NCBI RefSeq assembly: GCF_000732485.2
Contig: NZ_JAQV02000023.1
Coordinates: forward strand, 1-64,000
DNA length: 64,000 bases
Direction: 5' to 3'
Origin: Bacillus sp. SJS
Lineage (GTDB): Bacteria; Bacillota; Bacilli; Bacillales; Bacillaceae
A program made the position numbers and the translations under genes. Shown here piece after piece: positions 1 to 64,000 of the stretch (within the stretch, counting starts at the first letter, position 1; the number at the start of each line of letters is the position of its first letter). The notes under the pieces were generated by a model. It searched no databases. It saw nothing but the letters and a program-made list of their open reading frames with translations, and was not told the DNA's origin.

Positions 1-285
1 GCGGGCGATATCCTGACAAGAGTGTCCGATATCCATCCAGGGATGTCCGATAAAAGCGAGAACGTCCGATAAATGAGGCAAAGTGTCCGATATCCGGAGC
101 GGAGCGGGCGATATCCTGACGAGAGTGTCCGATATCCATTCAAGAGTGTCCGATAAAAGCGAGAACGTCCGATAAATGAGGGGAAGTGTCCGATATCCGG
201 AGCGGGCCGGGTGATATCCTGACAAGAATGTCTGATATCCACCCAAGAGTGTCCGATAAAAGCGCGAACGTCCAATCACAGAGTA
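1..285. repeat. 103-bp tandem repeat built from ~20-nt GTCCGATA units
   Basis: Nearly three copies of a 103-bp repeat start at about 1, 104 and 207; the third decays after about 275. Each copy is made of five sub-units of 19-21 nt that begin with GTCCGATA or GGCGATATCC followed by a variable tail. No open frame with a ribosome site runs through it. The unit start resembles that of the repeats at 6537-6680, so the two loci appear to belong to one family. This is the whole content of the first 345 bases apart from the 3' flank of the next gene. Confidence 0.85.
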
Positions 286-345
286 GAAGTGAATCTGCAA
301 CAGCCTAAAACAAGAAAAAACCCTGCACCGCGTTCGATGCAAGGC

Positions 346-636
346 CTATTCAATGATTGGTGATTTTGGAGCGTGTTTCTTCTCATGCTCACGCTTAATG
401 ATTGGGAAGGCATAAATCAGGAATGCTGCGATATGGGCAAATACGACATTGCCGACGAAGATCATATTGAGGACGTAGTGGTCGATGAAATTTAAGCTTC
501 CGCTGAGATAGAGGAGAAAGTAAGCCCACATTCCAACAATAAATGGAATATGGATGATTGCTAATCTCTTTCGTTCAGGCCAGAGAAATAAAGGAGTTGC
601 TGTCGCGATGAAAAGATAAACCACGAACACATCCAT
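346..636 (-). CDS. ywcE: YwcE-like small membrane protein (spore morphogenesis/germination)
   Basis: A 96-residue, strongly hydrophobic protein with about three membrane segments (roughly residues 3-18, 26-46 and 56-80) and a charged Lys/His-rich tail. The start MDVFVVYLFIATATPLFLW and the overall layout match what I remember of B. subtilis YwcE, a small holin-like protein of about 87 residues needed for normal spore coat morphogenesis and germination. The ATG follows an AAGGAGG ribosome site. B. subtilis ywcE lies in the same chromosomal area as nfrA (ywcG), which is also present here, so position supports the call. Function is inferred from family and position; it could simply be a related membrane protein. 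Confidence 0.7.
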   Translation of the reverse strand: MDVFVVYLFIATATPLFLWPERKRLAIIHIPFIVGMWAYFLLYLSGSLNFIDHYVLNMIFVGNVVFAHIAAFLIYAFPIIKREHEKKHAPKSPIIE

Positions 637-848
637 TTCACTTACCTCCTTGTCAAATTTGTTAACGCTTACATAACTTGACCAATTGTGACAGAGAAAA
701 GAACAATTTGTGAACTTTCTGTTACAACTAGTATATCACAAAATTCTGATAATTAAAGAATTTTGTTTGAGAAAATTTGCCTATTTTTACGTTTAGCATT
801 TCTCATTTGTGGAATTTTTAAACTATATACTTTGAGGAGGACAAAAAA

Positions 849-1472
849 ATGACATTAAAAGCATTGGTATTGAACTGTTCCCTGAAAAAGGGTGATGAAG
901 AATCAAATACGGAAGCGTTAGTTAAAAAGGTAACCGGCATTATGCAGCGTGAAGGAGTATTTACTGAGACAGTCAGGGTAGCTGATTATAACGTAGCTTT
1001 TGGAATCTCCGATGATATGGGCGGAGGAGATGAATGGCCGCAGATTTTTGAAAAAGTGAAAGAGGCGGACATTCTAATTATAGGCACCCCTCTTTGGATT
1101 GGGGAGAAGAGCAGCATTGCAGCCATGGTTATGGAGAGGCTGTATGGCGGAAGCAGCCTGACCAATGAAAAAGGACAATCCATCTATTACAACAAAGTCG
1201 GCGGAGTTGTTATAACTGGGAATGAGGATGGAGCAAAAGATGCGGCTAAATCCATTTTATACGGTCTTTCGCATATGGGACTTACCGTTCCTCCAAATGT
1301 TGATACATATTGGGTGGGAGAGGCTGGACCAGGACCTTCTTTTATTGAAGCGGAAGGATATAAAAATGAATTTACAAAACAGCATGTGCAAATGCTGGCA
1401 TTTAACCTGATGCATTTCGCCAGAATGCTGAAAGAAAACCCCATCCCTGCTCAGGGTACGGTTATTCAATAA
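849..1472 (+). CDS. Flavodoxin-fold NAD(P)H-dependent FMN reductase family protein
   Basis: A 207-residue protein with the flavodoxin-like fold of NADPH-dependent FMN reductases. The first strand and phosphate loop are LVLNCSLKKGDEESNTEAL (residues 6-24); a second FMN-contact segment IIGTPLWIGEKSS lies near residues 76-88. Such enzymes reduce FMN or quinones in the cytosol. The ATG sits behind a strong GAGGAGG site. It is divergent from ywcE across 212 bp and looks monocistronic. Substrate cannot be told from sequence. Confidence 0.8.
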   Translation: MTLKALVLNCSLKKGDEESNTEALVKKVTGIMQREGVFTETVRVADYNVAFGISDDMGGGDEWPQIFEKVKEADILIIGTPLWIGEKSSIAAMVMERLYGGSSLTNEKGQSIYYNKVGGVVITGNEDGAKDAAKSILYGLSHMGLTVPPNVDTYWVGEAGPGPSFIEAEGYKNEFTKQHVQMLAFNLMHFARMLKENPIPAQGTVIQ

Positions 1473-1565
1473 GGGTTGCTGGTATTTTGAGACGGTTACT
1501 TAATATAGCCATTTCACTGAAAAACGCTGTATTAGGTAACCAGGCCCGTAAAACGGAATACCTCA

Positions 1566-2078
1566 TTATTTATGAGTCAGCATTTTCCTAATCAGCCTTA
1601 TTTGACCTCTATGGTTGATTTCATCCTCAAATACGTGAAAACAGATGAAATAATTATTAGACGGGTGGTGATCCCATACTCTATTTTCGTAAAGCCAGTC
1701 ATCATTTAAAGCAGCAAATTCGCTCATTGTTCTGTTTCTGACATCTTCAAGCTTGGAAATGTAGTATTCCAAATGATATCCTTTGATACTTTTTCTTCCT
1801 TCTGCTCCCAGACTGTACGGTGCACCCCATTCTGCCATCTCTTGCTCATTCGGGCTTCTTCCATCAAAAATCTCTATTTGGAACCCTTTTTCAACTGCTG
1901 CCATATGCAGCAGCAGGGCTCCGATACTATTCCCATCCTTGATTGGTAAAAAATCTAATTCGAAGGTTGTTAAACCGGTTACTGCTTCCAATGTTGTTTT
2001 TCTGGCATATTCCATTTGTGTGACAAGATGGCCTATTTGGGGAGTATATCCCTCTAATTTTTCTAGTTTAAATTCCAT
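1566..2078 (-). CDS. DinB family protein
   Basis: A protein of about 170 residues of the DinB/YfiT-like four-helix-bundle superfamily, which binds a divalent metal through conserved histidines. Visible candidates are the His in LLLHMAAVEK near residue 57 and the His in DEINHRGQIRLI near the C-terminus, the usual positions. The frame is open from a GTG at 2090, but the ATG at 2078 is preferred because GAGGTG sits nine bases in front of it and nothing resembling a ribosome site precedes the GTG. Members include thiol-dependent transferases as well as damage-inducible proteins of unknown role; no specific role can be given. Confidence 0.8.
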   Translation of the reverse strand: MEFKLEKLEGYTPQIGHLVTQMEYARKTTLEAVTGLTTFELDFLPIKDGNSIGALLLHMAAVEKGFQIEIFDGRSPNEQEMAEWGAPYSLGAEGRKSIKGYHLEYYISKLEDVRNRTMSEFAALNDDWLYENRVWDHHPSNNYFICFHVFEDEINHRGQIRLIRKMLTHK

Positions 2079-2287
2079 AAGATATGGCACCTCATTCGTT
2101 CAATTATGATGCTGCTCTTTTAGAATAGCTTCTTTCCTTGTCAAATAATAGTATTCTTTTCTTATCTGAAAGCAGCATGCTGGAACAGGGAAACTTTGAA
2201 GGGGAATATTCCGCTGCTATTCTTATTTCCTAAAATATCGGATTGTGACATAATAAAGAAGAATTTTGAAAAAGAAGGGTGTTACAT

Positions 2288-3499
2288 ATGAATGATCAAA
2301 CAAAGCTTTCGAAACGGAAGCTTTTAGGAATAGCAGGAATGGGATGGATGTTTGATGCAATGGATGTTGGACTCCTCTCATTTATTATCGCCGCGCTTGC
2401 GGTGGAGTGGCAGCTGAAACCGGATCAAATGGCTTGGATCGGCTCGGTCAATTCAATCGGGATGGCAGTCGGTGCTCTCATTTTTGGTTTGATGGCGGAC
2501 CGCATCGGCAGAAAAAACGTTTTTATTATCACTCTTCTGTTATTTTCAGTGGGAAGCGGGTTATCCGCGCTTGCCTGGGCGCTGCCGGTTTTTCTTGTTT
2601 TGCGATTTATCATAGGAATGGGTTTAGGCGGCGAGCTTCCGGTTGCCTCGACGCTTGTCTCAGAAAGTGTGAAACCGCATGAAAGAGGCCGCATTGTTGT
2701 ACTTCTAGAAAGCTTTTGGGCGGGCGGATGGCTCCTTGCAGCCTTGATTGCCTTCTTTATCATTCCGCGCTTTGGCTGGCAGACAGCACTGGTCATCAGT
2801 GCACTTCCTGCATTTTATGCTCTATATTTACGATGGAATCTACCGGATTCCAAAGCGTTTAAGGCTGTTCAGGAAAAAGACCAGGAAACGATGCTGCAAA
2901 AAGTAGCAAAGGTATGGAGCGGGAAGTACAAAAAACGCACCGCTATGCTGTGGATTCTATGGTTTTCTGTGGTTTTTTCCTATTACGGAATGTTTCTATG
3001 GCTGCCAAGCGTCATGACCATGAAAGGATTCACCTTAATTAAAAGCTTTGAATATGTCCTTATTATGACTCTTGCTCAGCTCCCAGGTTACTTCAGTGCG
3101 GCCTGGCTGATTGAAAAAAAGGGCAGGAAATTTGTCCTGATTGTTTACCTGTCAGGTACTGCTCTGAGTGCCTATTTCTTTGGAAATGCAGAAACACCAG
3201 CGCTGCTTCTTGCGTCAGGAATGTTTCTTTCCTTCTTTAATCTAGGGGCATGGGGAGCGCTCTATGCATACACCCCTGAACAGTATCCAACTTCCATTCG
3301 GGGAACCGGATCAGGGATGGCGGCCTCGTTCGGAAGAATCGGTGGAATATTGGGACCGCTGCTTGTTGGATATCTGATTAAAATGAATGTTGAAATTGGA
3401 ACAATCTTTACCATTTTCTGTTTCTCCATCATCATCGGTGTGCTTTCCGTTGCATTTTTGGGGAGAGAAACGAAACAAACGGAAATGGAAGAATTTTAA
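2288..3499 (+). CDS. MFS transporter, NiaP/YceI-like (niacin or aromatic acid uptake)
   Basis: A major facilitator superfamily permease of about 403 residues with 12 predicted membrane segments. The N-terminal segment GMGWMFDAMDVGLLSF and the loop GLMADRIGRKN (MFS motif A) are typical of the sugar-porter/aromatic-acid branch that includes B. subtilis NiaP (YceI), a niacin transporter. The ATG at 2288 is chosen over the upstream GTG at 2279 because an AGAAGGGTG ribosome site precedes it. It stands alone between a minus-strand gene and a new promoter, so substrate is inferred only from family resemblance. Confidence 0.75.
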   Translation: MNDQTKLSKRKLLGIAGMGWMFDAMDVGLLSFIIAALAVEWQLKPDQMAWIGSVNSIGMAVGALIFGLMADRIGRKNVFIITLLLFSVGSGLSALAWALPVFLVLRFIIGMGLGGELPVASTLVSESVKPHERGRIVVLLESFWAGGWLLAALIAFFIIPRFGWQTALVISALPAFYALYLRWNLPDSKAFKAVQEKDQETMLQKVAKVWSGKYKKRTAMLWILWFSVVFSYYGMFLWLPSVMTMKGFTLIKSFEYVLIMTLAQLPGYFSAAWLIEKKGRKFVLIVYLSGTALSAYFFGNAETPALLLASGMFLSFFNLGAWGALYAYTPEQYPTSIRGTGSGMAASFGRIGGILGPLLVGYLIKMNVEIGTIFTIFCFSIIIGVLSVAFLGRETKQTEMEEF

Positions 3500-3513
3500 T
3501 ACCCTTCTGAGTG

Positions 3514-3542
3514 TTGATAATCGCCTTAGAGGGTGCTATAGT
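3514..3542 (+). promoter_or_regulatory. Sigma-A promoter for the YitT-family gene
   Basis: TTGATA at 3514-3519 and TATAGT at 3537-3542 are separated by 17 bp. About 120 nt of leader follow before the ATG at 3671, including a small hairpin with GGAA/TTCC arms near 3613-3632 and a short T-run. I do not recognise a known riboswitch in this leader. Confidence 0.6.
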
Positions 3543-3670
3543 ATTGGACAGACTTGAAGCCTGAGGTCTGAAGGAGGCAGGTCTGTTCAGTGATTCCGAA
3601 GACCGCTGCACGGAATAGATCTGTTCCGGACACCGGCCTTTTTTACGAAAATCTTCGAGGAGAGACAACT

Positions 3671-4507
3671 ATGCTTACAAATATTAAAGAATACAGCTTG
3701 CTCATCATAGGATCTTTCTTTTTTGCCATTGGGGTTAATCTGTTTGCCATCCCAAATGAGCTGGGTGAAGGCGGCGTAACGGGAATTTCGATGCTTCTTT
3801 ACTATGTGCTTCATTGGTCCCCTGGCATCACCAACTTCATTATGAACGGTATTTTGCTATCAGTGGGCTTTCGCTTACTGAGTAAGCGTGTAACCTATTA
3901 TTCTATCATCTCAATTGTGTTCACTTCCGTTTTCCTGCATCTAACGGAAGGAATGGCAGCACCAGTTGAAGATGCCATTTTGGGAACTGTTTTTGCCGGC
4001 ATTTTCATCGGTGTCGGTCTCGGACTCGTTCTTCGCGCAGGCGGTACAACCGGGGGCTCGGCTATTCTTGCGAGAATGACTCAAAAATATCTTGGCTGGA
4101 GTGTAAGCAGCTCGATGCTGCTGTTCGATATGATTGTGGTGCTAAGCTCTTATTTTGTCATAGATGCTGCTAATACCATGTATACCGTAATCTCTATCTA
4201 CATTAGTACAAAAGTGCTCGATTATATTCTCGAAGGCTTCGATACAAGAAAAGCCGCTACTATTATTTCTGATCATGCGGATGAAGTCGCGAGCCGGGTT
4301 AATGAAGATATGGACCGGGGTGTCACGGTCATTTCTGCAAAAGGCAGCTATACGAATGAATCGCGCGATATTCTCTATATCGTCATTAATAAACAAGAGC
4401 TGTTTCAGCTGAAAAAAATTGTTCATAAAATTGATGACAAAGCGTTTGTCGTAATCCATGACGTTCGCGATGTATTCGGAGAAGGCTTTACCTTCCCGAA
4501 AACATAA
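3671..4507 (+). CDS. YitT family membrane protein (DUF161 + DUF2179)
   Basis: A 278-residue protein with five or six N-terminal membrane segments (to about residue 185) and a soluble C-terminal domain that begins near ATIISDHADEVASRV, matching the YitT_membrane plus DUF2179 layout shared by the B. subtilis paralogues YitT, YpjC, YqfU, YvjA and YxkD. The glycine-rich loop RAGGTTGGSAILARM near residue 117 is a family hallmark. The ATG is chosen because GAGGAGA lies just upstream; the longer open frame from 3590 has no ribosome site. The biochemical role of the family is unknown. The gene has its own promoter and terminator. Confidence 0.85.
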   Translation: MLTNIKEYSLLIIGSFFFAIGVNLFAIPNELGEGGVTGISMLLYYVLHWSPGITNFIMNGILLSVGFRLLSKRVTYYSIISIVFTSVFLHLTEGMAAPVEDAILGTVFAGIFIGVGLGLVLRAGGTTGGSAILARMTQKYLGWSVSSSMLLFDMIVVLSSYFVIDAANTMYTVISIYISTKVLDYILEGFDTRKAATIISDHADEVASRVNEDMDRGVTVISAKGSYTNESRDILYIVINKQELFQLKKIVHKIDDKAFVVIHDVRDVFGEGFTFPKT

Positions 4508-4511
4508 AGAA

Positions 4512-4542
4512 CCCCTTCGATCTCTGAAGGGGATTTTTTTTT
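4512..4542 (+). terminator. Rho-independent terminator after the YitT-family gene
   Basis: A CCCCTTC/GAAGGGG stem with a 7-nt loop is followed by an A and nine T residues. Confidence 0.9.
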
Positions 4543-4695
4543 CGGCTCAAATTCAATTGTTTGACGGAGGGCAATCAACTCCGCTACTCTTTAATCAGGA
4601 AATTCATGAGGATGCAGCTTTGTTATGGAAGAAAAGCTAAAAATATAAAACGATCTATAGCTCTAACCGACTTGCATGAGAAAGGATTGAATCAA

Positions 4696-5442
4696 ATGAA
4701 TACAACCATTGAAACCATCTTAAATCACCGCTCAATACGGAAATTTCAGGATCGTCCCCTAACGGACGAACAAATATCACTCCTTGTGAAAGCCGCGCAG
4801 GCTGCCTCTACATCCAGCAATATTCAAGCCTATTCGATCATCGGTGTGAAAAATCCCGAAACGAAGCAAAAGCTGGCTGAGCTTGCAGGAAACCAGTCAT
4901 ATGTTGCTCATAACGGTCACTTCTTTGTATTCTGTGCAGACCTGTACCGCCACGAAAAAGCAGGAGAAATGGAGAAACAGGAAGTTACCGAATCCATTGA
5001 AAGCACGGAAAAATTCATGGTAGCTATTATTGATGCCGCTCTCGCTGCCCAAAATACAGCAATCGCTGCAGAATCGATGGGACTTGGCATTTGCTATATC
5101 GGGGGATTAAGAAACAATCTTCCTGAAGTATCAAGTGTTCTTAAAACTCCTGAGCGGGTCATTCCGCTCTTTGGAATGACAATTGGCTATCCTGATCAAA
5201 ACCCGGATGTTAAACCGCGGCTTCCATTTAACCATGTTTATTTTGAAGACCACTATGACACCGGAGAGCAATACGAAGAGCAGCTGAAAGAGTATAACGA
5301 AACCGTGTCTGCTTACTATAATGAACGTACAGACGGAAGGCGCTCTGATACATGGACCGGCCAAATGGCGCAAATGCTAGCGCACCCTCAAAGGATGTAC
5401 ATGAAAGAATTTGTGCAAAAGAAAGGCTTTAATAATAAATAA
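4696..5442 (+). CDS. nfrA: NfrA-like FMN-dependent NADPH oxidoreductase/nitroreductase
   Basis: A 248-residue protein of the NfsA/FRP nitroreductase family, which uses FMN to reduce nitro compounds, flavins or disulphides. The N-terminal NHRSIRKFQDRPLT carries the FMN-phosphate Arg and Ser residues, the segment STSSNIQAYSIIGV is the second FMN contact, and GLGICYIGGLRNN lies near residue 133. Length equals B. subtilis NfrA1 (YwcG, 249 aa), and neighbours agree with the ywc region. The ATG is preceded by AAAGGA. NfrA2 (YcnD) is the main alternative, judged less likely on position. Confidence 0.85.
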   Translation: MNTTIETILNHRSIRKFQDRPLTDEQISLLVKAAQAASTSSNIQAYSIIGVKNPETKQKLAELAGNQSYVAHNGHFFVFCADLYRHEKAGEMEKQEVTESIESTEKFMVAIIDAALAAQNTAIAAESMGLGICYIGGLRNNLPEVSSVLKTPERVIPLFGMTIGYPDQNPDVKPRLPFNHVYFEDHYDTGEQYEEQLKEYNETVSAYYNERTDGRRSDTWTGQMAQMLAHPQRMYMKEFVQKKGFNNK

Positions 5443-5480
5443 AGAACAAGCCCCCATTATAACCGGGGGCTTGTTCTTTA
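5441..5480. terminator. Bidirectional terminator between nfrA and the 5478 gene
   Basis: A perfect 15-bp stem (5441-5455 with 5465-5479, core AACAAGCCCCC) and a 9-nt loop lie between convergent genes, with A/T-rich flanks on both sides. It overlaps the stop codons of both genes. Confidence 0.9.
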
Positions 5481-5711
5481 TTTTCGTCTGGAGAACCACC
5501 AAAAAGGAAAAGCTGCCACCAGATACAAAAAGTATAAAATTGAAATCATCCATCCGGCAGGGGTTAAAATGAGAAGATCCACGACATCTTCAGCAGCCTG
5601 GCCTAGTGGATTCTTTTTACCTAAGAATACATATAACAAGGAAAACAAAAGTGAAAACAGGATAAAGCAGACTGCATAAGCAATGAGAAATAGTAAGAAA
5701 AGTTCTGGCAT
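5478..5711 (-). CDS. Small hydrophobic membrane protein, function unknown
   Basis: A 77-residue protein with two or three hydrophobic segments (about residues 3-29 and 47-72) and a basic C-terminal FSRRK that suggests an inside C-terminus. A GGGGGAA stretch lies in front of the ATG. I do not recognise a family. It shares a strong terminator with nfrA, which supports it being a real transcribed gene. Confidence 0.6.
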   Translation of the reverse strand: MPELFLLFLIAYAVCFILFSLLFSLLYVFLGKKNPLGQAAEDVVDLLILTPAGWMISILYFLYLVAAFPFWWFSRRK

Positions 5712-5808
5712 TGAAGCAGGTTCCCCCGAATTTTTCTATTGTTCTAGCCACTAGCATAGGAAAAAAATGAAAGTTCACAAAAGTTTTTACCCGTTCTTCC
5801 CCCATACA

Positions 5809-6045
5809 TTCTCCACAGCCCTTTCCGATTCCTTGTTAATAACTGAAAACCTGTGAACAACTTGTGTATGACTAAAATACCAAGTGCAGATATAGTAGGG
5901 AACGCATGTACCCACACAAAATGTGGGTAACTTTTGTGGATATGTTGATAAGTTCTGTGGATAAAATGTTTGTAAAGGCATTTTCACCTGTGTATATCTA
6001 ACAATTTACAAAATAATAACGAAAGCTTCATAAATTTGTGGATAA
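5809..6045. promoter_or_regulatory. Cluster of DnaA boxes
   Basis: Within 240 bp there are two perfect DnaA boxes in the TGTGGATAA orientation (5956-5964 and 6037-6045). Boxes with one mismatch to TTATCCACA or its complement lie at 5809-5817, 5922-5930, 5935-5943 and 5943-5951, and weaker two-mismatch matches near 5852, 5863 and 5989. Most point the same way. The cluster lies in a gene-free stretch beside nfrA (ywcG). In B. subtilis, DnaA-binding clusters outside oriC have been mapped in several intergenic regions, one being upstream of ywcI, close to ywcG-ywcH, so this may be the counterpart. Confidence 0.65.
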
Positions 6046-6107
6046 CTAGGTGTTTTGTGAACTCGATGTTAATCATGGTAAAAAGGGTTATAGGAAACTT
6101 GAAAGGT

Positions 6108-6197
6108 GAGGTTACTGGGAAGAATGCCAGGCATCAGCCGGGAAAAAGATTCGCTATTCAGCAGCCGGGCTTTTTTATTCAGAATCACGGTAACCTC
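6108..6197. repeat. Inverted repeat enclosing two CAGCCGGG direct repeats
   Basis: Arms GAGGTTACTG (6108-6117) and CGGTAACCTC (6188-6197) match except at one position. The interior holds an AATGCCAGGCATCAGCCGG module that recurs near 6997-7013. No gene is apparent between 6050 and 6530. Confidence 0.5.
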
Positions 6198-6536
6198 TTT
6201 ATGCTCACAGACTTCATGAAGTTTTTAACTGTGTGCAGAAGAAAGGGACGCTTCCTTTTTACCTGCTCATGCTAATCGCTGCGTCTGCGAGATTGAGGTA
6301 ACCCCTGGTAAATTTCCGGTCTCATGGGTAGAAGGAATACTCGTTTGATTGTATGTAGTATTTACTAGCTAAACGTTTGGCTGGACTTTATTTTGACAGG
6401 GGGAGATTGCGGATATTTAAATAAAGCTAAGACCAGGCGGTGCTTGCTCAATTATAGGACTGTACTGGATCGAGTTGGCTGCGGAAGGGGATCCAACAAA
6501 AAAAGGCGCTGCGATCTCTGTCGAATCCTCCCGAAA

Positions 6537-6680
6537 AGTCGATATCCGCCTTATTTTCGTCGATATATCGAAATAATCGTCGATATATTAAAATTTTCGC
6601 CGATATATTGAAATAATCGCCGATATATTTAAATTTCGGTCGATATCCGCTCAGAATAGCCGATATCTCATTAGCTGCCC
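6537..6680. repeat. ~20-nt periodic repeat GYCGATAT(A/C)
   Basis: Seven consecutive units of 20-21 nt begin with GTCGATAT or GCCGATAT followed by an AT-rich tail. The unit start and period match those of the repeat at 1-285, but the tails are different and much richer in A and T. There is no ribosome site or conserved open frame. Confidence 0.8.
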
Positions 6681-6840
6681 CCCAACTGCGTACCGAAATA
6701 ACCCAATTCATCCCGATTCTAGCACCAAATTTTCTTATCTGAGCTACGTTGACTAGCCATTGTAGCAGTTTCAAACCAATATATGTGACTTTCGATCATA
6801 AATCCGTCATATTAATCCCAGGCAGCACCGTAAAAAGACT

Positions 6841-6990
6841 CCAATCCCAGGCAAGAATGCCAGGCAAAACCGCAATGCCAGTTAAAACCGAAATGCCAGG
6901 CAAAACCGCAATGCCAGTTAAAACCGAAATCCCAGGCAAAACCGCAATGCCAGGCAAAAAGGAAATCTCAGGCAACACAGGGATAAAAAG
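6841..6990. repeat. 18-bp tandem repeat
   Basis: About seven units of AATGCCAGGCAAAACCGC run from 6856. Units alternate between a GGC and a GTT variant, giving a 36-bp higher-order period in the first four. A perfect 18-nt phase keeps reading frames open across the array, which explains the apparent ORFs here, but no ribosome site or recognised protein is present. Confidence 0.8.
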
Positions 6991-7071
6991 CACAATGCCA
7001 GGCATCAACCGGAAAAAGCACAATGCCAAGCATCCCTATCCTCACCATAACTCACCCCACTACACATCCAA

Positions 7072-7105
7072 ACAAAAAAACAGCCCATCCATCTAACCGG
7101 GCTGT
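7072..7105 (-). terminator. Terminator of pdxK
   Basis: Read on the minus strand, an ACAGCCC/GGGCTGT stem is followed by a T-run of about eight bases just downstream of the pdxK stop codon. Confidence 0.8.
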
Positions 7106-7115
7106 TTTTCGTTAT

Positions 7116-7928
7116 TTATTCTCCGTGCAGTCTCAAGCCTGCATGGTTGGTAGGTCCTACGTATTCATTCAGCGGGAAAGAATGCTTAATGGCTGCTGTA
7201 ATGAATTTTTTTGCTTCATAAATGGCTTCTTTTACGTCCATGCCTTTAGCGAGGTTGGCAGTGATTGCCGATGAGTACGTGCATCCTGCGCCATGAGTGT
7301 AAGTCGTGTCGATTCGTTCGCTTTCCAGGACTTCAAAATCCGTTCCATCATAAAGCACGTCAACTGCTTTTTCATGGTCAAGCTTTCCGCCGCCTTTAAC
7401 AAGGACAAAAGGAGCGCCTAATGCATGGATTTTTGCTGCAGCGTCTTTCATCTGTTCTACTGTTGTAATCGTTCCAATACCGCTTAGCTGTCCAGCTTCG
7501 AAAAGATTAGGCGTCACAACGGTAGCAGCCGGTGTCAAAATATCGCGCAGTGCTTCCGCAAGCTCAGGGTACAGAACTTCATCTGCTCCTTTGCACACCA
7601 TAACGGGATCGACTACTACATTTTTTAAATCATGTTTCTTAATTGTGTCGGCTGCAAGGCGGATGATATCCACAGTCGGCAGCATGCCGGTTTTCATTGC
7701 ATCCGCACCAATGCCTTCGACGATTGTAGAAAGCTGGGGCTTTATCACATCGAGCTCAACCGGGAAGACTTGATGGTGCCATTCGTTATGGGGATCCATC
7801 GCGACAATCACAGTTAAAGCAGACATTCCGTATACACCATGCTCCTGGAAGGTTTTCAGATCAGCTTGGATTCCTGCTCCGCCGCTGCTGTCCGAACCGG
7901 CAATGGTTAATGCTTTAGGCATATTCAT
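7116..7928 (-). CDS. pdxK: Pyridoxine/pyridoxal kinase of the ThiD family (PdxK/YwdB)
   Basis: A 270-residue ribokinase-fold kinase. Visible motifs are [19 protein letters not shown] at the N-terminus, [14 protein letters not shown] near residue 107, and the anion-hole motif [12 protein letters not shown] near residue 210. The family phosphorylates hydroxymethylpyrimidine; the B. subtilis member at this chromosomal position (ywdB, now pdxK) acts on B6 vitamers, so salvage of pyridoxal/pyridoxine is the preferred call. The internal ATG at 7928 is chosen over 7943 because GGAGGT precedes it at ideal spacing; the length then matches B. subtilis. A true ThiD cannot be excluded by sequence alone. 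Confidence 0.85.
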
Positions 7929-8060
7929 ATGTTGTACCTCCATCCAAATTAACCTTTTATCTATCTAGTTTATTATACCAATTGATCGGTCTGTTATAAA
8001 GATTCCTGCGTGAGGGAGAAAAGGGGTTGCTATTGGATGGAAAAAAAGGTAAATTAATAA

Positions 8061-8075
8061 TTGAACAGTGGTTAA
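8061..8075. promoter_or_regulatory. Putative operator of the adjacent TetR regulator (copy 1)
   Basis: The near-palindrome TTGAACAGTGGTTAA lies 18 bp before the GTG start of the tetR-type gene. It matches the site at 8711-8725 at 13 of 15 positions; the combined pattern is TTGAMCASTGGTTAA. Confidence 0.5.
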
Positions 8076-8092
8076 TAAATCGGGGTGTAAAA

Positions 8093-8674
8093 GTGGCAGC
8101 AAGAAAAGCAGTTAAACAGGAACTAACTAGAGACATCATTATTGCTTCAGCCAGGGAACTCTTTGTAGAGGAAGGGTATCAGAATGTTTCCATGAGAAAA
8201 ATTGCAGCCGAGCTCGGTTACAGCCATGGATCTATTTATTACCATTTCAAGAGCAAGGCCGAACTTTTTTATGCGATGGTGCGTGAGGACTTTCAATTAC
8301 TAAATGAGGTGCTGGATGGGATCCTTGAGAAGAAACAGTCTTCCAATGAAGAGAAGCTGAGAAGCATATTATTCGGATACATTGAATTCGGACTGACTCA
8401 TCAAAGTCATTATGAAGTGATGTTCCTCATAAAAGATGAGGAAGTGAAGAGCTACTTTGCGGAGGAGCCGAATTTAAGCTATGAAAAGTTTGCTCAATCC
8501 ATATACAAGCTTTCTTCAGGCAGCGTCACGGTTTCGCAAATCTGGTCCATTTTCCTTTCGCTTCATGGATTTGTGACTCATTACAGCAAAACGGGCATGG
8601 AGTTTGAGGATTCAAGAGAGATGGCCGATCAACATGTGCAGTTTTTAATGAATTCATTAGTTCCGAAATCTTAG
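8093..8674 (+). CDS. TetR/AcrR family transcriptional regulator
   Basis: A 193-residue regulator with an N-terminal TetR helix-turn-helix: IIASARELFVEEGYQNVSM, then RKIAAELGYSHGSIYYHFKSK at residues about 34-54. The C-terminal ligand domain is not assignable to a ligand. The frame is open from 8027, but the GTG at 8093 is chosen because GGGGTG precedes it, homology to TetR proteins begins there, and an operator-like palindrome lies within the extra N-terminal stretch. It is followed by an SDR gene carrying the same palindrome, so it probably represses itself and that gene. Confidence 0.85.
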   Translation: MAARKAVKQELTRDIIIASARELFVEEGYQNVSMRKIAAELGYSHGSIYYHFKSKAELFYAMVREDFQLLNEVLDGILEKKQSSNEEKLRSILFGYIEFGLTHQSHYEVMFLIKDEEVKSYFAEEPNLSYEKFAQSIYKLSSGSVTVSQIWSIFLSLHGFVTHYSKTGMEFEDSREMADQHVQFLMNSLVPKS

Positions 8675-8710
8675 CTGCAGATTACTCTGCGGCCTGCTTT
8701 TTACTCATTA

Positions 8711-8725
8711 TTGACCACTGGTTAA
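8711..8725. promoter_or_regulatory. Putative operator of the adjacent TetR regulator (copy 2)
   Basis: TTGACCACTGGTTAA is a near-perfect palindrome around a central C and lies 24 bp before the start of the SDR gene. It is the partner of the site at 8061. Confidence 0.55.
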
Positions 8726-8749
8726 ATAAAAACAAAAGGATGATATTTT

Positions 8750-9685
8750 ATGAAACATGCAGCCGTTTTAGGAGCATCAGGAGGAATGGGATACGCCCTT
8801 GTTAACGAACTGATTGAGAATGGCTTCAAGGTCACAGCCTTTGCCAGGAATAAAGCCAAATTGGAGCGGCATTTTGGGGGGAAAGATGGAGTGGCGATTG
8901 AAACCGGTGATGCATATGCAGAAGGGGATATCCTTAAAGCCTGCAAAGGAGCAGATCTGATTTTTCATACAGTAAGTGTACCTTATCCAGATTGGACAGA
9001 CGGACACCCAGCTATTATGAAGAATGCAATCAATGCGGCTAAAGCTGAATACGCTAAACTCATTATTATTGATAATATTTACGCCTATGGAATGCAGAAT
9101 GGCAAAAAAGTAGAAGAAACAGCGCAAAAAAGTCCTCATACTAAAAAAGGGCAGATTCGCCTTTCTCTTGAAAAAATGGTTAAGGAATCAGGAGTCAGCT
9201 ATATGATCCTTCATTTTCCGGATTACTATGGACCAAATGCTGAAAATACACTCCTTCATCAAACACTCAAACCGATTTCTTTAAATAAAAGAACCATTTT
9301 TATTGGGGAACTCAATAGGAAGAGAGAATACATTTACACGCCGGACGGTGCAAAGGCAGCCGTTGCATTGGCAATGAAGGAGGAAGCCTTCGGTCAGAAC
9401 TGGAACATTCCGGGTGCAGGTGTGATTAGCGGGAAGGACTGGATGCAGCTATTCCAAAGGGAAGGCGGCTATACAAAATCAGTGATGAAGATAGGAAAAA
9501 GGACCATTTGGCTGATGGGGCTGTTTGATCGGAATATGAAGGAAATGAGAGAAATGATGTATTTATACGAAAACCCAGTCATCCTCTCAGGGGAAAAATA
9601 TCAAAACTTTATCGGCCCCATTCCAGCTACATCATACGAAGCCGGAATCAGGAGGACACTCGTCTACATGAAACATAATAAATAA
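8750..9685 (+). CDS. NAD(P)-dependent epimerase/dehydratase-like SDR protein
   Basis: A 311-residue extended short-chain dehydrogenase/NmrA-like protein. The Rossmann glycine motif GASGGMGYALV lies at residues 8-18, an Arg at position 32 in FARNKAKL suggests NADP preference, and the segment IIIDNIYAYGMQNGKK holds a candidate catalytic Tyr. The substrate is unknown. An AAAGGATG ribosome site precedes the ATG. It directly follows the TetR gene in the same direction and shares its operator motif, so expression is probably induced by a ligand of that regulator. Confidence 0.8.
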   Translation: MKHAAVLGASGGMGYALVNELIENGFKVTAFARNKAKLERHFGGKDGVAIETGDAYAEGDILKACKGADLIFHTVSVPYPDWTDGHPAIMKNAINAAKAEYAKLIIIDNIYAYGMQNGKKVEETAQKSPHTKKGQIRLSLEKMVKESGVSYMILHFPDYYGPNAENTLLHQTLKPISLNKRTIFIGELNRKREYIYTPDGAKAAVALAMKEEAFGQNWNIPGAGVISGKDWMQLFQREGGYTKSVMKIGKRTIWLMGLFDRNMKEMREMMYLYENPVILSGEKYQNFIGPIPATSYEAGIRRTLVYMKHNK

Positions 9686-9729
9686 GCAGTATACCCGCTA
9701 TCCAGAGTTGGATGGCTTTTTTTAGCAGA

Positions 9730-9759
9730 GCTTTGTCTGACAAGTTCGTCAGACAAAGC
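9730..9759. repeat. Perfect 12-bp inverted repeat (hairpin)
   Basis: The arms GCTTTGTCTGAC (9730-9741) and GTCAGACAAAGC (9748-9759) are perfectly complementary around a 6-nt loop. There is no T-run after it, so it is not a typical terminator; a weaker terminator-like stem with a T-run lies just before it (about 9699-9722). Confidence 0.7.
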
Positions 9760-9863
9760 GGCCTTCCCGCAGCAGCATCAAACCCAGTATCCTCCGCTCA
9801 ATAACTCCATGCAGCTTTTCCCCTCAAGCAAAAATGTCCTCTAAACGAGCAATTTTAGCCCGG

Positions 9864-9892
9864 TTGACGGAATGTGAAAGCGTTTATAAAAT
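9864..9892 (+). promoter_or_regulatory. Promoter with overlapping cre site for the symporter gene
   Basis: TTGACG (9864-9869) and TAAAAT (9887-9892) are 17 bp apart. TGAAAGCGTTTATA at 9875-9888, between and overlapping them, resembles a CcpA cre site, which would allow glucose repression. A second cre-like site lies at 9951. Confidence 0.5.
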
Positions 9893-9950
9893 GGGAAGCA
9901 CTGAAGATTATTCATAGTTTATTAATTTAATAAAGTGCGCACAAGTCATT

Positions 9951-9965
9951 TTGAAAGCGTTAACT
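9951..9965 (+). promoter_or_regulatory. cre-like site in the leader of the symporter gene
   Basis: TTGAAAGCGTTAACT differs from the cre consensus only at the 3' end. It lies in the leader 22 bp before the start codon, a position where CcpA can act as a roadblock. Confidence 0.5.
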
Positions 9966-9986
9966 ACACATCTAGGAGCTGGTTGC

Positions 9987-11579
9987 ATGAATGTATTGAC
10001 AATATTTTCATTTATCTTTTTTACGGGTTTAGTGGCTGTCATTTCTTATTTCCTTACAAGAAATGAAAAACTGGATACCCAAGATGGTTATTTCCTTGGC
10101 GGCCGGAGCCTTGGGGCCTGGGTAATAGCCGGTTCTTTATTGCTGACAAATCTATCAACTGAGCAGCTAGTCGGGCTGAATGCAGACGGTTATAAGTTTA
10201 ATATGTCAGTGATGGGCTGGGAGGTTGGATCCTCAATCGCGCTTGTCTTAGTAGCCTTTTTCTTGCTCCCGCGCTATTTAAAGGGAGGAATTACGACCAT
10301 CCCGGATTTTCTTGAAAAACGGTTCGACAGCGGAACAAAACAGATTGTTACGCTCCTTTTCTTGTTTGGATATGTCCTTAATCTTCTTCCTCCCATCTTG
10401 TATTCAGGAGCGACAGCATTAAGCTCGATTTTTAATGTGCAGGAAGTGTTCGGTGTCAGCTATGAAACCTCAATCTGGATAATGGTTTGGGCGATTGGAA
10501 TTATTGGATCGATTTATGCGATATTTGGCGGTTTGAAAGCGGTCGCAGTGTCCGATACGATAAATGGAATAGGGCTGCTCATTGGAGGACTTCTAATTCC
10601 GTTCCTTGGATTGACAATGCTTGGAGATGGTTCACCGATTGCGGGCTTCCAATCTATAGCTGAAAATACACCGGAAAAATTGAATTCAATCGGATCCAAT
10701 ACGGATCCTGTTCCTTTCAGTACGATGTTTACGGGAATGCTGCTTGTTAACCTTTTTTATTGGGGAACAGCACAGCATATTATTCAAAGGGCGCTTGCCG
10801 CCAAAAATCTGAAAGAGGGGCAAAAAGGGCTTGTCATTACAGCATTTCTGAAACTTTTGGGACCTGTCTTTCTAATCCTGCCGGGAATCATCGCTTATAA
10901 TATCTTTGGTCCTGGACTGGAACCGATGGAGGCTTATCCGAAGCTTGTAAACCATGTACTTCCTACTCCTCTTGTCGGGTTCTTTGCAGCCGTATTGTTT
11001 GGAGCGATATTATCCTCCTTTAATTCTGCATTAAACTCATCGGTTACACTTTTTGCGTTAAACATTTACAAGCCTTTTATTCGCCCAAATGCAACGGATG
11101 CACAGGTTGTCAAAAACGGGAAAATTGTCGGTACGTTTCTTGCTATATTTGCCATGTGTGTGGCACCGCTGATCATGTTTGTTCCACAAGGGTTTTTCCA
11201 GTATCTCCAGATTGTAAACGGATTCTATAATGTGCCGATTCTGACCATTATCATTGTTGGATATGCAACGAAACGGGTGCCGGCCATTGCTGCGAAAATT
11301 TCGCTGGCGCTGTTCATTTCGGTTTATGCAATCACCCAGCTTGTTTGGGATACGGGAATTCATTTCCTTCACATTCTTGCTGTATTGTTTGTTCTGTGTG
11401 TCGGACTGATGCTCCTGATCGGAAAGATCTGGCCTAAGGACACGGTCTATGAGCTTGAAGATGAGAAGGTCGTGGATATGACGCCTTGGAAGCTCCTGTA
11501 TCCAATGGGCTTTGCGGCGGTTGTTGCCATGATTACCGTCTATGTACTCTTCTCATCAGCCGGATTTGCAAATGGATAA
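9987..11579 (+). CDS. Sodium:solute symporter (SSS/SLC5 family), probable galactoside/sugar uptake
   Basis: A 530-residue membrane protein with about 14 transmembrane segments. The N-terminal DGYFLGGRSLGAWVIAGSLL and LLTNLSTEQLVGLNADGY are typical of the SGLT branch of the sodium:solute symporters, and LFGAILSSFNSALNSSVTLF is the family signature region. A sugar substrate is inferred because the gene lies next to an AraC regulator and a gal/GH42 operon and carries two cre-like sites. The ATG at 9987 follows AGGAG; the upstream TTG at 9951 lies inside a cre-like site and lacks a ribosome site. Galactose, lactose or another galactoside are all possible. Confidence 0.8.
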   Translation: MNVLTIFSFIFFTGLVAVISYFLTRNEKLDTQDGYFLGGRSLGAWVIAGSLLLTNLSTEQLVGLNADGYKFNMSVMGWEVGSSIALVLVAFFLLPRYLKGGITTIPDFLEKRFDSGTKQIVTLLFLFGYVLNLLPPILYSGATALSSIFNVQEVFGVSYETSIWIMVWAIGIIGSIYAIFGGLKAVAVSDTINGIGLLIGGLLIPFLGLTMLGDGSPIAGFQSIAENTPEKLNSIGSNTDPVPFSTMFTGMLLVNLFYWGTAQHIIQRALAAKNLKEGQKGLVITAFLKLLGPVFLILPGIIAYNIFGPGLEPMEAYPKLVNHVLPTPLVGFFAAVLFGAILSSFNSALNSSVTLFALNIYKPFIRPNATDAQVVKNGKIVGTFLAIFAMCVAPLIMFVPQGFFQYLQIVNGFYNVPILTIIIVGYATKRVPAIAAKISLALFISVYAITQLVWDTGIHFLHILAVLFVLCVGLMLLIGKIWPKDTVYELEDEKVVDMTPWKLLYPMGFAAVVAMITVYVLFSSAGFANG

Positions 11580-11588
11580 CGAGGAGTG

Positions 11589-11619
11589 CCGCCGGACATG
11601 GGTCCGGCGGTTTTTTTTT
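11589..11619 (+). terminator. Terminator after the symporter gene
   Basis: A CCGCCGGAC/GTCCGGCGG stem with a 4-nt loop is followed by nine T residues. Confidence 0.95.
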
Positions 11620-11675
11620 CGTCCTCTAAATCATGATATAATAGGCCACAAATGGATGAGAAGCAGGTGAGCGCG

Positions 11676-11909
11676 ATGAAAATTCAAGCCTTATACGATG
11701 AAATTTATGAGCGTTTGGAGAAAGACCACGAGCAAGTGCTTTCCGCCCTTCGTCAAAGTGAATTGAACGAAGAAGAAGCGGAGAAAGCGGAACGGATGGA
11801 GCTTGCTCTTCAAACGGCCAAGGATATTTTTGAAAATATTATGACGCCTGGGACCAGCATGAAAATTGTCCACTCAAAGGGTTCGCTGACGATTGAAATT
11901 GATGCGTAA
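11676..11909 (+). CDS. Small acidic helical protein, function unknown
   Basis: A 77-residue protein, mostly charged and likely a helical hairpin or coiled coil up to about residue 52, ending in a short strand-like MKIVHSKGSLTIEIDA. The ATG at 11676 is preferred over the one at 11652 because AGGTGAG lies directly before it. I recognise no family. It is convergent with the araC-type gene and only two bases separate the two stop ends. Confidence 0.6.
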   Translation: MKIQALYDEIYERLEKDHEQVLSALRQSELNEEEAEKAERMELALQTAKDIFENIMTPGTSMKIVHSKGSLTIEIDA

Positions 11910-11911
11910 GT

Positions 11912-12793
11912 CTATTCCTGAATGAATTTATCCTGCTGCCACCCGGCTTTTTCTTTTCTGAGCTGTCCTGGGGATTTACCTGTAACTTTCCGGCACACCT
12001 TATTTAAATAATTTGCGTTCGTATAGCCTACTAGTACAGCAATTTCCTCAATTGTATATTTGGTGTGGGAAAGAAGCTCAAGCGCCTTTGCAATGCGGAT
12101 ATTCGTTAAATACTGAATCGGTGTGAGACCTGTATTTTTCTTAAAGATTCTTGTGAAATGGTAACGGGAGAGCCCGGAGGCATCCGCCATTTCATCAGGA
12201 CCGATGGGATTGTGGTACGAATGTCTGGCAAACAGGACAGCACTGACTATGCTTTCAGGCCAGTCTTCCATTTCCCTGTCCATCGCAGATACATATTCGT
12301 AAAGCTCCATTATGAATTGATAAGCAAGACTTGAGCCTTTATAAGCGGACGTTATATTTTTGCTGTTGGCTTCATCATAGATCTGTTTAACAAGCTTGAC
12401 TGGAACAGATTCAGGATGAAACCGGATGACCTGGTTCGTTTTTTCCTTAATGTGTTCGAAGCAGCGATCCGCTTCCTTGCCAAAAAGCGTTACATACATA
12501 AACTCCCACTTTTCGCTTGTTTCAGGCAAATAATAACGGTAATCACTCGGGCTTTTTACAATAAAAGCCTGACCGGGCTGAACACGATGCGTCCTGCCAT
12601 CTATTTGAATTTCCCCATAGCCGGATAAGGTGACCTGAAAAATGACCTTGCCAAGATCCTTGCGCTCTGTACCGCTCCAGGAATAAATCGGAGATGACTG
12701 CAAGTCCCACCCGACTGACCAGAGCTGAGCAAGATGATTAATTGACTCCTCTTTAAAGCGGAAGGCGACCGCTCTGTACTGTGAATCTGACAT
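11912..12793 (-). CDS. AraC family transcriptional regulator, probable activator of the gal operon
   Basis: A protein of about 293 residues with an N-terminal cupin-type sugar-binding domain (GYGEIQIDGRTHRVQPGQAF near residues 62-81) and a C-terminal double helix-turn-helix of the AraC type (DEMADASGLSRYHFTRIFKK, then IEEIAVLVGYTNANYLNKVC). It is divergently transcribed from galK-galE-galT-GH42 and lies downstream of a sugar-type symporter, so control of galactoside use is the likely role. The ATG at 12793 follows a GGAGGGGGA site. The gal promoter region lacks a good -35, which fits an activator-dependent promoter. Confidence 0.85.
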   Translation of the reverse strand: MSDSQYRAVAFRFKEESINHLAQLWSVGWDLQSSPIYSWSGTERKDLGKVIFQVTLSGYGEIQIDGRTHRVQPGQAFIVKSPSDYRYYLPETSEKWEFMYVTLFGKEADRCFEHIKEKTNQVIRFHPESVPVKLVKQIYDEANSKNITSAYKGSSLAYQFIMELYEYVSAMDREMEDWPESIVSAVLFARHSYHNPIGPDEMADASGLSRYHFTRIFKKNTGLTPIQYLTNIRIAKALELLSHTKYTIEEIAVLVGYTNANYLNKVCRKVTGKSPGQLRKEKAGWQQDKFIQE

Positions 12794-12976
12794 AATAGAT
12801 CCCCCTCCAAGCAAAAAAAGATTGTTTTATGGATTGAATGATTATGACGCAAAAGTCAAATATGCGTTGAAGCCATACGAAGCAACAGGATTCCCCGCAA
12901 GCAAAAAAATACCTTAAGTTCTTAACTATTTTACCATTGTCATCCCCTGTTCACACCTCTACAATGAAAGTAGATA

Positions 12977-12993
12977 TTGAATACGTTTTCAAT
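12977..12993 (+). promoter_or_regulatory. cre-like site upstream of galK
   Basis: TTGAATACGTTTTCAAT has one mismatch to the CcpA cre consensus and is nearly palindromic. A TATAGA -10-like element lies at 13004-13009 just downstream with no matching -35, so CcpA bound here would overlap the promoter. Confidence 0.6.
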
Positions 12994-13027
12994 GAATAAC
13001 TTTTATAGAATGTCAGGTGGGTGACGT

Positions 13028-14200
13028 ATGCTTACACAGTTAATTAATCAATTTAATGAAGTATTCGGCAAAGGTACAGAACCAAGAATTTTCTTTGCTC
13101 CAGGAAGAGTGAATTTAATAGGTGAACATACGGATTATAACGGCGGCCATGTTTTTCCCTGTGCGCTTAATGTAGGGACGTATTGCTTGGTTAGAGAGAG
13201 AAGCGATCAGATGATGCGTCTCTATTCCAAGAACTTTGAAGATAAAGGCATGATTGAATTTCAGGCGGATGACCTCCTATACAAGGAAGAGCATGATTGG
13301 GCGAACTATCCGAAAGGAGTCCTGAAGGAGTTCAGCCTGAAGGGAATCCGGCTGATTCATGGACTGGATGTTCTGTTTTTCGGCAACATCCCGAATGGTG
13401 CAGGCCTTTCCTCCTCTGCTTCCATTGAACTTGCTTCTGCTGTCATGATAAACGAGCTGACAAGATCATCGATTGATCGATTAGAGCTTGTCAAAATGAG
13501 TCAGCATGCAGAAAATGAATTTATCGGAGTCAGCTGCGGCATTATGGACCAGTTCGCGATCGGAATGGGCAGAAAGGACTCGGCGGTTCTGCTAAACTGC
13601 CAGACTCTTGAATATCAGTACAGCCCGCTGGAACTTAAGGATTCTGTTCTCGTGATTTCCAATACAGGGAAACGAAGAACACTGGCAGATTCTAAATACA
13701 ATGAGCGCCGGTCAGAGTGCGAGCGTGCGCTCAAAAATCTGCAAACCAAGCTTGATATCCATTCACTTGGAGACTTAACAGCAGAAGAATTTGAAGAAAA
13801 TCAGCATCTCATTGAAAACGAAACAGACCGCAAAAGAGCAAAACATGCGGTGCTTGAAAACATTCGTACATTACAGGCAGTTAAGAAGCTCCATGCTGGC
13901 GATGAAGAGGGATTCGGACAATTAATGAATGATTCCCATTTGTCTTTGAGGGATGACTACGAAGTAACCGGGAAAGAACTCGATGCCATGGTCGAAATCG
14001 CATGGAAACTGCCGGGTGTAATCGGCTCCAGAATGACCGGAGCAGGATTCGGAGGCTGCACCGTCAGCATTGTTCAGAAATCAGCTGTCCAGACGTTTAT
14101 CTCAGAGGCAGGCGCTGTCTATAAAAAAGAAACGGGGCTTACCCCAGAGTTCTATGTAGTTGAAGTTGGAGATGGAGCAAGAGAAATTATTCATATTTAA
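13028..14200 (+). CDS. galK: Galactokinase
   Basis: A 390-residue GHMP kinase that phosphorylates galactose at C1 in the Leloir pathway. It carries the galactokinase signature GRVNLIGEHTDYNGG at residues 27-41, the ATP-binding motif GAGLSSSASIELA near residue 123, and the C-terminal GHMP motif GAGFGGCTVSI. Length is normal. The ribosome site AGGTGGGTG precedes the ATG. It is first in an operon galK-galE-galT-GH42 with 12, 33 and 20 bp between genes. Confidence 0.97.
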   Translation: MLTQLINQFNEVFGKGTEPRIFFAPGRVNLIGEHTDYNGGHVFPCALNVGTYCLVRERSDQMMRLYSKNFEDKGMIEFQADDLLYKEEHDWANYPKGVLKEFSLKGIRLIHGLDVLFFGNIPNGAGLSSSASIELASAVMINELTRSSIDRLELVKMSQHAENEFIGVSCGIMDQFAIGMGRKDSAVLLNCQTLEYQYSPLELKDSVLVISNTGKRRTLADSKYNERRSECERALKNLQTKLDIHSLGDLTAEEFEENQHLIENETDRKRAKHAVLENIRTLQAVKKLHAGDEEGFGQLMNDSHLSLRDDYEVTGKELDAMVEIAWKLPGVIGSRMTGAGFGGCTVSIVQKSAVQTFISEAGAVYKKETGLTPEFYVVEVGDGAREIIHI

Positions 14201-14212
14201 GGAGGAAGAGAC

Positions 14213-15196
14213 ATGTCGATTTTAGTTTGCGGCGGAGCGGGTTACATTGGAAGCCATGCAGTGTCAGAGCTGCTGGATCGCGGGGAAAAGGTGATCGTGG
14301 CAGACAGTCTGCAAAAAGGGCACATTGAAGCGGTTTTAGACGGTGCGAAGCTTTATACAGGCGATTTGAGAGATGAAGCGTTTTTAAGAAATCTTTTTGA
14401 AGAGAATGAAATTGAGGCAGTTATGCACTTTGCGGCGGACTCTTTAGTTGGAGAAAGCGTTGAGGACCCTTTGAAATATTACGATAACAATGTGTATGGA
14501 GCTTTGTCCCTTTTAAAGGTTATGAAGGAATTTGGCGTGAAAAAGATTGTTTTCTCTTCTACAGCAGCAGCTTACGGAGAGGCGAAAAATATTCCGATAC
14601 AGGAAACCGAGCCGACGGAACCGACGAATCCGTATGGAGAAACGAAGCTTGCGATTGAAAAAATGCTGAAGTGGTCCGAGCAGGCTTACGGACTAAATTA
14701 CATGGTTCTTCGCTACTTTAATGTTGCGGGTGCCCATATGGATGGAAAGCTTGGCGAAGACCATCAGCCGGAAACGCACCTCATTCCGATCATTCTTCAA
14801 GTAGCGCTTGGGCAGCGCGAGAAAATCATGATTTTCGGAGATGACTATGCTACACCGGACGGTACATGCATTAGAGACTACATTCATGTGACCGATCTTG
14901 CTGACGCTCATTTGCTCGCCCTTGATTCTTTAAGAAAACAGCCTGTGAGCGGTACGTATAATCTCGGAAATGGGAATGGTTTTTCCGTGAAGGAAGTCAT
15001 CGATGTGGCTCGCGTGGTAACGGGCCATCCGATACCGGCAGAGGTTGCTCCAAGACGGGCTGGAGATCCAGCCAGACTTGTGGCGTCCTCTGAAAAAGCG
15101 ATTCAGGAGCTTGGCTGGAAGCCGAAATATGCAGATCTGCACACCATCATTGAGAGTGCATGGAACTGGTTTTTAAAGAATCCAAAAGGCTACTAA
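14213..15196 (+). CDS. galE: UDP-glucose 4-epimerase
   Basis: A 327-residue extended SDR enzyme that interconverts UDP-galactose and UDP-glucose. The NAD-binding GGAGYIGSH lies at residues 7-15, the catalytic Ser/Thr in FSSTAAAYG near 114-122, and the YxxxK pair at Tyr141 and Lys145 in NPYGETK. Second gene of the gal operon with a GGAGGAAG ribosome site 12 bp after galK. Confidence 0.96.
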
Positions 15197-15229
15197 AAAT
15201 CTTCAGCTATTCAATAGGGAGGGAATGTC

Positions 15230-16765
15230 ATGCCAAATCCAATTTATGCTCATCTGGAGGAACTGCTTCAATACGGAATCGAGAAAAAGCTCGTTTCAAA
15301 ATGGGATGTGGATCTCGTCAGAAATAAGCTTTTCGAAGCACTTGATTTGAACGGGGAAAAAACAGCGGCTTACTTTGGTGAGGTGCCGGAAACCCCTGTG
15401 CCCATCCTTCATAAAATCCTTGACTGGGCAGCAGAAAACGGAAGGCTTGAAGCAGACTCTGTCACCTATCGGGATTTGTTGGATACGAAGCTGATGGGCT
15501 GCCTGACTCCTTCCCAGTCTGAAGTAATCCGCAGATACCGGGAAACGGCTGCCCGCGAAGGAATCGAAGCAGCTACAGATGCGTATTACCAGTTTTCACA
15601 GGATCTCCATTACATTCGTACAGACCGGATTGCGAAAAATCAGCATTGGTACTCGGATACTTCGTACGGGAAAATGGAAATCACCATTAATCTATCAAAG
15701 CCTGAAAAAGATCCAAAAGCGATTGCGGCCGCTAAAAATCTGGCGTTCAGCAGCTATCCTGAATGCTTGCTCTGCAAAGAAAATACCGGGTATGCGGGAA
15801 GACTGAATCATCCCGCCAGACAAAATCACCGGATTATTCCTGTGGCGCTCAATCGCGAGGAATGGTATTTGCAGTATTCTCCTTACGTTTACTATAACGA
15901 GCATTGCATCGTGCTATCGGGAGAGCACAAACCAATGCGCATTTCGAAAGAAACCTTTGTAAGGCTCCTGGATTTCACGGATGAATACCCTCATTATTTC
16001 CTAGGCTCAAACGCAGATCTTCCGATAGTCGGCGGATCGATCTTGAGTCATGACCATTTTCAGGGAGGCCGTCACGACTTTCCGATGGCGAAAGCGGAAG
16101 TGGAAAAGACGTTTACATTCTCAAGTTATCCAGGAATAAAAGCGGGAATCGTCAAATGGCCGATGTCTGTACTGAGACTGCAGGGGACGGATAAAGAGGA
16201 GCTTGTCCGGGCTGCGGAATATTTACTCAACGAGTGGAAGGGCTATTCCGATCCGGATGCTGACGTCATTGCTGCAACGGGGGATGACCCGCATAATACG
16301 ATTACACCGATCGCACGGCGAAGGGGAGGACTGTTTGAGCTTGATCTTGTTCTCCGCAACAACCGGACGAGTGACGAGCATCCAATGGGAATCTTCCACC
16401 CGCATCAGGAGGTTCATCATATTAAGAAAGAAAACATCGGACTGATTGAGGTGATGGGACTGGCTGTTCTGCCGGGCAGGCTGACGGAGGAAATGCAGAA
16501 GCTGGCTGAGCTGCTGCCAACTGAACTCGCAGCAGAGCAAATCGCTCAGCATCCGGAACTCAACCAGCACCTTGAATGGGCTCTGGAAATAAAGGAGCGC
16601 TGCAGCGTGACAAGCGATAACAGCTATGAGGTTCTGCAGGAGGAATTAGGCAGAGTTTTCGCTATCATCCTCGAGCACGCGGGTGTTTTCAAGCGGAATG
16701 AAAAAGGAATGGCTGCATTCACAGCCTTTATTGAAAAAGCGGGGGGAGTTCCCGTCTTACTATAA
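15230..16765 (+). CDS. galT: UDP-glucose:hexose-1-phosphate uridylyltransferase (class II GalT)
   Basis: A 511-residue protein of the long GalT family found in Firmicutes rather than the ~350-residue enzyme of Proteobacteria. It transfers UMP between UDP-glucose and galactose-1-phosphate. LSHDHFQGGRHDFPMAKAEV is the conserved His-rich segment near residues 271-290, and NRTSDEHPMGIFHPHQEVHHI lies in the C-terminal domain. Third gene of the gal operon. Confidence 0.95.
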   Translation: MPNPIYAHLEELLQYGIEKKLVSKWDVDLVRNKLFEALDLNGEKTAAYFGEVPETPVPILHKILDWAAENGRLEADSVTYRDLLDTKLMGCLTPSQSEVIRRYRETAAREGIEAATDAYYQFSQDLHYIRTDRIAKNQHWYSDTSYGKMEITINLSKPEKDPKAIAAAKNLAFSSYPECLLCKENTGYAGRLNHPARQNHRIIPVALNREEWYLQYSPYVYYNEHCIVLSGEHKPMRISKETFVRLLDFTDEYPHYFLGSNADLPIVGGSILSHDHFQGGRHDFPMAKAEVEKTFTFSSYPGIKAGIVKWPMSVLRLQGTDKEELVRAAEYLLNEWKGYSDPDADVIAATGDDPHNTITPIARRRGGLFELDLVLRNNRTSDEHPMGIFHPHQEVHHIKKENIGLIEVMGLAVLPGRLTEEMQKLAELLPTELAAEQIAQHPELNQHLEWALEIKERCSVTSDNSYEVLQEELGRVFAIILEHAGVFKRNEKGMAAFTAFIEKAGGVPVLL

Positions 16766-16785
16766 GCAGACTGGAGTGTTGGAGC

Positions 16786-18780
16786 ATGTATATCGGAGTG
16801 GATTACTACCCTGAGCAGTGGCCAGAATCAAGATGGCCTGAGGATGTTACGCTCATGAAGGAGCTTGGCGTCAACGTCGTAAGAATCGCGGAATTTGGCT
16901 GGCAGCTGATGGAGCCTGAGGAAGGACACTACGATTTTTCTCTTTATGACAGGGCAATTAAACTGCTGACTGAAAGCGGAATTAAGGTGGTGCTCGGTAC
17001 GCCGACTGCGACACCGCCGGCATGGCTCATCCAAAAGCACCCCGAAATTTTGCCGACAGATGAGAACGGGGTTCAAATCTCCTTTGGGGCAAGAAGACAT
17101 TATACGGTGAACAGCCGGATTTTCCGTGAATACACAAAGAAGATTGTGACTGAGATGGCAAAGCACTACGGGCAGCATCCGGATGTAATCGGCTGGCAGA
17201 CCGACAACGAATACGGACATGAAAAATCGGACCGCAGCTATGGAGAGGAAGACCGTCAAGCCTTCCAGGCGTGGCTTGAGAAAAAATACGGAACGCTCGA
17301 TGAGCTGAACGAAAACTGGGGCACTGTTTTCTGGAGTCAAACGTACACAGACTGGTCTCAAATTCCGGTTCCGCGCAAGGTTCTCCAGGAACATAATCCA
17401 AGCCTGCTGCTGGATTTTGACCGCTTTTGCGCCGATGCATACACAAGCTACAACAAGCTTCAAACTGATTGTTTACGGGAAAATATCCGTGACGATCAGT
17501 TTTTAACCCATAACTTCGTGTATACGGATCAAGCGATTAATCAATGGGATATGGCTGAGGATTTGGATTATGTTTCGTACGACAACTACCCTGTTTGGGG
17601 CGGACTCGCAGAACCGGTGTCTCCGTCAGCCATTGCCCATCAGCACGACCTGTGCCGGGGAACGAAAAACGGAAAAGGCTACTGGGTAATGGAAGAACTG
17701 TCCGGTGCACAGGGCTGGAGTAAAATCGGCTACCTACCGAGACCTGGCCATATTAAGCTATGGACCTACCAGGCAATCTCAAGAGGAGCAGAAGCGATTG
17801 TTTATTTCAGGTGGCGCGCAGCCCATTTTGGAACAGAGGAATTTTGCCACGGAATTCTCGATCATGATGGCATTCCTAAACGAAAATACAACGAAGTAAA
17901 GGAAGTAATCGACTCCCTGAAGGAACATGGCGACGACTGGATCGCTTCAAAATATGAAGCGCAGGCAGCGGTTTACTATGATACAGAAAATGCCTGGGCG
18001 TGGAACATTCAGCCGCAGAGCAGCGCGTTCTCCCACCGGCAGGAGCTGCTGAGGCATTATACGCCTGCACACAAGCTCAACGTAGCGACCGATGCGGTAA
18101 ACAGCCGCAGCAGTCTTGAAGGATACAAGGTTGTATTTGTCCCAATCTATTTCCTTGAGAATCCGATTTTCACTGAAAAATTGAAGCGTTATGCAGAAAA
18201 CGGAGGAACTGTCGTATTCAGCTACCGTTCAGGTGTAAAAAAACCGAACAATTTCGTTACAGGCCAAACCCTGCCTGGAGAGCTGACGGAAATGACCGGG
18301 ATTACGATTAACGAATATGAATCCCTGCAAACCGGCCAGCAAAATAAGGTGAATGGGGTAAAAGGAAGTCTTAGCGGATTAGAGTCCGCTGCGACGGTAT
18401 GGTGTGACCTGATTGATCCGGTGACAGCAGAAGTGCTGGCCGAATATGATGATTGCTTCTATAAAGGTACAGCTGCTGTGACGAAAAACAAGTACGGAAA
18501 AGGAACGGTCTATTATATCGGTACCGCCCTTGAAGAAACCATGCTGACAGCCCTTTACAAAGAAATTTTCCAAGAGGCTGGAGCAGAAATAATCGAAACG
18601 CAAAATGGAGTGGAAGTGGTTCGCCGCGAAAAATTCCTGAGTGCCATGAACCACTCCGTTGATCGTCCGGCAGAAATCGACCTTCCGGAAGGAAAATATA
18701 TCAATTGTGCAACGAATCAAAAAATAAAAGGCGCGTTAAAACTGGGACCGCTTGCGTCTATATTGCTAAAAAAAGAATAA
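16786..18780 (+). CDS. Beta-galactosidase, glycoside hydrolase family 42
   Basis: A 664-residue enzyme without a signal peptide, so intracellular. The start YIGVDYYPEQWPESRWPEDV is characteristic of GH42. Glu142 in WQTDNEYGH is the expected acid/base, and Glu303 in YWVMEEL the expected nucleophile. A trimerisation domain and a short C-terminal beta domain follow. Length is close to B. subtilis YesZ and Geobacillus BgaB. It is the last gene of the gal operon, 20 bp after galT, so released galactose feeds directly into GalK-GalT-GalE. Whether the natural substrate is lactose or plant/oligosaccharide galactosides cannot be read from sequence. Confidence 0.93.
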   Translation: MYIGVDYYPEQWPESRWPEDVTLMKELGVNVVRIAEFGWQLMEPEEGHYDFSLYDRAIKLLTESGIKVVLGTPTATPPAWLIQKHPEILPTDENGVQISFGARRHYTVNSRIFREYTKKIVTEMAKHYGQHPDVIGWQTDNEYGHEKSDRSYGEEDRQAFQAWLEKKYGTLDELNENWGTVFWSQTYTDWSQIPVPRKVLQEHNPSLLLDFDRFCADAYTSYNKLQTDCLRENIRDDQFLTHNFVYTDQAINQWDMAEDLDYVSYDNYPVWGGLAEPVSPSAIAHQHDLCRGTKNGKGYWVMEELSGAQGWSKIGYLPRPGHIKLWTYQAISRGAEAIVYFRWRAAHFGTEEFCHGILDHDGIPKRKYNEVKEVIDSLKEHGDDWIASKYEAQAAVYYDTENAWAWNIQPQSSAFSHRQELLRHYTPAHKLNVATDAVNSRSSLEGYKVVFVPIYFLENPIFTEKLKRYAENGGTVVFSYRSGVKKPNNFVTGQTLPGELTEMTGITINEYESLQTGQQNKVNGVKGSLSGLESAATVWCDLIDPVTAEVLAEYDDCFYKGTAAVTKNKYGKGTVYYIGTALEETMLTALYKEIFQEAGAEIIETQNGVEVVRREKFLSAMNHSVDRPAEIDLPEGKYINCATNQKIKGALKLGPLASILLKKE

Positions 18781-18817
18781 AAAAGAGCCGCTTCTGCAGC
18801 AGGAGCGGCTCTTTTTC
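18781..18817 (+). terminator. Terminator of the gal operon
   Basis: A 12-bp stem (AAAAGAGCCGCT with AGCGGCTCTTTT) and a T-run directly follow the GH42 stop codon. Confidence 0.95.
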
Positions 18818-18915
18818 ATATGGGCAGTATAGCCTGTTTATTATATAAACCGAATGAACAAGGATTATACGGAGTAAGAATAAAGAGTAAGAGAATCTGG
18901 AGGTGTGAACAAATT

Positions 18916-19173
18916 ATGAACCTCATCGTATCTATATTAGTGGCATTAGTGATTGGCTGGATTGGTGACTTGCTTGTTAAAAACACCATGCCCGGCGGCA
19001 TCATCGGTTCCATCATCGCCGGCTTTGCTGGCGCATGGCTCGGCAGTGCTCTGCTGGGGAGGTGGGGCCCGGAAATTGCTGGATTTTACATTATTCCGGC
19101 AATCATTGGAGCAGCGATTGTTGTATTCCTGACTGGTTTAATCATTAGAGCAACCAGAAGAGGACCATTGTAA
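18916..19173 (+). CDS. GlsB/YeaQ/YmgE family small membrane protein (copy 1)
   Basis: An 85-residue protein of the transglycosylase-associated family with three membrane segments (about residues 2-22, 28-46, 54-78) and the hallmark PGGIIGSIIAGFAGAWLG loop. Family members are often induced by stress; the biochemical role is unknown. The ATG follows an AGGTG site; the longer frame from 18820 runs through the gal terminator flank and lacks one. A close paralogue lies 440 bp downstream. Confidence 0.85.
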   Translation: MNLIVSILVALVIGWIGDLLVKNTMPGGIIGSIIAGFAGAWLGSALLGRWGPEIAGFYIIPAIIGAAIVVFLTGLIIRATRRGPL

Positions 19174-19196
19174 ACGAGCTGAATATGCAAGCTGAT

Positions 19197-19228
19197 AGAC
19201 TAATCCAGAGGGTTGGTCTTTTTTTTAT
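19197..19228 (+). terminator. Terminator after glsB-like copy 1
   Basis: A ten-base stem (AGACTAATCC paired with GGGTTGGTCT, two G-U pairs) is followed by eight T residues. Confidence 0.85.
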
Positions 19229-19395
19229 GAATTTATTGATGAAGCGTTTCTAAAAAGGAAGTGAATTTAGTGAGTCGTAGACCCCCAGTTACATCATCCT
19301 TTTCTATAAACTCTTCCCCGGTATGAAAAAAAGCGGACTTCGCAATTGTTCTTTTTATTACTAGCTATGTTATAGCATGATGGTGATTCTTTAAC

Positions 19396-19435
19396 ACCTG
19401 TTGATTGCCTGCTGGCTGCAATCAACAGCCAAGGT
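19396..19435. repeat. Inverted repeat in the gap between the two glsB-like genes
   Basis: Perfect 11-bp arms CTGTTGATTGC (19398-19408) and GCAATCAACAG (19418-19428), with CACC and GGTG outside them, lie in the 380-bp gap 19230-19612. There is no T-run. The rest of this gap holds no gene that I can support. Confidence 0.55.
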
Positions 19436-19612
19436 GAATAGAGCTTTATTATTCAAGTCCTTTTTTGAATCTTTCAAACTACTTAAAGGTAATATAAGGA
19501 ATGTGAATGAGGTATTTAGAACCATTTATGCGAAGTTCAAGGAATAATAGGTTTTAAAGTAATATTTTAAAGGAATGTATAGAGTAATAAAACCTAAAGG
19601 AGTGTCAATCTT

Positions 19613-19882
19613 ATGAACTTTATCGTATCAATCATTGTAGCATTAGTAATCGGGTGGATCGGAGACCTTCTAGTGAAAGGCTCTATGCCTGGAGGAATTA
19701 TCGGTTCAATTATCGCTGGTTTTGCAGGCGCTTGGTTAGGTCACGGTCTATTTGGAACATGGGGTCCTGATATTGCAGGATTTGCAATCATTCCTGCCAT
19801 TATTGGTGCAGCCATCGTTGTATTCATCGTACAGCTCGTTATGAGAAAGATGGGCGGTTCAAGAAGAGCTCACAATCATTAA
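19613..19882 (+). CDS. GlsB/YeaQ/YmgE family small membrane protein (copy 2)
   Basis: An 89-residue paralogue of the protein at 18916, nearly identical over the first 55 residues (PGGIIGSIIAGFAGAWLG again) and differing in the basic tail RRAHNH. It is predicted to have three membrane segments. AAAGGAGTG precedes the ATG. It has its own terminator, so the two paralogues are separate transcription units that probably arose by local duplication. Confidence 0.88.
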   Translation: MNFIVSIIVALVIGWIGDLLVKGSMPGGIIGSIIAGFAGAWLGHGLFGTWGPDIAGFAIIPAIIGAAIVVFIVQLVMRKMGGSRRAHNH

Positions 19883-19915
19883 TAGAAGGATTTTGCATAG
19901 CAGGAATTCTAATTG

Positions 19916-19949
19916 GAAGACTAACCCAGTAAAGGGTTAGTCTTCTTTT
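19916..19949. terminator. Terminator after glsB-like copy 2
   Basis: A perfect 12-bp stem (GAAGACTAACCC with GGGTTAGTCTTC) with a 6-nt loop is followed by TTTT, between convergent genes. Confidence 0.9.
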
Positions 19950-19963
19950 GTATGCAAAATAAA

Positions 19964-20287
19964 TTAGTTCTTTTCCTTCGCAAGGATCACAATTCGTCCG
20001 TTTGCAAGCTCTTCCTCAAATTTTAAAGCTTCATTTTGGCTCACACCGAGAGCAGCCATTTTAGAGGTCAATTCCTCTGTTCTTGATCGGAATGCATTCG
20101 CCATTGTATTGAATAAGCCCTTATCGAGTGTCTTCATTTTGCTCGTATTTGTGTTTTCTGTCAGGTGCTTTGACCGATCTTCATCCTGAGCGAATAAAAA
20201 AATGGAATTTTTGCTGATGCCTTGTTCTTCCAGGTTCTTCACTTTCTCAATGGCCTGAACACCGTTTTCCACAACAAATAATTTCAT
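19964..20287 (-). CDS. YflT-domain general stress protein (copy 1)
   Basis: A 107-residue protein of the YflT/general stress protein 17M-like family: an N-terminal strand-rich part (LFVVENGVQAIEKVKNLEEQGI, then IFLFAQDED) and a C-terminal EEELANGRIVILAK, the typical domain edges. The family is SigB-controlled in B. subtilis; its function is unknown. The ATG at 20287 follows GGGGAGGAAAT; the frame extends to 20320 without support. It is related to the gene at 21989. Confidence 0.8.
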   Translation of the reverse strand: MKLFVVENGVQAIEKVKNLEEQGISKNSIFLFAQDEDRSKHLTENTNTSKMKTLDKGLFNTMANAFRSRTEELTSKMAALGVSQNEALKFEEELANGRIVILAKEKN

Positions 20288-20426
20288 GCTTATTTCCTCC
20301 CCAAGACTTTGTAATATCAACCTTTACCCGATTAAGCAGCTGCAAAAACTAACCGGCTGAAAGGTGATATCAAGCGCAATATATGATTTAATAAAAACAT
20401 AAGAATCGTAAGTGAGGGATCGCTAA

Positions 20427-21248
20427 ATGAAAATTTCTGTCGTTGTGACCACCTATAACCGTTTATGGGCGCTTGCCGAGTTAATGGAATGCCTATTGCG
20501 GCAGACTCTGAAGCCGCACGAAATTATTATTGTGAACGATGCAGGTGAACGAGTGGACAGGCTGAAGGAAATGTATCCTGAACTTCCCATTCATATTCAG
20601 CATCTGACGGAAAATGGAGGACATGTTACAGCGAGAAATCTGGGCGTGAGGCAGGCGACAGGAGACGCCATTATGCTGTGCGACGATGATGATTTGCTGA
20701 TGCCTTCCCATCTGGAGAGAATGTCGCGCTCGCTGGATAAGGCCGACCTTGTGTATTCGGACGCCGAAATCGTCCGCTTTAAATGGCAGCGGTTTATCCG
20801 ATTCCCTCAGGAGAGGAGACTGTTCGCCTATCAGTATGATCCGCAGAATATGAAGAGGTTCTCCACTTACGTACCGTCCGGAAGTCTGTATAAAAGAAAG
20901 CTTCATGAGGAAGTGGGCTACTTTGATTTGGATGTCCATAACTATTGGGATTGGGATTTCATTCTCAGAGTCATGAAGAAACATGTTGTAAAACGGGTTC
21001 CTGTTGCCGGAGTCATTTATTCCTTTGATGGCGAGGGAGATAATCAATCGGCCCAGCTGGACTCGGTAAGAGAAGGATTTTTAAATATCTTTGCAGACAA
21101 GCACAATCTGGGAGAACTCGAGGTTAAGAACTTTTCCACTCTTCTTGAAGAACCGGAAATTAAAAGTCTGGAATCCTCGAGCGAGATTATTTGGGATGGT
21201 ATGCCGATCGTCTCCAGGCTCGCCCAGGAGAATTCATTAGCCAAATAG
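20427..21248 (+). CDS. ywdF: Family 2 glycosyltransferase (YwdF)
   Basis: A 273-residue GT-A fold glycosyltransferase. The start [20 protein letters not shown], the [18 protein letters not shown] segment and the metal-binding [14 protein letters not shown] near residue 92 are typical of GT2 enzymes. The acceptor and sugar are unknown; B. subtilis YwdF also lies just before ung. It has no membrane anchor and ends 17 bp before ung, so the two are likely co-transcribed. Confidence 0.85.
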
Positions 21249-21265
21249 CAAGTCGGGGTGATTAC

Positions 21266-21934
21266 ATGAAGCAGCTCATAGAGAATGACTGGTGGAATGA
21301 ATTAGAAGATGAATTTTCAGCAGAATACTATCTTTCACTTAGGGAAAAGCTCAAGCAGGAGTATGAAAATGGAACGGTTTATCCGGATCCATATGAGCTT
21401 TTTAACGCCCTTCATTTAACGCCTTTCAGCCGTGTAAGGGCCGTCATCCTTGGCCAGGATCCGTATCACGGACCGGGACAGGCGCATGGATTAAGCTTTT
21501 CGGTAAAGGAAGGTGTCCGAAAACCGCCCTCTCTGAAAAATATTTATAAAGAATTGGCGGAAGATCTTGGCTGTCCCGAACCTGCTCACGGATCCCTCAT
21601 CAAATGGGCCGAAGAAGGCGTTCTTTTGTTAAATACGGTATTATCAGTTCGAAAAGGGGAAGCGAACTCCCATAAAGGTCTCGGATGGGAGCGGTTTACG
21701 GATGAAGTTATCCGGAGTTTAAACAATAAAGAAGAGCCTGTCGTTTTTATCCTTTGGGGAAAACATGCGCAGGCAAAAAAAGAGCTTATTGATCTCACGA
21801 AGCATACGGTCATTGAATCTCCCCACCCCAGTCCATTTTCAGCAAACCGAGGGTTCTTCGGCAGCAGGCCATTTTCAAGAACCAATGCATGGTTAAGGGA
21901 AAAAGGGTTGAGGGAAATTGACTGGTGTATATGA
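21266..21934 (+). CDS. ung: Uracil-DNA glycosylase (family 1)
   Basis: A 222-residue base-excision repair enzyme that removes uracil from DNA. The water-activating motif [18 protein letters not shown] lies at residues about 62-79 and the C-terminal [18 protein letters not shown] includes the catalytic His and the minor-groove loop. The ATG at 21266 follows GGGGTG; the longer frame from 21191 overlaps ywdF. Synteny with ywdF-ung-ywdI agrees. Confidence 0.97.
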
Positions 21935-21952
21935 AAAAGAGGAAGACATAAA

Positions 21953-21979
21953 AAAAGGCTGGCATCGCGCCAGCCTTTT
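21953..21979. terminator. Bidirectional terminator between ung and the YflT gene
   Basis: A perfect 11-bp stem (AAAAGGCTGGC with GCCAGCCTTTT) and a 5-nt loop lie between convergent genes. Confidence 0.92.
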
Positions 21980-21988
21980 CTGCATCAT

Positions 21989-22336
21989 TTATACCAGTGA
22001 TTTTGCACGCTCATGATCGGTTACAATCAGAAGGATTTTCCCTTGATCTAATTTTTCTTCATAAGCCTCAGCCTCTGCTTCAGAAAAGCCTACTTCTTGG
22101 AGTTTAGCGCGAAGCTCATCGCCTTTTTTGCTGAACATGTTGCCTACTGCGGTGCCAAGACCCATTTCTGAAATTCCGATTGTGTTGGCATCAGCATTGC
22201 CTGCTACACGGTTTGTACGCTCATCATCATGAGAAAGTACGTATAAATCTTTCGGATTGACACCTTGTGCTTTTAATTCCAAAACATCATTTTTCAATGT
22301 TTCATCATTTGTATATTCTCTAACTACTGGTTTCAT
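21989..22336 (-). CDS. YflT-domain general stress protein (copy 2)
   Basis: A 115-residue YflT-domain protein: PVVREYTNDETLKNDVLELK at the N-terminus, LYVLSHDDERTNRVAGNAD in the middle, and EEKLDQGKILLIVTDHE at the C-terminus. It is a distant paralogue of the gene at 19964 and of B. subtilis general stress protein 17M. The ATG at 22336 is preceded by AGGAGG at good spacing. Function is unknown; SigB control is known for relatives, but I cannot point to a convincing SigB promoter here. Confidence 0.82.
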   Translation of the reverse strand: MKPVVREYTNDETLKNDVLELKAQGVNPKDLYVLSHDDERTNRVAGNADANTIGISEMGLGTAVGNMFSKKGDELRAKLQEVGFSEAEAEAYEEKLDQGKILLIVTDHERAKSLV

Positions 22337-22559
22337 TTCTTGTCGCCTCCTGGTTTTGTTGTCCACTATTCATTTAGCACGAATGAGGACAATTAAAACC
22401 TCTGAATACTCTTTTGGTGCTTTTGGACTATTTGTTTTGATGATGGTTGGCCGATGGATCAAACCACTTGTGTTAATGAAAAGAATGATGTACTATATGG
22501 TAACTAGCTGCATTGTTCGTAATGATAATAAAGTTTTAACCTTTAAGCTGTAATAGGGA

Positions 22560-22746
22560 GTTTTACATTGAAGCGAAAATGGCAAGCCTTCGTCTATATG
22601 ACAGGGAGGACGTCATTTAGCGTTTCTGCGAACACCCACTTGGAGAAGTGGTGGTTTAAAACTTTCTTATAATGAGTTACGGCAAAAGCGGCTACTTCAT
22701 TTAATTTCTAAACCAGCTTTCTAACGGAGGCTGGTTTTCCTTTTGT
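22560..22746 (+). ncRNA. Candidate small RNA or leader ending in a terminator
   Basis: The gap 22337-22818 has no supported gene, yet it contains a plus-strand terminator (stem AACCAGC/GCTGGTT at 22711-22736 followed by a T-rich tract) that does not belong to any annotated plus-strand gene. Upstream of it is a CACCCACTTG/AAGTGGTGG hairpin (about 22633-22655). I recognise no known RNA family and see no convincing promoter; the 5' end is a guess. Confidence 0.3.
22710..22746 (+). terminator. Orphan Rho-independent terminator upstream of ywdI
   Basis: AACCAGC pairs with GCTGGTT across a loop of about 12 nt, followed by TTCCTTTTG. No plus-strand gene ends just before it. Confidence 0.6.
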
Positions 22747-22818
22747 TTCCTCTCACCTGCATCCGTACCCCATCCGTGGTAAAATAAAGGAATGTACTTC
22801 AAGAGAAGGAGGGTCGAT

Positions 22819-23118
22819 ATGGACATTTCGATACACCAGCTGCTGAATAAAATGGAAGCCGAGCTTCGGGAAGCAAGAATATCCGGTTCGGATCAAGCCA
22901 TCCGCGAAAAGCTTCTCGTGATTAAAAGCCTTTGCGATGTTGTACTGGATCAAGAACCGGTGCGCTATCCTGAAAAGCCTAAGTCAGAGAGCGGAATCAG
23001 CGAGTATGAACTTCAGAAAATGATGGGAATTTCCAAGCCTGCCTCTCAGAAGTCCCTTGGAACCGGTGAACGTTTCAAAGATGAAGGAGCCAATGGCTCA
23101 TCGCTGTTTGATTTTTAA
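22819..23118 (+). CDS. ywdI: YwdI family protein (DUF5327)
   Basis: A 99-residue soluble protein with a helical N-terminal half (IHQLLNKMEAELREAR) and a low-complexity, Ser/Gly/Lys-rich C-terminal half. It matches the small YwdI protein by position (ung-ywdI-ywdJ) and layout. GAAGGAGGG precedes the ATG. No function is known. Confidence 0.75.
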   Translation: MDISIHQLLNKMEAELREARISGSDQAIREKLLVIKSLCDVVLDQEPVRYPEKPKSESGISEYELQKMMGISKPASQKSLGTGERFKDEGANGSSLFDF

Positions 23119-23160
23119 TAAGCCGTTTTTTCGGCTTTTTTTAATGGAGGATTCCAAGAT

Positions 23161-24450
23161 ATGAAATTGCTATTATCAGCCCTTCAATGGGTGTTCTTTA
23201 TTATTGCTTCAACAATCGTCGTTCCGATTGCAATCGGACAGCTGTATCAGCTCGATGGCAGCCAGACGGCTATTCTCATTCAAAGCACCTTATTTGTTCT
23301 TGGTCTTGCCGGTTTAATGCAGGTTCTTTTTGGACATAAACTGCCGATAAATGAAGGGCCGGCTGGGCTGTGGTGGGGAGTTTATTCCATCTACGCCGGA
23401 CTGAGCAGCACACTGTTTGCAAGCTACATAGATACGCTTCAGAACCTCCAGGGCGCCCTGCTGATGAGCGGCGGCTTCTTCCTGCTGTTTGCCATTTTCG
23501 GACTGATTGATAAATTGGCCAAGCTCTTTACACCGCTTGTTACAGGGGCATATCTTCTTCTCCTTGTTTTCCAGCTGAGCGGATCCATTGTAAAAGGAAT
23601 CATGGGAGTAGGCTACAGAGGGTCAAAGGTGGATCCGGCTGTATTCGCAGCCGCAGCGGCAATCCTGCTTTTTACCTTTTTCCTAAGCCGGATGAAGCGG
23701 CAATTTTTCAAGCAATATTCCATCCTGATCGGCCTGCTCGCTGGATGGGGAGTTTTTGCTTTGCTCGGCTTAGCCAAGCCGGTTAAAGGGACCACGGATT
23801 GGTTCTCCCTGCCCGTCCTGTTTCCATTCGGTGCCCCGGTTTTCAATGCAGGCATGATTGTCACCGCCTTTTTTATCACCCTGCTGCTCATCGCTAATAT
23901 GCTCGCAAGCATTAAAGTGGCCGAGCAGGCAGTAAAAGCATTAAACAAGGATGAAAAGGATGAGCATGGACGCGGAAGAAGAGCCGGTATTTTTGCCGGA
24001 ATCAGCCACGGAATCAGCGGTCTTACGGGAGCGGTTGGGCCTGTCCCGATCTCCGGAGCCGCTGGATTCATCACGACTACAGGAAATGGCGCACGGCTTC
24101 CGTTTATCATAGCCAACCTGCTTGTCATCGCTCTGAGCATGATTCCACTCGTATTAAACTTGTTTGCTGCCCTTCCTGCACCTGTGGGGTTTGCCGTACA
24201 GTTTGTCGTTTTCTCCGGGATGATTGGAATGGCGCTGAGACAGCTGAATGAAACAGCGGATAAAGACCGAATGCTCTATACAATAGGGATAGCTTTGCTG
24301 ACAGGAACCGGAGCGATGTATGTTCCTCCTGCCGCATTTGAAGGATTCCCTCCTGTATTGATTTCCATCTTCAACAATGGTCTGATCTTAGGAACCATTA
24401 TTGCCATTATCGTCGATCAGCTCACAATGAGGTTCGGCAAGAAGGCGTAA
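23161..24450 (+). CDS. ywdJ: Nucleobase:cation symporter-2 family permease (YwdJ)
   Basis: A 429-residue membrane protein with 12 or more hydrophobic segments, of the NCS2 uracil/xanthine permease family. The NEGPAGLWWGVYSIYAG segment and the SGLTGAVGPVPISGAAGF stretch near residue 285 correspond to the conserved substrate-site regions. It is 42 bp after ywdI and is followed by ywdK as in B. subtilis. The nucleobase transported is unknown; the typical NCS2 Q/N-containing signature is not clear, so substrate may be unusual. Confidence 0.8.
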   Translation: MKLLLSALQWVFFIIASTIVVPIAIGQLYQLDGSQTAILIQSTLFVLGLAGLMQVLFGHKLPINEGPAGLWWGVYSIYAGLSSTLFASYIDTLQNLQGALLMSGGFFLLFAIFGLIDKLAKLFTPLVTGAYLLLLVFQLSGSIVKGIMGVGYRGSKVDPAVFAAAAAILLFTFFLSRMKRQFFKQYSILIGLLAGWGVFALLGLAKPVKGTTDWFSLPVLFPFGAPVFNAGMIVTAFFITLLLIANMLASIKVAEQAVKALNKDEKDEHGRGRRAGIFAGISHGISGLTGAVGPVPISGAAGFITTTGNGARLPFIIANLLVIALSMIPLVLNLFAALPAPVGFAVQFVVFSGMIGMALRQLNETADKDRMLYTIGIALLTGTGAMYVPPAAFEGFPPVLISIFNNGLILGTIIAIIVDQLTMRFGKKA

Positions 24451-24543
24451 CCGTCACAAAACGTTCAACAGAGCGGCAGTTGGAAAGTTTTCACCCGTAA
24501 GGTAAGATGAAAAGAGACGATTTCATAACAGGAGCTGGTCGAA

Positions 24544-24915
24544 ATGAAGCTGTTTATTATCCTTGCCGCAATTAACGCCTTTTTAGCTGTAGCACTAGGT
24601 GCTTTTGGAGCACACGGATTGGAAGGGAAAATCCCTGAAAAATACATCGCCATCTGGGAAAAAGCGGTCACATATCAGATGTTCCACGCAGGAGGACTGT
24701 TCGTTGCTGCGTTTCTCGCAGATAAAATCTCTCAGGCTGGACTGGTCACGTGGGCTGGCTGGCTCATGTTCGCAGGAATCATCCTTTTTTCAGGAAGCCT
24801 TTACGTACTCGCTGTCACCCAAATCAGCGTACTTGGCGCGATCACACCGCTTGGAGGACTATGCTTCCTTGCCTCTTGGGTCTTGATTGTCGTTGCTGCA
24901 TTTAAATTTATGTGA
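24544..24915 (+). CDS. ywdK: DUF423 family membrane protein (YwdK)
   Basis: A 123-residue protein with four membrane segments. ALGAFGAHGLEGKIPEKYIA after the first segment and YQMFHAGGLF at the second are the DUF423 hallmarks. The ribosome site GGAGCTGG precedes the ATG. Synteny with ywdJ agrees. Function is unknown. Confidence 0.9.
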   Translation: MKLFIILAAINAFLAVALGAFGAHGLEGKIPEKYIAIWEKAVTYQMFHAGGLFVAAFLADKISQAGLVTWAGWLMFAGIILFSGSLYVLAVTQISVLGAITPLGGLCFLASWVLIVVAAFKFM

Positions 24916-24921
24916 ACAGGG

Positions 24922-24952
24922 AAAGGGCGGTGCATTTGGCACCGCCCTTTTT
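24922..24952 (+). terminator. Terminator after ywdK
   Basis: A 12-bp stem (AAAGGGCGGTGC with GCACCGCCCTTT) is followed by TTTTT. Confidence 0.93.
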
Positions 24953-24989
24953 GTGTGGTTTGGAAATTGTATTTTGTGTGATCGGCGAG

Positions 24990-25244
24990 TGCACTGACCC
25001 CCGCTCAGGTAAAGGAGTAAAGCTCCGTCCCCATTCTGTTTAGGCCTTACTCTCCCAAAGGTTTGTCAGGAGCTGCCTTTGGCCCCTTCTGCGGTGAAGC
25101 GCTGAGGGTCAGTGCAGTGCACTGACCCCCGCTCAGATAAAGGACTAAAGCTCCGTCCCCGTCCTGTTTCCGCCTTACTCTCTCAAAGGGTCGTGAGGAG
25201 GTGCCTTTGCCCCCGTTTGCGGTGAAGCAGTGAGGGTCAGTGCA
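24990..25244 (-). repeat. 127-bp TIR element, tandem dimer (locus A)
   Basis: Two direct copies of exactly 127 bp (24990-25116 and 25118-25244) are separated by one G. Each starts TGCACTGACCCCCGCTCAG and ends in its inverted counterpart, here slightly shortened to GAGGGTCAGTGCA. The orientation is opposite to loci B and C, judged by the internal TTCACCGCA and GGGGACGGAG blocks. It fills most of the gap between the convergent genes ywdK and gerQ. Confidence 0.9.
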
Positions 25245-25266
25245 ACTTCACCCAGTCAACTTTACA

Positions 25267-25863
25267 TCATCGCGGCGAAGAAGCTGACATTCCAAATGGA
25301 TATTCATAATTAATCTCTTCGTCAAATGTAATGTAATCAAGGTAGACCATCAGAAGCAGGAACCGTCTGCCGGTTTGCGGATCACTCAAAATAATATGAT
25401 CGCGGCCTGCGGCTTCAATGGTTCCCTTGAATATCATGGCGTTCCATTCTTTGTTGTTTTCAAACGTCATATAAACAGTGGCTGTCTTTCCGCGGTTCAG
25501 CCGCAGGATGTTTTCGATATAGGATTCTTCAAGCGGAAGCATCCCCGGTATGCTTTGCGAGGGGGAGGACTGGGATTGCATAGGCGGAACCTGAAGGCCC
25601 TGCTGCCCCTGCATGCCTCCCATACCTCCCATACCGCCTTGCCCCTGCTGCTGCCCTTGCTGTCCTTGCATACCGCCCATTCCCGGCTGACCCTGTCCTT
25701 GCTGCATTTGTCCCTGCCCCTGCTGCCCCTGCATCGCATACGGCTGATAGGCACGGTAATCATAGGAACCATCATATCCGGCCTCATAGCCGTATCCGTA
25801 TGCGGGATATGGGTAGGGCTCCTGCTGCTGTCCACTATTCCCTTGCTTTTTATTGAATAACAT
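25267..25863 (-). CDS. gerQ: Spore coat protein GerQ
   Basis: A 198-residue coat protein. The N-terminal two fifths are Tyr/Pro- and then Gln/Gly/Met-rich low complexity (about residues 15-95), and the C-terminal domain (about residues 100-190) holds the conserved SYIENILRLNRGKTATVYM and GRDHIILSDPQTGRRFLLL segments of GerQ. In B. subtilis GerQ is crosslinked into the coat and is needed to locate the cortex hydrolase CwlJ. The ATG follows AAAAGGGGGA. It is downstream of a damaged cwlJ in the same operon, with a sigma-E-like promoter upstream. Confidence 0.93.
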   Translation of the reverse strand: MLFNKKQGNSGQQQEPYPYPAYGYGYEAGYDGSYDYRAYQPYAMQGQQGQGQMQQGQGQPGMGGMQGQQGQQQGQGGMGGMGGMQGQQGLQVPPMQSQSSPSQSIPGMLPLEESYIENILRLNRGKTATVYMTFENNKEWNAMIFKGTIEAAGRDHIILSDPQTGRRFLLLMVYLDYITFDEEINYEYPFGMSASSPR

Positions 25864-25895
25864 TTAAATCCCCCTTTTCAATCATTCTCATCATC

Positions 25896-26305
25896 TTAGC
25901 GCGTCGAATAAACGGAGGCACAGGCTTCCTGGCTGGGTGTGTAAAAGCAATGTGATTTGCAGCGCCCGGAGTTCGCCTGATTGTACCAGGTGCCAGGGCA
26001 GTTACCGCCTGGCCTGAAAAACCAGAGGGAATATTCCCCTGGACGGTAACGGCTGGGCAATGACCTTTTTGGCAAGATCGATTTCACTGGAACGTGCTCT
26101 TTGATAAAAGTAGCCTTTCTGAGTTGCTTCAAACCCGCCTGGCCGCTGAAAAATCATTCTTTCAATGGATGAAATTTTTAAAAATCCAGACAATCGGCCC
26201 TGACCCGGTTTACCCCCGCATTTCCGGCCAGAAGCATTCCTGTCGGGCCGTCTCCTTGACCTTCCGCCGATTCAGTTCTTTGTCGTTGTAAGGAACAACA
26301 GCCAT
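25896..26305 (-). pseudogene. cwlJ: Cell wall hydrolase CwlJ, frameshifted
   Basis: Three minus-strand frames together spell a CwlJ-like SleB-domain protein: MAVVPYNDKEL, then PTGMLLAGNAGVNRVRADC, then MIFQRPGGFEATQKGYFYQR, then SLWFFRPGGNCPGTWYNQ. At least three frame changes are needed: one with loss of some residues after codon 11, one at the TTTTTAAAAATTT run near 26180, and an apparent extra C near 26057. The ATG at 26305 has an AGGGGTGA ribosome site. CwlJ is the coat-localised hydrolase for dipicolinate-triggered germination and usually pairs with GerQ. Either the gene is dead or the sequence has indel errors. Confidence 0.85.
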
Positions 26306-26352
26306 GCCTTCACCCCTAAAAAGAGATTGAAAAAAGACTGAACGCTATTCTC

Positions 26353-26380
26353 ATAGTATGAGAAAAGAAGGGGATTATTC
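26353..26380 (-). promoter_or_regulatory. Sigma-E-like promoter for cwlJ-gerQ
   Basis: On the minus strand GAATAAT (26374-26380) and CATACTAT (26353-26360) are 13 bp apart, a good match to the mother-cell sigma-E consensus. The site lies about 50 bp upstream of the cwlJ start. GerQ is made under sigma-E in B. subtilis. Confidence 0.6.
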
Positions 26381-26441
26381 TTTTTTAAAAAGGCAAAAAT
26401 CGAAAAATGCTTCATAGGCTAGGATTAAGGGGGCGTTGAAA

Positions 26442-27059
26442 ATGATGGGATTTTATAGAACCGGAAATTCGCTGGCCTATAGACAGGTCAGGGCAAATAT
26501 CATTACATTAAGCGAAATTCAGCTGATGGGCTTTGTTTCGGCTGCACCGGTTTTAACCATTACCGGAGATGATGGAACGAGCTTTCGGGCGAGGAGCAGC
26601 GGCAATGGAAGCTATCGGCTGACAGGGGACAGGTTTCTTAAAATCGGAGTCACCTACCGGATTGCGGATTTAAATGTCAGAGCGGCGGTTCCAAAGCTGC
26701 TGGAGGCAAGACAGACTGCAGCGAATCAAATTGAAATGGTATATGACCGCCCATGTGACCTGGCATCTGCTGTAAAGGTGACAAATTACTGGATAAGAGT
26801 CAGTCAAGCACAGCCCACGGGAATCGGGACAGTGGGGATGAATGGCCGTTTGCTTCCATCAAACAGTCTAACCCCGCAAAATTCGGTTATTGCCCCGACG
26901 GATTCAACGAAAATGAGATTTACCATCCTATTTAAACAAAATGCGGTGCCAGGTATTGTCCACGAAGTTCTGCCATGCTTCGTTAATGAGGAGGGACATA
27001 CCGGATACCGCGGGGAGAACTGGGATCAGGATAGCCGCAACCAGTTTACTGCGCGTTAA
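26442..27059 (+). CDS. Unknown protein with an SbsA Ig-like-type segment
   Basis: A 205-residue protein, mostly beta-type, without a signal peptide or membrane segment. The middle segment QIEMVYDRPCDLASAVKVTN and the following NYWIRV look like the Ig-like SbsA domain found in S-layer and surface proteins, and the C-terminus ends in ENWDQDSRNQFTAR. The ATG at 26442 is chosen for its AAGGGGGCG site. It is divergent from the cwlJ-gerQ operon, so a spore-surface role is conceivable, but no function can be assigned. Confidence 0.65.
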   Translation: MMGFYRTGNSLAYRQVRANIITLSEIQLMGFVSAAPVLTITGDDGTSFRARSSGNGSYRLTGDRFLKIGVTYRIADLNVRAAVPKLLEARQTAANQIEMVYDRPCDLASAVKVTNYWIRVSQAQPTGIGTVGMNGRLLPSNSLTPQNSVIAPTDSTKMRFTILFKQNAVPGIVHEVLPCFVNEEGHTGYRGENWDQDSRNQFTAR

Positions 27060-27090
27060 AAAAAGCTCTTTCCGCTGGGAAAGAGCTTTA
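27057..27090. terminator. Bidirectional terminator between the 26442 gene and hemQ
   Basis: A perfect 12-bp stem (AAAGCTCTTTCC with GGAAAGAGCTTT) with a 4-nt loop; the minus strand carries a T-run after it. Confidence 0.9.
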
Positions 27091-27094
27091 CTCA

Positions 27095-27853
27095 TTAAAT
27101 ATGAAAAAAAGATGAAACCTTTTCAGTGGAGAGAATATTCCCTACATAGAAGGATCCGAATTCGCCGTAGCGTGCGCTGACTTCGTCAAAACGCATTTCA
27201 TACACTAATTTTTTGAATTGAAGAACGTCATCTGCAAAAAGCGTAACGCCCCACTCATAATCATCGAAGCCGACTGAGCCGGAGATGATTTGCTTTACTT
27301 TGCCCGCATATTGTCTGCCGATCATGCCGTGGCTTCTCATCAGGCTTTTGCGCTCGTCCATTGGAAGCATGTACCAGTTGTCATTGCCCTGTCTGCGCTT
27401 GTCCATCGGATAGAAGCAAACATGATTTGCTTTCGGAAGCTCCGGATACAATCTTGCCCGGACTTGAGGGTTTTCATAAGGATCGCCATCTCCTGCAAGG
27501 TAATTGCTCAGCTCGACAACGGAAACGTATGAAAAAGCCGGCAGGGTGAATTCAGCGAGACGGGATTTGTTAAACTCCATCTCAATCTCGTTTAATTCCT
27601 CCATCGTAGGTCTTAAAACCATCATCATGAAATCAGCTTTTTGCCCGACAATGCTGTAAAGGGCATGGCTGCCTTTTCCTGCTTTCTCGACGGCGCCCCA
27701 TTTTTCAAGAAGGCCTGTGAATTCGCGGATGACCATTTCGCGTTCATCGCCCGTAAGCATTTTCCATGCTGCCCAATCAAGCGTTCTGAAATCATGGAGA
27801 CTGTACCAGCCATCAAGTGTTTGTGCGGCTTCATTTTTTGGCATTTCGTTCAA
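27095..27853 (-). CDS. hemQ: Coproheme decarboxylase HemQ
   Basis: A 252-residue protein of the chlorite-dismutase-like family that makes haem b from coproheme in Gram-positive bacteria. The conserved [17 protein letters not shown] begins at Tyr148 (the position of the radical-forming Tyr), and His175 in [17 protein letters not shown] fits the proximal haem ligand. Start is TTG at 27853, with AGGAGTG seven bases upstream; the ATG three codons later is too far from it. Corresponds to B. subtilis ywfI, next to pta. Confidence 0.95.
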
Positions 27854-28012
27854 GTCGATCCACTCCTATTCTCACTATGTATTCTAACCTAACTATATCA
27901 TAAATTAACGGTTCGCTCTGTGAATAAAACTTGAAGGAAACAAGGATGATAAAAGAGGGAAAAAAGGTACAGATAAGAAGTCAGTCAGTTTTGAAAATAA
28001 AGAATTATTCAC

Positions 28013-28026
28013 TGATAACGCTGTCA
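28013..28026 (+). promoter_or_regulatory. cre-like site upstream of pta
   Basis: TGATAACGCTGTCA has one mismatch to a strong cre. In B. subtilis pta is activated by CcpA from an upstream cre, so this site, 86 bp before the start codon, is a reasonable counterpart. Confidence 0.5.
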
Positions 28027-28111
28027 TAACTGGAGATGACTTGAATTTCCTGCTGAGTGAAGTATCCTAAACTAGGAAGCATTAGAGGCACTAAATAAGG
28101 AGGGCATTCAT

Positions 28112-29086
28112 TTGTCAGATTTGTTTGCAACGTTAAAAGAAAAAGTTACTGGTAAAGATATAAAAATCGTTCTTCCTGAGGGGACAGACGAGCGTATTCT
28201 TGAGGCAGCATCCCGTCTTGCTGCAGAAGGCGTATTAGAGCCAATCGTCATTGGAAACAAGCAAGAGGTTGAGCAGAAAGCGGCTGACCTGAATGTAAAG
28301 CTTGATGGTGTTGAAATTAAAGACCCGAACAGCTTCGAAGGCTTTGAAGATATGGTTCAGGCATTTGTTGAACGCCGTAAAGGAAAAGCAACGGAAGAGC
28401 AGGCTCGTGAAATTCTGAAAGACGAAAACTACTTCGGCACGATGCTTGTGTATACTGGACAAGCTCACGGCTTGGTGAGCGGAGCGGCACACTCTACAGC
28501 TGATACCGTTCGTCCGGCACTTCAAATCATCAAAACAAAGCAAGGCATGAAAAAAACGTCCGGCGTATTCATCATGGTCCGCGGAGACGAAAAGTACGTA
28601 TTTGCTGACTGTGCCATCAACATTTCTCCAGATGCTCAGGACTTGGCAGAGATTGCAGTTGAAAGTGCCAATACAGCAAGCATGTTTGACATCGAACCGC
28701 GTGTTGCGATGCTGAGCTTCTCAACTAAAGGATCAGCTAAATCACCTGAAACGGAAAAAGTGTCAGAAGCGGTAAACATCGCAAAAGAATTGGCTCCAAA
28801 CCTTGTGCTAGACGGTGAATTCCAATTTGATGCGGCATTCGTTCCATCTGTAGCAGAAAAGAAAGCTCCGGACTCCGTAATCAAAGGCGACGCAAATGTA
28901 TTTGTATTCCCGAGTCTCGAAGCAGGGAACATCGGCTACAAAATCGCACAGCGCTTAGGAAACTTCGAAGCGGTCGGACCGATCCTTCAAGGCCTGAACA
29001 TGCCGGTCAATGACCTTTCCCGCGGCTGCAGTGCAGAGGACGTTTACAAGCTTTCTCTTATAACAGCAGGACAAACGGTACAATAA
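28112..29086 (+). CDS. pta: Phosphate acetyltransferase
   Basis: A 324-residue enzyme that makes acetyl phosphate from acetyl-CoA in overflow metabolism. The start LFATLKEKVTGKDIKIVLPEGTDERILEAA is not needed in full: key parts are IVLPEGTDERIL near residue 20, TADTVRPALQII near 129, and the C-terminal GCSAEDVYKLSLITAGQ. It is the short, single-domain form as in B. subtilis. The start codon is TTG behind AAGGAGGG. Confidence 0.96.
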   Translation: MSDLFATLKEKVTGKDIKIVLPEGTDERILEAASRLAAEGVLEPIVIGNKQEVEQKAADLNVKLDGVEIKDPNSFEGFEDMVQAFVERRKGKATEEQAREILKDENYFGTMLVYTGQAHGLVSGAAHSTADTVRPALQIIKTKQGMKKTSGVFIMVRGDEKYVFADCAINISPDAQDLAEIAVESANTASMFDIEPRVAMLSFSTKGSAKSPETEKVSEAVNIAKELAPNLVLDGEFQFDAAFVPSVAEKKAPDSVIKGDANVFVFPSLEAGNIGYKIAQRLGNFEAVGPILQGLNMPVNDLSRGCSAEDVYKLSLITAGQTVQ

Positions 29087-29097
29087 ATTTTGATAGG

Positions 29098-29145
29098 GAG
29101 CTGGACTGAGAGGATGAAAATCCTTTTGGTGCCGGCTCTTTTTTT
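29098..29145 (+). terminator. Terminator after pta
   Basis: GAGCTGG pairs with CCGGCTC, with an inner AGGAT/ATCCT helix, followed by seven T residues. Confidence 0.75.
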
Positions 29146-29164
29146 ATGAAGAGGTGTCCAAGAG

Positions 29165-29417
29165 GGGGCAGTCCCGTCATGCTTCACCGCATTAGGGGAC
29201 AGAGACCGCACAGCTCAAGCCCTTATGTATCAACGGTTTGCAGAGGTGGTGCCGGAGCTTTAATACGGTAAAATTGCAGGGGACTGGCACGGTGCCAGTC
29301 CCGTCATGCTTCACCGTAACGGGGGACAGAGACCGCACAGTGCAAGCCCTTAAGTATCAATGGTTTGAAGATGCGGTGCCGGAGCTTTAATACGGTAAAA
29401 TTGCAGGGGACTGGCCC
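29165..29417 (+). repeat. 126-bp TIR element, tandem dimer with variant ends (locus D)
   Basis: Two direct copies of 126 bp (29165-29290 and 29292-29417) are separated by one G. The ends are GTGCCAGTCCC and GGGGACTGGCAC rather than TGCACTGACCCCC, but the internal TTCACCG...GGGGACAGAG and GGTGCCGGAGCTTTA blocks match locus C. The outer end of copy 1 is partly decayed. Related scraps (CCAGTCCCCACCGCA) continue to about 29520. The gap 29146-29588 holds no gene. Confidence 0.88.
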
Positions 29418-29594
29418 CTCCACCCCCCGCTGCCCTGCCCCGCCACCGCAGATGGAAACGCTAACCACAAGAGAGCCAGTCCCCACCGCAGTTCTCCCCT
29501 AACCACAGAAGTGCCACTCCCTTTTTCTCCGCCGAATAGTTCATGCTATAATAGAAACACTGCAGAACGATCGGATAGAAAGGATCACATGACC

Positions 29595-30437
29595 ATGACA
29601 GAAAAGTCTTTAAACCTATTAATGCAGCCTGAATGGAGAATACTGGATCAGTCCAGTCTTGGACCCCAATTTGACGCAAAGCAGTCATTTGCTTACGATG
29701 ATACTCTTTGCACGTCAGCGGGATCCTTGGCGTCCCCTGCGACGGCCAGGACGTGGGTTCATCACGACACGATCGTTTTAGGAATACAGGATTCCCGGCT
29801 GCCCTCTATTGATGAAGGAATAGAGTATTTAACCTCTCGAGGGTACCGGACAGTTGTCAGGAATTCGGGCGGGCTCGCGGTTGTACTGGATGAAGGGGTG
29901 CTGAACATCTCTCTTATTTTTCCTGAAACAGATAAAGGAATTGATATAAACAGAGGATATGACGCTATGTGGGAGCTGATCAAGATGATGTTCCCCGGCC
30001 ATGCAGCTGGCATAGAAGCAAGAGAAATCACGGGTTCCTATTGCCCTGGCAGCTATGATTTAAGTATTGGCGGCAAAAAATTCGCTGGAATTTCGCAAAG
30101 GCGCCTTCGAAACGGGGTCGCTGTGCAAATTTATCTTTGTGTAACAGGCAGCGGATCGGACCGTGCGGAGATCATCCGGAATTTTTACGAAAAGAGTCTG
30201 AAGGGAACGGCGACAAAGTTTGAGTATCCGGTCATTGTTCCGGAAGTAATGGCTTCCTTAAGCGAGCTTTTCGGATTGGAAATGAGCATTCAGGATGTGA
30301 TGCTCAAACTTCTTACTTCCTTAAAAAACCTCAGCGGACGGATTTTTTCGTCCTCTCTTTCTATGGAAGAACAGCTGATTTTCGAAAAGAACTTGACCCG
30401 GATGATCGAAAGAAACAAAAAAATAGGGATTTCCTAA
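29595..30437 (+). CDS. lipL: Octanoyl-[GcvH]:protein N-octanoyltransferase LipL
   Basis: A 280-residue BPL/LplA/LipB-fold enzyme that moves octanoyl groups from GcvH to E2 subunits in lipoate synthesis. Cys150 in [12 protein letters not shown] is at the active-site position known for B. subtilis LipL, and [20 protein letters not shown] is the lipoate-binding segment. The ATG at 29595 is preferred because AAAGGATC lies eight bases upstream; another ATG two codons earlier is possible. Position (ywfL, between pta and rsfA) agrees. Confidence 0.93.
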
Positions 30438-30468
30438 AAAGAGACGCCCCCGAAACGGGAGCGTCTTC
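30436..30468. terminator. Terminator shared by lipL and rsfA
   Basis: A stem AGACGC/GCGTCT extended by CCCG/CGGG; the T-run is better on the minus strand (CTTTTTA). Confidence 0.8.
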
Positions 30469-30497
30469 TATATTTAATAGGGGGAGGGGGCAAAGAG

Positions 30498-31268
30498 TTA
30501 TTCGGCTACTTTTTCAAGGTTTCCATTCCGGTCCATTTTGAACTTTGGAGCAGACCGGTCTTCCTCTTCAAACAGAGTCAGTTTTCTTGCGCGATTCATG
30601 ATTTTCATCAATGTTTCATAGTCTTCCTGAATCGTATCGGAATCTTCTTCCATTTTAGCAATTCTGATTTCCAGTTCTTCATTACGACTTGCGAGCTCAT
30701 CCAGTTCACGCTTTAAGCGGATGTTTTCCTGCTTAAGCGCAGTACTGTGGTTCGCCCGGCTTTCGTATGTTTCAAGAAACGAAATGACTTGATCCATCGT
30801 AATGGCTCCTGATGATACAGGTATACTAGCAGGCTGTTTAAGGGTTGTATAGGAAACCCCATTCAATTCCTCGTAGTCCAGCTCTTCATCCTGCACAGGT
30901 GCTGTATAGGATGAAATAGCAGGTTCATAGGTTTGCTCCTCTGCGAACTCCTCTTTATATACGGGCTTAACCGATGCGGATGGTGCCTCAGGGGGTGCGT
31001 AGAGCAGCTTTTTCTTAGCCGGCTGGCCTTTTCCAAGTGCTCTCATTTTTTGTTTCCGCTGTTTTTTTGCAAGCTGCAGCGCTTTCTCATATTGATGGCG
31101 CACGACTGCGTTCCAGCGGAATCCGCATGCGGCGGATGTACGGTTTAATTTATCTCCAACTTCTTCAAATGCATTCAGCTGCGTACTTCCTTCACGTACA
31201 TGACGCAGAACGGTTTCGGCAAGCAGCAGGTCATTTTCTTCAGACCAGGCATCCTGTCTCTGTTTCAT
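30498..31268 (-). CDS. rsfA: RsfA family prespore transcriptional regulator
   Basis: A 256-residue protein with an N-terminal Myb/SANT-like DNA-binding domain ([20 protein letters not shown], then [21 protein letters not shown]) and a C-terminal coiled coil (about residues 175-225). It matches B. subtilis RsfA (YwfN), which tunes sigma-F-dependent genes in the forespore. The ATG at 31268 is chosen because the domain starts there with a GGGAG site upstream; the frame extends to 31622 without support. Confidence 0.9.
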
Positions 31269-31511
31269 GATCTCAACTCCCATTAACTGTAATGTTTTCC
31301 TGCTAACAGAATGGCCGGATTTAAAATCTTTTATACATATTTTTGAAAGGATAATAGAAAAATTATGAAAGTTTCGGAAGATGATTGAATTCTTTATGAG
31401 CTTGCAAGCGGTGAATAATCGGGGTAAAATAGCCCTTAGTGTTTTAAAAAGACAATGAGGGCTCTGGCTCTTACTATAGAAATTTTCATGAAAGAAAGGA
31501 AATGGGGATTC

Positions 31512-31736
31512 ATGGCGAATGAATTTCGTATTTGCGACGATTGCCAGGCAACCAACATTAAAACCCTCGTCCCCCGCTTGAAAAAAGCGGACCCTGAAGC
31601 AGCCATTGATATCGGCTGCCAATCATACTGCGGACCAGGCAGAAAAAAATCGTTTGCATTCGTAAATAACCGTCCGATTGCAGCCTTGAGCGAGGATGAA
31701 CTGCTGGATAAAATTGAAAAAAAACTGAACAAATAA
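31512..31736 (+). CDS. DUF1450 family protein (YuzB-like)
   Basis: A 74-residue protein with the paired cysteines CDDCQATN near residues 8-11 and [20 protein letters not shown] near 35-54, the pattern of the DUF1450/YuzB family, possibly a small metal-binding protein. The ATG at 31512 follows GGGG. It has its own terminator. Function is unknown. Confidence 0.85.
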
Positions 31737-31773
31737 ATCGCCGGGCATTGTTTTGCCTTGGTGATTTTTTTCT
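31735..31773 (+). terminator. Terminator after the DUF1450 gene
   Basis: AAATCGCC pairs with GGTGATTT (one G-U), with an inner GGCA/TGCC helix, followed by a T-run. Confidence 0.8.
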
Positions 31774-31931
31774 TTTAATGATTCCGATTATTCATCCGCT
31801 AAATAGGGCAATACATGACTATGCCCTCTATTCAGCATCCTGCATTTATTTCAGAATATAGGAATTTTTTCATTCAGCTACACCGGGAAAACAGCTATAA
31901 TGGATACAAGTAAAACGGAAGAGGGAAAAGA

Positions 31932-33239
31932 ATGGCAAATCGCAACGGTAAATTGTCCGAAGAAAAGGTATTTAAAGACCCGGTTCACCGTTATATTCAT
32001 GTCCGGGACAAGCTGATTTGGGATCTGATCGGTACGCCTGAATTTCAGCGTCTGCGGAGAGTCCGCCAGCTTGGCACAACCTATCTTACTTTTCACGGGG
32101 CCGAGCACAGCCGGCTGAATCATTCTCTGGGAGTATACGAGATTGTACGGAGGATCGTTGATGACGTCTTCAAGGGAAGACCAGAATGGAATGAGGAAGA
32201 ACGCCTTGTCAGTCTTTGTGCGGCTCTGCTGCATGACCTGGGCCACGGGCCGTTTTCCCATTCCTTCGAGAAGGTTTTCCATATGGATCATGAAGATTTT
32301 ACCCGCAGAATCATTCTTGAAGATACCGAGGTCAATCGGGTACTGAAAACGGAAGGCAGAGACTTTCCGAAAAAAGTGGCAGAAGTCATCGCTAAAACCT
32401 ACTCCAATAAACAAGTGGTTTCCTTAATTTCAAGCCAGATTGATGCCGACCGCATGGATTACCTGCAGCGTGATGCCTACTACACGGGAGTGAGCTACGG
32501 CCATTTTGATATGGAACGGATTCTTCGCGTCATGAGGCCAAGAGAGGATCAGGTTGTCATTAAATACAGCGGAATGCATGCTGTAGAAGATTACATCATG
32601 AGCCGATATCAAATGTATTGGCAAGTTTATTTCCATCCTGTAACAAGAAGTGCGGAAGTCATATTAACGAAAATCCTTCACCGTGCGAAGCAGCTTCATA
32701 AAGAGTACTATTCCTTTAAACAGGAGCCGGTTCACTTCTACTCTTTATTTGAAGACGAAGTAACATTGAAGGATTATTTGAAGCTGGACGAATCTGTCAT
32801 TCTCTTTTATTTTCAGGCTTGGGAAGAGGAGCAGGATGAAATTCTCTCCGACCTGTGCCGCCGGTTTTTAAACCGCAATCTATTTAAATATGTTGAATTC
32901 AACCCGTCTAATGAACAGATGATGAAGCTGATGGAGCTGAAAGCCCTGTTTAAGAAAGCGGGAATCGACCCTGAATATTATCTTGTCCTGGATTCCTCAT
33001 CCGATCTGCCATACGATTTTTACCGTCCTGGAGAAGAGGAAGAACGCCTTCCGATCCATCTCCTTATGCCAAGCGGTGAAGTCAGGGAACTGTCCAGACA
33101 ATCAGAAATCGTAGACGCCATTTCCGGAAAAAGAAGAACGGACCACAAATTGTATTTTCCGCGTGACCTCATAGAAGATTTATCAACAAAGCGAACGGCA
33201 AAGAAAAAGATTATGGAACTGCTCAATCTGAATAGATAG
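31932..33239 (+). CDS. ywfO: HD-domain phosphohydrolase YwfO
   Basis: A 435-residue protein with an N-terminal HD domain: RVRQLGTTYLTFHGAEHSR carries the first His, LCAALLHDLGHGPFSH the HD pair near residue 98, and SSQIDADRMDYLQRDAYYTG the last Asp. Homologues in this branch (related to dGTPase/SAMHD1) hydrolyse dNTPs. GAGGGAAAAG lies before the ATG. It is followed 32 bp later by ywgA, as in B. subtilis. Confidence 0.9.
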   Translation: MANRNGKLSEEKVFKDPVHRYIHVRDKLIWDLIGTPEFQRLRRVRQLGTTYLTFHGAEHSRLNHSLGVYEIVRRIVDDVFKGRPEWNEEERLVSLCAALLHDLGHGPFSHSFEKVFHMDHEDFTRRIILEDTEVNRVLKTEGRDFPKKVAEVIAKTYSNKQVVSLISSQIDADRMDYLQRDAYYTGVSYGHFDMERILRVMRPREDQVVIKYSGMHAVEDYIMSRYQMYWQVYFHPVTRSAEVILTKILHRAKQLHKEYYSFKQEPVHFYSLFEDEVTLKDYLKLDESVILFYFQAWEEEQDEILSDLCRRFLNRNLFKYVEFNPSNEQMMKLMELKALFKKAGIDPEYYLVLDSSSDLPYDFYRPGEEEERLPIHLLMPSGEVRELSRQSEIVDAISGKRRTDHKLYFPRDLIEDLSTKRTAKKKIMELLNLNR

Positions 33240-33271
33240 AGAGAAAAACGGAGTTAGGAGATGACGGGGAA

Positions 33272-33778
33272 TTGCTTAACGAACACGCAAAAGTCTTGAA
33301 GGTGTTTTCGTCGGCCGGAGAAGTCATTGGACGGAAGAAACTTCAAAAAATGATCTACATCGCGAAGAAAATCGATTATCCATTTTATGAAAAATACGAT
33401 TTTCACTTTTACGGACCATACTCAGAGGAACTGACCCTTCGGATTGAAGAACTGTGCAACCTTGGATTTGTAGACGAAGTTCGGGAAAAGAAAGGCGGAT
33501 ATTATCAATACCGCTACAATTTAACCGAATCCGGAGAGGAATTTCTGGCAAACCATGACCTTAATATCCCGCCGCTGGACGTCTGCATGACCGACTTGAA
33601 CGGACAATCCGCCAGGTTCCTTGAACTCGTATCCACCGTCCTGTATTTTGACAGCCTCGAGCGGGAAGAGGTAAAGGAGAAGGTGTTTACCCTCAAAAGC
33701 AAACAGAAGTACACAGAAGAAGAAGTCGATGAAGCATACACCTATGTGGAAGCGCTGAAAGAGAAAACAAAGCATTAA
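33272..33778 (+). CDS. ywgA: YwgA family protein
   Basis: A 168-residue protein with a winged-helix-like N-terminal part (GRKKLQKMIYIAKKIDYPFY, then FHFYGPYSEELTLRIEEL). It matches B. subtilis YwgA by sequence style and position after ywfO. The start is TTG at 33272; an AGGAG lies 12 bases upstream, rather far, but the MLNEHAKVL start agrees with the family. Function is unknown. Confidence 0.85.
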   Translation: MLNEHAKVLKVFSSAGEVIGRKKLQKMIYIAKKIDYPFYEKYDFHFYGPYSEELTLRIEELCNLGFVDEVREKKGGYYQYRYNLTESGEEFLANHDLNIPPLDVCMTDLNGQSARFLELVSTVLYFDSLEREEVKEKVFTLKSKQKYTEEEVDEAYTYVEALKEKTKH

Positions 33779-33785
33779 GGTAGAT

Positions 33786-33820
33786 GGGGCCGATCCAGTG
33801 GATTGGCCTCGTTTTTTTTT
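33786..33820 (+). terminator. Terminator after ywgA
   Basis: GGGGCCGATCC pairs with GGATTGGCCTC (G-U pairs included), followed after a G by nine or more T residues. Confidence 0.9.
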
Positions 33821-33863
33821 GCTGTGATTTCGATGTGCATTGTCCTTTGCACTTTGCACTCTT

Positions 33864-34118
33864 TGCACTGACCCCCGTTGAATCACCGCACTGGGGGCCA
33901 GAGCAAGAAATCAGCCAGTCTGCGCCAGATCGGCGATAGCAGAGTGAGGGGACGGAGGTTTAGTGCTTTAGCAGAGCGGGGGTCAGTGCACTGCACTGAC
34001 CCCCGTCGAATCACCGCAGCAGGGGCCAGAGCAAAAAATCAGCCAGCCTGCTACACATCGGCGTTCGAAGGGTGAGGGGACGGAGGTTTAGTGCTTTAGC
34101 AGAGTGGGGGTCAGTGCA
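33864..34118 (+). repeat. 127-bp TIR element, tandem dimer (locus B)
   Basis: Two direct copies of exactly 127 bp (33864-33990 and 33992-34118) are separated by one C. Ends are TGCACTGACCCCCG and CGGGGGTCAGTGCA (copy 2 has GTGGGGGTCAGTGCA). Internal blocks ATCACCGCA, GGGGACGGAG and TTTAGTGCTTTAGCAGAG are shared with locus C while the middle 50 bp differ. CTTTGCA heptamers lie directly before it. Confidence 0.92.
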
Positions 34119-34160
34119 AAAACCATACTCGCACTCTGTAAATCTCCTAACCGTCACACG

Positions 34161-34338
34161 GTGCCAGTCCCCACATTCATCACCGCAGCAGGGGACAGAG
34201 GCCATACTCTTTGAAGCCTTGCCCAGCAAGGGTTTAAAAAGCGGGTGCCGGAGCTTTCGTTCACTAATGAAGCGCGGGTCAGGAACCCGCGCCGGTTATT
34301 ATCTGCAAACCGAATAGCAAAGCAAGAGTCAGTGCAAA
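34161..34338 (+). repeat. Decayed single copy of the TIR element plus an end remnant
   Basis: GTGCCAGTCCCC at 34161 opens a degenerate unit with ATCACCGCA, GGGGACAGAGG and GGTGCCGGAGCTTT blocks in the right order; it fades around 34286 in GCGCGGGTCAGGA. A separate GAGTCAGTGCA end remnant at about 34328-34338 overlaps the last codons of the acetyltransferase gene. Confidence 0.7.
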
Positions 34339-35096
34339 CCAAACTCTCTCTCTGCAATCTCCGCAAATTCATCAGCAGAAATCCCGTGCTTCTCTGTATG
34401 TCCGCCCTCTGTTACCGAAAAGGATGACTCAGATAACGTTTTGAATCCAGCTTCCGTCCGCATTGCAGCAAGCGGCTTCTTATTAAACGGGGAGTCGGGA
34501 TGCTCATGGATTTTTGTCTGCATGTTTTGTAAACCAGCCAGGTTCAACACCCTGTCCGGGTTAAAAGCGTAGCCTGTTTTCCAACCGTCATCCTCTGCAA
34601 GCTTCATTTCAAGCAGATGGCTGCCTTCGCGCGTCTTTTTTTCTATGATCCGAAATTGGCCTGCCGATGATTCGATGATTTCGCCATTCATCGGGATCGG
34701 CTTTTGAGCGACATTTGTTCCGAATCCAGCGTCGAGAATATAGGAGCCGTCTTCTGTGCGGATTAAAATAGCAGCATGGGTGCCGCTCAGGCTCCAATTC
34801 TGTATGGCATGGTTGAATACGGTTCCCTGGACAAGCTGGGCATCAAAATGATTCTCCAGTAAAAAATAGTACAGAAGCGGATTTAATTCATAGCAGACGC
34901 CGCCCTGGTTCTGCTCAATGATTTTTTCGAAAAGGGATTCAGCATTGAGCGGAATGCTTCTGTTCCGCAGGATCCCCAGGTTTTCGAATGGAATGTGATG
35001 GGCAAAGGCGGTTAAAATAGTTTCCAGGTCTTGAAATGGAACGCTTCCTTTGTCTTTGAGGCCAATTCTTTTAAGAAATGATGGATGAAGATTCAT
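34329..35096 (-). CDS. Arylamine N-acetyltransferase family protein
   Basis: A 255-residue NAT-family enzyme with the catalytic triad visible: Cys68 in QGGVCYELN, His107 in GTHAAIL and Asp122 in YILDAGFG. Such enzymes acetylate arylamines from acetyl-CoA. An AGGGGGAA site precedes the ATG. The last codons, Leu-His-stop, are read from TTGCACTGAC, which is an end of the neighbouring repeat element, so the native C-terminus was probably altered. The gene is otherwise full length. Confidence 0.9.
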   Translation of the reverse strand: MNLHPSFLKRIGLKDKGSVPFQDLETILTAFAHHIPFENLGILRNRSIPLNAESLFEKIIEQNQGGVCYELNPLLYYFLLENHFDAQLVQGTVFNHAIQNWSLSGTHAAILIRTEDGSYILDAGFGTNVAQKPIPMNGEIIESSAGQFRIIEKKTREGSHLLEMKLAEDDGWKTGYAFNPDRVLNLAGLQNMQTKIHEHPDSPFNKKPLAAMRTEAGFKTLSESSFSVTEGGHTEKHGISADEFAEIAEREFGLH

Positions 35097-35112
35097 CTGT
35101 TTTCCCCCTATT

Positions 35113-35148
35113 CGAAAAAACGGCCCGCCGATTACTCAGCAAGCCGCT
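35113..35148 (-). terminator. Terminator of ywhB
   Basis: On the minus strand CGGCTTGC pairs with GCGGGCCG (two G-U pairs) and is followed by TTTTTT. It lies in the gap before the acetyltransferase gene. Confidence 0.65.
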
Positions 35149-35157
35149 TTCTTATGA

Positions 35158-35346
35158 TTACTCCATATCGCTTAAACGTTTTCCGGCAACACCGTAATGG
35201 TTTTTCGTCATTTCTTCAATGAAAACGACGATTTTGTCTTCAGATGCTCCGGTGGTGTCAGATACAGCGGCCGTTACTTTTTCAACGAGGGCTTTCTTTT
35301 GCTCTTCTGTACGGCCTTCAAGCATTTTTACAGTTATGTACGGCAT
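35158..35346 (-). CDS. ywhB: 4-oxalocrotonate tautomerase family enzyme (YwhB)
   Basis: A 62-residue protein; removal of Met exposes Pro1, the catalytic base of the family. ITVKMLEGRTEEQKKALVEK and the Arg in GKRLSD near the C-terminus fit. AAAGGAGCG precedes the ATG. B. subtilis YwhB shows tautomerase activity; the physiological substrate is unknown. Confidence 0.93.
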   Translation of the reverse strand: MPYITVKMLEGRTEEQKKALVEKVTAAVSDTTGASEDKIVVFIEEMTKNHYGVAGKRLSDME

Positions 35347-35469
35347 TTAGAATCGCTCCTTTAGAATTGTTTGCATCCATAAGAACTTGAGACTGATATT
35401 CATCTTTAAATATAGTATACTTTAATCAGAAAATCGATGCAGTGATTATGTGTCAAAGGAGAAGTGCGC

Positions 35470-36144
35470 GTGGAAGATACATTCAGTTTTTTGGCCTTTG
35501 ATTTAGAAGTGCTGCCATATGTGATCCTGACATTGCTGGCTGCATTTACGGTGCATGAATTTGCACATGCCTATGTTGCATATAAATTTGGGGATCCGAC
35601 AGCGAAAAATGAGGGCAGACTAACCTTATCGCCGATTGCACATCTGGACCCTTTTGGAACGATCCTGATCTTAATTGCCGGTTTTGGATGGGCAAGACCT
35701 GTTCCGGTTAACCGGTTTTATTTTAAAAAGCCAAGACTTGCAGGCGTGCTTGTTTCCGTTGCAGGACCGGTGAGCAATCTGCTCATGGCCTTTTTAGGCA
35801 CGGCTGTATGGAGCATCCTCCTCGTATCGGGAACGGCTGAGAGCTTCTCCCCGCAAGTCACGGATGCCTTGAAAAATTTCTTTGATATTTTTGTCGGCTT
35901 AAACGTTACATTATTCCTGTTCAACCTGCTTCCGCTGCCTCCGCTAGACGGATACCGGATCCTTGAGGATTTGGCTCCAAGGACATGGAGACCAAGGATG
36001 ACGCAGTTTGAAACATACGGATTTATTGTATTTATCGTATTATTCGTGACACCTCTCGATCAATACACGGTTTGGCCGTTTCTCGAAACGGGCAGATATT
36101 TAGTTATGAACCTTTTTTATGGGATATTAAACCCGCTGTTTTAG
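35470..36144 (+). CDS. ywhC: Site-2 protease family (M50) membrane protein YwhC
   Basis: A 224-residue membrane protein with about five segments. HEFAHA in the first segment is the zinc HExxH motif, and NLLPLPPLDGYRIL near residue 155 supplies the third metal ligand (Asp). GTG at 35470 is preferred over GTG at 35464 because AAAGGAG then has good spacing. It is 13 bp before ywhD, so the two are co-transcribed. Substrate is unknown. Confidence 0.9.
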   Translation: MEDTFSFLAFDLEVLPYVILTLLAAFTVHEFAHAYVAYKFGDPTAKNEGRLTLSPIAHLDPFGTILILIAGFGWARPVPVNRFYFKKPRLAGVLVSVAGPVSNLLMAFLGTAVWSILLVSGTAESFSPQVTDALKNFFDIFVGLNVTLFLFNLLPLPPLDGYRILEDLAPRTWRPRMTQFETYGFIVFIVLFVTPLDQYTVWPFLETGRYLVMNLFYGILNPLF

Positions 36145-36157
36145 GAGGCTTTTTAAA

Positions 36158-36667
36158 ATGGAAGAAAAAAAGAAAAAGAGCATAGGCTTTAATATCATCA
36201 AAAGTGACCCGACAGACGGGCATGGCGGCTTCGGTGTCGGAGCACTCAGCCTGGATAACATTTCTCCGGTCTTCGTAGACGTAAATGAAGGGGAAGCATT
36301 TGTCGATATCGGAGCAATGCATGCCCGCAGTGTAGTTGAAAAGGGCATTAAATTCCTTCCGAATAAAGAGGATGTGCCGGATGCAAAACCATTCTGGCTC
36401 GTCTGGGTAACCATCGATCGCAAGCCTGAAGGACCATACTACGCTGGTGTGACCGCCTGTGAGATGACGGTCAACCGGGAAATTAGAAGAGGCTATAAAT
36501 CCTTACCGGAGCATGTGAATAAAATGGATAAATCCATGAAACGGCAGATTATGGTCGAGCATATGGATGAGAGGTCCAAAGAGATTCTTGCCCAATTCCT
36601 CATCTCCCACGATGCCGGAATGTGGCAGCGTTCAGAGGCGAAGCTGAAGGAAGATTTGAAGGCTTAA
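36158..36667 (+). CDS. ywhD: YwhD family protein
   Basis: A 169-residue soluble protein. The Gly-rich DPTDGHGGFGVGALSLDN and the C-terminal HDAGMWQRSEAKLKED segments match the YwhD family, found only in Bacillales as far as I know. AGGAGG precedes the ATG. Co-transcribed with ywhC. Function is unknown. Confidence 0.9.
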   Translation: MEEKKKKSIGFNIIKSDPTDGHGGFGVGALSLDNISPVFVDVNEGEAFVDIGAMHARSVVEKGIKFLPNKEDVPDAKPFWLVWVTIDRKPEGPYYAGVTACEMTVNREIRRGYKSLPEHVNKMDKSMKRQIMVEHMDERSKEILAQFLISHDAGMWQRSEAKLKEDLKA

Positions 36668-36670
36668 ATA

Positions 36671-36703
36671 AAGAAAACCGAGCGGATCGCCGCTCGGTTT
36701 TTC
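36671..36703. terminator. Bidirectional terminator between ywhD and pbpG
   Basis: A perfect 12-bp stem (AAAACCGAGCGG with CCGCTCGGTTTT) with an ATCG loop lies between convergent genes. Confidence 0.93.
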
Positions 36704-38769
36704 TATTCCCAGAATTTTAGTTTCTTCCAGAAGCTTTCCTTTTGCTTCTCTTGCTTCTTAGCAGGCTCATGTCTATGTTCCTGGTGTTCTATGCACATCT
36801 CTGTTGGCTCAGTTCCGGCCAGGTAATAAACAAAACGCTTAACCGGACAGCCGGGACCGGCAAGCTTGCCGGTCTCCGGATTAATGTAGACGCCGGTAAC
36901 GCCTTCAGGAGGCTTGAACTCCTTCAGCGGTTTTCCTCGCAAGGCGTCTTCCATAAAACCTGCCCATATTTTTTTGGCATAGGAGCGCTCTTCAACCTGT
37001 TCAAGCGCCTTATCTCGGTCATAGCCCGTCCATACACCAGTAACCAGGTCCGGACTGTAGCCGATCATCCAGCTGTCTGTTTGGGTTGAGCCTGATTTGC
37101 CCGCGTAAGTACGCGTCAGATTCTTGGTGATTTTATCGCCTGTTACAGAGGTATAAGCGTTTAGCTTTGTATCAAACATTCCCGTCATCAGCTGAGTCGT
37201 CACGAAGGCTGCTTTTTCATCCAATACCTGCTTTCCAGCTGCTGGTTTTCCTTCATAGAGGACGTTTCCGGTAGCATCCTCGATTCTAGTTACATACACC
37301 GGTCTGATTCTTTTCCCCCCATTAGCGAGAATTCCATAAGCATTTACCATTTCTTCAAGCCTCGCCGGTGCCGTTCCAAGTGCTAGCGATGGCAGTTCAG
37401 GAAGCTTGCTGGTGATTCCGGCCGCTCTCGCAGTCTCCGCGAGCTTTTCCGGTCCGATAAACAGATGGGTTTTAACAGCATAGATGTTATCGGAGAGGGC
37501 GATCGCCTGGGCGAGAGTGATGGGTCCGTTCGCATAGTAATCATTGTAGTTGCTTGGTTTATACGTTGATTTTCCCGAATCGTATTCAAAGACAGTCGGT
37601 TTGCTGACCATCAGGGTGGATGGCGTAAAACCGTTCTGGATGGCTGCATAGTACAGGAACGGTTTGATTGTCGATCCTGGCTGCCTGAAGGCCTGTGTTA
37701 CCCGGTTAAATGGACTCTTATCATAGTCCCGTCCTCCTGCCAATGCCCGTACTGCTCCGGTTTTCGGATCGATGGAAATCAGCCCTGTCTGGATAGCGGA
37801 ATCGGGATCAATGACATCCTTTACCTGTTTCTCAGCTTTTTGCTGAAGCACAGGATCGAGCGTCGTATAGATTTTCAATCCGCGGGTCGAGAGGGCTCCC
37901 TGTTCTACACCAAGCAGCCTGGCCGTTTCTTTCAATGCCTGATCATAAAAGTAGGGAGCATCCGTTTTCGCTTCCTCTTCAGGTTTCGGCCCTGCATAAA
38001 TAAGGGGTTCGCGCTCTGCTGAGACTGCCTGCTCCCGTTTTATGGCCCCTGCACTGACAAGTGAGCTTAAGATCAGCTTCTGCCGCTCCTTTGCTCTTTT
38101 TTCATTTAAGAAAGGAGAGTATTGGCTTGGTCCTTTAGGGATCCCTGCAAGCATGCTCGCTTCGGCAAGTGTCAATTCTTTCGCGCTTTTCCCGAAATAT
38201 GTCTTCGAAGCCGCTTCAATGCCGTAGGCTCCATGCCCGTAATAAATGGTATTTAAATAGCCTTCCAGAATTTCATCCTTGCTGTAGTTCACTTCAAGGC
38301 GGACCGTATAAAAAGCTTCCGTCAGCTTCCTCGTCCAGGTTTTGTCATGGCTTAAATAAAGATTCCGGGCATACTGCTGGGTAATGGTACTGGCACCCTG
38401 AATTTTGGCCATTGCTTTCAGGTCGGCTAAAGCCGCTCCGGCAATCCGTTTGAAATCAAATCCGTGATGCTCGAAATAGTGGCGGTCCTCTATAGACAAA
38501 GTGGCCTTAACCGCATACGGGGAGATATCCTCAAGGTTCGTCCAATAGCGTTTTTCCCCATAATGCGTTTCTCCCAATTTTGAATGATCGCTTGCAAATA
38601 GAATGGTTGACTGTGGTACGTTTAAAGACGGAGGCCCCTGCAGCTTGGCTGCAAGCAGAACCATGCCCGCGGCTATGGACATCAATGCGAGCAGCATCAA
38701 GCCAATGAAAAATAAAGCGCGAACCAGTTTAATTGTCCGGCGTATTCTTGAAGGATGGATCACGTTCAT
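36703..38769 (-). CDS. pbpG: Class A penicillin-binding protein PbpG (YwhE)
   Basis: A 688-residue bifunctional enzyme: N-terminal membrane anchor (about residues 15-40), GT51 glycosyltransferase domain (ATLSIEDRHYFEHHGFD near 90, GASTITQQYARNL near 125) and transpeptidase domain (SxxK in PGSTIKPFLYY with active-site Ser near residue 368; KSG in YAGKSGSTQ). It matches B. subtilis PbpG, which acts in spore cortex/germ-cell-wall synthesis under forespore sigma factors. GGGGTG precedes the ATG. A clear forespore promoter was not found by eye. Confidence 0.93.
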   Translation of the reverse strand: MNVIHPSRIRRTIKLVRALFFIGLMLLALMSIAAGMVLLAAKLQGPPSLNVPQSTILFASDHSKLGETHYGEKRYWTNLEDISPYAVKATLSIEDRHYFEHHGFDFKRIAGAALADLKAMAKIQGASTITQQYARNLYLSHDKTWTRKLTEAFYTVRLEVNYSKDEILEGYLNTIYYGHGAYGIEAASKTYFGKSAKELTLAEASMLAGIPKGPSQYSPFLNEKRAKERQKLILSSLVSAGAIKREQAVSAEREPLIYAGPKPEEEAKTDAPYFYDQALKETARLLGVEQGALSTRGLKIYTTLDPVLQQKAEKQVKDVIDPDSAIQTGLISIDPKTGAVRALAGGRDYDKSPFNRVTQAFRQPGSTIKPFLYYAAIQNGFTPSTLMVSKPTVFEYDSGKSTYKPSNYNDYYANGPITLAQAIALSDNIYAVKTHLFIGPEKLAETARAAGITSKLPELPSLALGTAPARLEEMVNAYGILANGGKRIRPVYVTRIEDATGNVLYEGKPAAGKQVLDEKAAFVTTQLMTGMFDTKLNAYTSVTGDKITKNLTRTYAGKSGSTQTDSWMIGYSPDLVTGVWTGYDRDKALEQVEERSYAKKIWAGFMEDALRGKPLKEFKPPEGVTGVYINPETGKLAGPGCPVKRFVYYLAGTEPTEMCIEHQEHRHEPAKKQEKQKESFWKKLKFWE

Positions 38770-38866
38770 TTTTTTACACCCCGTTTCGTCTCAAATCTCT
38801 TCTTACCATTATGGAAAAAGATCTGTATTTCTAAACAGCGGGGGGCCGATAGTCCTTAAAAATTTC

Positions 38867-38894
38867 TTGCATTTTTGCAGGATTCCTCTATACT
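38867..38894 (+). promoter_or_regulatory. Promoter of speE-speB
   Basis: TTGCAT (38867-38872) and TATACT (38889-38894) are 16 bp apart, 110 bp before the speE start. Confidence 0.6.
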
Positions 38895-39004
38895 TTTTTA
38901 GAGATTGGGATAGGGTTTTGTTTTAGGCGGTTGGGGTAGGTTAACTGTGTACAAACAAGACGGTCTCAGAAATGACAACACATACTCGAAAGGATGATCA
39001 AAAC

Positions 39005-39835
39005 ATGTCCGAACTTTGGTATACAGAGAAGCAGACTGACAGCTTTGGAATCACGATGAAAATTAAGCGCACTTTACATACAGAACAAACGGAATTTCAG
39101 CACCTCGAAATGGTAGAAACCGAGGAGTTCGGAAACATGCTGTACTTGGACGGCATGGTCATGACGTCTCAAAAGGACGAGTTTGTTTACCACGAAATGG
39201 TTGCGCACGTTCCTCTTTTCACTCACCCGAATCCTGAGAACGTTCTTGTAGTAGGCGGCGGAGACGGCGGAGTCATCCGTGAAATCCTGAAGCACCCGAG
39301 CGTGAAGAAAGCAACGCTTGTTGATATTGATGGAAAAGTAATCGAGTACTCTAAAAAATATTTGCCGGAAATCGCCGGGAAGCTTGACGATCCACGCGTA
39401 GACGTAAAAGTAGGAGACGGCTTCCTTCATATCGCTGAGAGCGAAAACGAATATGACGTAATTATGGTAGACAGCACAGAGCCTGTTGGACCGGCTGTAA
39501 ACCTATTTACAAAAGGCTTCTATGCCGGTATTTCAAGAGCACTTAAAGAAGATGGAATTTTCGTCGCTCAATCGGACAACCCTTGGTTCACACCTGATTT
39601 GATCCGCAACGTGCAGCGCGACGTTCGCGAAATCTTCCCGATTACGAACCTGTATATTGCAAACATTCCAACGTACCCAAGCGGCATGTGGACATTCACG
39701 ATCGGATCGAAGAAATACAATCCGCTTGAAGTACCGGAAGACCGTTTCCACGACATCGATACGAAGTACTATACAAAAGAACTTCATAAAGCAGCATTCG
39801 TACTGCCGAAGTTTGTACAGGACTTAACGAAATAA
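39005..39835 (+). CDS. speE: Spermidine synthase
   Basis: A 276-residue aminopropyltransferase that adds the aminopropyl group of decarboxylated SAM to putrescine. The nucleotide-binding [16 protein letters not shown] lies near residue 81 and [14 protein letters not shown] carries the catalytic Asp near 158. The ATG at 39005 follows AAAGGATGATC and gives the B. subtilis length. It is followed by speB, so agmatine-derived putrescine is the substrate source. Confidence 0.97.
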
Positions 39836-39843
39836 GATGAATC

Positions 39844-39873
39844 AAAAGGGCGTTTAACCAAACGCCCTTTCCT
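39844..39873 (+). terminator. Intercistronic hairpin between speE and speB
   Basis: A perfect 11-bp stem (AAAGGGCGTTT with AAACGCCCTTT) and 4-nt loop but only a short T-run (TTTCCTA). It may partly terminate or stabilise the speE end rather than block speB completely. Confidence 0.7.
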
Positions 39874-39890
39874 AAATTGGAGGGTGAAAA

Positions 39891-40769
39891 ATGAAATTTG
39901 ATGAAGCTTATTCAGGTAACGTATTTATTAAAAGCCATCCGTCTTATGAGGAAAGCGAGGCGGTTATTTACGGCATGCCAATGGACTGGACCGTGAGCTA
40001 CCGTCCGGGATCAAGATTCGGCCCGTCCCGCATCCGCGAGGTGTCCATCGGCCTCGAGGAGTACAGCGCCTATTTAGACCGTGAGCTGGAAGAGGTTAAA
40101 TATTTTGACGCCGGCGACATCCCTTTGCCGTTCGGCAACCCGCAGCGCAGCATTGACATGATTGAGGAGTACATCGACGGGCTTATGGCAGCGGACAAGT
40201 TCCCGCTTGGCATGGGCGGAGAGCATCTTGTATCCTGGCCGGTCATGAAAGCTGTCGCGAAGAAATATCCGGATCTCGCAATCATCCATATGGATGCCCA
40301 TACGGACCTTCGTGAGGAATACGAGGGAGAGCCGCTCTCCCATTCCACACCGATCCGCAAAATTGCCGAACACATCGGACCTGAAAATGTATACTCTTTC
40401 GGAATCCGTTCCGGAATGAAGGAAGAATTCCAATGGGCAAAGGAAGCAGGCATGCACATCTCGAAATTCGAAGTGCTCGAGCCTCTGAAAGAAATTTTGC
40501 CGAAGCTTGCCGGACGTCCGGTATACGTAACGATCGACATTGACGTATTGGATCCTGCTCACGCTCCTGGAACGGGAACCGTAGACGCAGGCGGCATTAC
40601 CTCCAGGGAACTGCTTGCATCCATCCACGAAATTGCCCGTTCTGAAGTGAAAGTGGTTGGAGCAGACCTTGTAGAAGTTGCCCCAATCTACGATCCATCC
40701 GAGCAAACAGCGAACACCGCGAGCAAGCTGATTCGCGAAATGATTTTGGGCTGGGTTCAAAAACGATAA
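39891..40769 (+). CDS. speB: Agmatinase
   Basis: A 292-residue ureohydrolase that splits agmatine to putrescine and urea. The two-manganese site is visible as GGEHLVSWP, IIHMDAHTDLREEYEG and VTIDIDVLDPAHAPGTGT. GGAGGGTG precedes the ATG. Downstream of speE in one polyamine operon. Confidence 0.96.
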   Translation: MKFDEAYSGNVFIKSHPSYEESEAVIYGMPMDWTVSYRPGSRFGPSRIREVSIGLEEYSAYLDRELEEVKYFDAGDIPLPFGNPQRSIDMIEEYIDGLMAADKFPLGMGGEHLVSWPVMKAVAKKYPDLAIIHMDAHTDLREEYEGEPLSHSTPIRKIAEHIGPENVYSFGIRSGMKEEFQWAKEAGMHISKFEVLEPLKEILPKLAGRPVYVTIDIDVLDPAHAPGTGTVDAGGITSRELLASIHEIARSEVKVVGADLVEVAPIYDPSEQTANTASKLIREMILGWVQKR

Positions 40770-40779
40770 ACAAACAACA

Positions 40780-40836
40780 GGACTGTTCGCATAAGGCGCC
40801 GTTTTTGGCGATTTATTCCGGACAGTCCGTTTTTAT
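40780..40836 (+). terminator. Terminator after speB
   Basis: GGACTGTTCG pairs with CGGACAGTCC (one G-U) and is followed by GTTTTTATTT. The following gap to 40959 has nothing further that I can identify. Confidence 0.8.
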
Positions 40837-40959
40837 TTCCTGCATGATAATTTGATGAATAAACCTGCCTGTAAAAGCCGTATGAATTTAAATAACCATA
40901 AGAGGGGAGCACCTCCCTCTTTGTGGAAGTTTCACTTTTTTACCAATTCCCCCGGGCTA

Positions 40960-40988
40960 TTGAACTTTGCATGAAGAATCTTTATACT
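40960..40988 (+). promoter_or_regulatory. Promoter of ywiB-argS
   Basis: TTGAAC (40960-40965) and TATACT (40983-40988) with a 17-bp spacer; the ywiB start follows 31 bp later. No T-box leader precedes argS. Confidence 0.7.
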
Positions 40989-41019
40989 ATTGTAGTTATA
41001 GTGGAAGGATGTGTCTTAG

Positions 41020-41451
41020 ATGAAGGAACAGACACCAGTAAGTCTCTACATTCATTCAAAGATCCGAAATGATGGAGAGACGGAAACAATTGAATTCCGT
41101 TCAAGCGGCAGCTTTTACATAAAAGACTCAGTTCCTTACCTTACTTATAAGGAAGAGCAGGAATACGGCACGATTCAGACCATCGTGAAAATGAAGCCGG
41201 AGGAAACGATTGTCTTCAGGACAGGCGCTGTCTCCATGAAGCAGCGTTTTATTAAGGATGCTGAAACGCTCACTCATTACAAAACCCCTCTCGGAACTAT
41301 TCAAATGACTACCTATACATCGAGGGTAGCTCAAATCATTAACCATGAATCCGCTGAAGGCAAACTGGAGATTGAATACGAACTGCATATGGGAGAAGGA
41401 CAAACTCACCTTCACACCCTTTTGATTGATTTTAAGGAGGCCAAGTCATGA
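41020..41451 (+). CDS. ywiB: YwiB family protein (DUF1934)
   Basis: A 143-residue beta-barrel-type protein of the DUF1934 (calycin-like) family; [19 protein letters not shown] and [19 protein letters not shown] bound the domain. It overlaps argS by four bases (ATGA), so they are translationally coupled, as in B. subtilis. Function is unknown. Confidence 0.9.
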
Positions 41452-43118
41452 ACATCGTCGAGCAAATGAAAGAACGTTTAAAACAGGAAGTAAAAGCTTC
41501 AGTTCAAACTGCAGGGCTTGCAGAAGCATCCCAAATACCGGACGTTGTGCTGGAAGTGCCTAAAGAAAAAGCGCACGGCGATTTTTCAACAAACATGGCC
41601 ATGCAGCTGACAAGAGTCGCTAAAAAAGCGCCGCGCATGATTGCAGAAGAAATCGTCAATCATTTCGATAAAGAAAAAGCTTCTATAGAAAAAATTGAAA
41701 TTGCAGGACCGGGCTTTATCAATTTTTACATGAACAACGCCTACCTGACAGACCTTGTACCGGCTATTTTAGATGCTGGTGAAAAATATGGAGAGTCCAA
41801 TATTGGAAACGGCGAAAAGCTTCAAGTGGAGTTCGTGTCCGCCAATCCAACGGGTACGCTCCACCTTGGACACGCCCGCGGCGCAGCTGTAGGTGATTCC
41901 CTGTGCAACATCCTTGCGAAAGCAGGCTATGATGTATCCAGAGAATATTACATCAATGATGCAGGAAATCAAATCAATAATCTCGCTCTTTCCATCGAAG
42001 CCCGTTATCTACAGGCACTGGGCCAGGATGCACCGATGCCGGAGGATGGCTATCACGGCAAGGATATCCAGGAAATCGGCCAAAAGCTTGCGGACGAATA
42101 CGGAGACCGCTTCGTTTCAGAGGAGCAGGCTGAGCGTCTCGGCTTCTTCCGTGAATACGGACTGAAATTTGAAATGGATAAACTGAAAAAGGACCTGAAT
42201 GAATTCCGCGTGCCATTTGATGTTTGGTACTCAGAAACAAGCCTTTATCAGAACGGAAAAATTGATCAAGCCCTTGAAGCGCTTCGTGAAAAAGGACACA
42301 TCTTTGAAGAAGAGGGCGCAACATGGTTCCGCTCTACTGAATTCGGTGATGACAAAGACCGCGTTTTAATTAAAAACGACGGCTCTTACACCTACCTGAC
42401 TCCGGACATTGCGTATCACAAGGACAAGCTGGACCGCGGCTTCACAAAGCTCATCAACATCTGGGGTGCCGATCACCATGGCTACATTCCCCGCATGAAA
42501 GCGGCGATTGAAGCACTTGGCTATGGAAAAGACACACTTGAGGTTGAAATCATTCAGCTCGTCCATCTCTACAAAGACGGCGAGAAAATGAAAATGAGCA
42601 AACGGACCGGAAAAGCGGTTACGATGCGCGATCTAATGGAAGAGGTCGGCCTTGATGCAGTCCGCTACTTCTTCGCGATGAGAAGTGCCGACACGCACAT
42701 GGACTTTGATATGGATCTCGCTGTATCGAAATCCAACGAAAACCCTGTATTCTACGCACAATACGCGCATGCCCGCATTTGCAGCATGCTGCGCCAGGGC
42801 GAAGAAAAAGGTCTTTCATATGGCCGTGAAAATGTGCTCGGATCAGACCTATCCGAAAAGGAAATCGACCTGCTGAAAAAATTAGGCGAGTTCCCGGAAA
42901 CCGTGGCAGACGCTGCTCAAAAACGGATCCCGCATAAAATCACCCACTATATTTTCGACCTGGCTTCTACCCTGCACAGCTTCTACAACGCAGAAAAAGT
43001 GCTGGACCCGGAAAACGACGATAAATCCAAAGCCCGTCTCGCTCTTATGAAAGCGACTCAGCATACATTGAAAAATGCCCTGACGCTCATTGGAGTATCG
43101 GCTCCGGAAAAGATGTAA
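41448..43118 (+). CDS. argS: Arginyl-tRNA synthetase
   Basis: A 556-residue class I aminoacyl-tRNA synthetase. The HIGH motif appears as [15 protein letters not shown] near residue 130 and [12 protein letters not shown] near 381; an N-terminal Add1 domain and a C-terminal DALR anticodon domain ([15 protein letters not shown]) are in place. AAGGAGG lies in the end of ywiB. Confidence 0.97.
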
Positions 43119-43150
43119 GGTTTTGGCCCCCGTACCTTTTTGGTGTGGGG

Positions 43151-43268
43151 GTTTTGTTTTTTTTGCTTTGTTTTTGTGCTTTGTTTTTGTGCTTTGTTTT
43201 TGAACTTTGTTTTTGAACTTTGTTTTTGAACTTTGTTTTTGTGCTTTGTGCTTTGTACTTTGCACTGA
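43151..43268. repeat. 13-bp then 7-bp CTTTGTTTTTGWR microrepeat
   Basis: Six copies of a 13-bp unit CTTTGTTTTTGTG or CTTTGTTTTTGAA are followed by 7-bp units CTTTGTG and CTTTGTA, and the last CTTTGCA runs straight into the end of the 127-bp element at 43261. A similar CTTTGCA run precedes locus B. Confidence 0.8.
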
Positions 43269-43515
43269 CCCCCGCCGCTTCACCGCATCAGGGGACAGAG
43301 GAAGAGAGCTGCAATTCCTTGGTACGTAAGAGTTTACAGGGTGCGGTGCCGGAGTTTTAGTGCTTTATCAGAGCGGGGGTCAGTGCACTGCACTGACCCC
43401 CGCTGCTTCACCGCATCGGGGGACAGAGGAAGGGAGCTGCAATCCCTTGGTACGTAAGAGTTTACAGGGTGCGGTGCCAGAGTTTTAGTGCTTTAGCAGA
43501 GTGGGGGTCAGTGCA
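43261..43515 (+). repeat. 127-bp TIR element, tandem dimer (locus C)
   Basis: Two direct copies of exactly 127 bp (43261-43387 and 43389-43515) are separated by one C. Ends are TGCACTGACCCCCG and CGGGGGTCAGTGCA; the two copies differ at only a handful of positions. Internal blocks: TTCACCGCATC, GGGGACAGAGGAAG, TACGTAAGAGTTTACAGGG, GGTGCCGGAGTTTTAGTG. It lies between the convergent genes argS and uvsE, followed by a C/A-rich stretch with GCACAAACCAAGTACCAACC repeats to 43580. Confidence 0.93.
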
Positions 43516-43599
43516 AGCCCGCACACACCGAGTACCAACCGCACAAACCAAGTACCAACCGCACAAACCAAGTGCCACCCCCCACACAACACCCCCCAA

Positions 43600-44559
43600 T
43601 CACCAAACCACACTCCCCCCATCCACACGCTTCACCCCGCGGATCGCTGAAATTTCCTCGATCAGCTTCAACAGGGCCAAATCCTTCATCTTCGCTTCAA
43701 TCATGACATCTACATCGACGTCAAATTCCTTCAGCATTTTGAGCAGCGGCCGAATAAACTCAAGATCCACATAATCTGAATGGCTGCGGTATTCTTTTTC
43801 CGATTTGGGTGAAGAGATATGAATCTTTGGTGCAAGTCCTGTCTGTTTCCACGTATCAAAAAATCTTGGAAGCAGATCCTCTAATTTTTGATCGCCTTCG
43901 TTTTTATTTGCCTGATGGTGATGATAATCAAACATGAGCGGGGTGCCGCCTTTTTCGCATACTTGCAAGGTTTCTTCCGTCGTATAGGTTTTGTCATCAT
44001 TTTCAAGCGTCATTCTCGAAAAAACCGGAGCAGGGAGCGATTGAATGTTTACAAAAAAGCGCTCAGCCGATGCGGTTTTATCTCCGTACGCTCCGCCAAC
44101 ATGGAGGTTGATCAAGCCTTCTTTTTCGAGCCCCATTGCTTCGAGCATCGCATAGTGATATTCCATGTCCCTCACTGAGTTTTCCGTGATGGATGGCCGA
44201 TCGCTTGTGAACAGTGTATACTGGCTCGGGTGAAAGCTTGTCCGCATTTTATGTTTCTTTACCAGCTCGCCAATTTCTTTAAATTGATCCTTAAATGGTG
44301 CAACAAAATCCCAGCTCACTTCAGGATGAGTGGCGAGCGGAACGAGGCTCGAAGAAAAGCGGTAAAGATGGATTTCGTGCGCAATGTTGTAATGAATGAT
44401 GCGCAGTGTATGCTCAAGGTTTTGCTTCGTGACACGGCAAAGGGCTTCTTTGCGTTCACTTTCTTCGAGCTTTTGATATCTTGCAAAGGTCATCGTTTTT
44501 GAGGGGGAGCAATCCCAGAGGGAAAGGGCGTTTGCAACATAACCAAACCGTATTTTCAT
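43600..44559 (-). CDS. uvsE: UV damage endonuclease UvsE (YwjD)
   Basis: A 319-residue TIM-barrel enzyme of the UvdE family that nicks 5' of UV photoproducts. RFGYVANALSLWDCSPSKT at the N-terminus, RTSFHPSQYTLFTSDRP near residue 108, INLHVGGAYGDK, and FDYHHHQANKNEG near 217 hold the metal ligands. AAGGAGAG precedes the ATG. It lies 27 bp downstream of the cls-like gene in one operon, the B. subtilis ywjE-ywjD arrangement. Confidence 0.95.
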   Translation of the reverse strand: MKIRFGYVANALSLWDCSPSKTMTFARYQKLEESERKEALCRVTKQNLEHTLRIIHYNIAHEIHLYRFSSSLVPLATHPEVSWDFVAPFKDQFKEIGELVKKHKMRTSFHPSQYTLFTSDRPSITENSVRDMEYHYAMLEAMGLEKEGLINLHVGGAYGDKTASAERFFVNIQSLPAPVFSRMTLENDDKTYTTEETLQVCEKGGTPLMFDYHHHQANKNEGDQKLEDLLPRFFDTWKQTGLAPKIHISSPKSEKEYRSHSDYVDLEFIRPLLKMLKEFDVDVDVMIEAKMKDLALLKLIEEISAIRGVKRVDGGSVVW

Positions 44560-44586
44560 TTCTCTCTCCTTTTCACCGCATGTGCT

Positions 44587-45783
44587 TTACAGGAAAAAGG
44601 ACACAGCGGACGCGGCTTTTTCTTTCGCTCTTTGCCACAGCGGTCTTTGTAAGTAGTCTTCATATAACAGCTGTTCCGAATCGTGAATATCCTTCACAAT
44701 ACTCCGCTTCACTTTGGCTGTAAAAGCTTTGTCCTGGATTAAAGCGTTCATTTCATCGTTTAAATACATGCTCCGTTTATCAAAGTTTGCGGTTCCGATA
44801 TCAATGAAATCGTCATCGACTATAATGATTTTGGCATGATAAAACCCCAGATAAAACCGGTATACCTCTGCACCTGCTTTCAGCAAAGGCCCGTAATACG
44901 GAAAAGCAGCCTCTTTCACAAAAAGGTGATCAGAGCGCATGGGAACGATGATTTTTACTTTTACCCCTCTTTCAAGGGCGCGAAGCAATTCAATCTGCAG
45001 CTTCGCACCGGGGATAAAATAGGGCGAGCAAATAATCAGCTCTTTTTTGGCTCGATGGATAAAAGAAAGGAACTGATCATCGAGGGCTTTGCCGTAAGTT
45101 GAAACAAACCGGTATGAAATGCTGCCGTCCGCTCCTGCCGGGAATTTAGCTTTGTCTAAATAGCTTCCTCCTGCATTTCGCCAATCTTTGCGGAACTGCT
45201 CCTCAAGGTCCTGAACCCCGGCTCCGGTAAATGATAGATGGTAATCGCGCCAGTATCCGAGCTTTGGATTTTTTCCTATGTATTCTTTTCCAATGTTATA
45301 GCCGCCCAGGTAGCCGGTTTTATGATCGATAACGGTGATTTTCCGGTGATTTCTGGCGAGCAGCGTAAAGAAGAAAAATGGAAATTTAGGGTTGTGGGAA
45401 TAGGCAAGCGCGACTCCCTGAGCCTGAATTTGCTTTAAAAGTTTTTTAGGGGCTTTGGCAGATCCAATCCGGTCCAGCATCAAATAAACCTTCACGCCAT
45501 CCTCTGCTTTTTGGCCTAGAATTTTTAAGAAGCTCTGACTGATTTCCTCATCATTTTTTATAATGTAAAAGCTTGCATAAATACAAGTAGACGCCTGCTT
45601 CAAATCATTGAAATAGCGGGTGTAAAATTCCTGTCCATCAGAAAAAAACTGAATATCTCCCTTGCGGATCGGATAGGACTGGAGCCCGGCCTTCCGCACA
45701 TGGCGGCTGTAAGCGATTGAAAAGTCAATGCGGATCCAAACGGTTAGGAGCAGGGCAAGAAGTATTAGGATAAAAAAGGCCAT
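44587..45783 (-). CDS. ywjE: Cardiolipin synthase family protein YwjE
   Basis: A 398-residue phospholipase D superfamily protein with one N-terminal membrane segment and two HKD motifs: RNHRKITVIDHKTGYLGGYN near residue 147 and FYHAKIIIVDDDFIDIGTAN near 325. The family joins phosphatidylglycerols into cardiolipin. It is shorter than ClsA because it has a single membrane segment. The ATG at 45783 follows GAAGGAA; the frame extends six codons further without support. First gene of an operon with uvsE. Confidence 0.88.
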   Translation of the reverse strand: MAFFILILLALLLTVWIRIDFSIAYSRHVRKAGLQSYPIRKGDIQFFSDGQEFYTRYFNDLKQASTCIYASFYIIKNDEEISQSFLKILGQKAEDGVKVYLMLDRIGSAKAPKKLLKQIQAQGVALAYSHNPKFPFFFFTLLARNHRKITVIDHKTGYLGGYNIGKEYIGKNPKLGYWRDYHLSFTGAGVQDLEEQFRKDWRNAGGSYLDKAKFPAGADGSISYRFVSTYGKALDDQFLSFIHRAKKELIICSPYFIPGAKLQIELLRALERGVKVKIIVPMRSDHLFVKEAAFPYYGPLLKAGAEVYRFYLGFYHAKIIIVDDDFIDIGTANFDKRSMYLNDEMNALIQDKAFTAKVKRSIVKDIHDSEQLLYEDYLQRPLWQRAKEKAASAVSFFL

Positions 45784-45868
45784 GGCGGTTCCTTCTTTCA
45801 AAAATTAGACGTACCCTTATCATGGACGAGTAAGGGAAAATTATGAAAAAAGATTAAGGGAAAAGGAT

Positions 45869-45886
45869 TGACTGAATGCTCATTCA
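45869..45886. promoter_or_regulatory. FadR-type operator upstream of fadF
   Basis: TGACTGAATGCTCATTCA matches the B. subtilis FadR (YsiA) box TGAATGAMTANTCATTCA at 16 of 18 positions. It lies about 100 bp before fadF, a known FadR-controlled gene in B. subtilis, and about 85 bp upstream of the divergent ywjE. Confidence 0.6.
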
Positions 45887-45988
45887 TAATTATGATGAAG
45901 ATAGGGATAATTTCTGAAAATTTGTTTGTTTTTAAATTTTCAAGAGATAAGGGAGAAACCACATACACATACGTTAGGGGGAAAAAGA

Positions 45989-48100
45989 ATGAGCATACTG
46001 CTATGGATCAATCTGATTGCATTCTTGCTTGTAACCGCTTACGCAGTTGCGCTGTTTGTTCATTTAATCCGTTCCCGGATCGCATATATCCGGATGGGCA
46101 GAAAAGAAGAGTTTGACGGGAAATGGAAGGACCGGCTTGACCGGATTTGGGTAAACGTCTTTGGCCAGAAGAAACTGCTGAAGGATAAGAAGAGCGGAAT
46201 CATTCATGTGATGTTCTTTTACGGGTTTATCCTCGTACAGTTTGGGGCGATTGATTTTATTATAAAAGGGCTGTCTCCAGGGGCGCATCTGCCGCTTGGA
46301 CCGCTTTATCCCGGCTTTACATTTTTCCAGGAAATTGTGACGTTTGTCATTCTTGCTGCCGTCGTCTGGGCGTTCTACAGACGCTATATTGAAAAGCTTG
46401 TCCGTTTAAAGCGAAATTTTAAAGCGGGACTTGTCCTGATTTTTATCGGAGGCCTAATGATCTCCGTGCTTCTCGGTAATGCAATGGGCATCATTTGGCA
46501 TAATCACGAACTGACATGGACAGAGCCGATTGCTTCATCGCTTGCGTTCATTTTTGGCTTTATGAATGAAACAGCCGCTATCGCTGTTTTTTATGTATCC
46601 TGGTGGGTGCATTTGCTGATTTTGCTGACGTTCCTTGTATACGTTCCTCAATCCAAGCATGCCCACTTAATCGCAGGGCCGGCCAACACATTCTTCTCCA
46701 GAGTGGGACCGCCTGCAAAGCTTGAAAAAATTGATTTTGAAGATGAATCAAAGGAATCCTTCGGGGTTGGAAAAATAGAAGATTTTAAACAGTCTCAGCT
46801 GATTGACCTTTATGCCTGTGTGGAATGCGGAAGGTGCACAAACATGTGTCCGGCAACCGGTACAGGTAAAATGCTTTCGCCAATGGATTTGATTTTGCGC
46901 TTAAGGGATCACCTCACAGACAAGGGGGCAGCTGTAACGTCCCAGACACCATGGGTACCGGCTTTCGCATTTGCTGAAACACAAGGGAATCAGCTGGCCA
47001 TGGCTTCAGCAGGTCAGGGTTCCAAAGAAGCTGCCGCAGCTGTCGCGTACAATCCGAGCCTGATTGGCGAGGTCATCACGGAAGAAGAGATTTGGGCGTG
47101 TACGACTTGCCGGAACTGTGAGGATCAGTGCCCAGTCATGAACGAACATGTGGATAAGATCATTGATCTTCGCCGCTATCTTGTTTTGACAGAGGGTAAG
47201 CTTGATGCTGATGCACAGCGTGCGATGACGAACATTGAACGTCAGGGAAATCCTTGGGGACTAAACCGGAAAGAGCGCGAAAACTGGCGTGAAGCACGCG
47301 AGGATGTGGTCATCCCGACAGTGAAAGAGCTTCAAAAACAGGAGGAAGAGTTTGAATACTTGTTCTGGGTAGGTTCCATGGGCTCCTTCGACAACCGAAG
47401 CCAGAAAATTGCTCTTTCCTTTGCGAAGCTGATGAATGAAGCGGGTGTGAAGTTTGCCATTCTCGGCAATAAGGAGAAAAACTCAGGCGATACGCCAAGA
47501 AGACTTGGAAATGAGTTTTTATTCCAGGAGCTGGCGACGAAAAATATTGATGAATTCGAGAAAATTGGTGTGAAGAAGATCGTCACGATCGATCCGCATG
47601 CCTACAATATTTTCAAAAATGAGTATCCGGACTTCGGACTGAATGCAGAGGTTTATCATCATACGGAGCTGCTTGCGAAGCTTGTGAGGGAAGGCAGGCT
47701 TAAGCCGGTCCATGAAGTGAAGGAGACGATTACCTTCCATGATTCCTGCTACCTCGGCCGTTACAATGATGTGTATGATGCACCGAGGGACCTTCTAAAA
47801 GCGATTCCGGGCGTCAAGCTTGTTGAAATGGCCCGTAAGCGGGAAACTGGAATGTGCTGCGGAGCCGGCGGAGGTTTGATGTGGATGGAAGAGGATACAG
47901 GAACCCGCATCAACGTAGCAAGAACCGAACAGGCGCTTGCTGTGAATCCAACTGTAATCAGTTCCGGGTGTCCTTACTGCCTGACGATGCTCAGTGATGG
48001 GACGAAGGCAAAGGAAGTTGAAGAAACGGTATCCACCTACGATGTAGCCGAGCTGCTTGAAAAATCGGTCATTGGAGATGTGAAGAAAGAAATTGCATAA
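45989..48100 (+). CDS. fadF: FadF, membrane iron-sulphur oxidoreductase for fatty acid beta-oxidation
   Basis: A 703-residue protein with a nitrate-reductase-gamma-like N-terminal membrane part (about five segments to residue 250), two 4Fe-4S motifs (CVECGRCTNMCPATG near 286 and CTTCRNCEDQCPVM near 371) and C-terminal CCG domains (FHDSCYLGRYNDVYD, then GMCCGAGGGLMW). It likely passes electrons from acyl-CoA dehydrogenases via ETF to quinone. The ATG at 45989 follows AGGGGGAAAA. Followed by thiolase, hydroxyacyl-CoA dehydrogenase and two acyl-CoA dehydrogenase genes. Confidence 0.92.
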   Translation: MSILLWINLIAFLLVTAYAVALFVHLIRSRIAYIRMGRKEEFDGKWKDRLDRIWVNVFGQKKLLKDKKSGIIHVMFFYGFILVQFGAIDFIIKGLSPGAHLPLGPLYPGFTFFQEIVTFVILAAVVWAFYRRYIEKLVRLKRNFKAGLVLIFIGGLMISVLLGNAMGIIWHNHELTWTEPIASSLAFIFGFMNETAAIAVFYVSWWVHLLILLTFLVYVPQSKHAHLIAGPANTFFSRVGPPAKLEKIDFEDESKESFGVGKIEDFKQSQLIDLYACVECGRCTNMCPATGTGKMLSPMDLILRLRDHLTDKGAAVTSQTPWVPAFAFAETQGNQLAMASAGQGSKEAAAAVAYNPSLIGEVITEEEIWACTTCRNCEDQCPVMNEHVDKIIDLRRYLVLTEGKLDADAQRAMTNIERQGNPWGLNRKERENWREAREDVVIPTVKELQKQEEEFEYLFWVGSMGSFDNRSQKIALSFAKLMNEAGVKFAILGNKEKNSGDTPRRLGNEFLFQELATKNIDEFEKIGVKKIVTIDPHAYNIFKNEYPDFGLNAEVYHHTELLAKLVREGRLKPVHEVKETITFHDSCYLGRYNDVYDAPRDLLKAIPGVKLVEMARKRETGMCCGAGGGLMWMEEDTGTRINVARTEQALAVNPTVISSGCPYCLTMLSDGTKAKEVEETVSTYDVAELLEKSVIGDVKKEIA

Positions 48101-48151
48101 AAACGTGAGATAAGGCGGTGCAGTATGTACTGCCTGTCCCTTTTTAACTGA

Positions 48152-48169
48152 ACTGAGCGAGCGTTCAGT
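48152..48169. promoter_or_regulatory. Palindromic operator candidate upstream of the thiolase gene
   Basis: ACTGAGCGAGCGTTCAGT is an 18-bp palindrome with one mismatched pair. It fits FadR poorly but has the size of a TetR-family operator; the TetR gene at 52777 in the same cluster is the obvious candidate. Confidence 0.5.
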
Positions 48170-48178
48170 CGCCATTAA

Positions 48179-48194
48179 ATGTAAGCGCTTGCTA
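48179..48194 (+). promoter_or_regulatory. cre-like site upstream of the thiolase gene
   Basis: ATGTAAGCGCTTGCTA differs from the cre consensus at one end position. CcpA control would link this operon to carbon supply, as for the mmg operon of B. subtilis. Confidence 0.5.
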
Positions 48195-48214
48195 CTAAAC
48201 TTGAGGAGGAAAAC

Positions 48215-49396
48215 ATGATGGGAAAAACGGTAATCGTTGGAGGAGCACGTACACCTTTTGGCAAGTTTGGAGGAGCACTTCAGTCTTTAACGGCTTCAGA
48301 GCTCGGCGGAATCGCCGTGAAGGAAGCGCTTGAGAGAAGCGGAGTCCGTCCGGAAGATGTCGGCGAAGTGATTCTCGGAAATGTTCTTCAGGGAGGGCAG
48401 GGACAAATCCCTTCAAGACAGGCAGCACGCCACGCAGGCATCCCATGGGAAGTAAAAACAGAAACCGTGAATAAAGTATGCGCGTCCGGATTAAGAAGCG
48501 TAACAATGGCCGATCAGATTATCCGTGCAGGGGACGAGGAAATCATTGTCGCAGGCGGCATGGAATCTATGTCAAATGCGCCATATATCGTTCCGAAGGC
48601 AAGATGGGGGCTTCGGATGGGGGATGCGGCTGTTAAGGATTTAATGGTCCACGACGGCCTTACATGCAGCTTTGAAGGGGTGCATATGGGCACGTACGGC
48701 AATTCAACAGCAAGAGATTTAGAGATTACAAGAGAGTCCCAGGATGAGTGGGCACTGAGAAGCCATCAGCGTGCTTCAGAAGCAATTAAAAAAGGAATTT
48801 TCAGTGAAGAAATCGTGCCGGTCAGTGTTCCGCAGCGAAAAGGAGATCCAATCACTGTTGATCAGGATGAGGCACCGCGTCCGGATACTTCTCTTGAAAG
48901 ACTCTCAAGCCTCAAACCGGTTTTCGGCCATGAAGGAACGATCACAGCGGGAAATGCGCCGGGCGTAAACGATGGAGCAGCAGCGTTTGTTCTGATGAGT
49001 GAGGAGCGGGCTGAAAAAGAAGGAAAAACCCCATTAGCCACAATCATTGCTCATACTGCAGTGGCAATGGAAGCGAAGGATTTTCCTAAAACACCGGGGA
49101 TTGTCATCAATGAACTGCTTAAGAAGACCGGCAAAACGGCGGCGGACATTGATTTGTTTGAAATTAACGAAGCGTTTGCGGCTGTGGCTCTTGCAAGCAA
49201 TCAGCTGGCAGATCTGGATCCGGAAAAAGTGAATGTTAACGGCGGGGCAGTAGCACTGGGGCATCCGATTGGTGCAAGCGGAGCACGCATCCTTTTAACG
49301 CTTATTCATGAGCTCAAACGACGGGGCGGCGGCATTGGGGTTGCTGCCATCTGCAGCGGCGGCGGCCAGGGTGATGCGATTATGGTGCACGTGTAA
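48215..49396 (+). CDS. Acetyl-CoA C-acetyltransferase (thiolase), MmgA-like
   Basis: A 393-residue thiolase. Cys89 in [11 protein letters not shown] is the acyl-binding nucleophile; [17 protein letters not shown] holds the His and [10 protein letters not shown] the second Cys. It cleaves or forms acetoacetyl/3-ketoacyl-CoA. GAGGAGG precedes two adjacent ATGs (48215, 48218). First gene of an operon with 27-, 16- and 17-bp gaps through hbd and two acyl-CoA dehydrogenases. Confidence 0.95.
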
Positions 49397-49423
49397 GCAA
49401 CGATATTCATAGGGGGATGGAAA

Positions 49424-50275
49424 ATGGAAATTAAAAAAGTAATGGTGATTGGAGCCGGCCAAATGGGTTCAGGGATTGCCCAGGTTTGTGCCATGGCTGG
49501 ATTCAGCGTCATTTTGCAGGATTTAAAAGAAGAATTTCTGGAACGGGGATTATCAGGGATTGCAAAAAACCTTCAGCGACAGGTAGATAAAGAAAGAATG
49601 ACCGCCTCAGACAAGGAAGAAATACTGAACCGGATTGAGCGGTCAACCGCCATATCAAGCGCCGGCGAGGCTGATCTCATCATTGAAGCAGCCATTGAAA
49701 ACATGGAAATCAAGAAGCAAATTTTCGCTCAGCTGGATGAAATCGCCCCGCAGTCAGCGATCCTTGCGACGAACACATCTTCACTGCCCATTACTGAAAT
49801 TGCGGCTGCCACAAAACGGCCCGGCAAAGTCATCGGGATGCACTTTATGAACCCGGTACCGGTTATGAAGCTCGTCGAAATTATCCGCGGTCTTGCAACA
49901 GAGGATGAGGTTTATGCAGCCGTCGAGGAAATGACACGAAAGCTTCAAAAGGTGCCGGTCGAGGTAAATGACTTCCCGGGGTTCGTCTCTAACCGGATTT
50001 TAATGCCGATGATTAACGAAGCCATCTATACGCTGTACGAAGGTGTCGCGAGCCGTGAGGCCATTGATGAAGTGATGAAGCTCGGGATGAACCATCCGAT
50101 GGGGCCGCTGACTCTCGCTGATTTTATCGGTCTGGACACGTGCCTTTATATCATGGAAACGCTCCATGAAGGCTTCGGTGATGATAAGTACCGCCCATGT
50201 CCGCTTTTGAGGAAGTATGTAAAAGCAGGCTGGCTTGGCAAGAAAACAGGCAGAGGTTTTTACGAATACGCTTGA
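49424..50275 (+). CDS. 3-hydroxybutyryl-CoA dehydrogenase (MmgB/Hbd-like)
   Basis: A 283-residue enzyme of the 3-hydroxyacyl-CoA dehydrogenase family, NAD(P)-dependent. The Rossmann motif GAGQMGSGIAQVCAMAGF lies at residues 10-27, catalytic His in GMHFMNPVPVMKLVE near 141, and FPGFVSNRILMPMINEA leads into the C-terminal domain. It is the short, single-function form. Second gene of the operon. Confidence 0.95.
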   Translation: MEIKKVMVIGAGQMGSGIAQVCAMAGFSVILQDLKEEFLERGLSGIAKNLQRQVDKERMTASDKEEILNRIERSTAISSAGEADLIIEAAIENMEIKKQIFAQLDEIAPQSAILATNTSSLPITEIAAATKRPGKVIGMHFMNPVPVMKLVEIIRGLATEDEVYAAVEEMTRKLQKVPVEVNDFPGFVSNRILMPMINEAIYTLYEGVASREAIDEVMKLGMNHPMGPLTLADFIGLDTCLYIMETLHEGFGDDKYRPCPLLRKYVKAGWLGKKTGRGFYEYA

Positions 50276-50291
50276 TCAAGGAGGACATGCG

Positions 50292-51428
50292 GTGAAGTTT
50301 CATTTTACAGATGAGCAGAACATGATGAGGAAAATGGTGCAGGACTTTGCCAAAACGGAGATTGAGCCTGTGATTGAAAAAATGGAACAAGGTGAATTTC
50401 CGAGAGCTGTACTAAATAAGATGGGGAAGCTTGGGTTCATGGGAATCCCGATTCCGGAGGAGTATGGGGGAGCGGGCATGGATTTCACCTCCTACATCAT
50501 TGCGATTCACGAGCTTTCAAAGGTAAGTGCAACCATCGGAGTCATTCTCTCCGTTCACACCTCCGTCGGAACGAACCCCATTTTTTATTATGGAAATGAG
50601 CAGCAGAAGCAGCACTATGTGCCAAAGCTCGCTTCAGGGGAATATTTGGGCGCCTTCTGTCTGACCGAACCGGGTTCAGGATCGGATGCTGCGAGCCTGA
50701 AGACAAGGGCTGTGTTAAAAGGAGACCACTACGTTCTAAACGGTTCCAAGGTGTTTATCACAAATGGCGGCGAGGCGGATGTGTATATTGTTTTTGCTAC
50801 GACGAGCCCGGCGGCAGGAAGCAAAGGGATATCCGCTTTTATCGTAGAGAAGGGGACGAAAGGGTTTGTCATCGGCAAGGATGAGCACAAAATGGGCCTG
50901 AGCGGTTCAAGAACGGTTCAGATTACCATGGAAGATTGCCTTGTACCGGCTGAAAACCTTCTTGGAGAGGAAGGGCATGGCTTTAAGATTGCCCTTGGCA
51001 ACCTGGATGTCGGCCGGATTGGAATTGCTGCCCAATCGCTTGGAATAGCAGAAGCAGCTCTCGAGAAGTCCGTTGAATACGCGGCAGGCAGACACCAATT
51101 CGGCAAACCGATATCCGCTCAGCAGGGAATCGGCTTTAAGCTTGCCGATATGGCTACAAGCGTTGAAGCCTCCAAGCTATTAATCTATCAGGCGGCATCT
51201 TTAAGGCAAAAAGGAATTCCATGCGGAAAAGAAGCTTCCATGGCCAAGCTTTTTGCATCTAGAACGGCAATGGACGTAAGCACCGAGGCCATCCAGGTAT
51301 TCGGCGGCTACGGCTATACAAAGGAATATCCGGTCGAACGGTACTTCCGCGATGCGAAAATCTGCGAAATTTATGAAGGTACAAGTGAAATACAGCGAAT
51401 CGTGATTTCTAAATACTTAACAAGCTGA
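50292..51428 (+). CDS. Acyl-CoA dehydrogenase (MmgC-like)
   Basis: A 378-residue FAD-dependent acyl-CoA dehydrogenase. [17 protein letters not shown] and [17 protein letters not shown] are the FAD/substrate signatures; [20 protein letters not shown] and the catalytic Glu in [11 protein letters not shown] are at the C-terminus. The start is GTG at 50292 behind AAGGAGG; the open frame from 50235 overlaps hbd. A short- or branched-chain substrate is likely but not provable. Confidence 0.93.
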
Positions 51429-51445
51429 AAATGGGGGATGGGAAC

Positions 51446-52585
51446 ATGCAATTTAAACTATCAGAAGAACATGAAATGATTCGGAAAATGGTACGCGATT
51501 TTGCCAAAAAGGAAGTAGAGCCTACGGCCGCTGAGCGCGATGAAGAAGAGCGCTTCGACAGGGCTCTGTTTGACAAAATGGCGGAGCTTGGCCTGACGGG
51601 AATTCCATGGCCGGAAGAGTACGGCGGAATCGGCAGCGATTATTTAGCGTACGTGATTGCGGTAGAGGAGCTCTCCCGTGTCTGTGCCTCAACAGGTGTT
51701 ACGCTGTCAGCCCATACCTCTCTTGCCGGATGGCCTGTGTATAAATTCGGTACAGAGGAACAGAAACAGAAATATTTAAAGCCGATGGCACAAGGAGAAA
51801 AAATCGGTGCCTACGGTTTAACTGAACCCGGATCAGGATCCGATGCAGGCGGGATGAAGACGAATGCGAAGCTTGATGGAGATCACTACGTGCTGAACGG
51901 GTCCAAAATCTTTATTACAAACGGCGGAATCGCTGACATTTATATCGTTTTTGCCGTAACCGATGCGGATCAAAAACATAAAGGAACGACAGCATTTATC
52001 GTCGAGAGCAGCTTCCCTGGCTTCTCCGTCGGAAAAAAAGAAAAGAAACTGGGCATCCGTTCATCACCGACAACGGAAATCATCTTCGAAGACTGCCGTG
52101 TACCGAAGGAAAACATGCTTGGCGAAGAAGGAGAAGGCTTCAAAATCGCCATGATGACGCTTGACGGGGGAAGAAACGGAATCGCTGCCCAGGCAGTCGG
52201 AATTGCACAGGGGGCACTGGATGCTTCTGTCGGCTACGCAAAAGAGCGCCAGCAGTTTGGCAAACCGATCGCTGCCCAGCAGGGAATCGGCTTTAAGCTT
52301 GCCGATATGGCAACAAGTGTTGAAGCAGCCAGACTTCTAACCTATCAGGCAGCATGGCTTGAATCAGAAGGGCTTCCATATGGAAAGGAATCGGCTATGT
52401 CAAAGCTTTTCGCAGGGGATGCGGCTATGAGGGTGACAACAGAAGCGGTTCAAGTATTCGGCGGCTATGGCTATACGAAGGATTATCCAGTTGAACGCTA
52501 CATGCGCGATGCAAAAATCACGCAGATTTACGAAGGAACGCAGGAGATTCAAAGACTTGTTATCTCCAGAATGCTGACGAAGTAA
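51446..52585 (+). CDS. acdA: Acyl-CoA dehydrogenase AcdA
   Basis: A 379-residue acyl-CoA dehydrogenase almost colinear with B. subtilis Acd[54 protein letters not shown] and catalytic Glu in [10 protein letters not shown]. The ATG at 51446 with GGGGGATG upstream gives the B. subtilis length. It is the second dehydrogenase of the operon, 17 bp after the first. Confidence 0.95.
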
Positions 52586-52776
52586 CAGGGGCAGCCAATT
52601 CAGTTAATTACACGGAACTTGGATGATTTACAAAAACCTTGCGTAAATCCTCCTGAATTTTGTGCGATCGCAGCTATGAACCACCAGCTTGGCGGGCTGG
52701 GAGCGGAATGATTATTCTCTGGTCCGTCCAGGCTCTGAAAATGTCGCGGCAATTTTGAAAAAAAGGGGCCGATCGA

Positions 52777-53391
52777 ATGAGAAGAGAGGTACCGGCATCC
52801 GTTAAAGATGAACGGCTGATTAAAAAAAGACGGGATCAAATGATCAAGGGAGCGGTCAGCCTGTTTAAGCAAAAGGGCTTTCATCGAACAACAACCCGCG
52901 AGATTGCAAAAGCTGCGGGCTTCAGCATTGGAACGCTTTATGAATACATCCGGCAAAAGGAAGACGTTCTATACCTCGTTTGCGACACAATTTACGATGA
53001 AGTCCGGAACCGCCTTGAGCAGGATATCAATCCAAGAAATGGAACAATTGAAGGACTGGAGCATGCCATTGCCAACTATTTTCGCGTCATTGATGATATG
53101 CAGGATGAGGTTCTCGTAATGTACCAGGAGGCTAAGTCCCTTTCGAAGGACGCACTTCCTTACGTCCTGCAAAAAGAGGTGGAAATGGTCGGAATGTTCG
53201 AGCATGTCATAGAAAATTGCGTGGAGAACAATGCTTTTTCTTTAAGTGAAAGCGAAAAAACGCTAATGGCTCATAATATTTTCGTTCAAGGGCAGATGTG
53301 GGCATTCCGGCGGTGGGCACTCCAAAAGCTTTGTTCAATTGATGAGTACATTGCTTCACAGACATCTCTGATTCTAAATGGAATTAAATGA
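52777..53391 (+). CDS. TetR/AcrR family transcriptional regulator of the acyl-CoA/icmF cluster
   Basis: A 204-residue regulator: MIKGAVSLFKQKGFHRTTTR then EIAKAAGFSIGTLYEYIRQK is the TetR DNA-binding domain (residues about 28-67). AAGGGG precedes the ATG. It lies between acdA (191 bp gap without other genes) and icmF and is probably the local regulator of this catabolic cluster, sensing an acyl-CoA. It does not look like FadR itself. Confidence 0.88.
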   Translation: MRREVPASVKDERLIKKRRDQMIKGAVSLFKQKGFHRTTTREIAKAAGFSIGTLYEYIRQKEDVLYLVCDTIYDEVRNRLEQDINPRNGTIEGLEHAIANYFRVIDDMQDEVLVMYQEAKSLSKDALPYVLQKEVEMVGMFEHVIENCVENNAFSLSESEKTLMAHNIFVQGQMWAFRRWALQKLCSIDEYIASQTSLILNGIK

Positions 53392-53440
53392 GTGAAGCCG
53401 CACATGGGGATGGGCGGTGAAACGAAGGGGGAAACGGAAT

Positions 53441-56400
53441 ATGCATATTTACAAACCAAAGCATGCCGTACGTTTTGTTACAGCTTCAAGTTTATTCGAT
53501 GGACATGATGCATCCATTAATATCATGAGGCGGATTTTGCAGGGAAGCGGTGCCGAGGTTATTCACCTTGGCCATAACCGATCTGTAGAGGAAGTGGTGA
53601 ATGCTGCGATTCAGGAAGATGCACAAGGAATTGCGATTTCCTCCTATCAGGGCGGTCATGTCGAGTATTTCAAATACATGCTCGATTTATTGAAAGAAAA
53701 AGGTGCACCTCATATCCGGATCTATGGCGGAGGAGGCGGTGTCATTATTCCGCGGGAAATAAAAGAATTGCACGAATACGGGATTGCGAGGATTTTTTCA
53801 CCGGAGGATGGCCGGAAAAATGGCTTACAGGGCATGATTAATCGAATGCTGGAAGAGTGTGATTTTCCAACGGTAGTGAAGCTTGGAAATGAGCTTGAGG
53901 AACTGAAAAGCGGAAGTGTGACAGCGGTGGCAAAACTCATTACGCTGGCGGAAGCGCGTGTAAACGAAAAAGACGAGGCGGCAGCGGCAGCCGAGCAGCT
54001 GATCGCCGGACTGAATCAGACCGAATCCAGCGCACCCGTCATAGGAATCACAGGAACAGGGGGAGCCGGTAAAAGCTCCTTAACCGATGAATTGATCCGC
54101 CGTTTTATAAATGAAATACCGGAAATGAAGATTGCCATCCTATCCGTTGATCCGACAAAGCAAAAAACAGGCGGAGCACTGCTTGGAGACCGGATTCGCA
54201 TGAATGCGATCTTTAATCCGAGAGTATTTATGAGAAGCCTTGCAACGAGGCAATCAAGATCCGAGCTTTCCCTTGCTATAAAGGATGCCATCTCAGTGGT
54301 GAAGGCAGCGGGATATGATCTGATTGTCGTAGAAACAAGCGGAATTGGTCAGGGAGATGCGGGGATTACGGATATTTGCGATCTTTCCATGTATGTGATG
54401 ACGAGCGAGTACGGAGCACCAACCCAGCTCGAAAAAATTGACATGATTGACTACGCGGATCTGATTGTGATCAACAAGTTTGAGCGCAAAGGCTCCGAGG
54501 ATGCAAAGCGCCAGGTTCAAAAGCAATACCAGCGCAGCCGTAATCTGTTTGAACAGGATTTGGATGCAATGCCTGTCTACGGAACGATTGCCAGTCAATT
54601 TAACGATCCGGGCACGAATACCCTTTTCCAGGCGCTGCTTCAAACCATCCGTAAAAAAACCGGAAAAGAGTGGAATTCCTCTCTGGAAATGGTGACCGAT
54701 GTAAAAAAACAAAACGTCATCATTCCAACTGAACGCCGCTATTACCTGCGTGAAATCAGCGATACAGTCCGGAATTATCATAAAAAAGCAGAGCAGCAGG
54801 CAGTAATTGCGACAAAGCTTTATCAGCTCGATGGCGTGCTCTCCCTTCTTCCGGAAACAGAAGGAGAAACGGCGTCGGCTCTTCAAGTAATAAAAGAGCA
54901 AACGAAAGAAGAACTGACCAAAGAATCCAAGAACCATCTGGAGAACTGGGAATCTCTAAAAGAACAATACAAAGGCGATCAGTTTGTTACGAAGATTCGT
55001 GATAAAGAGCTTGTCACCCAGCTGAAAACCATTTCTCTGTCCGGTTTAGGAATCCCGAAGATTTCCTTGCCGGCTTACAAGGATCATGGTGATCTTTTAC
55101 GATGGATTTATCGGGAGAATGTTCCGGGTTCCTTTCCTTATACAGCGGGCGTTTTTCCGTTTAAGCGTGAAGGGGAGGATCCGAAAAGACAGTTCGCAGG
55201 AGAAGGTACGCCTGAAAGAACGAACCGCCGTTTTCATTATCTGTCCAAGGATGATTCAGCCAAACGTTTAAGTACAGCTTTTGATTCGGTGACGCTCTAT
55301 GGAGAAGATCCTGCCCACCGTCCTGATATATATGGAAAAGTTGGCGAGAGCGGTGTAAGCATCTGTACTCTCGACGATATGAAAAAACTATACGCGGGCT
55401 TTGACCTTTGTGCGCCATCCACCTCTGTTTCAATGACGATCAATGGACCGGCTCCTATTATCCTTGCCATGTTCATGAACACAGCCATCCAGCAGCAGCT
55501 TGACCGGAAAAAAGAAGAGCTTGGACGCGAGCTGAATGAAGCGGAAGCTGCAGAGATCAAGGCGTATACACTGCAAACGGTGCGCGGAACGGTTCAAGCG
55601 GATATTTTGAAGGAAGATCAAGGCCAGAACACGTGTATTTTTTCTACCGAATTCGCCCTTAAACTAATGGGAGACATTCAGCAGTATTTCATTGAGGAAA
55701 AGGTGCGCAACTATTACTCCGTCTCCATATCCGGGTACCATATCGCGGAAGCCGGAGCCAATCCGATTTCGCAGCTTGCTTTTACGCTGGCAAATGGCTT
55801 TACGTATGTAGAATACTATTTAAGCAGAGGCATGAACATCGATCATTTTGCACCGAACCTTTCCTTCTTCTTCAGTAACGGCCTTGACCCCGAATATACC
55901 GTAATCGGGCGTGTGGCAAGAAGAATCTGGGCCACGGTTATGCGTGATAAATATGGAGCAAACGAACGAAGCCAAAAGCTTAAATACCATATCCAGACGT
56001 CCGGAAGATCTCTGCATGCACAGGAAATCGACTTCAATGACATCCGGACTACGCTGCAGGCGCTAATGGCTCTGCATGATAACTGCAACTCACTCCACAC
56101 GAATGCGTATGATGAAGCAATCACAACGCCAACAGAGGAATCGGTAAGGCGGGCGATGGCGATCCAGATGATCATTACGAAAGAACACGGCCTGACGAAA
56201 AACGAAAATCCGCTTCAAGGCTCATTCATCATTGAAGAGCTTACCGACCTGGTAGAAGCGGCCGTCCTTGAAGAATTCGACCGCATTAACGAACGCGGCG
56301 GCGTACTTGGCGCAATGGAAACACAGTACCAGCGCGGCAAAATTCAGGATGAATCCATGCACTATGAAATGAAGAAGCACAATGGCGAACTGCCGATCAT

Positions 56401-56689
56401 CGGTGTGAATACGTACTTAAATCCTAATCCGCCTTCGGAAGAAGAACTCGACAACATGGAAATTGCCCGTGCTTCAAAGGAAGAGAAAGAGACACAGATT
56501 CAAAATCTCCTAGCCTTCCAAAAAAGGCATGAAAAAGAAGCAGAAAAGGCATTGGAAAAATTGCAGCACACGGCAATGACCAATGGAAACCTGTTCAAAG
56601 AACTGATGAACACGGTTCAATACGCAAGTCTTGGCCAAATAACGGCTGCACTATACGAAGCAGGCGGACAGTATCGCCGGAATATGTAA
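53441..56689 (+). CDS. icmF: Fused isobutyryl-CoA mutase IcmF
   Basis: A 1082-residue adenosylcobalamin enzyme that interconverts isobutyryl-CoA and n-butyryl-CoA, with its own G-protein chaperone. Order: B12-binding domain ([15 protein letters not shown] with the lower-ligand His22), MeaI-type GTPase ([13 protein letters not shown] near 207, [25 protein letters not shown]), then the substrate-binding TIM barrel ([38 protein letters not shown]). The ATG at 53441 is chosen for the AAGGGGGAAA site. Downstream of TetR, probably one unit; it would feed branched-chain acyl-CoA into the upstream beta-oxidation genes. Confidence 0.95.
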
Positions 56690-56697
56690 TCGGAAAT

Positions 56698-56727
56698 CAG
56701 GCAGTGCCGGGCACTGCCTGGTTTTTT
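56698..56727 (+). terminator. Terminator after icmF
   Basis: CAGGCAGTGCC pairs with GGCACTGCCTG, followed by GTTTTTT. The rest of the 365-bp gap before rpoE has no other gene; TATAAT-like hexamers at 56876 and 56968 lack a good -35. Confidence 0.93.
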
Positions 56728-57054
56728 AAATGGAAATTTATCAGCTGCTTTGTATTCAGCCATGTGGACACGGTTTTTGATTCCGGCTCCCCTGTCCGTG
56801 AAAATAATCAAGTGTTATTTTCATAACAGCCTTCTTTTTTTCACAGAAAGCTAGCATAAAGTGCTAGAATTTGTTTATAATGAAAGATATGATTTTGTGT
56901 CTTCAGCAAGGTTTACATACAGGCGGGAAGGCTTGCGGCCGTTAGCCTCACCCCTTTTCAGCCTTTATATAATGTTAAATCTCCATTAGCGGGGGTTTAA
57001 CTGTACGTTAATGCGGGATAAAGAATGGACGAATAAGAAAGGGAGTGCCTTACG

Positions 57055-57609
57055 TTGAGTTTAGCGCAATACTCTAAAGAAGAAATAAAAGAAATGGCAT
57101 TGATCGAAATTGCTCATGGATTAATGACGGATAAAAAAGAACCAGTTGATTTTCAGGATCTAATGAAAGAAGTTACCAAATTAGCAGGTCTTACTCAAGA
57201 GCAGGTTGAGGAAAAAATTGCACAATTTTATACGGACCTGAATATTGATGGCCGTTTCATTGCTGTCGGTGATAACAAGTGGGGACTCCGCAACAGATAT
57301 CCAGTGGATACACTTGAAGAGGAAATGACGGTTGTTCCGAAAGTGAAGAAAAAGAAAACGAAGAAAGCTGCTGCAGTGGCAGATGACTTTGAAGAAGAAG
57401 ATTTCGAAGAGGCAGAAGAAGATGAGGATCTTGATTTTGACGACCTCGAAGATTATGACGATGAAGAAGATGCAGTGGATGCAGACCTTGATGATACGGA
57501 TGAGGATGTAGACGACGAGGACGACGATGATCTCGAAATCATTGATGATGAAGATCTTGATGATGACGATGAAGATGACACGGACGAGGATGACGAAGAG
57601 AAAGAATAA
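57055..57609 (+). CDS. rpoE: RNA polymerase delta subunit
   Basis: A 184-residue protein: folded N-terminal HARE-HTH domain (EEIKEMALIEIAHGLMTDKK, then GRFIAVGDNKWGLRNRYPVD) followed from about residue 105 by a disordered tail made almost only of Asp and Glu. Delta binds RNA polymerase and displaces nucleic acids, tuning promoter sensitivity. The start is TTG behind AAGGGAGTG. Next to pyrG as in B. subtilis. Confidence 0.97.
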   Translation: MSLAQYSKEEIKEMALIEIAHGLMTDKKEPVDFQDLMKEVTKLAGLTQEQVEEKIAQFYTDLNIDGRFIAVGDNKWGLRNRYPVDTLEEEMTVVPKVKKKKTKKAAAVADDFEEEDFEEAEEDEDLDFDDLEDYDDEEDAVDADLDDTDEDVDDEDDDDLEIIDDEDLDDDDEDDTDEDDEEKE

Positions 57610-57617
57610 GATTCATC

Positions 57618-57656
57618 TTGACTTTCGACATTGAAGTTAGTAATATTTTATTTGGG
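57618..57656 (+). promoter_or_regulatory. pyrG promoter with GGGCTC transcription start
   Basis: TTGACT (57618-57623), a 17-bp spacer, TAATAT (57641-57646), then seven bases to GGGCTC at 57654. Transcription of B. subtilis pyrG starts at GGGC, and low CTP causes repeated G addition there; this site has the same layout. Confidence 0.75.
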
Positions 57657-57692
57657 CTCTTTTTAAGTGCTTTTATGATGATTATAATATCA

Positions 57693-59468
<1,776 letters not shown>

Positions 59469-59474
59469 ATCATG

Positions 59475-59512
59475 CAAAAAATCCTGACGGCTTGTCCGTC
59501 AGGATTTTTTTT
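59475..59512. terminator. Bidirectional terminator between pyrG and ywjG
   Basis: A 15-bp stem (core ATCCTGACGG with CCGTCAGGAT) with a 5-nt loop and T-runs on both strands. Confidence 0.95.
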
Positions 59513-59516
59513 GCGG

Positions 59517-60062
59517 TTACAGATCTTCTTCATCCTCTAAATATTCAGAGAGGATTTCTTCAATTGTAAACCTGAGAGCGTAATAAACAAACAGTCCTGT
59601 CATAATGGCGGGAAAACCGTAGCGGCTGCCGTCTTCCGCGGGGATCATCGGTTTCTTTAGTTTCGAATCGATATGGATATCCACTGCGGTTTCCAAACCG
59701 GAATCTCCATTTATAGCAGATACCCCTACTGTTTCAACGCCTGCTTCCTGAAGCTGTCTGGCAAGTTCAATTGCATCATGGTCGCTGGAAAGTCTAGTGA
59801 AAAGCAGCACGCGGTCAGATGGGAGAACAGCTTCCATTTCCCCGTCTTCTCTAAAAAGCGGCTTTGCATTTGGAAAGGGTTCAAGGCTTTGGGATGCTTC
59901 ACTGACAATTCCTGAAAGCTCACTGAATCCGTGAATGTAGATGGTGCCGTCTCCTGCACAAGCCTGTGCAAGCAATCTTGCTCCATCCTCTATTGAAAAT
60001 TCCTCCTGGCTTTGAATGCGCTGAAACTGTCCGGCGAGCTGGGTGGAAAATATTTTTAGCAT
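59517..60062 (-). CDS. ywjG: YwjG family protein (DUF2529)
   Basis: A 181-residue protein with a SIS-like alpha/beta pattern (GDGTIYIHGFSELSGIVSEA, DRVLLFTRLSSDHDAIELA, VETVGVSAINGDSG). It matches DUF2529/YwjG by position between pyrG and spo0F. The ATG at 60062 follows GAAGGAG; the frame runs to 60140 without support. Function is unknown. Confidence 0.88.
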   Translation of the reverse strand: MLKIFSTQLAGQFQRIQSQEEFSIEDGARLLAQACAGDGTIYIHGFSELSGIVSEASQSLEPFPNAKPLFREDGEMEAVLPSDRVLLFTRLSSDHDAIELARQLQEAGVETVGVSAINGDSGLETAVDIHIDSKLKKPMIPAEDGSRYGFPAIMTGLFVYYALRFTIEEILSEYLEDEEDL

Positions 60063-60153
60063 GGGAAAAACTCCTTCTGTACAAATCCTTTTCACAGGCA
60101 TTATACGGAATATCGGCCCAAAAGACAAAATGTTAAACAATATCCAATAAGAG

Positions 60154-60182
60154 GCAGGAGATTGACCAACTTAAAAGAATTA
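60154..60182 (+). promoter_or_regulatory. Sigma-H-like promoter of spo0F
   Basis: GCAGGAGAT (60154-60162, consensus RNAGGAWWW) and AAAGAATTA (60174-60182, consensus RNNGAATWW) are 11 bp apart. B. subtilis spo0F has a sigma-H promoter. About 210 nt, including a repeat, separate it from the start codon. Confidence 0.6.
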
Positions 60183-60202
60183 GTATCATAGGACATAAGG
60201 AA

Positions 60203-60320
60203 TGCGAAAGCGCTTGGAATGAAGTTCTGCTAAGTGCGCGACGTCCTGTCGCAACGCAGAACTGACCCGCGTCTTGTGGGCCTCCGACTCCTCGAGGGGC
60301 TAGGCGCTGGAGCTGGACAG
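60203..60320 (+). repeat. AAGCGC...GGAGCTGGAC intergenic element, copy 1
   Basis: A 118-bp element that opens GCGAAAGCGCTTGGAAT and closes TAGGCGCTGGAGCTGGACAG, with an internal palindrome AGTTCTGC...GCAGAACT around CGACGTCCTGTCG. It shares this core with 62634-62820. It lies between the spo0F promoter and its coding region. Confidence 0.8.
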
Positions 60321-60401
60321 GTCACCTTATTCAATGCAGGACATTCAGTATTAAATAATACTTTCTTGCTATTTAAGGAAAAAATGTGAAGAGGTGCAGA
60401 G

Positions 60402-60776
60402 ATGGCAAAAGAGAAAATATTAATCGTGGATGATCAGTACGGAATCAGAATTTTATTAAATGAGGTCTTCCAAAAAGAAGGCTACGACACGTACCAGGCT
60501 GCAAGCGGCTTTCAAGCATTGGAAATTCTGGAGCAAACACCTCCGGATCTTGTTCTGCTTGATATGAAAATTCCTGGAATGGATGGAATTGAAATACTAA
60601 AGAGAATGAAGCTTGTTGAGCCCAACATCCGCGTTATTATCATGACGGCTTATGGAGAACTGGATATGATCCAGGAGGCGAAAGACCTTGGGGCGCTTAC
60701 TCATTTCGCCAAACCATTTGATATTGATGAAATTCGCGCAGCTGTCAAGAAACATCTTCCGATCAGATCAAACTGA
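60402..60776 (+). CDS. spo0F: Sporulation phosphorelay response regulator Spo0F
   Basis: A 124-residue stand-alone receiver domain that passes phosphate from sensor kinases to Spo0B. Asp10 and Asp11 in [10 protein letters not shown], phospho-acceptor Asp54 in [12 protein letters not shown], Thr in [10 protein letters not shown] and Lys in HFAKPFD form the active site. There is no output domain and the length is exactly that of B. subtilis Spo0F. AGAGGTG precedes the ATG. A sigma-H-like promoter lies upstream. Confidence 0.97.
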
Positions 60777-60963
60777 GAAGTAGTTTGAATTTTTGGACTT
60801 GTGTCGAAAAGTTGCCGATTTTTCTTGTTATTGGTATGCTATTGTTTGAGAAAAGCTATGCATCCATTTCTTAGTTACATATACAGGAAATTTTCTGGTC
60901 AAGCTAGATTTGATAGGCTTTTCGGGTTTAGCAAAATCAGGCTATACAAGGAGGATATTTGAT

Positions 60964-61821
60964 ATGCCTTTAGTATCAATGACAGAAATGCTTCAAAAAG
61001 CCAAAAGCGAAGGCTACGCTGTTGGTCAATTCAACCTGAACAACCTTGAGTTCACTCAAGCGATTCTTCAAGCTGCACAAGAAGAAAAATCACCGGTTAT
61101 TCTAGGTGTTTCTGAAGGTGCTGCACGTTACATGGGCGGCTTCAAAACAATTGTTGCTCTAGTTGAAGCTCTTATGGACGAATACAAAGTGACGGTACCT
61201 GTTGCCATTCACCTTGACCATGGTTCAAGCTTCGAATCTTGTGCAAAAGCAATTCATGCAGGTTTCACATCTGTTATGATCGATGCTTCTCACCATCCGT
61301 TCGAAGAAAACATTGCTGAAACATCCAAAGTGGTTGAGCTTGCTCATTTCCACGGCGTATCTGTTGAAGCTGAGCTTGGAACAGTTGGCGGACAGGAAGA
61401 TGACGTAATCGCTGAAGGCGTAATCTACGCTGACCCTAAAGAGTGCCAGGAGCTTGTTGAGCGTACTGGAATCGACACACTTGCACCTGCACTTGGATCT
61501 GTACACGGTCCTTACAAAGGTGAACCAAACCTTGGTTTCAAAGAAATGGAAGAAATCGGTGCGGCTACTGGCCTTCCACTCGTTCTTCACGGCGGAACTG
61601 GTATCCCGACTCACGATATCCAAAAAGCTATTTCTTTCGGAACAGCTAAAATCAACGTAAACACTGAGAACCAAATTGCTTCTGCAAGAACGGTTCGTGA
61701 AGTGCTTGCTGCAAAACCTGAAGAGTACGATCCACGCAAATATCTTGGACCAGCTCGCGATGCAATCAAAGAAACGGTTCAAGGAAAAATGCGCGAATTC
61801 GGTTCTTCAAACCGAGCTTAA
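60964..61821 (+). CDS. fbaA: Class II fructose-bisphosphate aldolase
   Basis: A 285-residue zinc aldolase of glycolysis/gluconeogenesis. [21 protein letters not shown] and [16 protein letters not shown] carry the metal and phosphate ligands. The ATG at 60964 follows AAGGAGGA; the frame from 60910 is unsupported. A single TGTCGAA (0A-box-like) lies at 60802 between spo0F and fbaA. Codon use is strongly biased, as in highly expressed genes. Confidence 0.97.
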
Positions 61822-61832
61822 TTTCAACAATT

Positions 61833-61860
61833 GAAAACCGTCTTTTTTAAGACGGTTTTC
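61833..61860 (+). terminator. Terminator-like hairpin after fbaA
   Basis: A perfect 12-bp stem (GAAAACCGTCTT with AAGACGGTTTTC) with a TTTT loop; the T-run is inside the 3' arm, so termination may be partial. Confidence 0.75.
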
Positions 61861-61925
61861 ACAGATATAAAAAGAAAGCGATAACAAGTTTCAGTTTTCA
61901 GATTTTGATAAGGGAGCGAGACAGA

Positions 61926-62567
61926 ATGAAATTTTTCATTGATACAGCAAACCTTGAAGAAATCAAAGAAGCCCAGGAAATGGGAATCCTTGCAGGTGTG
62001 ACGACAAACCCGAGTTTAGTAGCCAAAGAAAATATCTCCTTTCATGATAGACTAAGAGAAATCACGGACATAGTTAAAGGATCGGTCAGTGCAGAAGTCA
62101 TTTCTTTAAAAGCCGAAGAAATGATTGAGGAAGGCAAAGAACTAGCAAAAATTGCTCCAAACATCACCGTAAAAGTCCCGATGACGCCAGATGGACTAAA
62201 AGCGGTTAAGGAATTCTCGGAGCTTGGAATCAAGACAAACGTGACCCTTATTTTCAGTGCAAACCAGGCGCTTCTTGCAGCGCGTGCAGGAGCAACATAC
62301 GTTTCTCCTTTCCTTGGCAGACTGGATGATATCGGCCAGGATGGAATGGACTTGATCGCGACGATTTCTGAAATCTTTGACCTTCACGGACTGGACACAG
62401 AAATTATCGCTGCTTCAATCCGCCATCCTATGCACGTTACGGATGCAGCATTACACGGTGCGCACATTGCCACCATCCCATTGAAAGTCATTCATCAGCT
62501 ATTCAAACACCCTCTTACAGAACAGGGAATTGAGAAGTTTCTCGCTGACTGGAACAACCGCGCTTAA
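61926..62567 (+). CDS. tal: Transaldolase (YwjH/Tal, short form)
   Basis: A 213-residue transaldolase of the FSA-like subfamily (pentose phosphate pathway). [20 protein letters not shown] at the N-terminus, [10 protein letters not shown], the Schiff-base Lys in NITVKVPMT near residue 83, and [18 protein letters not shown] are visible. GGGAGCG precedes the ATG. Follows fbaA as in B. subtilis. Confidence 0.95.
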
Positions 62568-62594
62568 TCAGCGGACAAGTAAATAGGCAGATAT

Positions 62595-62622
62595 AAATGG
62601 CAAGCTTCGTGCTTGCCATTTA
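62595..62622 (+). terminator. Terminator-like hairpin after tal
   Basis: A perfect 11-bp stem (AAATGGCAAGC with GCTTGCCATTT) with a 5-nt loop; the T-run is short. Confidence 0.7.
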
Positions 62623-62633
62623 TGCGGTCTATT

Positions 62634-62876
62634 AGAAAAGCGGAGGGCGCTGGGGTAAGGAAGTTCTGCTAAGGCCGCGACGTCCTGTCGCAACGCAGAA
62701 CTGACCTGCCTCCTGCAGGCCTCACCTGTGAGAGACGGTGGAGCAGGGACTGACAAAGTCGCTCTTTGACTTTGACAGGGCCGGCGAAGCGTCCGAACAG
62801 CTAGCCGCCGGAGCTAGACAAATAGAAAAGCGGAGGCGCTCAAGTAAGGAAGTTCTGCTAAGACCGCGACGTCCTT
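62634..62876 (+). repeat. AAGCGGAGGCGC...GGAGCTAGAC intergenic element, copies 2 and 3
   Basis: Copy 2 (62634-62820) opens AGAAAAGCGGAGGGCGCTGG and closes GCCGCCGGAGCTAGACA; it contains the same AGTTCTGC...GCAGAACT core as 60203-60320 plus about 70 extra bases. Copy 3 (62821 to about 62876) is truncated after GCGACGTCCTT. Similar AAAAGCG...GGAGCTAGAC elements are familiar between genes in Bacillus-type genomes. The rest of the gap to 63162 has a GAAGTTCTG/GGAACTTC inverted repeat (62936-62983) and no gene. Confidence 0.8.
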
Positions 62877-63162
62877 TAATATAAAAACGCTAAGCCCAAA
62901 TTTGTAAATCCCCTCATCATCTACTATTCTTAAAGGAAGTTCTGATAAGGGTGCCGTCCTCAAAAAGCGGGGAACGGAACTTCTCGTTGAGGGCTTCATT
63001 TGAGCATCAATGGAATTTAATTTACAATGGAAACAGGTTCATTTTTTAACATCCCATACAGAGGAATTTTATTTTTCATATACGGAGTATGTTCTGTCGG
63101 AATTATGGAGAATTTGTTGAAAAGTGCTCTTAACATGTCAGCTTCTTAGGAAGGAGACCATC

Positions 63163-64000
63163 ATGGAAAAATTGAAAATTGCAGGCGGTGATCTGCTGAA
63201 AGGTTCCGTTTCGATCAGCGGGGCAAAAAACAGTGCGGTAGCGCTGATTCCGGCGACCATTTTAGCTGAATCATCCGTCATTATTGAAGGTTTGCCAAAT
63301 ATATCAGATGTGCATATTTTGAAGGACTTGCTTGAGGAAGTAGGCGGAAAAGTCGACTTTCAAAACGGCGAAATGCACGTACAGCCAGAGAACATGATTT
63401 CAATGCCGCTTCCGAACGGAAAGGTAAAAAAATTAAGAGCCTCTTACTACTTGATGGGGGCCATGCTCGGCCGCTTTAAAAAAGCGGTGATTGGACTTCC
63501 GGGCGGATGCCACCTCGGACCGCGGCCGATTGACCAGCACATTAAAGGCTTTGAAGCGCTTGGAGCACAAGTTACAAATGAACAGGGTGCGATTTATCTC
63601 CGGGCAGAAGAATTAAGAGGCGCACGTATTTATTTAGATGTCGTCAGCGTTGGCGCGACCATCAATATTATGCTTGCAGCTGTTCTTGCAAAAGGCCGGA
63701 CCATCATTGAAAACGCAGCGAAAGAACCGGAAATCGTTGATGTCGCAACGCTTCTGACCAGCATGGGTGCGAAAATCAAAGGAGCGGGAACAGACGAAAT
63801 TCGTATCGATGGTGTGGAAAAGCTTCACGGCTGCCGCCACTCTATCATTCCGGACCGGATTGAAGCTGGAACCTACATGATTATTGCTGCTGCAGCAGGC
63901 AAGGAAGTTCTGGTTGACAACGTTATTCCGCTGCACATGGAATCCCTGATTGCTAAATTGAGGGAAACCGGAGTTCATATTGAAACGAGCAACGATCAAA
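63163..64000 (+). CDS. murAB: UDP-N-acetylglucosamine 1-carboxyvinyltransferase MurA, second paralogue (partial)
   Basis: The first 279 codons are in the window and the gene runs off the end. It starts [20 protein letters not shown]; Lys22-Asn23 of GAKNSAV bind UDP-GlcNAc and Cys116 in [15 protein letters not shown] is the PEP-binding, fosfomycin-targeted residue. It commits UDP-GlcNAc to peptidoglycan synthesis. AGGAAGGAGA precedes the ATG. The position after tal identifies it as murAB (murZ) rather than murAA. Confidence 0.93.

Follow-up and report, generated by a model that had tools for sequence, protein, structure and literature searches.

The stretch of DNA analysed here (the window; 64,000 nucleotides of Bacillus sp. 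SJS) holds at position 43261 two 127-bp units with inverted ends, which stand head to tail around a joint of a single base, and further dimers of this kind are present at 33864 and 24990 (Table 1). The coordinates given for these three pairs in the preliminary description were exact, all six units being 127 bp long with a joint of 1 bp. The 33864 dimer lies between convergent genes according to the open reading frame list of the window. The pair at 29165, which had been described as a related 126-bp pair, was found to be real, with 126 + 1 + 126 bp, but it belongs to a second repeat family with different ends. We therefore refer to the 127-bp repeat as family 1 and to the second repeat as family 2. 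An array of 13-bp repeats (TTTTTGTGCTTTG) occupies positions 43158-43262, directly to the left of the 43261 dimer, and 18-bp tandem repeats (AATGCCAGGCAAAACCGC) in seven registers are present at 6838-6999 of the window.

Table 1. Coordinates of the repeat units, their joints and the RAYT gene (window positions unless a contig is given)
Feature	Position	Strand	Remark
Family-1 unit 1 of tandem dimer, ends TGCACTGACCCCCG / CGGGGGTCAGTGCA	43261..43387	+	127 bp
Joint (C), centre of joint palindrome	43388..43388	+	1 bp
Family-1 unit 2 of 43261 dimer	43389..43515	+	127 bp
Family-1 unit 1 of tandem dimer	33864..33990	+	127 bp
Joint (C) of 33864 dimer	33991..33991	+	1 bp
Family-1 unit 2 of 33864 dimer	33992..34118	+	127 bp
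Single family-2 unit beside 33864 dimer	34161..34284	+	84.5 bits, family-2 profile
Family-1 unit 1 (element orientation) of tandem dimer	25118..25244	-	127 bp
Joint (C in element orientation) of 24990 dimer	25117..25117	-	1 bp
Family-1 unit 2 of 24990 dimer	24990..25116	-	127 bp
Family-2 unit 1 of dimer, outer 3' end like joint	29165..29290	+	126 bp
Joint (G) of GGGACTGGCAC-G-GTGCCAGTCCC palindrome	29291..29291	+	1 bp
Family-2 unit 2 of 29165 dimer	29292..29417	+	126 bp
RAYT gene (Y1/HUH nuclease)	G000:C23:142819-143382		elsewhere on the same contig

The home genome (G000; 36 contigs, 4.15 Mb) was scanned for units by end motifs in fetched stretches. The exact end word GGGGGTCAGTGCA occurred 58 times in the 4.15-Mb genome versus 0 times for the reversed-letter control, and the family-1 repeat is thus not a product of chance. 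The scan gave 45 complete family-1 units, of which 43 measured 127 bp, one 126 bp and one, which contains Ns, 122 bp. They make up 21 tandem dimers, every one with a 1-bp joint, and three remaining units at C34:8308, C22:180 and C22:1965. The first two of these face contig ends via a matching inverted-repeat sequence (ACTAGCGWTGCAC), suggesting that an insertion sequence has split a single dimer into these two units, and C22:1965 is a lone unit. The earlier claim that the element always occurs as a dimer fails on this lone unit and on the monomers, trimers and larger clusters found in relatives. The joint base, which had been given as C, is C in element orientation at the three window loci but varies genome-wide (8 T, 6 A, 4 C and 3 G among the 21 dimers). 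The bases flanking the dimers are T on the 5' side in 18 and A on the 3' side in 15 of the 21. An origin of the joint from a duplicated flanking base was considered and rejected, because the joint base is shared with the 5' flank alone in 6 dimers, with the 3' flank alone in 6, with both flanks in one and with none in 8, following no single rule.

Both ends of the family-1 unit carry TGCACTGACCCYC and its inverse, and the unit consensus is TGCACTGACCC...GGGTCAGTGCA. Many units also carry TAAAGCA or ACCGCA inside the left end, opposite TGCTTTA or TGCGGT inside the right end. Among the profile matches listed across four genomes, 133 of 150 are 127 bp long and the gap is exactly 1 in 58 of 62 neighbouring pairs. 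Copies within a locus are more alike than copies at different loci, as had been noticed from the window, with a mean difference of 0.20 for 19 within-dimer pairs of 127-bp units and 0.36 between loci. The 46-bp middle differs by 0.605 between loci, which is nearly random, and by 0.325 within a dimer. No positional signal was present between family-1 loci (first-first 0.360, second-second 0.361, first-second 0.362). That the length of 127 bp is held amid a near-random middle lies beyond every model offered here.

A profile search of G000 with PF01797 found two Y1 genes. One of them is the RAYT gene of Table 1 (REP-associated tyrosine transposase), which lies between two family-1 dimers, one 113 bp upstream and the other 266 bp downstream. 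Its product scored 92.5 bits with NCBIfam NF047646 (cut-off 80), and the RAYTs of a second genome of the genus (G002) and of Metabacillus mangrovi scored 86.1 and 85.2 bits, respectively. PDB 4er8 (E. coli TnpAREP) was the sole PDB sequence match of the home RAYT at E <= 1 (E 1.1e-4), and the model of the M. mangrovi orthologue (pLDDT 89.9) had 4er8 as its top fold match (E 1.1e-9), followed by IS608 transposases. H59, H61, Y118 and N122 are invariant in 35 aligned RAYTs and P123 is conserved in at least 90%, the HUH motif taking the form NHIH and the Y---NP motif the form YIH[ML]NP. The proteins are 182-187 aa long, with Y1_Tnp as the only Pfam domain above cut-off and no C-terminal helix-turn-helix (HTH) in Pfam. 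The repeat flanks the RAYT gene and also has dispersed intergenic copies, as is expected of a cognate repeat, and the GGGGTCAG at the ends of the RAYT-flanking dimers agrees with the motif GGGGWSAS. RAYT matches at E <= 1e-20 were found in 49 of 100 genomes, and many of these genes are flanked by other palindromes. Among 114 RAYT flanks scanned for ungapped tandem similarity, a 127/128-bp period was confined to loci of this genus (L094, L095, L096 and L108), in a scan in which flank sizes differ between loci and which gapped or very diverged dimers would escape.

The second Y1 gene of G000 (G000:C26:161889-162319; L063:1890-2320) scored 76.8 bits with NF047646, below the cut-off. About 10 copies of a 41-bp repeat containing TTTGTCTGAC stand in tandem ahead of this gene and are perhaps its own repeat family. 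At three loci of other genera (L196, L198 and L199; Bacillus salacetis, Rossellomorea vietnamensis), a 25-bp repeat carrying the palindrome TGAGCCAGGCTCA stands in arrays just after RAYT-like genes, with about 20 copies in L199, and represents another tandem form of RAYT-linked repeat. A non-coding stretch of about 200 bp adjoining the RAYT gene (L062:2884-3110; L108 about 1130-1370) is nearly identical by eye between G000 and another genome of the genus (G001), despite RAYTs that are only about 62% identical; the stretch has no Rfam match at E <= 0.1.

The family-1 joint, allowing up to 2 mismatches, was found in four of the 100 genomes, the home genome among them, all of one genus, at 22 places in G000, 6 in G001, 24 in G002 and 8 in G003, and at none in the congener G004. 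The family-2 joint was found in the same 4 of 100 genomes, at 28, 41, 25 and 33 places, respectively, and again at none in G004. The G002 RAYT, 85% identical to the home RAYT, is flanked on one side by a family-1 dimer; on our own reading, the other side is a dimer whose joint has been deleted. The G003 RAYT, with 67% identity to the home RAYT, has family-2 dimers on both sides, as does the G001 RAYT, which is 61-63% identical and lies in two pieces owing to a broken frame. The same helicase gene adjoins the RAYT gene in G000, G001 and G002. Because the type-1 RAYTs (G000 and G002) are flanked by family 1 and the RAYTs of G003 and G001 by family 2, the sequences indicate that RAYT type and repeat ends switch together across the four genomes. 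In G004, the profile of family 1 gave 66 weaker hits (best E 2e-15) and that of family 2 gave 16, which probably represent a third, more distant repeat family; the RAYT of this genome is about 48% identical with an in-frame stop.

In family 2, the dimer itself has distinguishable halves. Among 31 dimers picked by their intact joints, some of them orthologues across species, 20 have a GGGTCAG- or GGGTCTG-like outer 3' end, which differs from the joint GGGACTGGCAC-N-GTGCCAGTCCC, and 25 have an outer 5' end without the joint's CCAGTCCC. In the 20 heterodimers, the subterminal difference was 0.386 for first-first, 0.380 for second-second and 0.541 for first-second comparisons, and when the labels were swapped within dimers 500 times, no swap reached the whole-unit value or the 3'-subterminal value. 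In the same test on the 12 dimers that are left without near-identical ones, 0 of 500 swaps reached the whole-unit value and 1 the subterminal value; the middle alone carried a weak positional signal (27 of 500). Since the halves can be told apart across loci by position, the family-2 heterodimer appears to be inherited or copied whole. Heterodimers of this kind show that a tandem pair can turn into a single element whose outer ends differ from its inner ones.

We consider it probable that the 127-bp unit is a non-autonomous element of the REPIN/TIRtron type that is mobilised or kept by the RAYT and whose standard form is the tandem dimer. Mobilisation in trans, one of the explanations first put forward, is supported by association, in that dimers stand on both sides of the RAYT gene and the type of RAYT changes with the repeat family in four genomes, but no insertion or excision event was seen at the compared loci. 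The reading draws on the architecture, the copy numbers, the RAYT association, the matched change of RAYT and repeat, vertical inheritance and some collapse, all of them read from sequence. As a mechanism, the cognate RAYT, a Y1/HUH nuclease acting on single-stranded DNA, would recognise the unit ends. On one DNA strand, the outer ends of a dimer would pair and the joint would form a hairpin of at least 12 bp, so that the dimer would present a long stem tipped by a REP-like hairpin, and the RAYT may nick the unit ends or the joint hairpin. In single-strand DNA folding, 17 of 20 dimers paired their outer ends and formed a hairpin at the joint, a result that is partly trivial, since such ends let any dimer fold likewise. 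The dimer would then be what was copied and inserted in trans, which is clearest for the family-2 heterodimers, and the RAYT may help keep family-1 arrays tandem. In Y1/HUH nucleases, as outlined in passages of PMC8266576, a tyrosine cuts single-stranded DNA and the freed 3'-OH can prime replication or rejoin strands, and both routes might serve the spread of REPs and BIMEs. Simple transposition leaves the constancy of 127 bp with a near-random middle unexplained.

A role of the RAYT in keeping arrays tandem was examined by counting loci. Family-1 counts were taken with profile R1, listed down to 88.9 bits and corrected by locus reading, and their depth is unequal, a second profile having been applied to G000 and G003 only, so that degraded single units in G001 and G002 may be missed. 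With these counts, G000 has 22 tandem loci and 1 single, G002 has 24 and 2, G001 has 6 and 9, and G003 has at least 19 and at least 9 among the matches listed. The tandem loci of G002 comprise 18 dimers, 1 dimer split by an insertion, 3 trimers, 1 tetramer and 1 cluster of five, which is built as 1+2+2 with 8-bp spacers. Where the type-1 RAYT is present, 46 loci are tandem and 3 single, versus 25 and 18 where it is absent (Fisher p 4.7e-5; the G003 part among the matches listed), a comparison of two genomes with two whose loci are not independent, so that Fisher's test overstates independence. The difference of the type-1 genomes from G001 alone gave p 2.9e-5 and that from G003 alone 0.006 (G003 among the matches listed). 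Another cause may lie behind the state of two of the nine monomers in G001, those at rpsD-tyrS and 3653053, which adjoin a putative IS3-like remnant. For family 2, counted with profile R2 and including a few entries that are partial or at contig ends, G000, which lacks the type-2 RAYT, has 28 dimers and 8 single units, and G003, which has an intact type-2 RAYT, has at least 48 and at least 11 among the matches listed, with no larger array in either. The tandem state of family 2 thus did not differ between G003 and G000 (p 0.79; G003 among the matches listed). Upkeep of the tandem state by the RAYT is therefore suggested by the sequences of family 1 and unsupported by those of family 2, and it may be that heterodimers recombine less.

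The same loci can be read differently, in that the element arrived as a dimer in a single insertion and has since been inherited as a passive tandem repeat, which recombination between the halves homogenises, expands or collapses, the RAYT having no role in copy number. Comparison of orthologous loci bears on this alternative. Dimers at orthologous loci of G001 and G002 have the same orientation. At C23_69193, the first half in G000 matches the first in G002 and the second matches the second, and this dimer is therefore older than the species; such position-specific orthology, which favours the alternative, was also found at C15_306243 and for one half of C19_216534. Some dimers have collapsed to monomers: at C22_87111 and C23_69193, the G001 monomer fits only one G000 half (0.05 vs 0.31 and 0.07 vs 0.41), so that the other half must have been lost. 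The alternative also accommodates the G002 trimer at C16, in which the first half is doubled (u1, u1-like, u2). At C23_24990, the G002 halves are 0.06 apart and yet 0.36-0.38 from those of G000, which argues for homogenisation within lineages. C24_158750 has one unit in G002 and two near-identical units (0.06) in G000, which fits a fresh duplication in G000 or a loss in G002. Thus, the repeated local duplication or gene conversion that had been suggested fits in part, given the homogenisation within lineages, the one extra copy of the G002 trimer and the collapse to monomers, but not for several old dimers with position-specific orthology between species. No clean empty site was found at 13 orthologous loci, the flanks being too diverged or occupied. 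At four shared sites (C24_158750, C19_130408, C15_381836 and C15_233067), G000 has a family-1 dimer and G001 a family-2 dimer, and the two are apparently independent occupants.

Passive inheritance would further explain that family 2 stays dimeric without its own RAYT, and the family-1 arrays of three or more units in G002 (5 seen vs 7.9 expected) differ little from a geometric distribution. However, unequal recombination should spread array sizes, and no array of three or more units was seen in family 1 of G000, family 2 of G000 or family 2 of G003, for which the geometric expectation is 5.5, 6.9 and 11.9, respectively; nor does a passive repeat account for the 9 single and 6 tandem loci of G001, which lacks the type-1 RAYT, against 1 and 22 in G000. 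We regard this alternative as possible, though we lean away from it.

A stronger form of the RAYT-linked reading would be that the RAYT counts to two, turning a monomer into an exact 127+1+127 dimer and holding arrays at two copies against recombinational collapse. For example, an end would be nicked, one extra round of copying primed and the strands re-joined, and the joint hairpin, which only dimers have, would signal copying to stop. We consider this rather unlikely as it stands; if true, an enzyme would set the number of copies at which a chromosomal repeat is kept.

Another alternative is that the host selects the repeat as a DNA site or 3'-end structure, such as a terminator, attenuator or nucleoid-protein site, that takes the form of a dimer of fixed length, with mobility being secondary. 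The constancy of the unit length in the home genome and across the four genomes, as counted above, is in line with such a site, and so is a preference for gene 3' ends. Of the 22 family-1 loci, 13 lie between convergent, 9 between co-directional and none between divergent genes according to a crude ORF caller, which is wrong for at least one locus (33864), so that 13 is a lower figure; insertions are mostly downstream of genes. In a folding test, five single units did better than their shuffled versions (z -2.4 to -5.3), for which the inverted ends alone may be a sufficient cause. The alignment fold of 43 units has a terminal stem only, no covariation was found inside the unit, mutual information over 73 units shows no middle helix, and base-pair counts in the units are not above those of shuffles. 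RNA structure was accordingly rejected as the main explanation. Rfam gave one 6S RNA and two Bacillaceae-1 matches in the window (22502-22698, 60214-60280 and 62653-62719) and none at the elements, nor any match with E <= 0.1 on L062 and L141. The idea of a structured 3'-end RNA that works as a dimer, raised in the preliminary description, is thus unsupported: covariation is absent, the middle is hardly conserved and Rfam has no match at these positions. The absence of covariation and a middle diverged almost to saturation also speak against a host-selected site in general, as do several orthologous sites in congeners that hold a monomer, the other family or nothing similar, and T-runs that stand, by eye, before and not after the element at many loci; this alternative is quite improbable. 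A MITE of the ordinary kind, moved by a DDE transposase and bounded by 14-bp inverted ends, would share the terminal inverted repeats, the lack of coding capacity and the intergenic copies, but is highly improbable, as no target duplication is evident by eye in the 10-bp flanks of 21 dimers (with no clean empty site for comparison) and the transposase gene found between these ends is a Y1 RAYT.

We compared the RAYT-linked tandem dimer with known systems. Among Bacillus repeats, bcr1 of the Bacillus cereus group resembles family 1 in being non-coding and mobile, but it is about 155 bp long and is not known to be linked to a RAYT or to form dimers. This repeat is named in PMC3733652. The TIRtron/TIRYT system, as described in part of Di Nocera et al. 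(2013, PMC3733652), consists of a RAYT-like gene and terminal-inverted-repeat elements with GGGGWSAS. The present system is like it in that a Y1 RAYT-like gene is flanked by TIR elements forming an intergenic repeat family (the TIRYT passages of PMC3733652; PMC6006769), in the motif, which is present here as GGGGTCAG at the ends and often as GGGGACAG inside, and in that some TIR elements are reported there as dimers or clusters. It differs from the TIRtrons of those passages in that a fixed head-to-tail dimer of 127+1+127 bp is the standard form and in that two repeat families swap along with two RAYT types. Subclass 2.1 of Quentin et al. (2018, PMC6006769) is characterised, in the section on this subclass, by a C-terminal helix-turn-helix extension and a median of 238 aa; the Y motif YIHLNP of the G002 and G003 RAYTs fits this subclass as outlined there, whereas the RAYTs here are 182-187 aa long with no C-terminal HTH in Pfam. 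Pseudomonas REPINs, in the relevant passages of Bertels and Rainey (2011, PMC3116915), are mostly single with some tandem clusters, single REPs being interpreted as remnants. The REPIN/REPtron of that account shares with our element two inverted ends, shortness, an extragenic position and an adjoining RAYT, and it differs from the 127-bp unit, for which the tandem dimer with a one-base spacer is the rule and which lacks the GT[AG]G tag of canonical REPs (0 of 43 family-1 units within the first or last 6 bases). The BIME/TnpAREP system of E. coli, in the part of PMC8266576 that covers it, likewise has inverted REP pairs often in consecutive tandem and a Y1 nuclease, and its TnpAREP (4er8) is the nearest solved structure to the RAYT here; our system differs from these BIMEs as outlined there in a copy number of mostly two, a 1-nt joint, another sequence and a Bacillaceae host.

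Among open-licence papers, we found no description of an element that is normally a dimer joined by 1 bp and whose families switch in step with the RAYT. The tandem-dimer element thus appears to be an unusual variant of the known RAYT-linked mobile repeats of bacteria. How RAYTs spread and keep REP-type repeats is a question of this field that the system addresses, with two matched pairs of RAYT and repeat in one genus and one or two units per locus as a simple readout. The existence of natural strains with and without the matching RAYT turns the action of the RAYT on one versus two units into a PCR question.

In both families, putative insertion sequences were observed directly at, or next to, the joint or the end of a dimer (G000:C34:8434 / C22:178; G000:C15:321652; G002:C1:4085297-4086587), and insertion sequences at REPs are known (compare the passages on this subject in PMC1525189). 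In G002, the region C1:1752568-3411225, which makes up 39% of the chromosome, has no family-1 unit among the matches listed, and the chance of such a gap would be about 2.6e-6 if the 26 G002 clusters were uniform. GC skew, sampled sparsely in G002, points to an origin around 0.2-0.4 Mb and a terminus around 2.5 Mb, and family-1 elements seem to avoid the terminus-proximal part of this chromosome.
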